From an uncultured Bacilli bacterium (lineage in GTDB: Bacteria > Bacillota_I > Bacilli_A > RF39 > UBA660), in contig CANRBE010000003.1 of assembly GCA_947628785.1 (NCBI GenBank), positions 1-44,308 of the forward strand: a DNA stretch of 44,308 nt, in the 5' to 3' direction. Position 1 is the first letter of the stretch; each line of letters opens with the position of its first letter. The notes beneath the pieces are model-generated. The model searched no databases. It saw only the letters and a program-made list of their open reading frames with translations, and was not told where the DNA came from. Below are positions 1-44,308 of this stretch, in pieces. A program made the position numbers and the translations under genes.

Positions 1-33
1 TATCTTCTAAAAACGGCATTAAATCTAGTAAAG

Positions 34-60
34 AAAAAAATCCGTTAAAAAGCGGACTTT
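34..60 (-). terminator. Rho-independent terminator of the first membrane-protein gene
   Basis: On the minus strand an imperfect hairpin (CGGA/TCCG core at 41-44 and 53-56, extended by A-T pairs past one mismatch) is followed by seven T. It lies about 25 bases past the stop of the gene at 86-622. Confidence 0.6.
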
Positions 61-85
61 AGTCTAAAAATTTACGTACTTGACA

Positions 86-622
86 TTAATAGACACTAGT
101 TAAAAACATATTTAATAAAAAGCCTATCATGATTAATAATATACTTATAACAATTATTATTTTATTTACTTTTTGTTTTTTCAAAAGATATTTTTTTAAA
201 TAATATGTCAAATAAATGAATATGACTGTAAAACCAATGTTATAGATAGTATCTCCATAAAATATTTTATCATTTATATATAAAACATTATTAACATCAT
301 AAATAGTTAATCTAATACTTTTGATAATTAAGCCAATACTTAATAATATACACAAAAACCTAAATCCTTGGATAAAATCATTATTTTTATTTATTTTTTC
401 TTTAAAAAAGAAATATAGTAATAATAAAATCCAAATAAAATAATAAAATAAAATGTTAATTAAATCATAACTAAATTGTAAACTTGAATATATTTCAGTA
501 AAAAACCAATTATGCCTATAAGTTATAATCAAAGTATCAACAAAACAATAAGTATTATATATAGTAACTATTCCTAATAATATCAAAACCAATATTTTAA
601 TTATTTTTTTTATTTTATCCAT
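86..622 (-). CDS. Hypothetical multi-pass membrane protein (178 aa)
   Basis: I do not recognise this family. The protein is very hydrophobic, with about five membrane segments (roughly residues 8-27, 50-72, 85-105, 128-145 and 153-175) separated by short Lys/Asn-rich loops, and it starts MDKIKKIIK, a typical positive-inside N terminus. No catalytic motif is visible. The ATG follows a weak GGCGATG ribosome site. It is transcribed alone, divergently from the DUF898 gene at 699, from a promoter that overlaps that gene's promoter, and ends in its own terminator. It is likely a real protein because of its length, promoter and terminator, but its role is unknown. Confidence 0.75.
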   Translation of the reverse strand: MDKIKKIIKILVLILLGIVTIYNTYCFVDTLIITYRHNWFFTEIYSSLQFSYDLINILFYYFIWILLLLYFFFKEKINKNNDFIQGFRFLCILLSIGLIIKSIRLTIYDVNNVLYINDKIFYGDTIYNIGFTVIFIYLTYYLKKYLLKKQKVNKIIIVISILLIMIGFLLNMFLTSVY

Positions 623-637
623 AACATCGCCATTTTA

Positions 638-680
638 ATTATATCAAATTTATCTAAAATATTACAAATATGATATAATT
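638..680. promoter_or_regulatory. Overlapping divergent sigma-A promoters
   Basis: Minus strand: TTGTAA (662-667), 18-base spacer, TATAAT (638-643), with an extended TGA before the -10. Plus strand: TTATCT (650-655), 18-base spacer, TATAAT (674-679). The two promoters interleave, so the two flanking membrane-protein genes may compete for polymerase. Confidence 0.6.
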
Positions 681-698
681 ATTAAAATAGGAGTAGTT

Positions 699-1507
699 AT
701 GAATAAACAAAATATTTCATCATATTATGATGGTTCTTTAATAAGAATATTTTTAACCAAAATAGATGCTTTTTTATTACTCTAGTTACTTTGGGAATTG
801 CTAAACCATGGGCTGATTGTTTAATCTTAAGAAAAAGACTTGAACATACAGTATTAAACGGCAAAAGATTAAAATTTGAAGGTACTGGAATGGAGTTATT
901 TATAGAAAGACTTAAATGGATATTTTTTACAATTATCACATTTACTCTTTATGGTTTTACAGTTCCAGTAAGAAGAAAAAGATGGATTTTGGCCCATATC
1001 CATTTTGAAGAAGAAGAACTTAGTAATAGTTATTATGATGGCAAAATAGGCGAATCTATTATTTTAAATTTAATACTAAATACCATGAATATTTTATCAC
1101 TAGGTATTTTATATCCTTTTACCAAATGCGTAAAATTAAAACATTTAGCTAATCATTCTATTATAAACAATCAAAAAATTGTCTTTAATGGACGAGCTTA
1201 TGATTTACTACTACATTATATTTTACATTTTATATTAATTATCATAACATTAGGTATATACATTTTCTGGCTTGGTATTAGTCATACTAAATGGGAAGTA
1301 AAAAACTCACATATTGAAGTAAAAGGTCTATATGAAAACAAAAAAATTTCTATTCTAAATATACCTTTTATTATCATCATCATTATATTTGGTATTTATA
1401 TTATTAGTAAAACAATTATTCCTTTTTTAAATAAAACGATTGATAATAAATACTTGTTTTGGAAAAACCCTAGTATCATAATTCAAAATATAAAATTTGA
1501 TTTTTAA
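699..1507 (+). pseudogene. DUF898 (YjgN-like) membrane protein, interrupted by a frameshift
   Basis: Translation from the ATG at 699, preceded by an AGGAG site, gives 28 codons and then a TAG at 783. Shifting -1 at 770-776 restores one long frame to 1507. The joined product, about 269 aa, reads like a DUF898 protein: SYYDGSLIRIF, then LVTLGIAKPW, then FEGTGMELF. It is an internal duplication: SYYDG recurs near the middle, and KFEGTGMELF is echoed by VFNGRAYDLL, each half followed by a membrane segment. The downstream open part alone could only start at a TTG (791) with no ribosome site. The break sits in T TTT TTA, a canonical -1 slippery heptamer in the correct phase, so it may be a sequencing error in a T-run, a recent mutation, or programmed frameshifting. 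DUF898 function is not established. Confidence 0.7.
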
Positions 1508-1511
1508 GACA

Positions 1512-1540
1512 TTTACTTTTATAAAACAACATGTTATAAT
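1512..1540 (+). promoter_or_regulatory. Sigma-A promoter of the secreted protein gene
   Basis: TTTACT (1512-1517), 17-base spacer, TATAAT (1535-1540) with TGT just before it (extended -10). Confidence 0.7.
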
Positions 1541-1564
1541 TGATATGATAGAGAGGATGTGCTT

Positions 1565-2578
1565 ATGAAAAAAATATTAAAAAAACTAGGTGGGACTATT
1601 TTAGTAGGTATTAGTTTATTTACTATTACTAGTAAAGTAAGTGCTAAAACATTAACACTTGATGAAGTATCAACAGCTTTCAACAAAACTAAGTTTGTAG
1701 AAACTTTTAAAGAACTTGGCATTAATTTAAGTTCTAAAGTTGATCAAGATAAAATTGATATTTATATCGACGATACTAAAAAGCTTTCTATAAATCATGA
1801 ATCTGACTATTTGGAATTTGATAATCATGATACTGTTTTAACCAAAGAAAATTATGAAGAAAAAACCCAAGATGAATTAATAAAAGCTTTAGCTGTCGAT
1901 GGTATTATGGAAGCAATTATAACAGCTAGTGGACATACTGATAAGTTTATAGATGGAGATAGTGATTACTCTAATACCTTTGATAATTACGGTTTACAAT
2001 TAGAACTTCAAAATCTTAGTATTGAGGAAACAGAAAATGATAGTCATTTTAAATTAGATTTAAGTTATTTAAAATATTTTAAAATGTCACTTGATACTAC
2101 TAAAATAGATGCTTTAATTGAAAAATATGGAATTGAATTTAGTTTGGAAAATGCAAATAAGGAACTAATTAATAATTTAACACCTACTTTAGAAGCTAAA
2201 AATATCACCGAGGATTCTATCACATTATATCCACTTGTTCAATACGATATCAATGAAAATAGATATCAACTTTTATGTAATATCTATCGTTCAAATAGTA
2301 AAAATGGAACCTATGAAAAAATAACTAAAGAAGCAGTTAACTGTACTGATAGTGTTGGTTATGTCGATAAAAACTTAAAAAGTAATACAACTTATTTTTA
2401 CAAAGCTTCATTAGTTGATGGTACTAAATATAGTGATATTTTAGAAGTTAAAACTAAAGCACCTATTACTAAAAATCCTAAAACTAATTTATCATTTCCA
2501 ATAATTACCATTATTTTAGCGATTATAAGTGGTAGCATAGTTTTAATAAGTATGAAAAAAATTAAACATACAATTTAG
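1565..2578 (+). CDS. Secreted, C-terminally membrane-anchored protein with a fibronectin-III-like domain
   Basis: The ATG at 1565 is chosen over the in-frame GTG at 1559 because the AGAGGA site ends seven bases before it. The 337-aa product has a signal peptide (MKKILKK, hydrophobic stretch, cleavage after KVSA near residue 27), a large hydrophilic extracellular part rich in Asp, Lys and Thr, and a domain at about residues 200-295 that looks like a fibronectin type III fold (IYRSNSKNGTYEKI, then NTTYFYKASLVDG). It ends in one membrane segment and a short KKIKHTI tail. There is no LPXTG motif, so anchoring is by the helix. It is a single-gene unit with its own promoter and terminator. The specific role is unknown; surface interaction is only a guess. 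Confidence 0.8.
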   Translation: MKKILKKLGGTILVGISLFTITSKVSAKTLTLDEVSTAFNKTKFVETFKELGINLSSKVDQDKIDIYIDDTKKLSINHESDYLEFDNHDTVLTKENYEEKTQDELIKALAVDGIMEAIITASGHTDKFIDGDSDYSNTFDNYGLQLELQNLSIEETENDSHFKLDLSYLKYFKMSLDTTKIDALIEKYGIEFSLENANKELINNLTPTLEAKNITEDSITLYPLVQYDINENRYQLLCNIYRSNSKNGTYEKITKEAVNCTDSVGYVDKNLKSNTTYFYKASLVDGTKYSDILEVKTKAPITKNPKTNLSFPIITIILAIISGSIVLISMKKIKHTI

Positions 2579-2604
2579 ATACAGTTTAAGCTGTATCTTT
2601 TTTT
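2578..2604 (+). terminator. Rho-independent terminator of the secreted protein gene
   Basis: Perfect 7-bp stem GATACAG/CTGTATC with loop TTTAAG, followed by seven T. It starts inside the stop codon, and the convergent dusB stop also lies in the hairpin. Confidence 0.9.
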
Positions 2605-3563
2605 AAAGTCAAAATAAGTTTTTTTAAATTTTCTTTATCTTCTATTTTAAATACTTCTTTTTTAAAATTAGCGGTATTTGGTATTCCTTTTAAATACCAA
2701 GCTATATGACTTCGCATCTCTAATATAGCTATTTTATCATTTTTATATTTAAGTAAATAGTCTAAATGTTTTAACATCATATCACATTTATCTTGATTTG
2801 TTACTTTAGTAGGTTCTTTTTTTTCTTCTAAATAATCAACACATTCTTTAATAAGCCAAGGATTACCTAAACATGCTCTACCTATCATTATGGCATCACA
2901 ATTAGTTTCTTCTAACATTTTTAAAGCATCATAACAACTTTTAATATCACCATTACCAATTACTGGTATAGATACTTCTTCTTTTACTTGTTTTATAATA
3001 TTCCAATCAGAACTTCCTTGATATCCTTGTGACCTTGTTCTTGGATGAACCGTTATTGCTTTAGCCCCAGCTTGTTCGATTATTTTAGCTACTTCTAAAG
3101 CATTAATTGACTCTTTATCCCAACCACTTCTTATTTTGACCGTTACAGGAACATCGACACTTTTAACTACCTGACTGACAATTGAATATATTTTATCAGG
3201 ATGTTTTAAAAGACCACTTCCCGCTTCTGATTTTAAAGCTACTTTAGGAACAGGACAACCCATATTTATATCTATAAAAGATACTTTATATAAACTAGTC
3301 AATATTTTAGCTGCTTTACTCATAGTTTCAGGATTTGAACCAAATATTTGAATACCAACTGGAATATTTATATCATCAATTCCTTTTAACATATCAAAAG
3401 TCTTTTGGTTATTTCTAACTATAGCTTCAGCACTTATTAGTTCTGTTATTGCAAAACCTACTTTCATCTCTTCACATATTTTCATATAAGAAGGATTTGA
3501 TATCCCTGCCATCGGAGCTAGTCCAACCTTATTTTTTATATCTATATTTCCAATATTCCACAT
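2586..3563 (-). CDS. dusB: tRNA-dihydrouridine synthase (DusB type)
   Basis: FMN-dependent enzyme that reduces uridines in the tRNA D-loop using NADPH. The 325-aa length is normal. Visible family signatures, in order: LAPMAGISNPSY (residues 15-26, FMN site), NMGCPVPKV with the catalytic Cys near 103, KIRSGWD (143-149), TVHPRTRSQGY (171-181), PVIGNGDI (200-207) and MIGRACLGNPW (226-236), which together build a TIM barrel with FMN-phosphate contacts; the C-terminal helical tRNA-binding domain follows. The start has a strong AAGGAG site. It converges with the upstream plus-strand gene, and the YebC-family gene lies just upstream on the same strand behind its own terminator. DusB versus DusC is judged from the overall pattern only. 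Confidence 0.93.
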   Translation of the reverse strand: MWNIGNIDIKNKVGLAPMAGISNPSYMKICEEMKVGFAITELISAEAIVRNNQKTFDMLKGIDDINIPVGIQIFGSNPETMSKAAKILTSLYKVSFIDINMGCPVPKVALKSEAGSGLLKHPDKIYSIVSQVVKSVDVPVTVKIRSGWDKESINALEVAKIIEQAGAKAITVHPRTRSQGYQGSSDWNIIKQVKEEVSIPVIGNGDIKSCYDALKMLEETNCDAIMIGRACLGNPWLIKECVDYLEEKKEPTKVTNQDKCDMMLKHLDYLLKYKNDKIAILEMRSHIAWYLKGIPNTANFKKEVFKIEDKENLKKLILTLKKDTA

Positions 3564-3601
3564 AGTTTTCTCCTTTTCTATAATATTTTTTAACTTTTTT
3601 T

Positions 3602-3626
3602 AAAAAGAAAAATCCCTAAGGATTTA
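3602..3626 (-). terminator. Terminator of the YebC-family gene
   Basis: On the minus strand AAATCC-TTAG-GGATTT followed by TTCTTTTT; the stop codon of the gene lies in the hairpin. Confidence 0.8.
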
Positions 3627-4337
3627 TATCTCAACATTGTGATAAATATTTTGAACATCTTCTATTTCATCTAGCATTGTATTCATTCTTTTAAATATTT
3701 CTAAATCTTCTCCTGTTAAAGTTATTTTTTCTTTAGGTATCATAACTATTTCATCGATTTCAAAAGAAACATCTTTTATATTACTAATAGCTTCTTTTAT
3801 TTTAAATAAATCGTTAGGTTTACCATAAACAATAGTTAAATCATCACTTGTTTCAATATCTATAATATCAACATCTTGTTCGATTAACTCATTTAAAACT
3901 TCTTCTTCAGTAATACCTTTAAAACCTACTACACATAAATGGTCATATTGAAAAGATACGCTTCCGATTGCTCCCATTTTAGTATGACATTTATTTAAAA
4001 CTGCTTTGATAGCACTTACTGTTCTATTGACATTATCTGTTAAACATTCAACAATAAAAGTAGATCCTCCAGGACCAAATAATTCATATCTTGCTTCTTG
4101 GTATGTTTCATCTACTCCACTATTTACTTTATCTATAGCTCTATTGATTATATCTGATGGAACTTGTTCCTTTTTAGCTCTTTCAATTAGTCTTTTTAAT
4201 GCCGCATTACTATTTGGATCAGTCCCAAATTTTTTAGCTGCTTGATATATTTCTCTTGCATACATTGAATATAGTTTAGCTTTAGCTGCTCCCGTTTTTT
4301 GAATACTTGCTTTTCTTACTTCATAAGCTCTTCCCAT
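3624..4337 (-). CDS. YebC/TACO1-family protein, YebC2-like (translation or transcription regulator)
   Basis: The 237-aa protein has the family length and hallmarks: start MGRAYEVRKAS, then YSMYAREIYQAAKK (residues 24-37), PNSNAALKRLIERAK (41-55) and YELFGPGGSTFIVECLTDN (83-101, the conserved GPGG loop). Family members were first named as probable transcription regulators; more recent work assigns some of them (and mitochondrial TACO1) a role on the ribosome at proline-rich stretches. The MGR...AREIYQAAK start resembles the YebC2/YeeI branch rather than YrbC, which is inference from memory. It is a cytosolic, probably monocistronic gene between the spoVA operon and dusB. Confidence 0.88.
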   Translation of the reverse strand: MGRAYEVRKASIQKTGAAKAKLYSMYAREIYQAAKKFGTDPNSNAALKRLIERAKKEQVPSDIINRAIDKVNSGVDETYQEARYELFGPGGSTFIVECLTDNVNRTVSAIKAVLNKCHTKMGAIGSVSFQYDHLCVVGFKGITEEEVLNELIEQDVDIIDIETSDDLTIVYGKPNDLFKIKEAISNIKDVSFEIDEIVMIPKEKITLTGEDLEIFKRMNTMLDEIEDVQNIYHNVEI

Positions 4338-4392
4338 AATCTCACTCCTTGTATCAATTATATGTCATTTTTTTCATTTTAGCAAGTTATTT

Positions 4393-4414
4393 AAAAAAAA
4401 GACTTACTAGTCTT
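4393..4414 (-). terminator. Terminator of the spoVA operon
   Basis: Minus strand AAGACT-AGTA-AGTCTT followed by six T; the spoVAE stop codon lies in the loop. Confidence 0.85.
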
Positions 4415-4757
4415 TAGGTTTAAATACAAGTGAAAGGAAAAAAGATATAATTATAGCCGCTACTATTCCAGCAGCAGTTAAATCAAACATACCAAGAAAA
4501 AGACCTAATAAACCATCATTCTTAGCTTTAGTCAAAGCTCCATGAACTAGAGAATGTCCAAAACTTGTAATTGGTACACTAGCTCCACCACCAGCCCAAA
4601 GTAATATTTTATCATACCAACCAAAGGTATCTAAGAAAGCACCTAATATAACAAATAAAGTTGTTATATGACCAGCTGTTAGTTTAGAATGGTCCATTAT
4701 AATTTGTCCAAGTAAACAAACAATACCACAAAAGATAAATGAATTAAGATAAATCAT
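4407..4757 (-). CDS. spoVAE: Stage V sporulation protein AE
   Basis: The 116-aa membrane protein (about four segments) is the last gene of a three-gene spoVA operon. Conserved features include GHITTLFVILGAFLDTFGWYD and the small-residue stretch GGGASVPITSFGHSLVHGA, which SpoVAC shares in diverged form (both belong to one membrane family). SpoVA proteins form the channel that moves Ca-dipicolinic acid into the forespore and releases it at germination. The start has an exact GGAGG site and overlaps the 3' end of spoVAD by 14 bases, indicating translational coupling. Bacillus has spoVAEb and spoVAEa; this gene corresponds to the membrane form (AEb). Confidence 0.93.
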   Translation of the reverse strand: MIYLNSFIFCGIVCLLGQIIMDHSKLTAGHITTLFVILGAFLDTFGWYDKILLWAGGGASVPITSFGHSLVHGALTKAKNDGLLGLFLGMFDLTAAGIVAAIIISFFLSLVFKPKD

Positions 4758-5742
4758 CTAATACCTCCAATCCAATTGCATGCGCAATAGCTGGTATAGC
4801 ATGTTTTTCATTAACCATCGTAGGACTCATTAAAGCTCCTGTTGCGACTAACAAAATTCTTTTTAGTTTTTTCTTTTTCATTAAAGGAATTAAATATGAA
4901 TAAGTAACTAAAGGTGCACATGCGGGACCACTTCCTCCAGCATATACTGGTTGATTGTCTAAATCATAAATCATACTAGCTGTATCATTATATTTTTTTA
5001 AAGATAAACCATATTCTTTTTTGATATATTCTTTTAAAATATCTTTACCATATCTTCCTAAATCCCCACTATATATAGCATCATAATAATCAATACTTCG
5101 TCCTGTATTTTTTAAATGTTTATAAATAGTATCAGCACATGCTGGTGCCATTACAGCTCCCATGTGATACACATCTTTAATACCTAAATTTTTAACTGTA
5201 CCAATAGTAGCACTTTCTATTTTAACTCCTTTTTTTTCACTACTAATTAAACAACTAGCCCCACCTGTTACCGTAAAGGTTGTTGTTTTTCTTTTAGGTC
5301 CCCCATATTCAACAGGATATCTAAATTGTTTTTCAGCTCCATTATTATGTGATGTAACAGTCACTATTCCGTTTTTTACTTGTTTAGATTCAACCATATT
5401 AGCTATTAAAAGCATTCCTAAAGTACTAGTAGCACAAGCATTATATATCCCAATAAAAGGTATTTGTAAGGTATCAGCTGCATAATTAGAAGCAACTAAT
5501 TGATTAAGTAAATCTCCACCTAAAAGTAAGTCAATATCGGATTCTTTTTTGTTTTCTTTTTTTAGTAATAATTTAACTCCATCTACAAAAAGTTTAGCTT
5601 CTGCATCTTCCCAAGACTTAGTTCCAAAGTAAAAATCTGGATATGATAAATCAAAGTACTTACCAAGTGGTCCTTTTTTTTCATATGGTCCAACTATAGT
5701 ACTGGTATTATTTAAATAAACATTTTGATAGTTAAATGTCAT
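4744..5742 (-). CDS. spoVAD: Stage V sporulation protein AD (DPA-binding, thiolase-like)
   Basis: The 332-aa protein has a thiolase-like fold (known for SpoVAD) with NACATSTLG (residues 101-109), whose Cys sits where thiolases have the nucleophile, and glycine-rich loops TGGASCL and YAGGSGPACAP. SpoVAD binds Ca-dipicolinic acid on the forespore side of the SpoVA channel. No membrane segment is seen, as expected. It overlaps spoVAC by four bases (start/stop ATGA) and spoVAE by 14, the tight arrangement typical of this operon. Length matches Bacillus SpoVAD (about 338 aa). Confidence 0.95.
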   Translation of the reverse strand: MTFNYQNVYLNNTSTIVGPYEKKGPLGKYFDLSYPDFYFGTKSWEDAEAKLFVDGVKLLLKKENKKESDIDLLLGGDLLNQLVASNYAADTLQIPFIGIYNACATSTLGMLLIANMVESKQVKNGIVTVTSHNNGAEKQFRYPVEYGGPKRKTTTFTVTGGASCLISSEKKGVKIESATIGTVKNLGIKDVYHMGAVMAPACADTIYKHLKNTGRSIDYYDAIYSGDLGRYGKDILKEYIKKEYGLSLKKYNDTASMIYDLDNQPVYAGGSGPACAPLVTYSYLIPLMKKKKLKRILLVATGALMSPTMVNEKHAIPAIAHAIGLEVLDDLS

Positions 5743-6185
5743 ATATTACCTCCAAATAGTATGTATCTAAGTATCCCAAAAACATAAGCACTAACTACTC
5801 CAAAGATAATAACAGAACCAGTAAGTTTTAACATACTAGCTCCAATACCAGTTACCATACCTTCTTTTTTATAATCTAATGCGGCACTCATCATTGCATG
5901 GGCAAAACCAGTAATTGGAATGAATAAACCAGCCTTACAAAAATTTACCCAGTTATCAAAGAAACCTAAACATGTAAATAGACATCCAAGAAATATTAAA
6001 GTTATAATCATAAATGATGTTGCTTCACTTGCTGTTACGTTTAACATTCTTTCATAAAAGGTAATTAAACCTTGTCCAATCATCCCCATAATACCACCAG
6101 ATATGAAAGCTATAAAACCATTTTTTATTGAGTCTTCCCTAGGGGTATGTTTTTTTACAATTTCAGCATATTTTTTTTGTTCCAC
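5739..6185 (-). CDS. spoVAC: Stage V sporulation protein AC
   Basis: The 148-aa membrane protein starts at a GTG (GTG-GAA-CAA) with an AAGGTGA site five bases before it. The soluble N terminus EIVKKHTPREDSIKNGFIAF, then GGIMGMIGQGL and GLFIPITGFAHAMMSAALDYKKEG, are characteristic of SpoVAC. It has four to five membrane segments and forms the mechanosensitive-type pore part of the DPA channel in Bacillus. First gene of spoVAC-AD-AE, which lacks the spoVAA, AB, AEa and AF genes of the B. subtilis operon. A sigma-G-like promoter sits directly upstream, fitting forespore expression. Confidence 0.95.
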   Translation of the reverse strand: MEQKKYAEIVKKHTPREDSIKNGFIAFISGGIMGMIGQGLITFYERMLNVTASEATSFMIITLIFLGCLFTCLGFFDNWVNFCKAGLFIPITGFAHAMMSAALDYKKEGMVTGIGASMLKLTGSVIIFGVVSAYVFGILRYILFGGNI

Positions 6186-6202
6186 TTTATCACCTTCATA
6201 GT

Positions 6203-6231
6203 TATTATGAAGTTTTTTTTAACTTTTATAC
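6203..6231 (-). promoter_or_regulatory. Putative sigma-G (forespore) promoter of spoVAC-AD-AE
   Basis: Minus strand GTATA (6227-6231), 17-base spacer, CATAATA (6203-6209). The B. subtilis sigma-G consensus is about GHATR-N18-CATNHTA; both boxes match fully and the spacer is one base short. Transcription would start about ten bases before the GTG, a very short leader. Confidence 0.6.
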
Positions 6232-6307
6232 AAATTAAAGATTTTGTTTTTAATTTTAGAACTTATCATAAAATTTATTTGAAATTTTTGATTTAAATTT
6301 TAATCAC

Positions 6308-6336
6308 ACAAAAATATCCCTAAGTAAAACTAGGGG
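6308..6336 (-). terminator. Terminator of the Rpn-family gene
   Basis: Minus strand CCCTA...TAGGG (6318-6322 with 6331-6335; the arms may extend by two more pairs) followed by ATATTTTTG. Confidence 0.65.
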
Positions 6337-6373
6337 TTTTATTCTTACAAAAAAACATATCATTTAGATATGC

Positions 6374-7306
6374 TCATAAAAATAAACTTGTTTTTATTTT
6401 TTGTAACTGTTTTATTGGGACACTTGTTACTTTAGATATCAAAGATATATCAATTCCATTTTTAAACATGTTCTCAATTAAATTTTTTTCTTTTCTAGCT
6501 TCTCCTCTTTCTTCACCTATTTCAATTCCACGGGCTTCTCCCTTGGCTTCACCAACTCTTATTCCTTCTTTTTTAGCATTTTCTTTTTCGGCTTCATTGA
6601 TACTTTTATTTAAAACTTCGGCATCCCAATCATTTAATAATACTTCATCACTTTGCATTTTTTCTTCCTCCTTCATAAAATATTTTGTATCTTCTATTTC
6701 AAAGATGTTTTTTAAAAATTTTTCCATTTCTTCATATGATTTACTATTTATGATTATATTCCAAGCGTTTTCTTTACTCTTATTATATCCTGTTTTATCC
6801 ATTTTGCCAAGGTTTACTGTTACTATTTCATAGTTTTCCGCTATTAACTCTTTAGTCTCTAAATCACATATCCTAGCATTTCTTTTATCTGGTTCATCAA
6901 TAGTTGGACAAACATTTAAGTTTAGTTGATATAAATGATGTTTGTTTATTTCACTCAAATTTTCTCCTGGTTTTATAAAAGTATTATATATCTTGTTGGC
7001 ATACATGATATTCCTTAATTTAACTGTATTATAATTACAATTATTTAATTCTAAGGATACATGTTCAGTACCATTTATTAAAGCATATATATCCAATACT
7101 TTCCTTCTTTCAAAAACATTATCAATAAATTGTTCTGAGTTTTTAATTTCGAAAGTTTTTATTTCAAAATTAAAATGAAGATAATCAACTATTAGTTGTT
7201 TTAAGAATTTCGGATTTTTTAAAAACATACATTTAAATGCCTTATCATAATACAAAGGCACTTTAATGTAATCAGAAGCATTATTTTGTTCTTTTTTTAT
7301 TTTCAT
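6374..7306 (-). CDS. Rpn-family PD-(D/E)XK nuclease-fold protein
   Basis: The 310-aa protein has the layout of Rpn/transposase_31-type proteins: an N-terminal YYDKAFKCMFLKNPKFLKQLI block (residues 19-39), the nuclease core RRKVLDIYALINGTEHVSLELN (D72 and E86, then N88 where the usual K/Q stands), and a long charged C-terminal coil with GEAKGEARG/GEERGEAR repeats (about 253-275) before a short end domain (ISLISKVTSVPIKQLQKI). E. coli RpnA-type proteins are DNA nucleases promoting RecA-independent recombination. The family is often multicopy, but no inverted repeats or target duplications flank it here, so I do not call a transposon. The K-to-N change may weaken catalysis. Confidence 0.8.
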   Translation of the reverse strand: MKIKKEQNNASDYIKVPLYYDKAFKCMFLKNPKFLKQLIVDYLHFNFEIKTFEIKNSEQFIDNVFERRKVLDIYALINGTEHVSLELNNCNYNTVKLRNIMYANKIYNTFIKPGENLSEINKHHLYQLNLNVCPTIDEPDKRNARICDLETKELIAENYEIVTVNLGKMDKTGYNKSKENAWNIIINSKSYEEMEKFLKNIFEIEDTKYFMKEEEKMQSDEVLLNDWDAEVLNKSINEAEKENAKKEGIRVGEAKGEARGIEIGEERGEARKEKNLIENMFKNGIDISLISKVTSVPIKQLQKIKTSLFL

Positions 7307-7549
7307 GATTTCACCTCAAGGTCATAATAATATATTTTGTACCATAAATCAAATCGTTATTTTTTGAAAATAAAACTTCAAAATTAAAAAAATTAAACAT
7401 TTTTCTAATTTGTTTAATCTTTTTTTTAATTTATCTTATCAATTTTTAATTTTAACTAAATTTTATTTTTTTTAATTTTAATTAACTTTACATATTATGT
7501 ATACTTAGAGCCATGACTTTCATTGTTTTAAAGTGTTAAGACATAAGTT

Positions 7550-8056
7550 TTATTTCATCTCTTGTTTTTCCATCAGATATTTTTTATAAAAATCATAATC
7601 CAAATCATTAAAACAAACCAAGTAAATTTTTTCAAACCTATCTTGATACTCTAAAGAAGTATCAATAGCAATACTTCCTCCTACATCAGTTGGTACCTTG
7701 TATACTCCCATACCCAGGCAAGGAAAAGCTATTGTTTTAATATTATTTTCTAAAGCTAACTCAAAAGAATTAACATAACAATTTTTAAGTAATTCACATC
7801 TATTTTCTTCTCCTTTATACCAAATAGGAGCAACTGTATGAATTATATACTTAGCTTTCAAATTAAATCCCGGTGTTATTTTAGCTTCTCCAGTTAAACA
7901 TCCATTTAACTTAAGACAATATTTATATAATTCTTTCCCAGCTTTTCTATGAATAGCTCCGTCTACTCCTCCTCCACCAAGTAAAGATTTATTGGCAGCA
8001 TTGACAATAGCATCCACTTCTAAGTTAGTTATATCTTCTTTTATTATTTCTATCAT
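7550..8056 (-). CDS. Macrodomain protein (MacroD/YmdB-type ADP-ribose hydrolase)
   Basis: A stand-alone macrodomain of 168 aa. Ligand-binding signatures are clear: VDAIVNAANKSLLGGGGVDG (residues 14-33) with the conserved Asn pair and the Gly-rich loop, then AIHRKAG, GEAKITPGFNL, YIIHTVAP and the phosphate loop FPCLGMGVYKVP. This branch removes ADP-ribose from proteins and deacetylates O-acetyl-ADP-ribose. Start has GGTGAT. Probably co-transcribed with the small membrane protein just upstream (11 bases between them). No partner ADP-ribosyltransferase gene is visible nearby. Confidence 0.9.
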   Translation of the reverse strand: MIEIIKEDITNLEVDAIVNAANKSLLGGGGVDGAIHRKAGKELYKYCLKLNGCLTGEAKITPGFNLKAKYIIHTVAPIWYKGEENRCELLKNCYVNSFELALENNIKTIAFPCLGMGVYKVPTDVGGSIAIDTSLEYQDRFEKIYLVCFNDLDYDFYKKYLMEKQEMK

Positions 8057-8067
8057 TTTATCACCCT

Positions 8068-8475
8068 TTATAACAAATTATTACTTTTTAAAAAAGATTT
8101 TATTGAATTAAAATTATTATTAACTTCATATAATCTAATTGTTTGATTGTTTTTAAGTTTTATAACAATTATAGAATCAGCTTCAAAACCAGAATAGTAT
8201 TTACATTTTTGAATTTCATCAATAGAATAATTATATTTTTTACCAAATATATTTTGATAAATTAGTTTTTTTCTATCAATATAAAAAGATAAATTTCTTA
8301 TTTTCAAAATATAATAAATAAATATAGGTAAAAAAACTAAAGTTGAAATTAAAATTTCAAAAACACCATTAATAACTGACAATAATAACAAATAAAACAA
8401 TATAAAAACAATTAACATTATTTTATTAAACAAATTTTTAGCATTATATCTTACCCCATTTAAAACATTATCCAT
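8068..8475 (-). CDS. Two-helix membrane protein with a PH-like cytoplasmic domain
   Basis: The ATG at 8475 is preferred to the GTG at 8487 because GGTGA lies five bases before it. The 135-aa product has two adjacent membrane segments (about residues 17-37 and 39-59) followed by a small beta-rich domain (LSFYIDRKKLIYQNIFGKK, then IIVIKLKNNQTIRLYEV) that looks like a bacterial PH-like fold. I cannot name a family with confidence. It sits between the macrodomain gene and a coiled-coil protein gene that has its own terminator. Confidence 0.7.
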   Translation of the reverse strand: MDNVLNGVRYNAKNLFNKIMLIVFILFYLLLLSVINGVFEILISTLVFLPIFIYYILKIRNLSFYIDRKKLIYQNIFGKKYNYSIDEIQKCKYYSGFEADSIIVIKLKNNQTIRLYEVNNNFNSIKSFLKSNNLL

Positions 8476-8501
8476 CTTAATCACCAACTTAATTATAACA
8501 T

Positions 8502-8528
8502 AAAAAAATAGAAAGTTTTCTTTCTATT
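8502..8528 (-). terminator. Terminator of the coiled-coil protein gene
   Basis: Minus strand AATAGAAAG-AAAA-CTTTCTATT (perfect 9-bp stem) followed by T-rich sequence; the stop codon lies in the stem. Confidence 0.88.
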
Positions 8529-9111
8529 TAGTTTTTTGATATGTAAAATTATTGGTGTTAATATTATCTTGTAATGCTTGAAGTTCTTCTTTGGTATAAC
8601 TATCTTGCATTGCATATACTGGTACCTCTTGAAGTAAAGTCTTAGTTTTTCTTTCATCAACATATAAAGTACCAGCAATAATACTTGTTTCATGATTCCA
8701 ACTTAAATAACAATCATTTTCATTTAAAACATTTTGATAGTAATACATTTTAGTTTCTTCTCCATCTAATGTAGCATATCTTTTAGCAATTATTTTTATA
8801 TCTTTTTCATCATCACCAACATTAATTACAAAAAGTTCATTAGATGGAATAGAAGTAACTTCTTCTTTTTTATCCAATTGTTTTTTTAATTTAACATTAG
8901 TATCTCTTAAAACTTTGTTGTCACTACTTAATTTTTGATTTTTAGCAATTAATTTTTTTATCTCTTTGCTTAAATCATCATTGTCATCCTTTAAATTTTC
9001 TAGACGTGGAATATTTTCTAAATTAGCTAAACCATAGCCAATAAATTCTCCACTTAAACCAGCTAAAAAAATGTATGTGTAAATTAGTAATGTCCTTTTT
9101 TTAATAGTCAT
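8524..9111 (-). CDS. Membrane-anchored coiled-coil protein of unknown function
   Basis: The 195-aa protein has an N-terminal membrane segment (about residues 8-27) that is probably an uncleaved anchor, then a coiled coil (about 33-82; heptads in ENLKDDNDDLSKEIKKL and LRDTNVKLKKQLDKKEE) and a C-terminal domain of about 100 residues with alternating beta-type sequence. I do not recognise the domain. The ribosome site is a strong GGGGGGA. It follows tex after a 12-base gap, so it may be co-transcribed, and it ends in a clean terminator. Confidence 0.7.
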   Translation of the reverse strand: MTIKKRTLLIYTYIFLAGLSGEFIGYGLANLENIPRLENLKDDNDDLSKEIKKLIAKNQKLSSDNKVLRDTNVKLKKQLDKKEEVTSIPSNELFVINVGDDEKDIKIIAKRYATLDGEETKMYYYQNVLNENDCYLSWNHETSIIAGTLYVDERKTKTLLQEVPVYAMQDSYTKEELQALQDNINTNNFTYQKTK

Positions 9112-9123
9112 ATTATTCCCCCC

Positions 9124-11274
9124 TTATTTTGGCTCTATTAATGATAAAGAAACTTTATTTTTATCTAAATATATTTCATCAACATAAACATCGACAATAT
9201 CACCAACAGATAAAACTTCACTTGGATGTTTTATAAATTTGTCAGTTAATTTAGATATATGAGCTAGCCCATCATTTTTAATACCAATATCGATAAATAC
9301 CCCAAAATCAACAACATTTCTAACAGTTCCTTGTAATTTCATTCCCACTTTTAAATCTTCTAAATGAAGTATATCACTTTTTAAAAGTGGTTTTGGCATA
9401 TCATCACGTGGATCTCTAGTTGGTGTTTTAAAGGCACTTACAATATCTTCTAAAGTATAAACATCAGTATTTATTTCTTTTGCCATTTTTTCAATATCAA
9501 TATTATCAATAGTCTTTCTTAATTCATCAGTTCCCAAATAAGATATTGGTAAATTTAATTTTTTAAGAAGATTATAAGCAATAGAATAACTTTCAGGATG
9601 AATACTAGTTTGGTCTAATAAATTATCCCCATCAGATATTCTTAAAAATCCGACTGCTTGTTCATAAACTTTATCACTTAATAATTTTTGCCTTAAAATT
9701 TCTTCACGGTTTTTTATTTTACCATATTTTTCTCTAAAGTCAATAATTTTATCAATACTTCTTTTATTCATACCTGATACATATTTAAGCAAAGCTTTAC
9801 TTGCTGTATTGATATTAACTCCTACTTGATTGACTGTTTTACTGACTACAAAATCTAATGACTCAGATAAATTTTTAGCTTGAACATCATGTTGATATAG
9901 ACCAACTCCTATACTTTCTGGTTCAATTTTAACAAGTTCCGCTAATGGATCTTGTAATCTTCTACCAATACTTATAGCACTTCTTTCTTCAACATGTAAA
10001 TTAGGAAATTCTTCTATCGCTAAAGGGGAAGCTGAATAAACTGAAGCCCCAGCTTCACTGACAATAATATATTCTACTTTTCTACTAGCCTCTTTTAAAG
10101 CATCAGCTACAAAAGCTTCGCTTTCCCGACTAGCAGTTCCATTACCTATAGCAATAATATCAACTTTATATTTAGCTATTAAATCAAGTAATATTTTTTT
10201 ACTTTTTTCTTTTTCATTTTTAGGTTCATGAGGATAAATAACTTCAATTTTAAGTAATTTTCCAGTAGCATCTACTACCGCTAATTTACAACCAGTTCGA
10301 TATGCTGGATCAAAACCTAATACAACTTTTTCTTTGATTGGTGGTTGTAATAATAATTTTTCTAAATTGTCACCAAAATTTTTAATAGCTACAACCTCAG
10401 CCTGGTCTTTCAATTCACTTCTTACTTCTCTTTCAACACTTGGAAAAATAAGTCGTTTATAACTATCTTTTATTGCATCTTTCACCTCATTTACTACAAA
10501 TGAGTTATAGTTTTTGATAATTTTATGTTCTAAAAAATCTAATACTTTTTCTGTTTCTATAAAAAGATTTACAGATAAAACATTTTCTTTTTCTCCTCTA
10601 TTCATAGCTAATATACGATGAGGTTTTATCAATCTAATTGGTTCTTCATAATTATAATACATTTCATAAGTTTTACTTTCATCAGTAGCATTTTTCTTTA
10701 GTTTAGACTGAATTAATCCAAAAGAACTTATTTTATTTCTTAACCATTTACGATAAGAAGCATTATCACTTATCCATTCAGCAATTATATATTTAGCCCC
10801 AGTTATCGCTTCATCTAAAGTTTTTATTTTATCTTTGACAAAAGGTTTAGCTAAAGTTTCCATATTTCCATTGATAGGAAAAGACATTATCATTTTAGCT
10901 AGTGGCTCTAATCCATTTTTTATAGCTTCGGTTGCTTTAGTTTTTTTCTTCTCTTTATAAGGTCGATATAAATCTTCTACTTCCACTAACTTAGTACAAT
11001 TTTCTATTTGTTTTTTAATATCATCAGTAAGTAAACCTTTTTCATCAATTAACCGAATAACATCTTCTTTTCTTTTTTGTAAGTTTACTTGATATGCATA
11101 TACTTCTTCTATTTTTCTTATTTGTTCTTCATCTAAGGCATTAGTCATTTCTTTACGATAACGAGCAATAAAAGGGATTGTATTCCCCTCTTCTAATAGT
11201 TTCAAAACAGCTTCTATTTGACTTTTTTTAATTTGTAAATCTTTTTGCATTTCTAAAATAATATTTGCTTCCAT
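9124..11274 (-). CDS. tex: Tex/YhgF-type RNA-binding transcriptional accessory protein
   Basis: The ATG at 11274 follows GAGGAG by five bases and is preferred to the upstream GTG that lies inside that site. The product (716 aa, usual Tex length) shows the Tex order: N-terminal helical domain (GNTIPFIARYRKEMTNALDE, residues 29-50 or so), a YqgF/RNase-H-like core (VLGFDPAYRTGCKLAVVD), helix-hairpin-helix modules (VGVNINTASKALLKYVSG) and a C-terminal S1 domain (GTVRNVVDFGVFIDIG, last 75 residues). Tex binds nucleic acids and affects transcription and toxin expression in Bordetella and Streptococcus. Closely packed after the phospholipase-C-like gene. Confidence 0.95.
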   Translation of the reverse strand: MEANIILEMQKDLQIKKSQIEAVLKLLEEGNTIPFIARYRKEMTNALDEEQIRKIEEVYAYQVNLQKRKEDVIRLIDEKGLLTDDIKKQIENCTKLVEVEDLYRPYKEKKKTKATEAIKNGLEPLAKMIMSFPINGNMETLAKPFVKDKIKTLDEAITGAKYIIAEWISDNASYRKWLRNKISSFGLIQSKLKKNATDESKTYEMYYNYEEPIRLIKPHRILAMNRGEKENVLSVNLFIETEKVLDFLEHKIIKNYNSFVVNEVKDAIKDSYKRLIFPSVEREVRSELKDQAEVVAIKNFGDNLEKLLLQPPIKEKVVLGFDPAYRTGCKLAVVDATGKLLKIEVIYPHEPKNEKEKSKKILLDLIAKYKVDIIAIGNGTASRESEAFVADALKEASRKVEYIIVSEAGASVYSASPLAIEEFPNLHVEERSAISIGRRLQDPLAELVKIEPESIGVGLYQHDVQAKNLSESLDFVVSKTVNQVGVNINTASKALLKYVSGMNKRSIDKIIDFREKYGKIKNREEILRQKLLSDKVYEQAVGFLRISDGDNLLDQTSIHPESYSIAYNLLKKLNLPISYLGTDELRKTIDNIDIEKMAKEINTDVYTLEDIVSAFKTPTRDPRDDMPKPLLKSDILHLEDLKVGMKLQGTVRNVVDFGVFIDIGIKNDGLAHISKLTDKFIKHPSEVLSVGDIVDVYVDEIYLDKNKVSLSLIEPK

Positions 11275-11276
11275 AT

Positions 11277-12167
11277 TCACTCCTCAAAGTATTTAAGTGG
11301 CATATCTATTCCACATTTTTTTCCTGTTATATAAGATAAATCTTTAAATACATCATCCATTTTTTCTATTTTTTCTTTATTATCTAATATTTTATTAGTA
11401 AGTTCTATCATTTCTGTAGCTTTAGCTAAAGCATGAATATATAAATCGATAGCTGAATCATTATGTAATTCATTTCTATCACAAGGATGTTTCCATTCTT
11501 TATGAGTTAAGTTTAAATCTTGATCTAAAACATTATAAAAAGATATATTCCTCAAATCTTTTTTATGGTAAAAAAGATGTAAAAATCTATATATTTGATA
11601 TTTTATACCAATTGGGTCATAACGAAAATTTTTATAATATTTTTTCATTTTTTTAAGACCTAAATCATATTTTAAACCACCATTTTCAATATTGTAAGCT
11701 TCACTAAATACTTCATTTAAAAATTCTATTTCTAATTCATCTAATTTTGTTTCAATAATATTTTCATAAGCTTTCCAAGTTCTAAATTTACCAATTCTAT
11801 TTTCGACAATATATTTAGATAAGTATACTTCTAAACTTTCATATTTATCTATATTATCATTACCACTTTTATAAATAAGATATGGATTTAAATTAGTATC
11901 TAAAGCATAATGGCAGATAAATCCATATAGTAATGCTTTAATATTTTGATTTTTAGTTAGTTTTTTATCTTGGATTTTTTTTATCATTATTTTAAAAAAC
12001 AACAAACTATTTTGATTATGAATTATATTTGGATATTCCTTACATTTTCTAACGTATGAAAAAGGTAATGGTCCATAACTAGATAGTTTCATCATATCTA
12101 TTTTTTTTAATTTACATTTTTCTGCTATATCAGCTGTAAAAAATGAGTATGTTATTATATTTGCCAT
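11277..12167 (-). CDS. Zinc-dependent phospholipase C-like protein, metal site apparently degenerate
   Basis: The 296-aa all-helical protein matches the layout of the bacterial zinc-dependent phospholipase C family: start ANIITYSFFTADI, then YGPLPFSY where the family has GPDPF, then ALLYGFICHYALDTNLNPYL (about residues 103-122) where it has GxxxHYxxDxxxHP. One His and one Asp survive in the last block, but HP has become NP, and the N-terminal His is absent. It has no signal peptide, so it is probably cytosolic and may not be a lipase. It overlaps nothing; tex starts three bases past its stop. Assigned from motif memory. Confidence 0.65.
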   Translation of the reverse strand: MANIITYSFFTADIAEKCKLKKIDMMKLSSYGPLPFSYVRKCKEYPNIIHNQNSLLFFKIMIKKIQDKKLTKNQNIKALLYGFICHYALDTNLNPYLIYKSGNDNIDKYESLEVYLSKYIVENRIGKFRTWKAYENIIETKLDELEIEFLNEVFSEAYNIENGGLKYDLGLKKMKKYYKNFRYDPIGIKYQIYRFLHLFYHKKDLRNISFYNVLDQDLNLTHKEWKHPCDRNELHNDSAIDLYIHALAKATEMIELTNKILDNKEKIEKMDDVFKDLSYITGKKCGIDMPLKYFEE

Positions 12168-12171
12168 CTTA

Positions 12172-12459
12172 TCACCTTACTTTTTTTATTTTTTCTGATT
12201 TATTATATTTTTCTAAAGTTTTTACTTTAGCTTCTTCTATTTTTTCCTGACAATTATTTATATATAATAAAAATTCTTGATTATTTTTAAAGATACTTCT
12301 TAAATTAATATAATATAAATAAGCTTTTAAATAAGCATAACTATATATATCTTTTGTTGAAAATTTTTTTATTTTCTCTAATTTGTTATTTAAAATTTGT
12401 CTAATAGCTTCATTAGTTCCATCGGTATATCCACACGCAAACATTATTTCAAAATTCAT
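12172..12459 (-). CDS. Small hypothetical protein (95 aa)
   Basis: A soluble, Lys/Asn/Tyr-rich helical protein beginning MNFEIMFACGYTDGTNEAIRQIL; no family is recognised. A good GGAGG site precedes the ATG, and it fits tightly between the Y-family polymerase gene (10 bases upstream) and the phospholipase-C-like gene (four bases downstream), so it is probably one operon. No membrane segment or motif is visible. Confidence 0.65.
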   Translation of the reverse strand: MNFEIMFACGYTDGTNEAIRQILNNKLEKIKKFSTKDIYSYAYLKAYLYYINLRSIFKNNQEFLLYINNCQEKIEEAKVKTLEKYNKSEKIKKVR

Positions 12460-12469
12460 AATTTCCTCC

Positions 12470-13678
12470 TTATTTTAAACGTTTGTGAAATAGTTTTTTC
12501 TGATCAGTAGAGGCTTTTTTTATTACTTGACTACCATATTTATCATTTATTTCATCCATTAATTTTTCTAAAACATCGACATTTAAACTGGTATCTTTAT
12601 CAAATAAAGATATTTGTCTTATTTTAGAAGTTGTTAGTTTGTCTAATCTAATTCCAATTAATCTAATAGGTTCATCTTGCCACATTTCAGATAATATTGA
12701 ACAAGCTATTTTATATATTTCTTCATCTGAAGAAGTTGGATTAGCAAGTTTTCTTTGATGATTGTATCTTTTAAAATGGTTATTTTTTAAAGTAACTACT
12801 ACCACATAAGCATATTTATTTTGTTTTCGTATTCTAAGACCAACATGTTCTGATAAAGAAAACAAATAAGGATATAGTTCTTCTTTGGTCATTATATCTT
12901 CTTTTAATGTTATTTCATTACCAATACCTTTTGGTTCTACTTTCCAGTAAACTACTAAACTATCATCAATTCCTCTAGCTTTTTTTATTAATTCTACCCC
13001 TTGATTTTTAAACAGTCTATACATTGTTTTATAGTCAGCATTAGCTAAATCACCAATGGTATTTATTTTGATATTTTTAAGTTTTTCTTTTGTTTTTTTA
13101 CCTACTCCAAATAAGTCACCAACATCTAAAGGATACATTTTAGTTTCTATTTCATTTTGATATAAAGTATGAACATTATCGGGTTTTAAAAAATCAGAAG
13201 CCATTTTAGCACACAATTTATTATTGGCAATTCCAATATTGACTGTAAAGCCTAAGGTATTTTTTATTTCTTCTTTGATTTTATAAGCAAAAGTTATTTC
13301 GTTACCATATAATTTTTTGATATTAGTATAATCTAAAAAACATTCATCAACAGAAAATATTTCTATTTCATTGGTATATTTACTAAGTAAATTAAATAGT
13401 TGTTTAGACATTTTTAAATACCATTCATAGTTAGATGGATATATTTCTAAATTTTTACATTTTTGTTTAGCTGAATATAAGGTATCAGCAGTTTTTATAC
13501 CTAATTTTTTAGCTTTATTACTTTTAGCTAAAACAATACCTTTTCTTTTGCTTTTATCGCCACCAATAACTGCATATCTATCTCTTATATCATAAGGAAA
13601 ACCATTTTTTAATAAATATAAAGCACTCCATGAAAGAAAAGCATTATTAACATCTATGTGTAATATTATTCTATCCAT
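12470..13678 (-). CDS. dinB: DNA polymerase IV (Y-family translesion polymerase)
   Basis: The 402-aa protein has the Y-family palm and fingers: IILHIDVNNAFLSW with metal ligand D9 and steric-gate F14, then FSVDECFLD with D111 and E112, then the TVNIGIANNKLCAKMASD region, the helix-hairpin-helix DVGDLFGVGKKTKEKLKNI and a little-finger domain ending with LFDKDT. It copies past DNA lesions with low fidelity. The C-terminal QISLFD is a plausible beta-clamp-binding motif (QxxLF). No LexA-type box is seen upstream. UvrX/YqjW-type Y-family members are alternatives, so the symbol is approximate. Confidence 0.88.
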   Translation of the reverse strand: MDRIILHIDVNNAFLSWSALYLLKNGFPYDIRDRYAVIGGDKSKRKGIVLAKSNKAKKLGIKTADTLYSAKQKCKNLEIYPSNYEWYLKMSKQLFNLLSKYTNEIEIFSVDECFLDYTNIKKLYGNEITFAYKIKEEIKNTLGFTVNIGIANNKLCAKMASDFLKPDNVHTLYQNEIETKMYPLDVGDLFGVGKKTKEKLKNIKINTIGDLANADYKTMYRLFKNQGVELIKKARGIDDSLVVYWKVEPKGIGNEITLKEDIMTKEELYPYLFSLSEHVGLRIRKQNKYAYVVVVTLKNNHFKRYNHQRKLANPTSSDEEIYKIACSILSEMWQDEPIRLIGIRLDKLTTSKIRQISLFDKDTSLNVDVLEKLMDEINDKYGSQVIKKASTDQKKLFHKRLK

Positions 13679-13752
13679 GAAATCACCACTTTTAAATGTA
13701 TTCCTTATGTTATTATAACATTCAGTTGAAAAGCTGGCAATAAGTTTTTTGG

Positions 13753-13770
13753 TTATAATTTAAATTATAA
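13753..13770. repeat. 18-bp perfect palindrome upstream of dinB
   Basis: TTATAATTTAAATTATAA, carrying a TATAAT hexamer on each strand. It may hold the dinB -10 region, an operator, or be simple AT symmetry. Confidence 0.45.
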
Positions 13771-13772
13771 TC

Positions 13773-13806
13773 AAAAAAAATGAATTTGTTTTATTTACAG
13801 ATTCAT
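13773..13806. terminator. Terminator of the DUF4190 gene
   Basis: Stem ATGAAT/ATTCAT (780-785 and 801-806 of the 13-kb block) with a 15-base loop, followed on the minus strand by eight T. The plus strand also has a T-run, so it may work both ways. Confidence 0.6.
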
Positions 13807-13837
13807 CTTTTTTATTACCAAAACTAAAATACTTTTT

Positions 13838-14113
13838 TTAAATTGAAAAAATTGAAAAAACAGCTATATTAAGGGTTGTGATAACTACACCTAAAATTAA
13901 CCCAATTATTGCCATTACTAATCCTTGTTCTTTAGTTTTTTGGATTTGAAATAAACTAATTATCGCAAAAATTATTGCGACTATACCAGGAATACAAAAA
14001 ATATTTAATCTTAATGAAGCAATTCCTAAAATTAAGCTAATTAAAGCCATTTTATTAGTTGTTTTCTTTTCATTGATTATTTTTTTTTGACTGTTTTTTA
14101 AAGTATTTTCCAT
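13838..14113 (-). CDS. DUF4190-type small membrane protein
   Basis: The 91-aa protein has a short charged N terminus (MENTLKNSQKKI), then two membrane segments (about residues 22-52 and 65-90) with the DUF4190 look: MALISLILGIASL...GIVAIIFAIISLFQIQKTKEQGLVMAIIGLILG. The loop normally reads xKxxGxxLAIxGLxLG, matching here. Start has AAGGAG. The family has no established function; members are often fused to zinc ribbons, which this one lacks. Confidence 0.8.
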   Translation of the reverse strand: MENTLKNSQKKIINEKKTTNKMALISLILGIASLRLNIFCIPGIVAIIFAIISLFQIQKTKEQGLVMAIIGLILGVVITTLNIAVFSIFSI

Positions 14114-14177
14114 GATATTCTCCTTTGTTTAAGTATAATAATAACATAATATTTTAAAATGTCAATACCTTTTAAAC

Positions 14178-14960
14178 TTATGTTTTACTATTTACTAGTT
14201 TAGCTACTACTACTAACCTACCATTTTTTTTACTGTATTCACAAGTTGATAAAGTTATTAATTTATTAGGGTATTCTACTATACTATCATTTTTATATAA
14301 AGATAACTTCTTAATATTATAAACATAAAAATTATATTCATTTTTATTAATAATATTATAAAACTTATAGTACTTAAAAACATTGTCATTTTGATTATAT
14401 ATTTTAGATAAAAAAACAGATATTATTTCATAATTTTCTACTACTTTAGTTGTATATATCGTAATATTTTTATGAGTTTCATAAAAAGACTTATTTTTAT
14501 ATTTAAGTAAATCTTTAAACATAGTTCCATCTTTCATACTATGACCATGAATTATCAAATTAATATCAACAGGTTTTATTTTGTTATGCTTATCAATAAA
14601 AATAGAACCAGCTTGATGATATTTATTATAAAAATCTTTATATAAATAATAGTCACTACCCTCTTTATACATAATTGGATAATTTATTTTAGTACCACTT
14701 ATTTCAATAAAACCATATAAATCTTGATTTATTTTTTTTAGATTTTGAACTTCTTTTATTTTAGGATTAACACTTTTTACATCATTTATAGTATTATTAT
14801 TTGATATAACTGGTTGATGTTTTAAAAGTTTATTATAAACAAAATAAAAAATAATTATAAAAATCATAATAATAAAAACTATTTTATTTATAATTATTTT
14901 TCTTTTTTGACATCTTTCATATTCTTTCAAAGTTTTTATTTTTTTACCCAATTTTATCAC
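14178..14960 (-). CDS. srtB: Class B sortase
   Basis: Membrane-bound cysteine transpeptidase that links surface proteins to peptidoglycan. Start is a GTG after AAGG. The 260-aa protein has a cytoplasmic basic start, one membrane helix (about residues 22-43) and a sortase domain: INYPIMYKEGSDYYLYKDF (92-110), INLIIHGHSMKDGTMFKDL with catalytic His140 (133-151), LITLSTCEY with Cys240 (234-242) and Arg248 in GRLVVVAK. The GHxMKDGTMF block is the class B signature. A likely substrate with an APKTG tail is encoded about 1.8 kb upstream on the same strand, with a leucine-rich-repeat gene in between. Confidence 0.92.
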   Translation of the reverse strand: MIKLGKKIKTLKEYERCQKRKIIINKIVFIIMIFIIIFYFVYNKLLKHQPVISNNNTINDVKSVNPKIKEVQNLKKINQDLYGFIEISGTKINYPIMYKEGSDYYLYKDFYNKYHQAGSIFIDKHNKIKPVDINLIIHGHSMKDGTMFKDLLKYKNKSFYETHKNITIYTTKVVENYEIISVFLSKIYNQNDNVFKYYKFYNIINKNEYNFYVYNIKKLSLYKNDSIVEYPNKLITLSTCEYSKKNGRLVVVAKLVNSKT

Positions 14961-14985
14961 ACTACCTTATTTTATATAATGCTTT

Positions 14986-16725
14986 TTACTTCCTTTTTAT
15001 GATTAAGTTTTTTACTTTAGGATTATCTTTTAAAAACTGTAATCCTTTAAACTTTAAATTAGGTAAATATACTTCCTTTAAATAATGATTTTTATATAAA
15101 AAACAATCACCGACTCTTTCTAATTTAGGTAATATTAACTTTTCTAAATCAAAATTTAAAGCTAGAAAAAAATCTCCTACCTTTGTCAAACTAGGTAAAT
15201 ATAATTCATTTAAAATCCCATTTCTTCTTAAAAAAGTATGACCTACCATTTTTAAATTATCACTTCTAAAATAAACTAACGAATTATTAACACTTAAAAA
15301 ATCATCACCTATTTCTTCTAACAAAGAAAAATTAAGTTGTTTTATAGAATTATTGTTATATAAAAATCCATCTTTTACCTTTTTTAACTTAGGTAAATTT
15401 AAATCAGTTATAACTAAATTTGAACATAAAAAATAACTACCAATATATTTTAAATTAGGTAAAGTCAAACTTTTAACTTTAGAAAAAGATAAAAAAGAAT
15501 TAGTAACCTTCTTTAAATTAGGCAAATAAACTTTACTTATTTTATCATTTTGATTAATAAAATGAGAACCCAGTATTTTCAAATTAGGTAAATTTATTTC
15601 TTCTAAATTTCTATTACGATGTAAGAAAAAATTTTTAATTTCCAAAACATTATTTAATTCAATATTAACAAGAACACTATTGTTTCTTAAAAAATAATCA
15701 TCGATTAAATAAATATTATTGTTTTTATAACTAACTATTTTATTTTGATTATTTAAAATAATAACAATATCTTCCTTTTGATTATTAGATATAGTTATTA
15801 CTTTATTTGTTTTATCATTAATTACTTTTATCTTTTCTATATTATTTATACCATCGATAAAACTATCTTTTATTCTACTATCATATATACTTATTTTTTT
15901 ATTAACTAAATCTAATATAAAATAATCCATTAATATATACTTTTCTTTATCATATTTTTTTACTTTAAAATTATCTATAATGATATTATTAGGACAATAA
16001 TAAATATTACCTATTTCATAATTATACTTATAATATCTACCATCACTAGCTTTAATATAACCATCAATTAAAAAATCATCATTAGGAAACTTTTGAACTA
16101 AACCATAATCTCTTTCAAAAGCTTTAGTTAATCCTGGGATGATATTATCTAAATTATTTAAAAAAGTAGCATCAGGATTATCTACCGTATGATTGTATCT
16201 ATTTTTTATTGACAAAGTATGACTTTTATCTTTCGTAAACTGGATACTTATTACACTTGTTCCATATAAATCTTCTCTATTTGGTTTTTTAAAATCACTT
16301 CTTTTTATCTTATCTACATCTTTTTTAACGGCAAAAAAAACATGACATTTACTTAAACGATTATGATTAAAAGTACATAACAATTCACTTTTTTCATAAT
16401 ACTTTTTAAAATTATTTACTTCTTCAGTAGTTTGACAATGATATAAATTATACCCAGCTTCTAAAAGTAATTCTTTAGCTGTCTTATTTGTATAAACTAC
16501 CTTATCATCCTTTTTAACTACTAAACTATTTATATAATTACTAAATTCAACTATTAACCCTTCAGCCATTAAATCATTATACAATTCATGATTAGGATAA
16601 AAATTATTAATAATTAAATTAGATAACAAATTAGGTTGTTCTAAAAGATTAGGAAAAAGTTTTCTACATAATTTACTAAAATTTTCTCCATACTTTTTTT
16701 TGATTATTTTTAAATCACTATTCAT
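14986..16725 (-). CDS. Leucine-rich-repeat protein with an unrecognised N-terminal domain
   Basis: The 579-aa protein has no signal peptide or membrane segment, so it appears cytosolic. Residues 1-215 or so form a domain I do not recognise (MNSDLKIIKKKYGENFSKLCR; later FNHNRLSKCHVFFAVKK and NPDATFLNNLDNIIPGLTKAF). After a beta-rich linker, residues about 355-579 hold roughly nine leucine-rich repeats of about 23 residues with a LPNLKxVGxxFLxxN pattern, similar to BspA-like repeats. It lies 25 bases upstream of the sortase gene. LRR parts usually bind proteins; the N-terminal domain may be enzymatic, but I see no clear motif. Confidence 0.8.
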   Translation of the reverse strand: MNSDLKIIKKKYGENFSKLCRKLFPNLLEQPNLLSNLIINNFYPNHELYNDLMAEGLIVEFSNYINSLVVKKDDKVVYTNKTAKELLLEAGYNLYHCQTTEEVNNFKKYYEKSELLCTFNHNRLSKCHVFFAVKKDVDKIKRSDFKKPNREDLYGTSVISIQFTKDKSHTLSIKNRYNHTVDNPDATFLNNLDNIIPGLTKAFERDYGLVQKFPNDDFLIDGYIKASDGRYYKYNYEIGNIYYCPNNIIIDNFKVKKYDKEKYILMDYFILDLVNKKISIYDSRIKDSFIDGINNIEKIKVINDKTNKVITISNNQKEDIVIILNNQNKIVSYKNNNIYLIDDYFLRNNSVLVNIELNNVLEIKNFFLHRNRNLEEINLPNLKILGSHFINQNDKISKVYLPNLKKVTNSFLSFSKVKSLTLPNLKYIGSYFLCSNLVITDLNLPKLKKVKDGFLYNNNSIKQLNFSLLEEIGDDFLSVNNSLVYFRSDNLKMVGHTFLRRNGILNELYLPSLTKVGDFFLALNFDLEKLILPKLERVGDCFLYKNHYLKEVYLPNLKFKGLQFLKDNPKVKNLIIKRK

Positions 16726-16779
16726 AAATACACCTTTTTACTATCACTTATTATACTTTAAAAATGTCTAAAGTCAAGA

Positions 16780-16801
16780 AAAAAATAGGATTTCTCCTAT
16801 T
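16780..16801 (-). terminator. Terminator of the APKTG surface-protein gene
   Basis: Minus strand AATAGGA-GAAA-TCCTATT followed by TTTTT; the stop codon lies in the stem. Confidence 0.88.
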
Positions 16802-17444
16802 GATTTTTAAGTTTAAAATTAAAGATAAAACTTATAATAGCTACAATAATAGCACCGATTAATAATACTGAATAAGAAGAACCAGTTTTAGGGGCATCAT
16901 CTTTTTTATTTAATTCATCTTTCGTCCAAATTGTATCACCAGCTTTATTCTCTAAAGTAATACTTTTAGGATATATTTTAATTAATACAGTTTGTTCCAC
17001 TCCTTCCTTCCAAGTAAATACATATTTATAAGTCAAAGCTTCATCTTTTATAGCGGCATCATTTAATTTTTTTTCTGTAATACCAAAATAGTAATTACCA
17101 TCTTCTTCAACATTTTTTTTAGAACCTCCATTTACCGTAAAAGTTGCTTCACTAGCATCACTTGGTTTTGGAACATGAATACCTAGCCATGCGGCATTAT
17201 CTGGTCTTCCTTCATTATTAGAATTTAAATACTTCAAAGTAATCCCATTAGTCTTACCATATTCAACTAAAACAGATTTAGTACCATTATTAGTAATAAC
17301 TACATCTAATTTATCTCCTGTTCCCGATACAACAGAATCACTATTAGAAATATCTTTTATTGTTGAATATTCATCAGCTTTAACATTTTTAGTAAGTAAA
17401 AAACTAGTTACTAAAAAAGTCATTAAAAATACAAATTTTTTCAT
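16797..17444 (-). CDS. Cell-wall-anchored surface protein with APKTG sorting signal
   Basis: The 215-aa protein has a signal peptide (MKKFVFLMTF..., cleavage after VKA, residue 23), a beta-rich extracellular part, and a complete C-terminal sorting signal: DDAPKTG (residues 182-188), a hydrophobic stretch, and a basic tail ending FKLKNQ. APKTG is a variant of LPXTG/NPxTG motifs recognised by sortases, so it should be cleaved between Thr187 and Gly188 and joined to peptidoglycan. The class B sortase at 14178-14960 is the obvious partner. No named domain is recognised in the exposed part. Confidence 0.87.
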   Translation of the reverse strand: MKKFVFLMTFLVTSFLLTKNVKADEYSTIKDISNSDSVVSGTGDKLDVVITNNGTKSVLVEYGKTNGITLKYLNSNNEGRPDNAAWLGIHVPKPSDASEATFTVNGGSKKNVEEDGNYYFGITEKKLNDAAIKDEALTYKYVFTWKEGVEQTVLIKIYPKSITLENKAGDTIWTKDELNKKDDAPKTGSSYSVLLIGAIIVAIISFIFNFKLKNQ

Positions 17445-17519
17445 TTTTTCACCTCTTTTTAAAACTTATTTAAAAAAAGAGAAAAATAGAACAAAAAAAG
17501 AGAAATTAAATTCCCATAG

Positions 17520-18290
17520 TTAAAGTTTTTTTAAAGTCAAACCTCCCGATATAACAATTCCTTCTCCTGTTATATAAGAGGAATCATCACTAGCTAAAAA
17601 AACAGAAAGGGCTCCAACTTCTAAAGCATCACCTAATCTTTTCATCGGTATAGCTTTACTAATTCCATCAATTACTGCACTTGGATTAGTTGGATTAGAT
17701 AACTTAGCCATATTTTCAACCATTGGTGTATAAATATATCCTGGCAATATTGCATTTACTCTAATTCTAGAACTAGCAAGTTCAACCGCTAAAGATTTAG
17801 TTAATCCTAATAATGCAGCTTTAGTCATAGCGTAAGCTACCTCACCACTATCTGAAACACTTACACCTGTTACACTTGATAAATTAATAATACTACCACC
17901 TTTTTCTTTTAAATAAGGTAGACAAGCTTTTGTAACATTCCAAGTACCTTTGATATTAATATCAATATGAAAATCTCTAACTTCATCGGTCATAAGTTGG
18001 AAGGGTTCTAACTTACATACTCCAGCATTATTAACTAAAATATCAATATGACCATATTTTTCTTTAACTTGATTAACACAAGCATTAATCATTTGTTCAT
18101 TTCTAATATCTACTTGATAAGCTAAAACATCAATACCTTGGTTTTTAAATTCACTTACTACTTCAGGTAAAGTATTTGAATAATCTAATATAACAACATT
18201 TGCTCCTTCATTTACAAAAGATTTTACTATACCAAGTCCATTACCCATAGCTCCCCCTGTTACAATCGCAACTTTTCCTTGTAATTTCAT
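17520..18290 (-). CDS. SDR-family oxidoreductase (FabG/glucose dehydrogenase-like)
   Basis: The ATG at 18290 follows AAAGGA and starts MKLQGKVAIVTGG, the usual classical SDR start; the upstream in-frame extension is not needed. The 256-aa product has the NAD(P) loop TGGAMGNGLG (residues 11-20), NNAG (87-90), the catalytic Ser in NLSSVTG (about 138-139), YAMTK (Tyr153, Lys157) and PGYIYTPM. D36 after the second strand (VVILDYS) suggests NAD rather than NADP. The substrate cannot be told from sequence; sugars, acyl-ACP or polyols are possible. It follows dnaE after 56 bases and may be co-transcribed. Confidence 0.9.
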   Translation of the reverse strand: MKLQGKVAIVTGGAMGNGLGIVKSFVNEGANVVILDYSNTLPEVVSEFKNQGIDVLAYQVDIRNEQMINACVNQVKEKYGHIDILVNNAGVCKLEPFQLMTDEVRDFHIDINIKGTWNVTKACLPYLKEKGGSIINLSSVTGVSVSDSGEVAYAMTKAALLGLTKSLAVELASSRIRVNAILPGYIYTPMVENMAKLSNPTNPSAVIDGISKAIPMKRLGDALEVGALSVFLASDDSSYITGEGIVISGGLTLKKL

Positions 18291-18346
18291 AAATTTATCC
18301 TTTCTACTTTTTATTATAACTTTTTTTAGTAAAACCATGTATTAAT

Positions 18347-21280
18347 TTAAAGCTTTTTTATTTCATTTACAATAATTTGATATTTTTCAAATCGTCTTTC
18401 TACTTTACCAGATACTAAAATAATATCATCTATTTGAATATCAAAATATTTAGAAAAGATTTTAGGAAAAAGAATAAAATCCATATTATCCATTTCATCT
18501 TCACCAGTTATAAAACACATATTTTCTTTGTTTTTAGTTTGAATTACTCTAAAATTTTTAACCATGATAATCGTTTTAATATTTTGGTTAAAATATTTTG
18601 GTAAATCTTTTAAGCTTAAAGTATTTTGATAGATAGAACGATATTTAGTAACAGGATTATTAGTAAAATAAAAGCCAAAAACTTCATATTCTTTTTCCAT
18701 AATTTCTTTTGTTTGATACTCATCAAAATATTGTATATCTGGTCTTAAAGCATATTCTTCATCAATATCTTTAAGTAGTTCTCCATAATTGATAATAATA
18801 TCTAAATTAGATTTAATCGTTTTTCTGTTTAAACCAAACTCATCAAAACATCCAGCATCTATCAAACTAATTAAAACTTTTTTATTAACTGTTTTAGAAT
18901 ACATTCTTTTAATAAAATCATAAATATCTTTAAATAAACCTTTTTTTCTTTCTTCTACTATTAGGATTGCTACTACATCACCAACATTTTTAATATTGTT
19001 TAAAGGATATCTCAAACTATTTTTTTCGACTATATAACTAGTTCCACTATGATTAATACTAGGTTTTAAAACATTTAAATTATTGCATTTACATTCGTAA
19101 ATATAATCTTTAGTAGTTTTACTTCTACCTATAGAATTATTCATAATATTTTTCATAAAGTAAGCTTGATAATGAGCTTTTAAATAAGCCAGTTTATAAG
19201 CGATAAAAGCATAAGCAACTGAATGAGAACGATTATAACCATATTCGGCAAATTTTAAAAGTAAATCACTAACTTTTTTTACTGTATCTTTTTTATAACC
19301 TTTATTAATAGCTCGTCTAGTAAACTCTTCTAACTCTTTTTTCATCAGTTCATCTTTTTTCTTACTGATGGCTTTTCTTAAAATATCGGCTTCCCCTAAA
19401 GTGTAATCAGCCATCACATGAACTATCTGCATGATTTGTTCTTGATAAATAATAATACCATAAGTAGGTTTTAAAATAGCTTCTAAGGAAGAATCAATAT
19501 AATCCACCTTTTCAATACCTTGTTTTCTTTTTATATAAGTAGGGATAGATTTCATCGGTCCTGGTCGATAAAGGGCTAAAGCCGCAAAAATATCTTCAAA
19601 ACAATTAGGTTTTAACTTTCTTAAAAAATCTCGCATTCCTTCTTTTTCAAATTGAAATATCCCAATTGTATTAGCTGTTTTAAAAATATCTAAAGTTTTC
19701 TTATCATTCAAAGGTATTTTATCTAAATCTATTTTAATCCCACTATTTTTTAAATCTTTAACTATTTGACTTATGATAGTTAAATTTTTTAAGCCTAAAA
19801 AGTCCATTTTTAAAAGACCTAAATCTTCTAAGTATTCCATCGAATAACCAGATAAATACATACTTTTAGTACTGACTAAAGGAATATAATTATCTAAATC
19901 TTTACTAGATATTATAATACCAGCAGCATGTGAACTTATATTTTTTTTGATATTTTCTAATTTTAAAGCAACCTTAAATAAAGTATTAAAATAAGGTTTA
20001 GAATTAATATAATTTCTTAATTTACTATTTTTTTGATAATTATCCATCAAAGATAAATTTTTATGATTTTCATCTTTATCTTTCAACATACTACAAATAA
20101 TATCAGTTTCTTTAGGAGATATTTCCATAACCCTAGCTACATCTCTAATTACTAATTTTGGTTTTAAAGTGATATAAGTAATAATACCTGAAACTCTTTT
20201 TTTACCATATTTATTTATACAGTAATCAATCACCTCATTTCTTCTTGTATCTTCAATATCCATATCAATATCAGGCATACTAATTCGCATAGGATTTAAA
20301 AATCTTTCAAACAAAAGTCCATAAATAATTGGGTCAATATCAGTTATTCCTAAAAGATAAGCAACCAATGAACCCGCTGCACTTCCTCTGGCATGACATA
20401 AAATATCATTTTTCCTTGCATAATTAACATAATCCCAAACAACTAAAAAGTAATTAGAAAACCCCATTTTAGATATAACTTCTAATTCTTTTTTTAGTCT
20501 TTCAACATATATTTGATAAGTATTACTACCAAATCTTTTCTTCATTCCTTCAATACAAAGTTTTTTTAAATAAGTAAAAGCATCTAAAGATAAAGTATCA
20601 AAAACAGGAAGTAAAGTTTTATCACATGGTATAGTAATATCACAGTTATCAATTATTTCTTCGGTATAAGTCTTATATTCAACCATCCAATCTTCATTTA
20701 AATTATATTTAATAAAAGCATTAATAAGTGAATATTTATAAGTTTTATCTAAAGTAATACCTTTTTTTATAGCTTCTAAGTAAGGGACATAATTTAAATC
20801 ATCTATTTGAATAGAATTGATAAGAGGAATATATATAGTTTTTTCTTTTACTTTATTTTTTTCTTCTTCTTTAGTTACTCCCACATAAAACATTTCAAAA
20901 TAATGTTTTATTTTATCTAAAATTTGAAGACTAGAAATAGGTAAAATACAAATTAAATTATCACAATTTTTTAAAATAAAATCTAAAGTTAAAGTTTTAG
21001 AGGATAATAATGTAGATATTTTAGTTAGTTGTTGATATCCTTTGTAATTTTTCGCATACAAAAGTAAATTTAAATCATCTATTTTTACATCTAAACCGAT
21101 AATAGGTTTAATACCATTATCAAGACAAGCTTTATAAAATTCCATTACGCCATATAAAGTATCATCACAAATAGCTAAAGCTTTTAAATTATTTTCCTTA
21201 GCTATATTTATAAGCTTTGGAATTGTTATCATACTACTAAGTAAAGTATTTTCGGTTTTGACATAAAATGGTGTATACAT
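18347..21280 (-). CDS. dnaE: DNA polymerase III subunit alpha, DnaE type (short)
   Basis: C-family replicative polymerase of 977 aa, about 120-140 residues shorter than typical bacterial DnaE. It has a degenerate PHP domain at the N terminus: YVKTENTLL stands where the family has HxHSxxSLLD, so the metal-binding His residues are gone. The catalytic palm carries PDIDMDIEDTRR (about 337-348), preceded by CHARGSAAGSLVAYLLGI; later blocks FQFEKEGMRDFLRKLKP and YRPGPMKSIPTY are standard; a helix-hairpin-helix region follows, and the C terminus ends in an OB fold (IIMVKNFRVIQTK to the end). In Firmicutes DnaE is the lagging-strand or primer-extending polymerase beside PolC. Start follows GGAGG. Confidence 0.95.
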   Translation of the reverse strand: MYTPFYVKTENTLLSSMITIPKLINIAKENNLKALAICDDTLYGVMEFYKACLDNGIKPIIGLDVKIDDLNLLLYAKNYKGYQQLTKISTLLSSKTLTLDFILKNCDNLICILPISSLQILDKIKHYFEMFYVGVTKEEEKNKVKEKTIYIPLINSIQIDDLNYVPYLEAIKKGITLDKTYKYSLINAFIKYNLNEDWMVEYKTYTEEIIDNCDITIPCDKTLLPVFDTLSLDAFTYLKKLCIEGMKKRFGSNTYQIYVERLKKELEVISKMGFSNYFLVVWDYVNYARKNDILCHARGSAAGSLVAYLLGITDIDPIIYGLLFERFLNPMRISMPDIDMDIEDTRRNEVIDYCINKYGKKRVSGIITYITLKPKLVIRDVARVMEISPKETDIICSMLKDKDENHKNLSLMDNYQKNSKLRNYINSKPYFNTLFKVALKLENIKKNISSHAAGIIISSKDLDNYIPLVSTKSMYLSGYSMEYLEDLGLLKMDFLGLKNLTIISQIVKDLKNSGIKIDLDKIPLNDKKTLDIFKTANTIGIFQFEKEGMRDFLRKLKPNCFEDIFAALALYRPGPMKSIPTYIKRKQGIEKVDYIDSSLEAILKPTYGIIIYQEQIMQIVHVMADYTLGEADILRKAISKKKDELMKKELEEFTRRAINKGYKKDTVKKVSDLLLKFAEYGYNRSHSVAYAFIAYKLAYLKAHYQAYFMKNIMNNSIGRSKTTKDYIYECKCNNLNVLKPSINHSGTSYIVEKNSLRYPLNNIKNVGDVVAILIVEERKKGLFKDIYDFIKRMYSKTVNKKVLISLIDAGCFDEFGLNRKTIKSNLDIIINYGELLKDIDEEYALRPDIQYFDEYQTKEIMEKEYEVFGFYFTNNPVTKYRSIYQNTLSLKDLPKYFNQNIKTIIMVKNFRVIQTKNKENMCFITGEDEMDNMDFILFPKIFSKYFDIQIDDIILVSGKVERRFEKYQIIVNEIKKL

Positions 21281-21320
21281 ATTAAAACCTCCAATTTTAG
21301 TATACTATATTTTTTTTTTT

Positions 21321-21349
21321 TTGACTATAAATTATAGATATGATATATT
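21321..21349 (+). promoter_or_regulatory. Sigma-A promoter of the unknown gene at 21368
   Basis: TTGACT (21321-21326), exact 17-base spacer, TATATT (21344-21349) with TGA before the -10. Confidence 0.75.
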
Positions 21350-21367
21350 AATTTTAGGGAGGTATGT

Positions 21368-22321
21368 ATGCATCAAATAAGTAAAGTATTAGAAAATAAA
21401 AAAACAAAAGATAAAATTTTGATAAAATTTGAAGGAATAGAAAAGAAAAAAGATTTAGATTTAAATAAGATAGATAATTTGTTAGAAATTAGTTTAGAAA
21501 ATAAATTATGTAATTATAATGATATACCTAATATAGTATCTTTAGTTAAAACAATTTTAAAAGATTTTGATGAACAATATTTATTAATATCTTCTTCATC
21601 TGATTTTAAAGGTATAGAAAATTTTTATATTGTCGATTATATTAAAACTGATTTAAATAAATTTGCGATATATAAAAAACCTGATTTTTTTAATTCAGCT
21701 TTATTTGAATATCAAAAAAATAAGGAAATAAAATTTTCTATTAGTTTAGAACTTTCTAATAATTATAAAGAATTTTTTGATAAAAATGTTGATATTTTAG
21801 AAAAATTAAAAAAATTAGAACCTAAAAAGTTAGATGATGAAAGTAAACTTATCTGTCAGTTATATCAAATATTTTATAATGAAGCACCTGATTTTAGTAA
21901 GGATGAGACATTAAATAGAATTCAAAATATGGCTGTTATTTTATCTAGTTTTAACATTCACCTAAATTCTGATTATTATTTTAAAGTCGCCAAAGATAAA
22001 ATTATATCTTATCCATTACAAGTAAAAATAAATGATTTATTACCATTTGGTTTAATAGATAAAATCGATGAACCACTTGTTTTAAATAAAAAAATTATTG
22101 AAAAGATTAAAATAATTGGTGAAGAGATAAAAAACAAAACTAATTATGATTTAGACAAACTAAATAATTTAAGTTATCTTATTCATATTGCTCATTATAA
22201 TTTAAATAATACGGATAAAGAAACTATAAAAAAATATAATAAGGATAATAAATTTACTACTGAAGAAATAGAATATAATATTGGAATAATCCAAAAAACC
22301 TATCTAAAACTTAAAAATTAA
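21368..22321 (+). CDS. Hypothetical cytosolic protein (317 aa)
   Basis: No family is recognised. The protein is rich in Lys, Asn, Asp and Ile, with no signal peptide or membrane segment. The first half alternates short beta-type stretches (KILIKFEGI, YLLISSSSDF, FYIVDYIKT); the second half is helical (for example KKIIEKIKIIGEEIKNKTN). The ATG at 21368 has AGGGAGG five bases upstream and a near-consensus promoter, so expression is likely. It is transcribed divergently from dnaE and in the same direction as rpmB, which has its own promoter. Confidence 0.75.
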   Translation: MHQISKVLENKKTKDKILIKFEGIEKKKDLDLNKIDNLLEISLENKLCNYNDIPNIVSLVKTILKDFDEQYLLISSSSDFKGIENFYIVDYIKTDLNKFAIYKKPDFFNSALFEYQKNKEIKFSISLELSNNYKEFFDKNVDILEKLKKLEPKKLDDESKLICQLYQIFYNEAPDFSKDETLNRIQNMAVILSSFNIHLNSDYYFKVAKDKIISYPLQVKINDLLPFGLIDKIDEPLVLNKKIIEKIKIIGEEIKNKTNYDLDKLNNLSYLIHIAHYNLNNTDKETIKKYNKDNKFTTEEIEYNIGIIQKTYLKLKN

Positions 22322-22331
22322 CTAACTTTGT

Positions 22332-22360
22332 TTGACTTATTCTTTAGTTTATGGTAAAGT
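22332..22360 (+). promoter_or_regulatory. Sigma-A promoter of rpmB
   Basis: TTGACT (22332-22337), 17-base spacer, TAAAGT (22355-22360) with an extended TGG. Confidence 0.7.
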
Positions 22361-22393
22361 TATTTGGTAGATATTTATTTAAGGAGGGATAAT

Positions 22394-22594
22394 ATGGCAA
22401 AAAAAGTAACAAGTAAAACACCCCTATTTGGAAATAGACGTTCAAAATCTTATCGAGCTACTAGACATGCTCAAAAACCAAACTTACAAAAAGTAACACT
22501 AGCTAATGGTGAAAAAGTAATCATGAGTGCTAGAGAATTAAGAACTTTAAAAAAAATAAATGCCAGTAAAGAAATCAATGAAGTAGCTGCTTAA
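22394..22594 (+). CDS. rpmB: 50S ribosomal protein L28
   Basis: The 66-aa product starts MAKKVTSKTPLFGNRRSKS and contains KPNLQKV, the conserved L28 core; the ATG at 22394 has AAGGAGG eight bases upstream. The C-terminal VIMSARELRTLKKI is standard. It lacks the Cys pair found in zinc-binding L28 forms, so it is a zinc-independent version. Monocistronic, with its own promoter and terminator. Confidence 0.96.
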   Translation: MAKKVTSKTPLFGNRRSKSYRATRHAQKPNLQKVTLANGEKVIMSARELRTLKKINASKEINEVAA

Positions 22595-22610
22595 ATAAGC
22601 AGTTTTTTTC
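22588..22610 (+). terminator. rpmB terminator
   Basis: CTGCTT-AAAT-AAGCAG followed by seven T; the TAA stop is part of the hairpin. Confidence 0.92.
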
Positions 22611-22666
22611 TATTTAAAATTGTAATTTAAAAAATAATGTGTTAGAATAACTAATCAGGTGATACT

Positions 22667-23155
22667 ATGAAAATATTAAAAATATTTAAGCAAATTAGAC
22701 AAGAATTATTAATTATCAAACCAGAATTTAAACTAGCTCATTTAAAAAATAAAATTGAAATTGAAAAAAGAAACTATCATAAATTAAAAAAAGATAAAGA
22801 AGAATGGATAAATAGTGATACGTTAGTTTCTTTAAATAACTGTTATATTCTAAAAAATAAAGACAATTTTTATATTGTTATTAAACATTTTTCTGAATTA
22901 AATGAAAAGGTTCCAATTGAAAAATGGGATGGTAATTATACAGGTTATTTAAAGGATATTTTTACTAACAACACTATTTGTCATTTTAAACAAACTATTA
23001 ATTACAAAAAAGAAAGTTTTGATTTTAATATATTATCAAAGAAATATTCAAATTATGAATTAGTTCCTATTTTAGATTATTTAGATGTTAATGATATCAA
23101 CAACAATCAAATACTAATGTCTAAATTAAAGGAATTATATATTAAAAACAAATAA
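22667..23155 (+). CDS. Hypothetical protein (162 aa)
   Basis: I do not recognise a family. The product starts with a basic helical region (MKILKIFKQIRQELLIIK, residues 1-50 very Lys-rich and possibly coiled), followed by a beta-type part (CYILKNKDNFYIVIKHF) and ends ELYIKNK. There are no membrane segments. AGGTGAT lies just before the ATG. Immediately after the stop comes a hairpin that is a near copy of the terminator in the antisense-RNA cassette 300 bases downstream, so the gene adjoins that cassette. Confidence 0.7.
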   Translation: MKILKIFKQIRQELLIIKPEFKLAHLKNKIEIEKRNYHKLKKDKEEWINSDTLVSLNNCYILKNKDNFYIVIKHFSELNEKVPIEKWDGNYTGYLKDIFTNNTICHFKQTINYKKESFDFNILSKKYSNYELVPILDYLDVNDINNNQILMSKLKELYIKNK

Positions 23156-23160
23156 CAAAA

Positions 23161-23197
23161 AAATACCATTTTTCTAAATGAATTTGGTATTTTTTTA
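23161..23197 (+). terminator. Terminator hairpin A1, near-copy of the cassette hairpin at 23472-23503
   Basis: AAATACCA (23161-23168) pairs with TGGTATTT (23185-23192), then a T-run. Its loop (TTTTTCTAAATGAATT) is almost identical to that of hairpin A2 (TTTTCCTAAATGAATT), and the one differing stem pair changes from A-T to G-C on both arms. Confidence 0.8.
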
Positions 23198-23200
23198 CTT

Positions 23201-23219
23201 TACTATTATTGTCGATTTT
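23201..23219 (+). repeat. Direct repeat flanking cassette A (left copy)
   Basis: TACTATTATTGTCGATTTT; the right copy, with one mismatch, is at 23606-23624. The right-hand part, ATTGTCGATTTTT followed by CGAACG, also opens cassette B at 41831. Confidence 0.7.
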
Positions 23220-23245
23220 TACCGAACGCTTTTTCGTATTTTTTA

Positions 23246-23275
23246 TTGACTTTTTAGTTTACTTTATGTTAACAT
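23246..23275 (+). promoter_or_regulatory. Putative sense promoter of cassette A
   Basis: TTGACT (23246-23251), 18-base spacer, TAACAT (23270-23275) with an extended TGT. The RNA would begin near 23282, just before AGACATAC, which is complementary to the mRNA 3' end. Confidence 0.5.
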
Positions 23276-23319
23276 ATTTTATCAAGACATACTCTATCGT
23301 CCAGGGGGTCGGTATTTTC

Positions 23320-23349
23320 CCTTTTTATTTTAAATTTAAAATAGAAAGG
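23320..23349 (+). promoter_or_regulatory. Shine-Dalgarno-sequestering hairpin of cassette A
   Basis: A 30-base self-complementary segment: CCTTTTTATTTTA pairs along its whole length (13 bp, one G-T) with TAAAATAGAAAGG, four-base loop. The 3' arm contains AAAGG, the ribosome site of the small ORF at 23355. Confidence 0.75.
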
Positions 23350-23354
23350 TGATG

Positions 23355-23450
23355 ATGCTTATTAGATTTTACTTTATAAGTTTTAATAAATATAATAAAA
23401 AACCAAGATTTAACATCTTAGAGTTTATTTATCATCAGTGTTTATTTTAG
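23355..23450 (+). CDS. Candidate small peptide of cassette A (31 aa)
   Basis: The short ORF starts at the second of two adjacent ATGs (23352, 23355), five bases after AAAGG. The peptide starts MLIRFYFISFNKY and ends IYHQCLF; it is basic and aromatic, with no clear membrane helix, unlike the cassette B peptide. The 3' part of the ORF shares an ACATCTTAG stretch with the cassette B ORF, which hints at distant homology. Support for translation comes from the position: it directly follows a perfect hairpin over its ribosome site, and the same arrangement exists in cassette B. By analogy it may be the toxin of a type I toxin-antitoxin pair, but the coding claim is uncertain. Confidence 0.45.
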   Translation: MLIRFYFISFNKYNKKPRFNILEFIYHQCLF

Positions 23451-23471
23451 CAAAAATAAATAAACAACGAA

Positions 23472-23510
23472 AAATACCGTTTTCCTAAATGAATTCGGTA
23501 TTTTTCCTTT
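23472..23510. terminator. Bidirectional terminator hairpin A2 of cassette A
   Basis: AAATACCG (23472-23479) pairs with CGGTATTT (23496-23503). T-rich tracts follow on both strands, so it can end both the small-ORF mRNA and the antisense RNA. Confidence 0.75.
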
Positions 23511-23523
23511 AAACAAAACAAAA

Positions 23524-23555
23524 GGGAAAATACCACTTGGGTATGTCTCTTTTTA
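23524..23555 (+). promoter_or_regulatory. 3' segment of cassette A complementary to its own 5' leader
   Basis: GGGAAAATACC (23524-23534) is the exact complement of GGTATTTTCCC (23311-23321), and GTATGTCT (23541-23548) of AGACATAC (23285-23292). The two pairs are nested, so read-through mRNA can close into a 5'-3' panhandle. ATACC/GGTAT plus a T-rich tail here may be a second terminator. Confidence 0.6.
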
Positions 23556-23605
23556 TGAAGTTTCCTTCATAAATTAATAATATCATAATTTTTTACTTTA
23601 GCAAG

Positions 23606-23624
23606 TACTATTATTGTCAATTTT
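23606..23624 (+). repeat. Direct repeat flanking cassette A (right copy)
   Basis: TACTATTATTGTCAATTTT, 18 of 19 bases identical to 23201-23219; both copies are preceded by TTTTTTACTTTA-like sequence. The stretch from here to about 23,785 is AT-rich and I see nothing else supportable in it. Confidence 0.65.
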
Positions 23625-23790
23625 GGTAAACATTTTTAAATTTATTTTTTTTGAATTATCTTTATCAAAATTTTTATCTAAACATCTTAATCATTTTTTA
23701 TTGTTCTTTACATGTTATTATTAAAATCAATACTTGTTTTAGAATATGTTACACCAATACCTTTTTTAAAAATAATTAGTTTAAATAGTA

Positions 23791-23813
23791 AAAGAGGAAA
23801 ATTTCCTCTTTTT
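23791..23813. terminator. Hairpin terminator, probably ending the yihY transcript
   Basis: Stem AAAGAGGAA/TTCCTCTTT (9 bp, 3-base loop) with T-runs on both strands. No plus-strand gene precedes it, so it more likely ends the minus-strand yihY message. Confidence 0.6.
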
Positions 23814-23913
23814 GCATTACCAAAATAAATACTTATTAGTTCACCGTAAAACTACATTGGTACTTCATGTAGTCTGCTAGATAAATAGTGGTAATACCTA
23901 TTTATCTATTTTT
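23812..23913 (+). ncRNA. Candidate small RNA with two hairpins (about 70 nt)
   Basis: TTGCAT (23812-23817), 16-base spacer, TATTAG (23834-23839) could start an RNA near 23845. It would hold two hairpins, ACTACAT/ATGTAGT (23851-23873) and AGATAAATAG/CTATTTATCT (23879-23907), the second followed by ATTTTT. Both nine-base loops begin TGGTA. It would be antisense to the 3' untranslated region of yihY. The promoter is weak. Confidence 0.35.
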
Positions 23914-23940
23914 AACATACTCAATTTTAAAAAAAATATT

Positions 23941-24780
23941 CTAAATTTTAGAATGTTCATAACTATCGACATTTATAACCATTCCAACTACTAAAACATA
24001 AGACAAAAAATAAATCCAAAGCATTAAAACAATAATAGATGACAAACCACCATAAAATATATCATAATGAGCTATATTACTAGTATAAAAAGAATATATA
24101 GCAGTTGATAATATCCAACCAAAAGTCGTAAATAAAGCTCCTTTATTAAAATATTTACTTTCAATTACTTTATTTAAAGAGGCTACAAAAATAAGTCTAA
24201 TTATATAAAAAATTGTAAAAAAAGCAAGTGGCCATTTTAAAAAACTAAATAAAGTATAAATAAGTCCAAAACTAGATATTATTTTATACTTTACTAAAGT
24301 ATGATAAATAACACTACTAAACCCTAAACCGATTAACACAAAAGTAAATAAAAGAATTAAAACTAATGTTAAAACAATTGCTTTGATACGATGAAATAAA
24401 ACATCTTTAGTTTCTGTATGATATAAAGTATTAGAAGCAATTATAATCGAATGTAAACCAGTTGACGAAAAAATAAAACCAGCACAAATATAAATAAACA
24501 TATTTGATTGTTTAAAAGCTACTTGATGAAAAAAAGGAGCTAGTAATTCTGTTACTTCTTTAGGCATATACATGTCTAAAAAATTGACAACCAATTGATA
24601 TGAATCTGTAAAGTGAGTTCCTACTATCCCTATTAAAGTAATAATAGGTATTAAAGATAAGACCAAAAAAAAGGCTATATTTCCAGGTAATATTCGCATT
24701 TCTGGTCGTTTTACAATATTAAATATTCTTTTTATATAATGTTTCATTTTATTTTTTAAATTATTATTTATTTTATCCAT
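23941..24780 (-). CDS. yihY: YihY/virulence factor BrkB family membrane protein
   Basis: The 279-aa integral membrane protein has about six segments. The family pattern is clear: RILPGNIAFFLVLSLIPIITLIG (about residues 33-56), the GLHSIIIASNTLYHT loop (108-122), and the C-terminal NIAHYDIFYGGLSSIIVLMLWIYF (231-255), whose YGG-hydrophobic-W-Y block is diagnostic. The family was once mis-named RNase BN; its transport role is unresolved. AAGGAG precedes the ATG. It is the last gene of the minus-strand group that begins with the receptor genes at 24819-27316, separated from them by a terminator. Confidence 0.9.
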   Translation of the reverse strand: MDKINNNLKNKMKHYIKRIFNIVKRPEMRILPGNIAFFLVLSLIPIITLIGIVGTHFTDSYQLVVNFLDMYMPKEVTELLAPFFHQVAFKQSNMFIYICAGFIFSSTGLHSIIIASNTLYHTETKDVLFHRIKAIVLTLVLILLFTFVLIGLGFSSVIYHTLVKYKIISSFGLIYTLFSFLKWPLAFFTIFYIIRLIFVASLNKVIESKYFNKGALFTTFGWILSTAIYSFYTSNIAHYDIFYGGLSSIIVLMLWIYFLSYVLVVGMVINVDSYEHSKI

Positions 24781-24807
24781 TACTTATCTCCTTTACATGA
24801 TTATGAA

Positions 24808-24837
24808 AAAGCCAAAAATTAACGATTTTGGCTTTCT
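24808..24837 (-). terminator. Terminator of the GGDEF-like receptor gene
   Basis: Minus strand AAAGCCAAAA...TTTTGGCTTT followed by TTC; the stop codon lies in the hairpin. It separates this gene from yihY. Confidence 0.75.
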
Positions 24838-26852
24838 TCTTTATTATTTTTCATTTCAATAGTTGCTTCATTAATCGCATCATCTAATGATTTGATACCA
24901 TCTAAAATCATACTATAACCCATCGCTACTCCAAAACCATGAGCTAATTCTCTAAAATCTTTGTTTAATTTTCTAATATACATAAGAATTTGTTTTTCTT
25001 CATAACCAACTAAATAAATTAAAAATTCATTTCCACTAGTCCTAATTATTTCAGTATTTTCTACTTGATTTTGAATTAAGATATTCGCAGCCTCAATAAT
25101 TACTTTATCCCCTTCTTCATGTCCATAGTTGTCATTGATATAAGCAATATTATTTAAATCAACTACAATAACAGCTTGAGGATATATTTCACTATCATCC
25201 CATTTACTTATTGACTTATTCAAATAGTTTCTATTTTTAAGAGATGTCAAAGCATCAATATATCTTAATTTATCTTCCCTACTTATACCAGGTTCTTTTT
25301 TGTCTTTTTTTACTTTTTTCATACTAATTAATATCAATAATAAAACTAATAAAATTAAAACCACAATAGCTATATAAGGACCAACTTTGACAATCGGACT
25401 TGTATAAAACAAATTCATATCGGTTTTATCAACATAATCTTTTAAATCGATAAAGTTTAAATAAAAATTAAAATATTCATTGAAAACTTTATTTTCATCA
25501 TCATTATTTAATATAAACGAATAACCATCATTTAAATTTTCTTGATAAACTACTTTATAATTTTTTAATTTGTTAGCTTTATAACTCATAAAACTAGATT
25601 TATCCATAACTAAAATATCATCTTTAGAATCAATAAGTTGTTTTAATCTACCATAATTTTTAGTTTTAATACCATATTCATCTAAAATAGATAAAATCTT
25701 ACTATCATCTACTACCGATACTTTCTCAAACTTTAAACTAGCTAAAGATTGTACTGGTAATTCACTATCATTTTTAGTTAAAACAACAAGTTCTAAAGGC
25801 ATATAGTTATCAGTTTTAGACATATCTATATCATATTTTTCAACATTAGTATTATCAAAATAAATATCTATTTTACCATTATTAAAATCATCTATTAAAG
25901 AAGCTATATTCTTATATGACTTCCAAGTTATTTCTGAGTCAGTCAAATCAGATATTTCTTTCATTATTTTTTCATTTGAACCAATTAGTTGTTTACTTTT
26001 AATAGCGTTATAAGGAGCTGTTTCTACTAGTCCATATACATAATTCTTTTTACTAGTAAACTCAGTTTTATCTTCTTCTGATATGTTTTTATACGCAAAA
26101 TAAGTATTGGTAAAGTTTTCTGACAAAGTATTTTCATAGTATTTTTCCATCCAAGTTTTGATATACTTTTTAAGTACTTTGTTTAAACTTTCATCATCTC
26201 CAAAACGTAATACTATATCTGAAGTCATATCAGATAAATGATAAGCTATATTTAAAGTATCACTAGTTACTATTGATTGCATATTTAAAAGTTCTGGGAC
26301 TATTATACCTTCGATAGAACTATTTGGTTTATTTATTTCTTCTATTAATTGATTATAACTAGAATATTCTTTCAAATTGATATTTTGATTAGCTTTTAAA
26401 TAATAATTAGCATCTTTTAAGTCTTTACTAACTACTCCAATATTAGTTAAATTAATGTCTTTAACTGTTTGATATTTGGTATCTTTAGTAGTTAATAAAA
26501 CAAAGTGATCTTGATAGATAGATATATCATCTTTATTTTTTTCTTTAGTCAATATTATCCCTAATCCTTCTGGTTCTTCTTCATCCAAATTATAAGGAAG
26601 AGGGTTTAACTCTAAACCTAAATCTTTTTTGATTTGTTCAGATAGTTTGAATAAAACTCCAGTACCATTTTCATTAAATACTGGAACATTATTAACAAAA
26701 GATATATCAACTACTTCATTTTTATTTTTTTCTAACCAGTCTTGTTCCATACTAGTAAGTTTATTATCATTTTTACTATTTTTATAAAAATAAAAACCAC
26801 CTAAAACAACTACTAAAACAAGAACTAGTATTAGCCATTTTTTCTTTTTCAT
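24819..26852 (-). CDS. Membrane receptor with solute-binding domains and a degenerate GGDEF domain
   Basis: The 677-aa protein has an N-terminal membrane helix (residues 4-23), a large extracytoplasmic part that looks like two tandem family-3 solute-binding domains (about 40-245 and 260-490; for example YGLVETAPYNAIKSKQL), a second helix (about 497-520) and a cytoplasmic GGDEF domain (about 530-677). The GGDEF start is normal (DALTSLKNRNYL; IVVDLNNIAYINDNYGHEEGD), but the active loop reads SGNEF (606-610) instead of GGDEF/GGEEF. The Asn replaces a metal-binding, catalytic acid, so c-di-GMP synthesis is doubtful. Eight bases separate it from the upstream small membrane protein gene. Confidence 0.85.
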   Translation of the reverse strand: MKKKKWLILVLVLVVVLGGFYFYKNSKNDNKLTSMEQDWLEKNKNEVVDISFVNNVPVFNENGTGVLFKLSEQIKKDLGLELNPLPYNLDEEEPEGLGIILTKEKNKDDISIYQDHFVLLTTKDTKYQTVKDINLTNIGVVSKDLKDANYYLKANQNINLKEYSSYNQLIEEINKPNSSIEGIIVPELLNMQSIVTSDTLNIAYHLSDMTSDIVLRFGDDESLNKVLKKYIKTWMEKYYENTLSENFTNTYFAYKNISEEDKTEFTSKKNYVYGLVETAPYNAIKSKQLIGSNEKIMKEISDLTDSEITWKSYKNIASLIDDFNNGKIDIYFDNTNVEKYDIDMSKTDNYMPLELVVLTKNDSELPVQSLASLKFEKVSVVDDSKILSILDEYGIKTKNYGRLKQLIDSKDDILVMDKSSFMSYKANKLKNYKVVYQENLNDGYSFILNNDDENKVFNEYFNFYLNFIDLKDYVDKTDMNLFYTSPIVKVGPYIAIVVLILLVLLLILISMKKVKKDKKEPGISREDKLRYIDALTSLKNRNYLNKSISKWDDSEIYPQAVIVVDLNNIAYINDNYGHEEGDKVIIEAANILIQNQVENTEIIRTSGNEFLIYLVGYEEKQILMYIRKLNKDFRELAHGFGVAMGYSMILDGIKSLDDAINEATIEMKNNKEESQNR

Positions 26853-26860
26853 TTCATCAC

Positions 26861-27316
26861 CTAATTATTGCTCCAAACAATGCCATCAGATGAATTGTTT
26901 TTATACCCAATTATTGGATATTCATTCTCTTCTTGACACTCTTTACATGTATAAATAATTTGGACATCATAATATTTTTTTTCTTCGTCACTTAATTCTT
27001 TTAAGACATCCTCACTTAAATTTTGAGCATATTTTTTATCTGTATCTTCCTTTACGTCAATAGTAAAAGTTATCTCTTTAGTTACGATATTGATATTAAC
27101 ACTATTAAATTCATCTTTTTTTTCAAGATTTTCTTCGATAGATTTTTTACTACTTGAACTTATTTCTACATCTTTTTTACCATAAAGTCTAGAATCTTCT
27201 TTATAAGTAAACATAATTTGATAAATGATAATTGCTGCGATTAATAAAATAAGAAAAATAATTATTAATGCTGTAATTATTTTATGATTTTTAATGAAGT
27301 TTTTTACTTTATCCAT
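26861..27316 (-). CDS. Single-pass membrane protein of unknown function
   Basis: The 151-aa protein has a basic start (MDKVKNFIKNHK), one membrane helix (about residues 14-35) and a hydrophilic outside domain with one CxxC pair (YTCKECQEENEY, near 121-132) that could bind metal or form a disulfide. No family is recognised. It lies eight bases upstream of the GGDEF-like receptor gene and is probably co-transcribed with it, which suggests, but does not show, a shared signalling role. Confidence 0.7.
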   Translation of the reverse strand: MDKVKNFIKNHKIITALIIIFLILLIAAIIIYQIMFTYKEDSRLYGKKDVEISSSSKKSIEENLEKKDEFNSVNINIVTKEITFTIDVKEDTDKKYAQNLSEDVLKELSDEEKKYYDVQIIYTCKECQEENEYPIIGYKNNSSDGIVWSNN

Positions 27317-27425
27317 AAAAAGTCTTCCTTTCTAAAATAAATATTATACATTATTGTATCTGTTAAAGCAAATATTTTTATGTTATTCTAATTATTATTA
27401 TACAAAATAGAAGGTAAAAAATCAA

Positions 27426-27464
27426 CATAAAAAGCTATAATAACATCGAGGTAATTATTATAGC
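27426..27464 (-). terminator. Terminator of the dacB-spmA-spmB operon
   Basis: Perfect 10-bp stem GCTATAATAA/TTATTATAGC (27434-27443 and 27455-27464) with an 11-base loop, followed on the minus strand by TTTTTATG. Confidence 0.88.
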
Positions 27465-27953
27465 ACTTACAATACCAACTATATCAGCAAACAAGCCAAC
27501 ATATAATGAATATCTTATTTTTTTAATACCGATACTACCAAAATATAAAGTCAAAACATAAAAAGTAGTATCTGTACTACCTTGAATTACACTAGCTATT
27601 GTTCCAATTAAACTATCTGGACCATATTTTTTAAATAAGCCATTTAAAATAGCTAAAGTACTACTTCCAGATATTGGTCGCATAACTATCATTGGCAATA
27701 TTTCAAAAGGTATTTTCCAATAAGAAAAAATAGGTTTTAAAAACGAAAAAAACCAATCTAATACTCCACTTTTAGTAAAAATATTAACTCCAAGTATCAT
27801 TCCTAATAAACAGGGAAACATAGTCGTAATCATCGGAAAACTAGACTTAGCCCCTTTTACAAATTCATCATATAAATCAATTCTTTTAATAAAACCATGA
27901 ATTATTATTATTAAAACTAATATTGGTATTATCATATTAGAAATTAAAGTCAT
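27435..27953 (-). CDS. spmB: Spore maturation protein B
   Basis: The 172-aa membrane protein belongs to the Gate/nucleoside-recognition fold family. Conserved stretches include YDEFVKGAKSSFPMITTMFPCLLGM (residues 28-52), MRPISGSSTLAILNGLFKKYGPDS (90-113) and QGSTDTTFYVLTLYFGSIG (123-141). SpmA and SpmB act together in dehydrating the spore core in Bacillus and Clostridium; they are needed for heat resistance. Its start overlaps the spmA stop by four bases, and GGAGG precedes the ATG. Confidence 0.95.
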   Translation of the reverse strand: MTLISNMIIPILVLIIIIHGFIKRIDLYDEFVKGAKSSFPMITTMFPCLLGMILGVNIFTKSGVLDWFFSFLKPIFSYWKIPFEILPMIVMRPISGSSTLAILNGLFKKYGPDSLIGTIASVIQGSTDTTFYVLTLYFGSIGIKKIRYSLYVGLFADIVGIVSAIIITSMLL

Positions 27954-28528
27954 TTTATCCTCCTAGATATAATTCTATCTAAAATAAGTCCAGCTATTGT
28001 TGATAAGGATGTTGCTATAATACAAGGTAAAACAATTGCTGTTGGAGTTATACTTTTATACATCATTCTAAGTGATATTATCGTTGTAGGTATGATTGTT
28101 ACTCCTGATGTATTTAAAACTAAAAAGGTAATCATACTTCTTGAGGCAGTATCTTTTTTATTATTTAATGTTTGTAAAGACTCCATTGCTTTTAAACCAA
28201 AAGGGGTTGCGGCATTACCTAAGCCAAACATATTAGCAACAATATTAGAAGCTATAAAACTTAATGACTCATGACCATATGGAATATCAGGAAATATTTT
28301 AGTTAAAAGTATCGATAATTTATTTGCAAAAATATTAAGCAGACCACTACTAGATGCTATCTGCATAATTCCTAACCACAAAGCCATAACTGGAAATATT
28401 TTAAAAATCATGTCAATAGCACTTTTAGTACAGTTTAGTATTTCATCATTTATTAATTTTATATTACCTGTAAAAAAACAAAAAACAATTCCTGATATGA
28501 TAAAAAAACCCCATATTTTATTTACCAT
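27950..28528 (-). CDS. spmA: Spore maturation protein A
   Basis: The ATG at 28528 (MVNKIWGFFI) is the family start, with GGTGG six bases before it; a further in-frame ATG at 28540 lies inside dacB and is less likely. The 192-aa protein has the Gate fold with SASSGLLNI-type and FGLGNAATPFGLKAMESLQ motifs (the latter about residues 100-118) and VLNTSGVTIIPTTIISLR. The start overlaps the dacB stop (ATGGTAA), and the end overlaps spmB by four bases, so the three genes are translationally coupled, as in B. subtilis dacB-spmA-spmB. Confidence 0.95.
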   Translation of the reverse strand: MVNKIWGFFIISGIVFCFFTGNIKLINDEILNCTKSAIDMIFKIFPVMALWLGIMQIASSSGLLNIFANKLSILLTKIFPDIPYGHESLSFIASNIVANMFGLGNAATPFGLKAMESLQTLNNKKDTASRSMITFLVLNTSGVTIIPTTIISLRMMYKSITPTAIVLPCIIATSLSTIAGLILDRIISRRIK

Positions 28529-29583
28529 AAATGCCACCATTTTTTATTTTGACTAACTTTTTTTTGATAATATATATTTTCGGTATGGATTTTATCTTCA
28601 CCTAAATATACTTCGACATTTCCAACTTTCATATTATTTTTAAAAGTACGTTTTTTTTCCAAATTTATTTTTAATATAATACTGTTTTTTTCATTGTTTA
28701 ATAAAGTATAATAGAAATTGTTTTTTAAATATAATGAGTTATTATAATAAGTATCATTTAAAACTTCAAAAGGACCTTTTTTTAAAATCTGATAGGTTTT
28801 AAAATTATCAAAACCATACTCAAATAAATTTTCATGGTCTACCCAGTCATTACCATCATTTAAAGTAACAACTACTAAATGCATTCCTCCCTTACTAGCG
28901 GTTGTTACTAAAGTCCTTTTAGCTTTTTTGGTAAAACCTGTCTTACCACCATCGGTATAGATATATTTAGATAAGAGTTTATTTTTATTAGTCCAAGAAT
29001 AAGTATTTTTATTAGTTTTTAAAGTATACTTTTTTGTTTTTTCAATTTTTCTAAATTTTTCATTTTGATAAGCATATTTCATTAACAAGGCCATATCATA
29101 AGCAGTAGAATAGTTTCCTAAATCAGTATCATCTAAACCACTAGGATTATTAAATTTAGAGTTATTCATATTAAGTTCCTTAGCTTTTTTATTCATCAAG
29201 CTAACAAATTTTTTAATACTACCAGAGGTATGATAAGCTAAGGCTAAAGCGGCATCATTACCACTTCTTAAAAGTAGACCATATAATAAGTCTTCAATAG
29301 TCATTTTCTCGCCTTTTTTAATATAAATACCAGAACCATGAGCTTTATCTATTTCATTTCCTATGGTTACTTGTTTTTTTATATCGACATTTTCTAAAAC
29401 AACAACAGCAGTCATTATTTTAGATATACTAGCAATACTTCTTTGGCTGTCAATGTTTTTAGAATACATTACTCTTCCACTATCAATATCCATTAAAATA
29501 GCTGATTGAGCACTTGTTTCTATAGCTTTTACTAAACTACTACCAACTAAAAAACAACATAAAAAAAGTATTAGTTTTTTCAC
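28522..29583 (-). CDS. dacB: D-alanyl-D-alanine carboxypeptidase (DacB/DacF type), sporulation
   Basis: Penicillin-binding enzyme that trims peptidoglycan pentapeptides; in this operon it would limit cross-linking of spore cortex. The GTG at 29583 follows AGGTGAT and gives a good signal peptide (VKKLILFLCCFLVGSSLVKA, cleaved near residue 20). The peptidase_S11 triad is complete: SISK (Ser52, Lys55), SGN (107-109) and KTG (214-216). The C-terminal PBP5-like beta domain follows from about 265. The 353-aa length is slightly short. First gene of dacB-spmA-spmB, an order that in B. subtilis is sigma-E controlled. A poor sigma-E-like match (TCATAAT-N13-TATATAAT) lies upstream. Confidence 0.92.
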   Translation of the reverse strand: MKKLILFLCCFLVGSSLVKAIETSAQSAILMDIDSGRVMYSKNIDSQRSIASISKIMTAVVVLENVDIKKQVTIGNEIDKAHGSGIYIKKGEKMTIEDLLYGLLLRSGNDAALALAYHTSGSIKKFVSLMNKKAKELNMNNSKFNNPSGLDDTDLGNYSTAYDMALLMKYAYQNEKFRKIEKTKKYTLKTNKNTYSWTNKNKLLSKYIYTDGGKTGFTKKAKRTLVTTASKGGMHLVVVTLNDGNDWVDHENLFEYGFDNFKTYQILKKGPFEVLNDTYYNNSLYLKNNFYYTLLNNEKNSIILKINLEKKRTFKNNMKVGNVEVYLGEDKIHTENIYYQKKVSQNKKWWHLW

Positions 29584-29644
29584 TTTATCACCTAATACAT
29601 TATATATTATTATGGACAAATTATGATAAACTTACTTTCTTATC

Positions 29645-29673
29645 TTTACTTAATAAATTAACAGTGTTATAAT
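29645..29673 (+). promoter_or_regulatory. Sigma-A promoter of the membrane protein gene at 29699
   Basis: TTTACT (29645-29650), 17-base spacer, TATAAT (29668-29673) with extended TGT. Confidence 0.7.
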
Positions 29674-29698
29674 TTTTATAGAATAGGAAGGTGACTTT

Positions 29699-30367
29699 AT
29701 GGAAGAAAAGAAAAATACAGGTGGTAAATTTGTTATTGGTCTAGCCTTATTGTTAGTTGGTGTATTAATAGGAATAATAATATTTTATTTTTGGAATGAA
29801 AAAAATAAAACAACCAGTGATAATAATTTAACAATTACTCAAGATAAAGAAAGTGATAATTATATTAAAGAAACTGAGGATGAAGTTTTAATATTTAGAA
29901 CCAATGAATATGAATTATATGCTGTTTTATCAGTTCAAAATGGCTCTGTTACTGCAACTACTAAAAAGTATATTGAAGATAAGACAAATACTGATACCAG
30001 TAAAATAAATTACATTGTTGATACTACTTATAAAAGCCAAAGTAAAAATATTAATATCAATGGTGAAAAAGTAAAATATATTCATAATTTTTATGACCAA
30101 CCAGGAGCTACTAACGTTATTTATGTTTTAACAGAAAGTGGAAATGTTTATACAAATACTTTTGTAATTCCTAATAAAGAAGATTTTAGTGTTGTTGATA
30201 AATTTGAAAAAACAAAATATACTAATGTCAAAGAATTAGTTAAGGTTAAAAACGACAATTATCAAAAAGAAGAAGAAATTTCTGGATTGATTGACCCGAT
30301 TGAATATTATATTCACGTTTTAACTAATGATAACAAATTAAGTGCTGATAAAATTGGAAATTATTAA
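29699..30367 (+). CDS. Single-pass membrane protein with an extracellular domain, unknown function
   Basis: The 222-aa protein has a short cytoplasmic start (MEEKKNTGGK), one membrane helix (about residues 11-33) and an extracellular part of about 190 residues rich in Thr, Asn and Lys, with beta-type segments such as YELYAVLSVQNGSVTATTKKY and VIYVLTESGNVYTNTFVI. I do not recognise the domain. It has its own near-consensus promoter, AGGAAGGTGA ribosome site and a shared bidirectional terminator with the convergent lipoprotein gene. Confidence 0.75.
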   Translation: MEEKKNTGGKFVIGLALLLVGVLIGIIIFYFWNEKNKTTSDNNLTITQDKESDNYIKETEDEVLIFRTNEYELYAVLSVQNGSVTATTKKYIEDKTNTDTSKINYIVDTTYKSQSKNININGEKVKYIHNFYDQPGATNVIYVLTESGNVYTNTFVIPNKEDFSVVDKFEKTKYTNVKELVKVKNDNYQKEEEISGLIDPIEYYIHVLTNDNKLSADKIGNY

Positions 30368-30392
30368 AAGATGTCTTGGACATCTTTTTTTA
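30366..30392. terminator. Bidirectional terminator
   Basis: AAAAGATGTC (30366-30375), TTG loop, GACATCTTTT (30379-30388), with T-runs on both strands. It ends both the gene at 29699 and the lipoprotein gene at 30390. Confidence 0.9.
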
Positions 30393-30935
30393 ATATACAT
30401 AAGTTCCATGTATTTTACTTTCATCAGTATCACTTAATTCATCTATTACCCAACCTTTACTAGTTTTAGACAAACTAAAATCGATTGTATATTTAACTGT
30501 TGTGTCAACTTTTTTTAATTTATCTAATCGATAATTATTAAATAAAGTAATGTCATATTCACCAGATGCATTATTAAATTCAGCAGGATTTTTTTCTAAA
30601 TATTCATCAGCATTTTGAAGTTCTTTAGAATAATCATATACTTCTATACTAGTTGTAACCAAAGCTTTATCACCATCAATCATATCATCTTTTATTTCGT
30701 ATTTTAAATTTTGATAATGTCTTTTCATAAGTTCAAGGTAATCATTTTTTTGTTGGTCAGTATAGTCTTCTTTTTTTATTACTTCATCTAATTGAGTCAT
30801 TACTTCATCATCTAGTGTTTGATAATTTTTCAAGTATTGTTCAACTACTTCTTTAGGAGTTTTTTCACTTAATTTAGTATTGCCACATCCAACTAATAAA
30901 AGTACACATAATGATACTATCAATATTTTTTTCAT
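30390..30935 (-). CDS. Lipoprotein with an NTF2-like domain
   Basis: The 181-aa protein has a type II signal peptide with lipobox LVGC (Cys at residue 17) in MKKILIVSLCVLLLVGCGN. The rest begins KTPKEVVEQYLKNYQTLDDEV, a helical start typical of NTF2-like/DUF4878-type small lipoproteins, followed by beta strands (ALVTTSIEVYDY, VKYTIDFSLSKTSKGWVIDEL). The exact function is unknown. AGGAGG precedes the ATG. It lies 45 bases downstream of the gene at 30981 and may be co-transcribed. Confidence 0.82.
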   Translation of the reverse strand: MKKILIVSLCVLLLVGCGNTKLSEKTPKEVVEQYLKNYQTLDDEVMTQLDEVIKKEDYTDQQKNDYLELMKRHYQNLKYEIKDDMIDGDKALVTTSIEVYDYSKELQNADEYLEKNPAEFNNASGEYDITLFNNYRLDKLKKVDTTVKYTIDFSLSKTSKGWVIDELSDTDESKIHGTYVY

Positions 30936-30980
30936 ATTTACCTCCTGTTATTAATTTGATACAAATTAATAAATATATAC

Positions 30981-31607
30981 CTAAGAAGTTAATTTGAAAA
31001 AAGAAAGTAATTTTTCGGATATAAAATCAAAGTTATAATTCAATTCTTGATAAAATCTATTTATTATTTTATCTCTGGATTTTTCTTCTTCTAGAAAACA
31101 TTCAAAATATAGATATTGTAGTTCGATTATATCTCCCTTCTCTAGTTTTTTTAATTCATTTTTTAAATATTTTTCTAATTTCATTTCTTTTCTAGTTTTA
31201 TACATTTGGATATATCTTTTTTTGTTTTTTTGGTATTTTATTTCTACTTCTTTTAGTTTACTTACTTCTTCTAATACTTCTAGTTCTTCTTCTATTAACA
31301 ATCTACTTATTTTATTGTTATCTTTTTTTACTATTAAAGCTATAGCTTCATATCCATCACTTAGTATAAATGAATGTTTTAAAAAAACTATTTGTTTACT
31401 TTGAAATATTTCTGTTTTTCGATCAACTGTATCTAAAAAGGTACTATCAAAAGTAACTATATATTGTTTTATATCTTCTAAGGTTTTACTTGACACTTTT
31501 ATAAGTGGTATTTTTCTAATATGAATAATGGTATCTTTAATATTCCAATCATAAAATTCATATAAATCTTGTTTAAAATTTAACATAATATCATATATAT
31601 AACTCAT
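30981..31607 (-). CDS. DUF3603-like cytosolic protein
   Basis: The ATG at 31607 (MSYIYDIMLNF) has GGAG upstream and is preferred to the ATG at 31643. The 208-aa soluble protein opens YDIMLNFKQDLYEFYDWNIKDTIIHIRKIPLIKVS, a pattern I associate with DUF3603 (start with a short hydrophobic strand, then W-x-x-x-D-x-I-x-x-I-x-x-x-P). The C-terminal half is helical and Lys/Glu-rich, ending FISEKLLSFFKLTS. The family's function is unknown. Its start overlaps the end of the small membrane protein gene at 31591 by 17 bases, so the two are coupled. Confidence 0.6.
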   Translation of the reverse strand: MSYIYDIMLNFKQDLYEFYDWNIKDTIIHIRKIPLIKVSSKTLEDIKQYIVTFDSTFLDTVDRKTEIFQSKQIVFLKHSFILSDGYEAIALIVKKDNNKISRLLIEEELEVLEEVSKLKEVEIKYQKNKKRYIQMYKTRKEMKLEKYLKNELKKLEKGDIIELQYLYFECFLEEEKSRDKIINRFYQELNYNFDFISEKLLSFFKLTS

Positions 31608-31815
31608 TTTTTTCTCCTCTTTTCCAATATAATGATAAAACAATAAAGATAAATCCCCACAAAGTATTTAAACATTCTTTCCTTCTAATTATAAAATTAA
31701 CATATTCTAAAAAATTATACCCAATTGTTAGTAAATTTAAGTAACTTATAACATATAAAAGACCAATAGTTGCTAAACCAAAGCCAAATAAAAAGGAAAA
31801 AATTCTAAGGCCCAT
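31591..31815 (-). CDS. Small two-helix membrane protein (74 aa)
   Basis: The 74-aa product has two predicted membrane helices (about residues 5-25 and 50-64), with a basic loop (RRKECLN) between them. The start MGLRIFSFLFGFGLATIGLLY recalls YlaF/YrzR-type small membrane proteins of Bacillus, but I cannot assign it. GGTGAT lies before the ATG. It overlaps the next gene by 17 bases, which supports real translation. Confidence 0.65.
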   Translation of the reverse strand: MGLRIFSFLFGFGLATIGLLYVISYLNLLTIGYNFLEYVNFIIRRKECLNTLWGFIFIVLSLYWKRGEKNELYI

Positions 31816-31900
31816 ATTATCACCTATCTAATTTTATTTTGTTTTTATAAATTTATTTATTATTTTTTAAAAAAAGTGTATAATGTATTAAGGTGATAAA

Positions 31901-32719
31901 ATGTCAATACTTATAAGTTTTATTATTTTAGGAATTGTTCAAGGTTTTATGGAAGCAATACCTGTTTCTTCTAGTGGACATTTACTTATAGCTGAACATT
32001 TAATTGATTTAAACTTAACATCGGTTCAATTGGAAACGCTAGCTGTTATTACTAATTTAGGAAGTTTAATAGCTGTTATTATATTGTTTAGAAAAGATAT
32101 TATTAGTTTAATTCATGATTTTTTTGCTTATTTTAAAACTGGTGATAAAAAGTATCAAGCCAATACCAAGTATTGTTTATGGCTTATTGTAGCTACTATT
32201 CCAGCTGGTATTACAGGACTTATTGTTACTAAGTTAGGTCTTTTTGACTTTTTAGAAAAAAATGTTAAGTTTATTGGTTTAATGCTTTTAGTTACTTCTT
32301 TGTTTTTATTTATTATTAAAGATTTTAAAGGATATAAAAATAAAGAAAAAATTACTTTTTTAGATGCTTTAATTATTGGGTTGTTTCAAATGGTAGCTTT
32401 AATACCTGGTATTAGTAGAAGTGGTTCTACAATAGTTGGTAGTATGTTTAGAAATTTAGATAGAGAAACTTCTTTTGATTTTTCATTTTTACTTTTTATC
32501 CCAATTAGTATAGCTACTAGTTTGTTAGGTATTAAAGATTTAATTAGTTTAAAATTAAGTACTACTATGTTAATGTATTATGGTCTAGCTATGATTATTG
32601 CTTGTGTTGTTACTTATTTTAGTATGAAATTATTCAAAAAGATTATGATTAATGGTAAACTTATATATTTTGTTATTTATTGTTTAATTGTTGGCATTTC
32701 AGTTGTTTTATTTTTATAG
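31901..32719 (+). CDS. uppP: Undecaprenyl-diphosphatase UppP (BacA)
   Basis: Integral membrane phosphatase that recycles the C55 lipid carrier for wall synthesis; its activity also gives bacitracin resistance. The 272-aa length is normal. Both signature motifs are intact: QGFMEAIPVSSSGH (residues 14-27, containing the Glu and His of the active site) and PGISRSG (about 169-175, with the catalytic Ser and Arg). About eight membrane segments are seen. The TATAAT at 31879-31884 lies just upstream, with AGGTGAT before the ATG. Confidence 0.96.
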   Translation: MSILISFIILGIVQGFMEAIPVSSSGHLLIAEHLIDLNLTSVQLETLAVITNLGSLIAVIILFRKDIISLIHDFFAYFKTGDKKYQANTKYCLWLIVATIPAGITGLIVTKLGLFDFLEKNVKFIGLMLLVTSLFLFIIKDFKGYKNKEKITFLDALIIGLFQMVALIPGISRSGSTIVGSMFRNLDRETSFDFSFLLFIPISIATSLLGIKDLISLKLSTTMLMYYGLAMIIACVVTYFSMKLFKKIMINGKLIYFVIYCLIVGISVVLFL

Positions 32720-32721
32720 TT

Positions 32722-32757
32722 TAAAAAAAAGTTCAAAATTTCTTGAACTTTTTATTT
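32722..32757. terminator. Bidirectional terminator between uppP and the prepilin-like gene
   Basis: AAGTTCAA (32729-32736) pairs with TTGAACTT (32743-32750); T-runs follow on both strands, with eight T on the minus strand. Confidence 0.9.
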
Positions 32758-32762
32758 GTTTA

Positions 32763-34982
32763 TTATGAAGTAATTAAGCTGTATTCATCACCTTTTAAAC
32801 CTGATTCTTGACCTAGTTTTACATTTGGTTTTAATGTTATGACTGGACGTACACCCAAAGAAAAGTCATGACCTTCATTCCATCTTGTATATGAACCCAC
32901 AAAATAGTACAAACTACTATATGCACCAGATGCTAACCAATAACTATCTCCTATATTTATTAATTGAGTATATCTTCCACAGTACAAAATATCCTGTTTA
33001 AAACAATTCCCCGTCTCACCTTTTGAAGATACATCAAACAAGGAATAGGAATTATTTCCATTTTCTTCATAAAGAATTATATTTACATCGTCACTATCCA
33101 TATAATGAATACTTTCGGTCAATTCATTATTTCCGTATTTGGTCCAGGCTTTTCCTTCTCCTTCATCGCTAATTGATGTAACTTTTTTTAAATCACTTTT
33201 AGTTTCCTTAATTTTATACTTTGTATAATGGTAACATTCTGGGGTTCCTCCATGAATTAACGTGATTTGACCCGTGTCTTTATCAATATTCATAATTCTC
33301 CAGCCACTATATTTTGCATCCCCTATAGTTTCACTTTTACTCTTTCCATTGGCCGAACCCAGTACATTTCCTTCAGCATCTTTATTAGTATCATATATGT
33401 TAAATGTTCCTTGAGTTTGTACATCTGTTTCTTCTACTCCATCTCTTGTTGCATCCCAAGTGGCATTATCTGGAATATAATTAACATAACATCCTATTGG
33501 TGTATTATTTAACTCTACCATTTCACTAACTTTTTTTCCATTTACTCCTATCATTTCACAAATAATTTTTCCTTTTCCTTCTCTTGTTTCAATAGGGTCT
33601 GGCTTTGTACAATTAGTAGTTCCTTCCCCACTTGGTCCCCATTTAAATTTAAAATAATTTTCCAGCTTTGAATCTATTTGACATTTCTTTGGACTTGATG
33701 AAGATATTATACTTGGTCCAGTATCTACATGATAAACATCACTACATACTACACTAGATTTCACTCCTGTTGTACTTATTGCTTGATAACATACTTTTTG
33801 ATAATTTGAACTGCTTGATAATACTAAACTACTTCCATCTTCTACTATATTATCTTCTGAATTAGTTGGAGTGCAAATTGATACATCTACTGAAGAACGA
33901 GCTGATAGACACCTATATAACTTAACTGAACTTTTACCTTTCTTAGTTATTGTTCCTTTGATACTTGCCATTATTACCCAACCATTTTCGCCCTCCACTA
34001 CTGCAGGCTCTACTGTTATCTCTGGTACTACTGAATCTACCTCTATTACATTATAAGTAACAACCTTTTCATTAACTCCATCACTTACCTTAGCACTTAC
34101 ACTTCCTTCACTTGTATAATATATATATTTGTATCTACTTGTTGTAGTTAGCCATGTTCCTTTTTCATCAGTTCCTGTTATTTCCCCACTATTTATTTTG
34201 TATTGATAACTTAAATTATTTCCACTTGGATATGTTATTGTTACTGTTTTTTGACTTTGCCATCCTGTTTTATTCACTGTTATTTTTGGTGCTGGTAATT
34301 CATCTGTTTTTATATTTAATGTTCTACTTGTTTTTAACCCCTTACTATTTTCTACTACTATCTTTATTTTATAATTTATATTATCTTTTAAATTAGTAAA
34401 TTCATATACATTACTATCTATACTTTGTTTTAACTCTCCATTTAAATAATAATAATATTTTACTATGTCATTCTTATCATCATGAGCTGTTACGGTTGTT
34501 GTTATTGATTTGGTTGTTTTAGATGTATTTATATTATCTATTACTGGATGTGATACATTACTTTCTTCTAAGTTTCCTTCAAAGACATGTTCTTCTCCAT
34601 CTGGATCTATATCTACGGTATTATCTCCATCACTTACTGTTATACTTACATAATCTCTACATACTTCCATTTCACCTTCAATTGGTAAATCTCCTCTTAA
34701 TGTTAATTCTTCTATTGGAACATATAACTTATTATTTACTAATGTATCTATTTGATAATCTTCTCCAAAGTCAAAATAAACACATTTTTTACTTTTATTT
34801 CTTAAATCTGCTAATCTATATTCATTTCCTGATTTTACTATTTGTCTTACTGATACCAAAAAAGATTTAGCTTTACTTTCTCTTATAATTCTAAACATAT
34901 TTGGGGCTGCTATCATAAATATTATTGCTAAAAGTACAAAAACAGCTAACAATTCTACTAATGTAAATCCCTTTTTAATCAT
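32763..34982 (-). CDS. Giant prepilin-like protein with repeated surface domains
   Basis: The 739-aa protein begins MIKKGFTLVELLAVFVLLA, an intact type IV prepilin signal (cleavage between Gly5 and Phe6, Glu at +5 of the mature form, hydrophobic helix to about 25). Ordinary pilins are 120-250 residues; here the helix is followed by a long surface part with a Cys-containing pilin head, two or more FN3/Ig-like stretches (about 145-320) and a C-terminal domain from about 560 with GWRIMNIDKDTGQITLIHGG, YWLASGAY and SLGVRPVITLKPNV; this last motif is common at the ends of Firmicutes surface proteins (DUF6273-like). No prepilin peptidase, ATPase or PilC is encoded in this window. Its start overlaps the stop of an XRE regulator by eight bases. 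Confidence 0.82.
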   Translation of the reverse strand: MIKKGFTLVELLAVFVLLAIIFMIAAPNMFRIIRESKAKSFLVSVRQIVKSGNEYRLADLRNKSKKCVYFDFGEDYQIDTLVNNKLYVPIEELTLRGDLPIEGEMEVCRDYVSITVSDGDNTVDIDPDGEEHVFEGNLEESNVSHPVIDNINTSKTTKSITTTVTAHDDKNDIVKYYYYLNGELKQSIDSNVYEFTNLKDNINYKIKIVVENSKGLKTSRTLNIKTDELPAPKITVNKTGWQSQKTVTITYPSGNNLSYQYKINSGEITGTDEKGTWLTTTSRYKYIYYTSEGSVSAKVSDGVNEKVVTYNVIEVDSVVPEITVEPAVVEGENGWVIMASIKGTITKKGKSSVKLYRCLSARSSVDVSICTPTNSEDNIVEDGSSLVLSSSSNYQKVCYQAISTTGVKSSVVCSDVYHVDTGPSIISSSSPKKCQIDSKLENYFKFKWGPSGEGTTNCTKPDPIETREGKGKIICEMIGVNGKKVSEMVELNNTPIGCYVNYIPDNATWDATRDGVEETDVQTQGTFNIYDTNKDAEGNVLGSANGKSKSETIGDAKYSGWRIMNIDKDTGQITLIHGGTPECYHYTKYKIKETKSDLKKVTSISDEGEGKAWTKYGNNELTESIHYMDSDDVNIILYEENGNNSYSLFDVSSKGETGNCFKQDILYCGRYTQLINIGDSYWLASGAYSSLYYFVGSYTRWNEGHDFSLGVRPVITLKPNVKLGQESGLKGDEYSLITS

Positions 34983-35196
34983 AATATACCTTACTCCTTA
35001 CATCACTTACCTTAAGTACATAATCAGTAGTTGTTTCATAATACTTAGCTATTTTTATAACTATATCTATTGGTACCTTCCTTTTTCCAAGTTCATAGTT
35101 GTTGTAATATTTCTTAGTAATTCCTAAATACTTAGCTAAATCCTCTTGATTTTTACCTTCTTGTAACCTTAACATCCTAAGCCTATATATTGTCAT
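34975..35196 (-). CDS. XRE-family transcriptional regulator, coupled to the prepilin-like gene
   Basis: A 73-aa single helix-turn-helix protein: LRMLRLQEGKNQEDLAKYLGITKKYYNNYELGKRKVPIDIVIKIA (about residues 6-50) is the classic Cro/CI HTH, followed by YYETTTDYVL. There is no effector domain. It overlaps the start of the prepilin-like gene by eight bases, so both are on one message, which suggests that it regulates that operon, possibly by autoregulation. A tandem-HTH gene is transcribed divergently upstream. Confidence 0.88.
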   Translation of the reverse strand: MTIYRLRMLRLQEGKNQEDLAKYLGITKKYYNNYELGKRKVPIDIVIKIAKYYETTTDYVLKVSDVRSKVYYD

Positions 35197-35431
35197 AAAA
35201 AATTACACCTTCCTTTCCACACAAAAACAAATAATTTATTACTACTAGGATAAAGACATTAAAAATAAATTAACTAAATAAAACAATTCAACAAAAACAA
35301 ACCATTTAAATAATTAAAAAATTCATAATATCCTCACCTACTATATACATTATATCACATTTGCTCGTATTTTCTTGTATGAAAATTAAAAAAAATTTAA
35401 TTAATGGGAAAATTATAACGGTGAACAGCTT

Positions 35432-35887
35432 ATGCCATGGAAAAGATTACGTGATTTAAGAGAAGATAGGGACCTATATCAAAAAGATTTGTCCCAAAAA
35501 TTAAAAGTCAGCCAACAAAGCTATTCCTTATGGGAAGTTGGAGATAATATCATACCTTTAAAATATTTAAATACCTTAAGTAACTTCTATAATGTTTCAA
35601 TAGACTATATTTTAAGTTTGACTAACACTAAAAAATATTCTGACAACATAGAAATAGAAGAAATAAATAAAAAAGAAATTGGAAAAAAAATAAAAGAACT
35701 AAGAAAAGAAAATAAACTTACCTTAAGAGATTTAGCCAAAGAATTAAACACTACTTCATCAACTATATCAGCCTATGAAACAGGTAAAACACTAATACTT
35801 ACAGCTTTTGCTTATCAGATATGTAAAAAATATAATATATCATTAGACTATTTATGTGGTAAAACAAACCACAAAAAACTAAAATAA
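35432..35887 (+). CDS. Tandem-HTH XRE-family regulator
   Basis: The 151-aa protein has two complete Cro/CI-type HTH domains: residues 4-62 (LREDRDLYQKDLSQKLKVSQQSYSLWEVGDNIIPLKYL) and 84-145 (LRKENKLTLRDLAKELNTTSSTISAYETGK). Each ends in the NxSxDYxL/LCG tail typical of this family. Two HTH units in one chain suggest binding to paired or spaced sites. It is transcribed divergently from the XRE-prepilin operon across a 235-base AT-rich gap in which I found no clear operator. Start ATG has GGTGAA nine bases upstream. Confidence 0.88.
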   Translation: MPWKRLRDLREDRDLYQKDLSQKLKVSQQSYSLWEVGDNIIPLKYLNTLSNFYNVSIDYILSLTNTKKYSDNIEIEEINKKEIGKKIKELRKENKLTLRDLAKELNTTSSTISAYETGKTLILTAFAYQICKKYNISLDYLCGKTNHKKLK

Positions 35888-35911
35888 AAATACCGTAACA
35901 ACGATATTTTT
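35885..35911. terminator. Bidirectional terminator
   Basis: AAAATA-C-CGT, loop AACA, ACG-A-TATTTT (one mismatch) with T-runs on both strands, between the tandem-HTH gene and the convergent CapA-family gene. Confidence 0.7.
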
Positions 35912-37105
35912 TTATGCACAATTTAAAACCTTTATACTAGAATCATACTTCGTAACTATACTTTTATACTCATCATAAATAGATTGATAATTAGGTAAAA
36001 AATCCTTTATCTTTTCATTTGAAAAAGGTACTACCTTAAAATCTTTATAATTCTTATAATAAGTAAAAGTAAGTTCATTACTAACATTATCTATCTTAAT
36101 AGAAGTTTTTTTATTATCAACTGTTTTAACAATATCTAAACTAGTCATTAAACCTATTAACTTCTTATAATTACCAACACTATCTTGAGCTGAAATAAAA
36201 TTACCTAACGAATAAATGACTAAAGTATCATCAATAAATTCAATTGGTTGAATAACATGAGGATGAGTACCTATTATAATATCAACACCATTAGCCGCTA
36301 AAAAGTTAGCCATATCAACTTCATAATCTATCGGAGTATGAGTATATTCATTTCCCCAGTGCATAGCAACAATCAAAACATCCACTTTATCTCTTAGTCT
36401 AGCTATATCTTCTTTTACAACCTCTTTATACTTTTGATACTCCATATCCTCTTTTGGATTATTTATTTTATAACTAGTTGGCCACACATTAACTAAATAA
36501 TCACTCCCCTTAGGAACACTTATTCCATTTGTTCCATAAGTATAATTAAGCATAGTATAACTAATATTATTAACTTCTTTAATATTTATTTTATTTCTAT
36601 CTTCAAATGATATATAACTACCAGAAGTAAGAACATCCTTATCTTTCCAATAATCATGAGAAAGTAAAACAGCCTTCTTTCCTCTATCCATAGTATGATT
36701 AGTTGCTAAAGATACTAAATTAAATCCAGCATCTATCATAGCATCTCCAACTTCAAAAGGTGAATTAAAAGTAGGATAATCACTTAAACCAATACTAGTT
36801 CCTCCAAGTATTGTTTCTTGATTATAATAGGCAATATCATATTTACTAACAATTGGTTTAATTAATTCATACATCGGTTTAAAATCATATCCTTGATAAT
36901 TCATATTCCTATTTGCATCTTTATAAATACTAGAATGAATTAAATTATCACCAACAGCTATTAAAGAAGCTTTATAAGTTTTTACTTCATTTTTTACTTC
37001 ATCTTTATACTTATAATTATTTTTACAAAAATAAAAAATATTAAATAAAAACAAAACTATCAACAATAAACCAAACATAAAAAATAACTTTTTAGCTAAA
37101 CTCAT
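35912..37105 (-). CDS. CapA-family protein (metallophosphatase fold)
   Basis: The 397-aa protein has an N-terminal membrane helix (about residues 6-27) and an extracellular catalytic domain of the CapA/PgsA type. The metal-site motifs are in order: VGDNLIHSS (51-59), AYYNQET, LATNHTMDRG, VAMHWGNEY, IGTHPHVIQ and YSLGNF. In Bacillus, CapA takes part in poly-gamma-glutamate synthesis, but no capB, capC or capD genes lie next to it here, so another envelope substrate is likely; many Bacillota carry lone CapA proteins. AGGTA lies before the ATG. Confidence 0.9.
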   Translation of the reverse strand: MSLAKKLFFMFGLLLIVLFLFNIFYFCKNNYKYKDEVKNEVKTYKASLIAVGDNLIHSSIYKDANRNMNYQGYDFKPMYELIKPIVSKYDIAYYNQETILGGTSIGLSDYPTFNSPFEVGDAMIDAGFNLVSLATNHTMDRGKKAVLLSHDYWKDKDVLTSGSYISFEDRNKINIKEVNNISYTMLNYTYGTNGISVPKGSDYLVNVWPTSYKINNPKEDMEYQKYKEVVKEDIARLRDKVDVLIVAMHWGNEYTHTPIDYEVDMANFLAANGVDIIIGTHPHVIQPIEFIDDTLVIYSLGNFISAQDSVGNYKKLIGLMTSLDIVKTVDNKKTSIKIDNVSNELTFTYYKNYKDFKVVPFSNEKIKDFLPNYQSIYDEYKSIVTKYDSSIKVLNCA

Positions 37106-37134
37106 AAGATACCTCTTTACTTCTTAATTATTAT

Positions 37135-38118
37135 TTATATAACACTAAATCTTACCAAATAAGAAACATTAGTGGGTAAAAATAATTCTACTTCACAATC
37201 TTCCATAAATTTAATAAATCCAAGTCCATTAATTAAAATATCATGTCTAGCTTTAACAAAAACCTTATGACATACTAAATCACTTGGAACTTTATCTTTA
37301 AAAAAACGTTCAATTTTTAAATTGTTTGATAGATAAAAAACAATATTATTTTTTTCTTTTATTTTAAGATAAAGAAAATCATCTATTTTAAAACTTTGAG
37401 GAGTTTTTATTTGATAAACAATTGGTTTAATTCTTTTTTTGGGTACTATTTTTTTAAAAACATCTTCATTTACTTTATCTAATAAACTATTTTTTACAAG
37501 TATTCCAGGGGTATCTATAAAAGAAAAACTATCATTTACTTTTATTTCAATAGTATTTAAAGTAGTTGATGGTAAATTAGAAGTTGTAATAAACTGTAAA
37601 TTATCTGAATAAAGTTTTAAAAAATTATTGATTAATGTCGATTTACCCGCATTTGTATAACCTACTACATAAACATATTGACTTTTTTTATATTTTAAAA
37701 TCAAATCATATAGTTCATCAAAATGATAATTGTTTTTACTACTAATAATTATCTTATCTAAAAAATCAAGTCCCAAATTGTCAAAATAACTTAATATTTT
37801 ATCTTCATATAACTTTTCTGGTAATAAATCTCTTTTAGTTAAAACTAATAAAACATTAGAATTTAAATAAGGTTTTAAATTAACTAAATCATATATTTGA
37901 AACAAATCAACCACTAATAAAGTCAAATCATTTTTACTTTTTATTTCTTTTAAAATAGATATATAATAATCATTATCTTTTTCTATTAATTGATAGTCAT
38001 TATAATGTCTTATTCTAAAACATCGATTACAAAGAGGATTATCTAAATTAGTAGTATATCCTTCTTTTAGCTTATCGACATTTTGTAATAAAGCTCCACA
38101 TCCCTCACATTTATTCAT
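37135..38118 (-). CDS. yqeH: Ribosome biogenesis GTPase YqeH
   Basis: The ATG at 38118 (MNKCEGCGALLQ) follows AAAGGA; upstream in-frame codons lie inside yqeG. The 327-aa protein has an N-terminal zinc finger (Cys4, Cys7, Cys30, Cys33) and a circularly permuted GTPase: TKRD (94-97, G4) precedes GYTNAGKS (153-160, G1) and DTPG (202-205, G3). It is needed for 30S subunit maturation in B. subtilis. It overlaps the 3' end of yqeG by eight bases, reproducing the conserved yqeG-yqeH pair. Confidence 0.95.
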   Translation of the reverse strand: MNKCEGCGALLQNVDKLKEGYTTNLDNPLCNRCFRIRHYNDYQLIEKDNDYYISILKEIKSKNDLTLLVVDLFQIYDLVNLKPYLNSNVLLVLTKRDLLPEKLYEDKILSYFDNLGLDFLDKIIISSKNNYHFDELYDLILKYKKSQYVYVVGYTNAGKSTLINNFLKLYSDNLQFITTSNLPSTTLNTIEIKVNDSFSFIDTPGILVKNSLLDKVNEDVFKKIVPKKRIKPIVYQIKTPQSFKIDDFLYLKIKEKNNIVFYLSNNLKIERFFKDKVPSDLVCHKVFVKARHDILINGLGFIKFMEDCEVELFLPTNVSYLVRFSVI

Positions 38119-38626
38119 AATACTTTCCTTTCTCAAAGCCACACTTTTGTAATTTCCTAAAACATATTTTTTCTAAAAATCTATTTATTTTAGTTATTTT
38201 AAAATCCTTTTTAGTTAAAGGGTCAACTAAAATAGTTTTAATAGAAACTTTTTTTCCACCTAAAATATCAGTAAACAATTGGTCTCCAATAATAACTGCT
38301 TCTTCATTTGAGACTTGATTAATTTTAATAGCTTTTTTAAAAGAACAAGTTAAAGGTTTTCTCGCAAAAGATATATAAGAAATATTTAAACTATTAGCTA
38401 TTAAACTAACTCTTTTATTTAGACTGTTAGAAACTATCATCACTTTAAAATCTTTATTTAATTTATCAAATAATTCCTTTGTCTTTAAAGAGACTATATC
38501 TTCACTAATAGGAATTATGGTATTATCTAAATCAAAAAGTAACAATTTAATTCCTTTATTTTTTAAAGTAGAGTATGAAATGTCAAAAATATTTTTTCGA
38601 TAAATATCTGGTTTAAAAGAACTCAT
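38111..38626 (-). CDS. yqeG: YqeG-family HAD-type phosphatase
   Basis: The 171-aa protein is a HAD IIIA enzyme: LLLFDLDNTIIP (residues 28-39, Asp32 nucleophile and Asp34), IVSNSLNKR (HAD motif II) and AVIIGDQLFTDILGGKK (motif III/IV, Asp pair). It starts MSSFKPDIYRKNIFDI, as Bacillus YqeG does. The substrate is unknown; mitochondrial and cyanobacterial relatives act on phosphatidylglycerophosphate. It is the first gene of yqeG-yqeH and overlaps yqeH by eight bases. Confidence 0.93.
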   Translation of the reverse strand: MSSFKPDIYRKNIFDISYSTLKNKGIKLLLFDLDNTIIPISEDIVSLKTKELFDKLNKDFKVMIVSNSLNKRVSLIANSLNISYISFARKPLTCSFKKAIKINQVSNEEAVIIGDQLFTDILGGKKVSIKTILVDPLTKKDFKITKINRFLEKICFRKLQKCGFEKGKYYE

Positions 38627-38677
38627 AGTTCACCTCAAATTTATTTTATCATAAAGACATTTTTTATTCAAACAGCA

Positions 38678-38696
38678 CCTCAACTATTCATTGAGG
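38678..38696 (+). repeat. Inverted repeat upstream of the XRE gene at 38746
   Basis: CCTCAA, 7-base spacer, TTGAGG. A second inverted repeat AAACAT/ATGTTT lies at 38710-38727. No T-run follows either, so these look like operator or leader structures rather than terminators. Confidence 0.5.
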
Positions 38697-38745
38697 CTTA
38701 GCCTTTATAAAACATGAGAAAATGTTTATGTGAGAGGTATGATGT

Positions 38746-39003
38746 ATGCAGTATAGTAGAGAAGATGAAAACTATGTATATTATTTAGTTAGTAAAAATA
38801 TTAAAAAATATCGAAAACAAAAAGGACTAACTCAAAGACAGTTAGCCCAAATTTGTAATTATTGTGAGGGTTTTATCATGAATATAGAAAGTAATTATCA
38901 TCAAACATTTTCTTTAGGAACCGTATGGAGAATTGCTCAAAAATTAGATATTGATATAAAAGAGTTATTTAATGAAGTTGACGACTTTGAATTTTCTAAA
39001 TAA
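38746..39003 (+). CDS. Small XRE-family regulator
   Basis: An 85-aa single HTH protein: IKKYRKQKGLTQRQLAQICNYCEGFIMNIES (about residues 19-49), then TFSLGTVWRIAQKLDIDIKELF, the normal Cro/CI end; it closes with an acidic tail (NEVDDFEFSK). ATG at 38746 has GAGAGG eight bases upstream. Two inverted repeats lie in the 70 bases before it, consistent with autoregulation. A tiny membrane-protein ORF follows. Confidence 0.85.
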   Translation: MQYSREDENYVYYLVSKNIKKYRKQKGLTQRQLAQICNYCEGFIMNIESNYHQTFSLGTVWRIAQKLDIDIKELFNEVDDFEFSK

Positions 39004-39066
39004 TTGATAATTTTAAAATATGTTTACCTAAGTTATTTCTTCGCATATAATAATTTAGGTGATTTT

Positions 39067-39231
39067 ATGCGTTCTTTTCATAGTTGGGGGTATTTATTAA
39101 TATTAGTTTTTATTGTTTTAGCTATTTATCAGTTAATTCTTACTTTCTTCTTTTTTACTAGATTTAATTTTGGTCTATTTTTTATTTTTTTAATTTGTCT
39201 TTTGTTTTTCTCCTTTAGAACTTTTAAGTGA
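39067..39231 (+). CDS. Possible small membrane protein (54 aa)
   Basis: The ATG at 39067 has a good TTAGGTGAT site four bases before it; longer versions would need a TTG at 39004 without a site. The peptide (MRSFHSWGYLLILVF...) is almost entirely hydrophobic with two membrane helices separated by FFTRFNFG. It overlaps the 3' end of the convergent ysxE gene by 42 bases. Its only other support is position after the XRE gene, so it is tentative. Confidence 0.5.
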   Translation: MRSFHSWGYLLILVFIVLAIYQLILTFFFFTRFNFGLFFIFLICLLFFSFRTFK

Positions 39232-40086
39232 AACATAATAACTTGTTTTATACATTTTATCTATTTGTTTACTCCATTTTTTTACAGTTTCATATTCTTT
39301 TTTTTCAAAAGTTAATTTATCAGGCATCGTTATTAAAATATAAAATAAAACCTTTTCTTCTTCTAATAAAGGATAATGACTTTGATATATATTAAAAATA
39401 GATTCAAAATCAAAATCATAGTAATGTTTTTGATACAAGTGATATATATCATATATTGGCATACCAATAGAAGCTTTATCCCAACTAATTAAATAAGGAT
39501 ATTTACTTCTTATTAAATGACTAAGTTCTAAATTATTATGTAAAACAACAAAACGTTGTTTTCTTTTTTCTTTAATTAATTGATACCATTTATCTAATTG
39601 TTTTTTAGAATAAAATATTGCTTCATATATTATTGTTATATTACGAGCTAGTAAATATTCTGCAGGACTCATATATATTTTAGTTTCAATTACTTTTATT
39701 AAATCATCATAATAATGTTTTAAATAATCGATATCCTGATTTAGATTTTCATATATTTCTTTATAGTTATCTTCATCTACCTCTTTATAAAAAGTAGTTT
39801 TATTATGCAGTAAAGCTACTAATTCAATTAGGTCGACCATTTTTTGTTCAGCAGGCATATTGATAGGTTCAATATATTCAGACAGTATATACTCATCATC
39901 TTCTCCTATTTTTTTAGGATAATAAGTAAAACTTCTCGCATTTAGATATTTATATATATCATTGTTATTTTTCTTTTTTACGACATATTTACCTTGATTA
40001 GTATCTATTATAGTTACTTTGCCATTATTTTCATAACGGGTAGCTTTTAAATCATACTCATTTAATAAATCTTTAATTTTCCACAT
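39190..40086 (-). CDS. ysxE: YsxE/CotS-like protein kinase-fold spore protein
   Basis: The start is taken as the ATG at 40086, though a TTG at 40092 is also in frame; neither has its own ribosome site, so it is probably translated by coupling to the preceding gene, whose end it overlaps. The 298-aa protein has the aminoglycoside-phosphotransferase-like kinase fold of CotS/YtaA/YsxE: YVVKKKN (Lys in the P-loop strand), YILSEYIEP hinge, and VVLHNNLELSHLI where kinases have HGDxHxxN, so the catalytic Asp is lost. LISWDKASIGMPIYDIYHL matches the DxD segment (one Asp). The spoVID-ysxE order is as in B. subtilis. Confidence 0.78.
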   Translation of the reverse strand: MWKIKDLLNEYDLKATRYENNGKVTIIDTNQGKYVVKKKNNNDIYKYLNARSFTYYPKKIGEDDEYILSEYIEPINMPAEQKMVDLIELVALLHNKTTFYKEVDEDNYKEIYENLNQDIDYLKHYYDDLIKVIETKIYMSPAEYLLARNITIIYEAIFYSKKQLDKWYQLIKEKRKQRFVVLHNNLELSHLIRSKYPYLISWDKASIGMPIYDIYHLYQKHYYDFDFESIFNIYQSHYPLLEEEKVLFYILITMPDKLTFEKKEYETVKKWSKQIDKMYKTSYYVSLKSSKGEKQKTN

Positions 40087-40723
40087 TGTCAACAGGAATA
40101 ATTATTTTATCCATAATTTTTAAGTCATTTAAGTTATTATATGCCTCTAATTCTTCTTTAGTAACTTGATATTTTTTCATAATTGATTCTAAGGTATCAC
40201 CTTCTCTAACAATTAATACTTTATAACTTTGATAGGTTTCTTTAGTCATATCAAAATTAGCTATATTAGACATATCTTCTAAAGGAAGTTCTTTATTTTT
40301 AGTTTCAGTTATAAATTCTTCTTCAATACAACGTTCTTTTTCTTCTTTTGTATCTTCCTTTATCTTTTCTATTTCTTCTACTTTTCTTTCATCTACTTCT
40401 TTTTCTTCAATATTATCTAAACAAACATCTATATTTACAGCTAATATATTGTTATTTATTATTTCATAATAAAAATCATCAATATCTATACTAGATTTTG
40501 ATATATCATATTTTTCATCAATTTGTATAGCAAATGGCAAATCAAAATAAAAGTCCTCAGTATTAACACTAGTTTCACTTATTTTATAACTACCACTAAT
40601 TATAAAATTACCTTTAACTTCTTGTTCTTCTTTGGTTATTTCATGTTCGAGTGATATACTAGCAATCTCAGCTAAATTTGTTTTAAAAATAAGATTTTTT
40701 TTGAATGGTATTATTTTTTTCAT
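40073..40723 (-). CDS. spoVID: SpoVID-like spore coat assembly protein with LysM domain
   Basis: The 216-aa protein has an N-terminal beta-rich domain (LAEIASISLEHEITKEEQEVKGNFIISGSYK, residues 18-48 or so; FYFDLPFAIQI) that resembles the SpoVID/SipL N-terminal module, a long Glu/Lys-rich linker (about 105-150) and a C-terminal LysM domain (YKVLIVREGDTLESIMKKYQVTKEELEAYNNL, 169-200). In B. subtilis SpoVID anchors coat encasement by binding SpoIVA, SafA and others. The gene is followed by ysxE as in Bacillus, supporting the call. Its GAGGAG site can pair with an upstream CTCCTC that only read-through transcripts contain. Confidence 0.82.
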   Translation of the reverse strand: MKKIIPFKKNLIFKTNLAEIASISLEHEITKEEQEVKGNFIISGSYKISETSVNTEDFYFDLPFAIQIDEKYDISKSSIDIDDFYYEIINNNILAVNIDVCLDNIEEKEVDERKVEEIEKIKEDTKEEKERCIEEEFITETKNKELPLEDMSNIANFDMTKETYQSYKVLIVREGDTLESIMKKYQVTKEELEAYNNLNDLKIMDKIIIPVDNVEN

Positions 40724-40729
40724 AAACTT

Positions 40730-40772
40730 CTCCTCTCTATAAAAATATTATGTGAGGAGATTATTTTTATTC
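40730..40772 (-). promoter_or_regulatory. Sigma-E-like promoter and Shine-Dalgarno/anti-Shine-Dalgarno pair of spoVID
   Basis: Minus strand GAATAAA (40766-40772), 13-base spacer, CATAATAT (40745-40752); the sigma-E consensus is about KMATATT-N14-CATACAHT. The SD GAGGAG (40730-40735) is complementary to CTCCTC (40754-40759), which lies upstream of the expected transcription start near 40738. Confidence 0.5.
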
Positions 40773-41564
40773 ATGTTTATTTAAAAGATTATAAAAAGCA
40801 TCCTTGATAGTTTTTGATACATTTATTTTTTTATATTCACTATTTTTTTTAAAATAGGCTAAATATTCTATATTGCCATCACCACCTAGTATTGGTGAAA
40901 AAGTAAGTCCATTAATTATAAAGTTATAATCTTTAAATTTGTTTATTATGTTTATTATTATATTTTTATGGACTATTTTATTTCTAACTACTCCTTTATA
41001 TTTAAAAGCTATATCCTTTCCACATTCAAATTGGGGTTTAATTAATAGAATTATTTCTTTTAAATTAGGTAAAGTTTTTAATTTATCCAATAATTTTAAT
41101 ACAGATATAAAAGATACATCAATACAGGCAATATCAACATCTTTAAGTAGCTTATCATCAACATTTCTAAAATCGGTGTTTTCATATAATGAAACTTTAC
41201 CTGTATTTAATACTTTTTTAGAAAATTGGTTACTACCTACATCAATAGCTACAATTTTGTTGATATTTTCTTTAATAGCACAATCAGAAAAACCACCAGT
41301 TGATGAACCGATATCAACCATATTTTTATTTGTTAAGTTTATAGAAAATTCATCAAGGGCTTTTTTTAGTTTCAATCCACCTTTAGATACATATGGTAAA
41401 ACATTTTCTTTTATAGTTAAGATATCATTATCATTTACTTGATAACTACGTTTTAATATTTGTTTACCATTACAAAAGACAACACCTTTATCAATAACAT
41501 AACTAGCTTTACTACGGCTTTCGATAAGTCCTCTTTTAACTAGTTCCACATCTAATCTCGTCAT
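40767..41564 (-). CDS. tlyA: TlyA-family rRNA methyltransferase / hemolysin-like protein
   Basis: The 265-aa protein has an N-terminal S4 RNA-binding domain (RLDVELVKRGLIESRSKASYVID, residues 3-25) and an FtsJ/RrmJ-like methyltransferase domain with SAM loop DIGSSTGGFSD (84-94) and the K-D-K-E catalytic set in YVSKGGLKL (Lys61), CIDVSF (Asp149), IKPQFE (Lys176, Glu180). Mycobacterial TlyA 2'-O-methylates 16S and 23S rRNA; the Bacillus member is YqxC. Near-consensus promoter upstream. The hemolysin name is historical. Confidence 0.93.
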   Translation of the reverse strand: MTRLDVELVKRGLIESRSKASYVIDKGVVFCNGKQILKRSYQVNDNDILTIKENVLPYVSKGGLKLKKALDEFSINLTNKNMVDIGSSTGGFSDCAIKENINKIVAIDVGSNQFSKKVLNTGKVSLYENTDFRNVDDKLLKDVDIACIDVSFISVLKLLDKLKTLPNLKEIILLIKPQFECGKDIAFKYKGVVRNKIVHKNIIINIINKFKDYNFIINGLTFSPILGGDGNIEYLAYFKKNSEYKKINVSKTIKDAFYNLLNKHE

Positions 41565-41611
41565 TTTGTTACTCCTTTTATATATTATTTCTTTACATTT
41601 TTATTACCTAA

Positions 41612-41640
41612 ATAATACCTTATTATTATACTTATTTCAA
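41612..41640 (-). promoter_or_regulatory. Sigma-A promoter of tlyA
   Basis: Minus strand TTGAAA (41635-41640), exact 17-base spacer, TATTAT (41612-41617). Confidence 0.75.
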
Positions 41641-41650
41641 GTTTTTCATT

Positions 41651-41768
41651 AAAACTAAAAATACCCTAATTCTATTTGAGTTAGGGTATTACCGAAAAAA
41701 ATCTTAAGTAGCACTTAACTAATCAATATTAAGTATTCCTTTTTTATTATATGAAATTTCTTTCACTA
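41651..41768 (-). ncRNA. Putative antisense-type RNA B1 (orphan second copy)
   Basis: Minus-strand promoter TTGACT (41797-41802), exact 17-base spacer, TAATAT (41774-41779), extended TGA. RNA of about 105-115 nt from near 41767, with 5' hairpin GTGAAA-GAAA-TTTCAT (41751-41766) and terminator AATACCCTAA/TTAGGGTATT (41660-41669 and 41681-41690) then TTTAGTTTT. It is a close copy of the antisense RNA B2 at 42087-42200, including the same promoter and the same 11-base terminator loop, but no small ORF accompanies it. Between them they form the repeat pair 41660-41780 / 42093-42214. Confidence 0.65.
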
Positions 41769-41783
41769 AATACATATTATCAT
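41660..41783. repeat. Direct repeat B1 (first copy)
   Basis: Matches 42093-42216 with a few differences. Identical or near-identical blocks: the terminator loop TTCTATTTGAG, TAGCACTTAA, TATTAAGT, and the run from TTTTTTATTATATGAAATTTC to TACATATTATCAT. The copies are about 430 bases apart. Confidence 0.75.
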
Positions 41784-41830
41784 ATCATTATGGTAAAGTC
41801 AAATGGTTTTCCATTGAAATATAAAGGTTA

Positions 41831-41850
41831 ATTGTCGATTTTTGTCGAAC
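41831..41850 (+). repeat. Shared cassette-start motif
   Basis: ATTGTCGATTTTT followed two bases later by CGAAC; the same motif opens cassette A (23208-23227). A hairpin AACAAA/TTTGTT follows at 41859-41875. Confidence 0.6.
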
Positions 41851-41878
41851 GTTTTTTTAACAAATTTCATTTGTTCGC

Positions 41879-41907
41879 TTGTTTTTCTTTTTCACATGTA
41901 CTATGAT
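41879..41907 (+). promoter_or_regulatory. Putative sense promoter of cassette B
   Basis: TTGTTT (41879-41884), exact 17-base spacer, TATGAT (41902-41907). The RNA would start near 41914 with AGGACACTTAATA, which is complementary to the mRNA 3' end. Confidence 0.65.
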
Positions 41908-41936
41908 TTATTTAGGACACTTAATAGTTAGGGGCT

Positions 41937-41955
41937 ACCTCCATAAAAAGGAGGT
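41937..41955 (+). promoter_or_regulatory. Shine-Dalgarno-sequestering hairpin of cassette B
   Basis: ACCTCC (41937-41942), 7-base loop ATAAAAA, GGAGGT (41950-41955). The 3' arm is the ribosome site of the 30-codon ORF, six bases before its ATG. Confidence 0.85.
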
Positions 41956-41962
41956 GTTGCCT

Positions 41963-42055
41963 ATGAGTAAAAAAGATTTTTTAATCTTTTCTCAATTTGT
42001 TATAAATTGTGCTCTCATAGGAGTGATTTACATCTTAGTTTTAACTCTAAGATAG
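41963..42055 (+). CDS. Small hydrophobic peptide, candidate type I toxin (30 aa)
   Basis: The ORF starts at ATG 41963 after an unusually strong GGAGGTG site at ideal spacing that is itself buried in a hairpin. The peptide begins MSKKDFLIF and ends LVLTLR: a basic start, one membrane helix (about residues 11-28, INCALIGVIYILVLTL) and a terminal Arg. This is the profile of type I toxins such as Fst, Ldr, TxpA and BsrG, though I do not recognise it as one of them. It is transcribed opposite to an antisense RNA that overlaps its 3' end, in the gap between tlyA and alaS. Too short for usual gene callers. Function inferred. Confidence 0.72.
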   Translation: MSKKDFLIFSQFVINCALIGVIYILVLTLR

Positions 42056-42086
42056 TAGACTTGACATCACGACTTTACATCAAGAT

Positions 42087-42200
42087 AAAAAAATACCCCT
42101 AATTCTATTTGAGTTAGGGGCTAACAAAAATAAAATTTGGTAGCACTTAACACGCAAATATTAAGTGTTCCTTTTTTTATTATATGAAATTTCTTTCATT
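42087..42200 (-). ncRNA. Putative antisense RNA (antitoxin) of cassette B
   Basis: Minus-strand promoter TTGACT (42230-42235), exact 17-base spacer, TAATAT (42207-42212), extended TGA. RNA of about 115 nt from near 42200: 5' hairpin ATGAAA-GAAA-TTTCAT (42184-42199) and terminator CCCCTAA/TTAGGGG (42096-42102 and 42114-42120) followed by TATTTTTTT. It is antisense to the mRNA 3' region. It is also complementary to the 5' leader over 12 bases, because AGTTAGGGGCTA (42112-42123) is repeated at 41926-41937 just before the SD hairpin. Confidence 0.75.
42144..42180 (+). terminator. Sense terminator of cassette B
   Basis: CACTTAA (42144-42150) pairs with TTAAGTG (42161-42167), then TTCCTTTTTTT. The 3' arm, TATTAAGTGTTCC (42159-42171), can instead pair with the mRNA 5' end GGACACTTAATA (41915-41926). 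Confidence 0.7.
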
Positions 42201-42237
42201 AAATACATATTATCATAAACAAAACATCAAGTCAACA

Positions 42238-42266
42238 TTGACAGGCAACAAAAAAAGATATATAAT
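42238..42266 (+). promoter_or_regulatory. Consensus sigma-A promoter of alaS
   Basis: TTGACA (42238-42243), exact 17-base spacer, TATAAT (42261-42266): a full consensus match. Its -35 is only two bases from the -35 of the divergent antisense promoter. Confidence 0.88.
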
Positions 42267-42274
42267 TAAAACAT

Positions 42275-42465
42275 ATTTTTTATTAATCAGTGATGAAGAA
42301 AAAGTAATTATTGGTCTATATAGAGAGCTAGTGATTGGTGAAAACTAGTTAGATAAATAATGAAATAGCTACCTTCTAAGATTAATCGGTTAAAACCGTT
42401 ATATTAATTAAGTAAAATAAAGGATGGTACCGCATTATTTGCTCCTTGCAAGTAATGCTTTTTTT
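42275..42465 (+). promoter_or_regulatory. T-box leader, alanine-specific
   Basis: Transcription-attenuating riboswitch that reads uncharged tRNA-Ala. Stem I distal elements (AGAGAGCTAGTGATTGGTGAAAACTAG region, 42322-42348), then the specifier loop ATAGCTACC with GCT (Ala) at 42368-42370; the T-box motif AGGATGGTACCGC (42421-42433) and terminator stem GCATTATTTGC/GCAAGTAATGC (42432-42442 and 42448-42458) followed by seven T. The T-box first base (GATGG for the common GGTGG) is slightly divergent. Uncharged tRNA-Ala would stabilise the antiterminator and turn alaS on. Confidence 0.93.
42432..42465 (+). terminator. Attenuator terminator of the alaS T-box
   Basis: 11-bp stem GCATTATTTGC/GCAAGTAATGC (one G-T pair), loop TCCTT, seven T. 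It overlaps the T-box motif and so competes with the antiterminator. Confidence 0.93.
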
Positions 42466-42491
42466 ATTTACCATTTGAAAGGAGAAGAAAA

Positions 42492-44279
42492 ATGAATTTA
42501 AAAGATTTATACATTGATTTTTTTAAAAGTAAAGGACATAAACAAATACCAAGTGCACCAGTAGTGCCTGAAAATGACCCATCAGTACTTTTTAATATTG
42601 CTGGAATGCAACCATTAATTCCATATTTAATGGGACAAACTCACCCCTATGGAACTAGACTTTGTAACTACCAAAAATGTATTAGAACCGTTGACTTAGA
42701 ATGTGTTGGTGATAAAACACATCACACATTTTTCGAAATGTTAGGTAATTGGAGTTTAGGTGATTACTTTAAAAATGAAAGCATTGAATGGAGTTTTGAA
42801 TTTTTAACCAAAATACTTAAAATAGATGTAAATAAATTAGCAATTACTGTTTTTGCAGGTAACGATGATATTCCCTTTGATGAAGTATCATATAATAAAT
42901 GGTTAAGTTTAGGCATAACAAAAGAACGTATAGCTAAAACTAGCGATGATAACTTTTGGATAGCTGGTAGCTCTGGACCATGTGGGCCTGATACTGAAAT
43001 ATTTTACTGGCAAGGTAGTAAAAAACCACCTGTTAAATTTGATACAAGCGATGAAAATTGGGTGGAAATATGGAACAATGTTTTTATGGAATTTAATAAA
43101 AATACCGATGGTACAATCAGTGAATTACCTAAAAAAAATGTTGATACAGGTATGGGAGTTGAAAGAGTTACCGCTATATTAGAAAAAGTAGATGATAACT
43201 ACCTATCTAGTATTTGGAAAAACACAATAGATTTAATATCTAAACTAAGTAACTTACCTTATAAAGGTAATGAAAAAAGTATGCGTATTATAGCTGACCA
43301 TCTTAGAACATCAATCTTTATAATAGCTGATCCAGCCGATATCAGACCAAGTAATACCGAACAAGGATATATACTTAGAAGATTAATTAGGAGAGCTATT
43401 CGTCATATTAAAACTTTAGGTATAGATATAAATAGTAATTGGGAAAGCAAACTAACAGACATAATAGTTAAACAGTACCAAAAATATTATCCAGAATTAA
43501 AACAAAAAAAGGAAACTATTATAAATACATTAAAAATTGAAAAAGAAAAATTCAATAAAACCTTAGAAAGAGGACTTAAAAAATTTGAAAAAGCTATTCA
43601 AAATAGCCATCATATCGATGGAACCTTAGCCTTTCATTTATTCGATACCTATGGTTTTCCTTTAGAACTTACAGTTGAACTAGCTAAAGAAAAAAACATT
43701 GATGTTGATATAGAAGGATTTAAACAAAAATTTATGGAACATCAAGAAAAAAGTAGAACCGCAACTGCATTAAAATTTAAAGGAGGATTAGCTGGCAACC
43801 AAGAAATAGAAATAAAATACCATACAGCTACCCACCTTTTAAATGCTGCTTTAAAACAAATTATTGGTAAAGGTGTTCATCAAAAAGGTTCAAACATAAC
43901 CTCAGAAAGAATGAGATTTGATTTTAGTTGTGACCATAAACTTACCGATATAGAAAAACAGAAAGTAGAAGATTTAGTAAATAAATGGATTGATGAAAGC
44001 TTACCTGTTACTGTAAAAGAAATGCCAAAAGATGAAGCTTTAAAAACAGGAGCTGAATGTATGTTTATCGAAAAATATCCTGATATTGTAACAGTATATT
44101 CAATCGGTGATATCTCTAAAGAACTTTGTGGTGGACCTCATGTTAAAAACACTAAAGAATTAGGAAAATTCATCATAAAAAAAGAAGAATCTAGTTCTAG
44201 TGGAGTAAGAAGAATTAAAGCCATCTTAAAAGGTTCTATGTCAAGTAGTGTTGGTGGAGCCAAAACTCATGATAAATGA
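42492..44279 (+). CDS. alaS: Alanyl-tRNA synthetase, compact form
   Basis: The 595-aa enzyme charges tRNA-Ala with alanine. The class II core is complete: FFKSKGHKQIPSAPVVPENDPS, FFEMLGNWSLGDYFK (about residues 80-94), WIAGSSGPCGPDTEI and VDTGMGVERV. After the tRNA-recognition helices (GTLAFHLFDTYGFPLELT) it jumps to the editing domain HTATHLLNAAL (444-454) and ELCGGPHV (Cys546, His550), then ends soon after SSSGVRRIKAI. Compared with the usual 870-880 aa, about 110 residues of the beta-barrel segment before HTATH and the whole C-Ala domain are absent. The ORF ends in a normal TGA, so this is not truncated by the window edge. AAGGAGAAG precedes the ATG. Confidence 0.95.
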   Translation: MNLKDLYIDFFKSKGHKQIPSAPVVPENDPSVLFNIAGMQPLIPYLMGQTHPYGTRLCNYQKCIRTVDLECVGDKTHHTFFEMLGNWSLGDYFKNESIEWSFEFLTKILKIDVNKLAITVFAGNDDIPFDEVSYNKWLSLGITKERIAKTSDDNFWIAGSSGPCGPDTEIFYWQGSKKPPVKFDTSDENWVEIWNNVFMEFNKNTDGTISELPKKNVDTGMGVERVTAILEKVDDNYLSSIWKNTIDLISKLSNLPYKGNEKSMRIIADHLRTSIFIIADPADIRPSNTEQGYILRRLIRRAIRHIKTLGIDINSNWESKLTDIIVKQYQKYYPELKQKKETIINTLKIEKEKFNKTLERGLKKFEKAIQNSHHIDGTLAFHLFDTYGFPLELTVELAKEKNIDVDIEGFKQKFMEHQEKSRTATALKFKGGLAGNQEIEIKYHTATHLLNAALKQIIGKGVHQKGSNITSERMRFDFSCDHKLTDIEKQKVEDLVNKWIDESLPVTVKEMPKDEALKTGAECMFIEKYPDIVTVYSIGDISKELCGGPHVKNTKELGKFIIKKEESSSSGVRRIKAILKGSMSSSVGGAKTHDK

Positions 44280-44290
44280 ACAATATAGAG

Positions 44291-44306
44291 AGCTAAAAAA
44301 TTAGCT
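44291..44306 (+). terminator. Probable start of the alaS terminator hairpin
   Basis: AGCTAA-AAAA-TTAGCT lies 11 bases past the alaS stop. The window ends before any T-run can be seen. Confidence 0.5.
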
Positions 44307-44308
44307 TC

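What the first reader, a model, noticed from the sequence alone, without database searches (positions are those of the whole stretch)
41831..42240. Cassette B: candidate new type I toxin-antitoxin system between tlyA and alaS
Seen: a sense promoter, a 5' leader starting GGACACTTAATA, an SD buried in a 6-bp hairpin, a 30-codon hydrophobic ORF, a sense terminator, and a convergent strong antisense promoter. The antisense RNA (about 115 nt) overlaps the mRNA 3' end and, through the 12-base direct repeat AGTTAGGGGCTA, is also complementary to the leader beside the SD hairpin. The mRNA 5' end pairs with its 3' end (GGACACTTAATA with TATTAAGTGTTCC), and an inner pair GCTACC (41934-41939) with GGTAGC (42139-42144) would open the anti-SD. 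Known: Fst/par uses direct repeats in convergent RNAs; hok uses 5'-3' folding. The combination and sequences are not a family I recognise. Inference: toxin and antitoxin roles.
Basis: partly seen in the sequence, partly recalled or inferred. Interest (0 to 1): 0.9.

Follow-up and report, generated by a model that had tools for sequence, protein, structure and literature searches.

The report
Gut-bacterial type I toxin–antitoxin cassette family
This stretch is one copy of a widespread, apparently unnamed family of small gene cassettes in gut Bacilli, each encoding a tiny membrane peptide (probably a toxin) whose messenger RNA is folded end to end and opposed by a convergent antisense RNA (probably the antitoxin), closely resembling known toxin–antitoxin systems of lactic acid bacteria.

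Summary
The window's genome carries about eight copies, and a leader model finds the cassette in 277 of 385 genomes of the same order (223 of 305 high-quality ones), up to 12 copies each. Phage, plasmid and viral collections gave no match. Across 48 divergent copies the 5'–3' pairing of the mRNA is kept by covariation (16 of 26 pairs change on both sides; 0 of 500 shuffles reach the score), as is the leader repeat that lets the antisense RNA reach the leader. The peptide (M-x-KKDFLI + transmembrane stretch, mostly 24–30 aa) is under purifying selection (pN/pS about 0.3) and matches no Pfam or NCBIfam family. Best reading: a type I toxin–antitoxin family with a new toxin. Toxicity and transcription are inferred. 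The RNA architecture is not unprecedented: I found the same end-to-end pairing in seven rli28/Hol_Tox (TxpA/RatA-like) loci of lactic acid bacteria. In a subset of relatives, and in two other copies of this genome, the toxin promoter holds a LexA-type operator; this copy lacks one. A lone antitoxin-like copy sits beside it.

The parts
41879..41907 (+). sense (toxin) promoter: weak -35 TTGTTT (41879-41884), -10 TATGAT (41902-41907), spacer 17
   Evidence: sequence; position matches the aligned -10 (mostly TATAAT) upstream of the same RNA start in 87 relatives
41859..41875 (.). palindrome AACAAAT-TTC-ATTTGTT just upstream of the -35; possible operator, not a LexA box
   Evidence: sequence
41915..42178 (+). 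predicted toxin mRNA (about 264 nt), from GGACACTTAATA to the sense U-run
   Evidence: folds z = -6.4; conserved in alignment A2
41915..41926 (+). leader outer arm GGACACTTAATA, pairs with 42159-42171
   Evidence: helix 1: 96.3% of cells paired, 7 of 12 pairs with changes on both sides
41927..41939 (+). leader inner block GTTAGGGGCTACC: pairs either with 42139-42151 (in cis) or with the antisense RNA
   Evidence: helix 2: 87.6% paired, 9 of 14 pairs covary; leader x hairpin arm 97.2% paired, 5 of 9 covary
41936..41956 (+). SD-sequestering hairpin TACCTCC/GGAGGTG
   Evidence: fold
41963..42055 (+). toxin ORF MSKKDFLIFSQFVINCALIGVIYILVLTLR (30 aa)
   Evidence: pN/pS 0.28-0.37 over 27-codon relatives; no Pfam/NCBIfam match
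42087..42120 (-). antisense intrinsic terminator (hairpin CCCCTAA.../...TTAGGGG then U-run); overlaps the second copy of the leader repeat (42112-42123)
   Evidence: helix 3: 93.2% paired, 6 of 8 pairs covary
42139..42151 (+). 3' inner block GGTAGCACTTAAC complementary to the leader inner block
42144..42178 (+). sense intrinsic terminator CACTTAAC...TTAAGTG + U-run; its 3' arm 42159-42171 is also the outer partner of the 5' end
42087..42200 (-). predicted antitoxin RNA (about 113 nt), with 5' hairpin ATGAAA-GAAA-TTTCAT (42184-42199); its body resembles the toxin leader
   Evidence: z = -4.1; the leader model R1 hits 42132-42171 on the - strand, 9.9 bits
42207..42235 (-). antisense promoter TTGACT-17-TAATAT with TG extension
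   Evidence: promoter score of at least 10 of 13 in 75 of 87 relatives against 4 of about 80 shuffled regions, TG in 76 of 87
41657..41802 (.). toxin-less partial copy: antisense terminator, 3' block and antisense promoter (41802-41774); candidate orphan antitoxin RNA

Best explanation
It is one copy of a multi-copy type I toxin-antitoxin family found throughout one order of gut Bacilli. The sense promoter makes a roughly 264-nt mRNA for a 24-30 aa single-helix membrane peptide. As the 5' end emerges, a hairpin hides the SD. When transcription is complete, the first 26 nt of the leader pair with the last ~35 nt of the mRNA, so the full-length mRNA is a closed, inert store. The leader block GTTAGGGGCTACC has three mutually exclusive partners: the mRNA's own 3' block (closed form), the 5' arm of the downstream hairpin in the same RNA, and the matching stretch of the convergent antisense RNA. 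Removing the mRNA 3' end would free the leader and make the mRNA a target of the antisense RNA, which anneals at the overlapping 3' region and at the leader and blocks translation or recruits RNase III. When antisense falls short, the peptide is made and acts on the membrane. In a subset of relatives the toxin promoter carries a LexA-type operator, so DNA damage would raise toxin mRNA. Shown from sequence: elements, family, covariation, selection on the peptide, promoter conservation, operator in a subset. Inferred: transcription, trimming, antisense inhibition, toxicity, SOS induction.
For: Paralogues and tandem copies in the same genome. 277 of 385 genomes of the order, up to 12 copies. 5'-3' helix: own partner -31.8 against foreign -24.0 kcal/mol in 33 clustered families, 0 of 5000 permutations; 16 of 26 pairs covary, and sliding the register drops pairing over the three counted helices from 92% to 34-47%. 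Leader/antisense repeat: 97.2% paired, 5 of 9 covary. 5'-3' pairing predicted in 97.7% of 87 full-length mRNAs. pN/pS about 0.3 and antisense promoter conserved. Antisense RNA mimics the leader. The 3'-overlap arrangement is the one shown to regulate TxpA and BsrG (PMC7430163), direct repeats that of Fst (PMC7472228), and the closed full-length/active trimmed logic is shown for AapA (PMC6733600). LexA-type box at a fixed place in the sense promoter: 37 of 85 with at most one mismatch against about 1 expected, 21 exact against 0.03; the same box lies upstream of lexA and recA in these genomes.
Against: No transcript, toxicity or antisense effect has been measured. The SD is predicted paired in full, trimmed and leader-only folds (mean unpaired 0.13, 0.16, 0.17), so trimming alone does not obviously switch translation on. 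This copy has a weak -35 and no LexA box. LexA boxes are concentrated in related copies: only 2 of 33 clusters have an exact box, and 11 of 33 have at most one mismatch against 4 of 33 antisense regions.
Confidence: 0.75

Rival explanations
1. The cassettes are a diverged branch of the TxpA/RatA-rli28-Hol_Tox lineage in which the RNA architecture was inherited and the toxin ORF was replaced or moved to the first start codon after the SD hairpin. (A question of descent; compatible with the mechanism above.)
For: Sub-threshold rli28 match over the whole model (32.2 bits, E 0.02-0.05). Seven Hol_Tox plasmid loci show the same 5'-3' pairing, own -29 to -38 against shuffled means -13 to -19 kcal/mol, the same order of hairpin, 3' block and terminator, and a similar SD motif before the first AUG (GGAGGTGGTGCTTATG against GGAGGTGTTGCCTATG).
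Against: rli28 score is below the gathering cut-off of 45. The peptide does not match Hol_Tox, while true Hol_Tox peptides do. No RatA match on the antisense strand. Similar architecture can arise twice.
Confidence: 0.35
2. The peptide is a useful small membrane protein (for example a stress effector or regulator of an enzyme or transporter), not a toxin, whose level is set by the antisense RNA.
For: Copies sit in chromosomal intergenic regions beside core genes (tlyA/alaS here; ogt on C2, recognised by eye), with no hit in phage, plasmid or viral collections. Purifying selection.
Against: Up to 12 copies, tandem arrays, partial and IS-broken copies, and two layers of silencing (SD hairpin plus closed mRNA) fit a harmful product better.
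Confidence: 0.15
3. A selfish intergenic repeat whose ORF is incidental.
For: High copy number, tandem arrays, contig ends inside cassettes.
Against: Coding selection, conserved SD and start codon, and two promoters kept.
Confidence: 0.03

Closest known systems
TxpA/RatA and relatives (rli28 RF01492 with Hol_Tox/BsrH-like toxin and RatA; BsrG/SR4, BsrE/SR5)
   Same: Convergent antisense RNA overlapping the mRNA 3' end; short hydrophobic peptide; SD in a short helix (txpA, PMC7430163). In seven lactic-acid-bacteria rli28/Hol_Tox loci I also find leader/3'-end pairing and an antisense-terminator hairpin carrying a leader complement.
   Different: Toxin is not Hol_Tox by Pfam. Toxin ORF begins at the first AUG after the SD hairpin, where the Lactobacillales loci inspected have a mini-ORF (mostly AUG GUG UAA) and a second SD. 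rli28 score is below cut-off; no RatA match.
Fst/par (RNA I/RNA II of pAD1) and Lpt
   Same: Convergent RNAs, direct repeat giving a second site of contact near the SD, intramolecular SD stem-loop, sequestered mRNA 5' end (PMC7472228, PMC5608710).
   Different: No shared bidirectional terminator; no Fst signature (PXXXG, Trp, charged tail); 5' end sequestered by the far 3' end rather than a local upstream helix.
hok/Sok and aapA/IsoA
   Same: 5'-3' long-distance pairing of the full-length toxin mRNA; SD-sequestering local hairpin, as in the metastable hairpins of aapA3 (PMC6733600).
   Different: Antisense RNA lies at the 3' end, not over the 5' region or ORF; no sequence relation found.
tisB/istR (SOS-induced type I toxin)
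   Same: In a subset of relatives a LexA-type operator overlaps the toxin promoter.
   Different: Cis convergent antisense rather than a divergently encoded sRNA; operator only in a subset and absent from this copy.

Membership tests
Fst/par | convergent promoters | tested here: met
   (predicted from sequence)
Fst/par | direct repeats giving a second antisense contact near the translation start | tested here: met
Fst/par | shared bidirectional terminator | tested here: not met
   separate sense (42144-42178) and antisense (42120-42087) terminators
Fst/par | Fst toxin signature (PXXXG in the TM, Trp, charged C-terminus) | tested here: not met
   peptides; no Pfam/NCBIfam match
TxpA/RatA (rli28-Hol_Tox) | antisense RNA overlapping the mRNA 3' end | tested here: met
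   (predicted from sequence)
TxpA/RatA (rli28-Hol_Tox) | rli28 covariance model above gathering score | tested here: not met
   32.2 bits against 45
TxpA/RatA (rli28-Hol_Tox) | RatA (RF01776) match on the antisense strand | tested here: not met
   none listed up to E = 10
TxpA/RatA (rli28-Hol_Tox) | Hol_Tox toxin (PF16935) | tested here: not met
   no match, while the L. paracasei control scores 62.5 bits
TxpA/RatA (rli28-Hol_Tox) | leader/3'-end pairing (seen here in seven loci) | tested here: met
hok/Sok, aapA/IsoA | 5'-3' pairing of the full-length mRNA | tested here: met
   (prediction plus covariation)
hok/Sok, aapA/IsoA | antisense RNA over the 5' region or ORF | tested here: not met
   predicted antisense RNA ends at 42087, about 32 nt after the stop codon
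hok/Sok, aapA/IsoA | 3' trimming activates translation | not testable with these tools
   folds do not show SD release on trimming
type I toxin-antitoxin (general) | peptide toxic, RNA antitoxin neutralises it | not testable with these tools
   needs expression experiments

The most novel reading that the evidence does not exclude
An order-wide, multi-copy type I toxin-antitoxin family with a new toxin, in which one leader segment chooses among three partners (own 3' end, own hairpin, antisense RNA), whose copies have diversified their pairing segments to limit cross-talk, part of which is wired to the SOS response and accompanied by toxin-less antitoxin copies.
Probability: 0.35. Interest if true: 0.75.

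Novelty: new variant of a known kind. Interest (0 to 1): 0.6.

Why it matters
These small-genome gut bacteria are largely uncultured and appear to carry several copies of an unannotated module per genome. It adds a toxin family absent from Pfam and NCBIfam, shows by covariation that end-to-end pairing of the full-length mRNA occurs together with a 3'-overlapping antisense RNA (also seen here in rli28/Hol_Tox loci), and suggests a DNA-damage link for part of the family that can be tested directly in a laboratory host.

Tried and rejected
Rfam at gathering threshold: no match in the window. At E up to 10, the miRNA, plant-virus and Bacteroides sRNA hits were judged chance. Pfam, NCBIfam, PADLOC: nothing convincing (SecE, phospholamban, MacP are generic TM-helix matches below cut-off). 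RNAalifold on the leader alignment gave no consensus pair, because the SD hairpin varies in length, so R1 is a sequence-only model. Mobile element: no phage, plasmid or viral-contig match. Five of the peptide hits were false (L051, L056, L057, L058, L063: parts of larger proteins or non-ORFs). Search of the class with the leader model found only same-family genomes. The rli28 model over the class hit one other-family genome only. The paper on bsrG/SR4 structure (PMC3834814) is not held, so whether end-to-end pairing was already described there is unknown. I considered B itself to be SOS-controlled and rejected it: no LexA box at that place. Literature searches for a prior description found none, but the library lacks most subscription papers.

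Full report
OBSERVATION. The sequence elements are at the stated places. The sense RNA (41915-42180) folds 6.4 s.d. better than shuffles and the antisense RNA 4.1 s.d. better. The inner 5'-3' pairing extends to 13 bp (41927-41939 with 42139-42151, one mismatch), and the outer one is 41915-41926 with 42159-42171. Both RNAs have their own terminators. Upstream, 41657-41802 repeats the 3' part of the cassette including the antisense promoter.

FAMILY. In the same genome (1.23 Mb, 104 contigs, 76% complete) there are close paralogues: two in tandem on contig C2, one on C82, a 3' part on C91, and four more divergent ones on C36; the leader model counts 8 matches at E below 0.001. Three contigs end inside or next to cassettes. 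A peptide search over 145 genomes of the family and a DNA pattern in named genomes gave, after removing five false hits, 87 copies with full anatomy. The records are MAGs, largely from animal guts, named Bacilli, Mollicutes, Erysipelotrichaceae and the like; I believe the lineage is the RF39 type, from memory, not tested. The leader model R1 is found in 277 of 385 genomes of the order, and in a class-wide sample only in the same family. No match in viral contigs, phages or plasmids.

PEPTIDE. Typical forms are MSKKDFLIFALIIIILLLIALLFVILK and MSKKDFLISAQFIVIVALIGVIYILVL. pN/pS is 0.28-0.37. No Pfam, NCBIfam or PADLOC family; Hol_Tox controls are recognised. In the same genome the C36 cassettes also carry other peptides, such as MTKREFSQFIIILLLFLVVIILLLK.

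RNA ARCHITECTURE. On alignment A2 (48 divergent copies) I counted the proposed pairs: outer 5'-3' helix 96.3% paired with 7 of 12 pairs changed on both sides; inner helix 87.6% with 9 of 14; antisense-terminator hairpin 93.2% with 6 of 8; no shuffle of 500 reaches the score, and sliding the partner by 1-3 columns drops pairing to 34-47%. An independent test paired each leader with its own or a foreign 3' end: -31.8 against -24.0 kcal/mol in 33 clustered families, 0 of 5000 permutations as good. Examples by eye: GCTACC/GGTAGC here, GCCACC/GGTGGC on C2, GCTGCC/GGCAGC on C82. The leader block also matches the 5' arm of the antisense-terminator hairpin, and the hairpin's 3' arm repeats the leader, so the antisense RNA can pair with the leader: 97.2% paired, 5 of 9 covary. 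The antisense RNA in turn resembles the leader. The closed mRNA is predicted for 97.7% of copies.

PROMOTERS. Antisense promoters score at least 10 of 13 in 75 of 87 copies against 4 of about 80 shuffled regions. In the sense promoter of many relatives, RAAC-N4-GTTY lies between -35 and -10 at a fixed distance from the RNA start: 21 of 85 exact (0.03 expected), 37 of 85 with at most one mismatch (about 1 expected); no exact box in the antisense promoter regions. lexA is present in the lineage, and the same box lies upstream of lexA in most of the loci read and upstream of recA in 9 of 11 family genomes exactly, including this genome. Two C36 cassettes of this genome have it; B does not. Related copies inflate these counts: after clustering, 11 of 33 sense regions against 4 of 33 antisense regions have a box with at most one mismatch, and 2 against 0 an exact one.

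MECHANISM. Shown: elements, conservation, covariation, coding selection. Inferred: an inert closed mRNA, opened by 3' trimming, then captured by the antisense RNA at two sites; peptide synthesis when antisense is short; membrane action. The trimming step is by analogy with AapA (PMC6733600); two-site contact by analogy with Fst (PMC7472228); degradation by RNase III by analogy with TxpA and BsrG (PMC7430163).

COMPARISON. The weak rli28 match led to the TxpA/RatA-like loci (PMC9484302, PMC8249650). Seven such loci on plasmids of lactic acid bacteria show own leader/3'-end duplexes of -29 to -38 kcal/mol against shuffled means of -13 to -19, with covariation visible by eye (GGCGGTGGC/GCCACCGTC, GACGGTAGC/GCTACCGTC). 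So the architecture is shared with a known kind; whether by descent is open. Family membership is not claimed, because the rli28 cut-off, the RatA match and the Hol_Tox match are not met.

VERDICT. A real, widespread, apparently unnamed candidate type I toxin-antitoxin family with a new peptide; new variant of a known kind.

Noticed in passing
window 41657-41802: Toxin-less 3' copy of the cassette with an intact-looking antisense promoter and terminator: a candidate orphan antitoxin RNA. Its predicted duplex with the B leader is weaker than B's own (-23.0 against -32.8 kcal/mol). A similar piece lies on contig C91.
   Followed up: partly
window 23282-23560: A second cassette of the same layout with unrelated sequence (5' GACATACTC...GGTATTTTCC pairs with GGGAAAATACC...GGTATGTCTC); possible ORF MMLIRFYFISFNKYNKKPRFNILEFIYHQCLF.
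   Followed up: partly
window 42281-42449: T-box leader of alaS, 77.1 bits, below Rfam's cut-off of 93.
   Followed up: no
window 42492-44279: alaS ORF of only 595 aa, seemingly ending after the editing domain, without the usual C-terminal domain.
   Followed up: no
L052 and L101, after the toxin stop codon: Cassettes interrupted in the 3' part by sequence that looks like an insertion-element end (CCCCAAAAGTTGGACA).
   Followed up: no
L204 (contig C36): Four cassettes within about 3 kb with different peptides, two with exact LexA-type boxes in the promoter.
   Followed up: partly
L205, L207-L212: Lactic-acid-bacteria Hol_Tox loci keep a tiny ORF (AUG GUG UAA in most) right after the SD hairpin, upstream of the toxin's own SD; possible translational coupling as in hok/mok.
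   Followed up: no
window 41832-41850 and 23208-23234: TGTCGATTTTTGTCGAACG-like element upstream of the cassettes B and A of this genome; unknown function.
   Followed up: no
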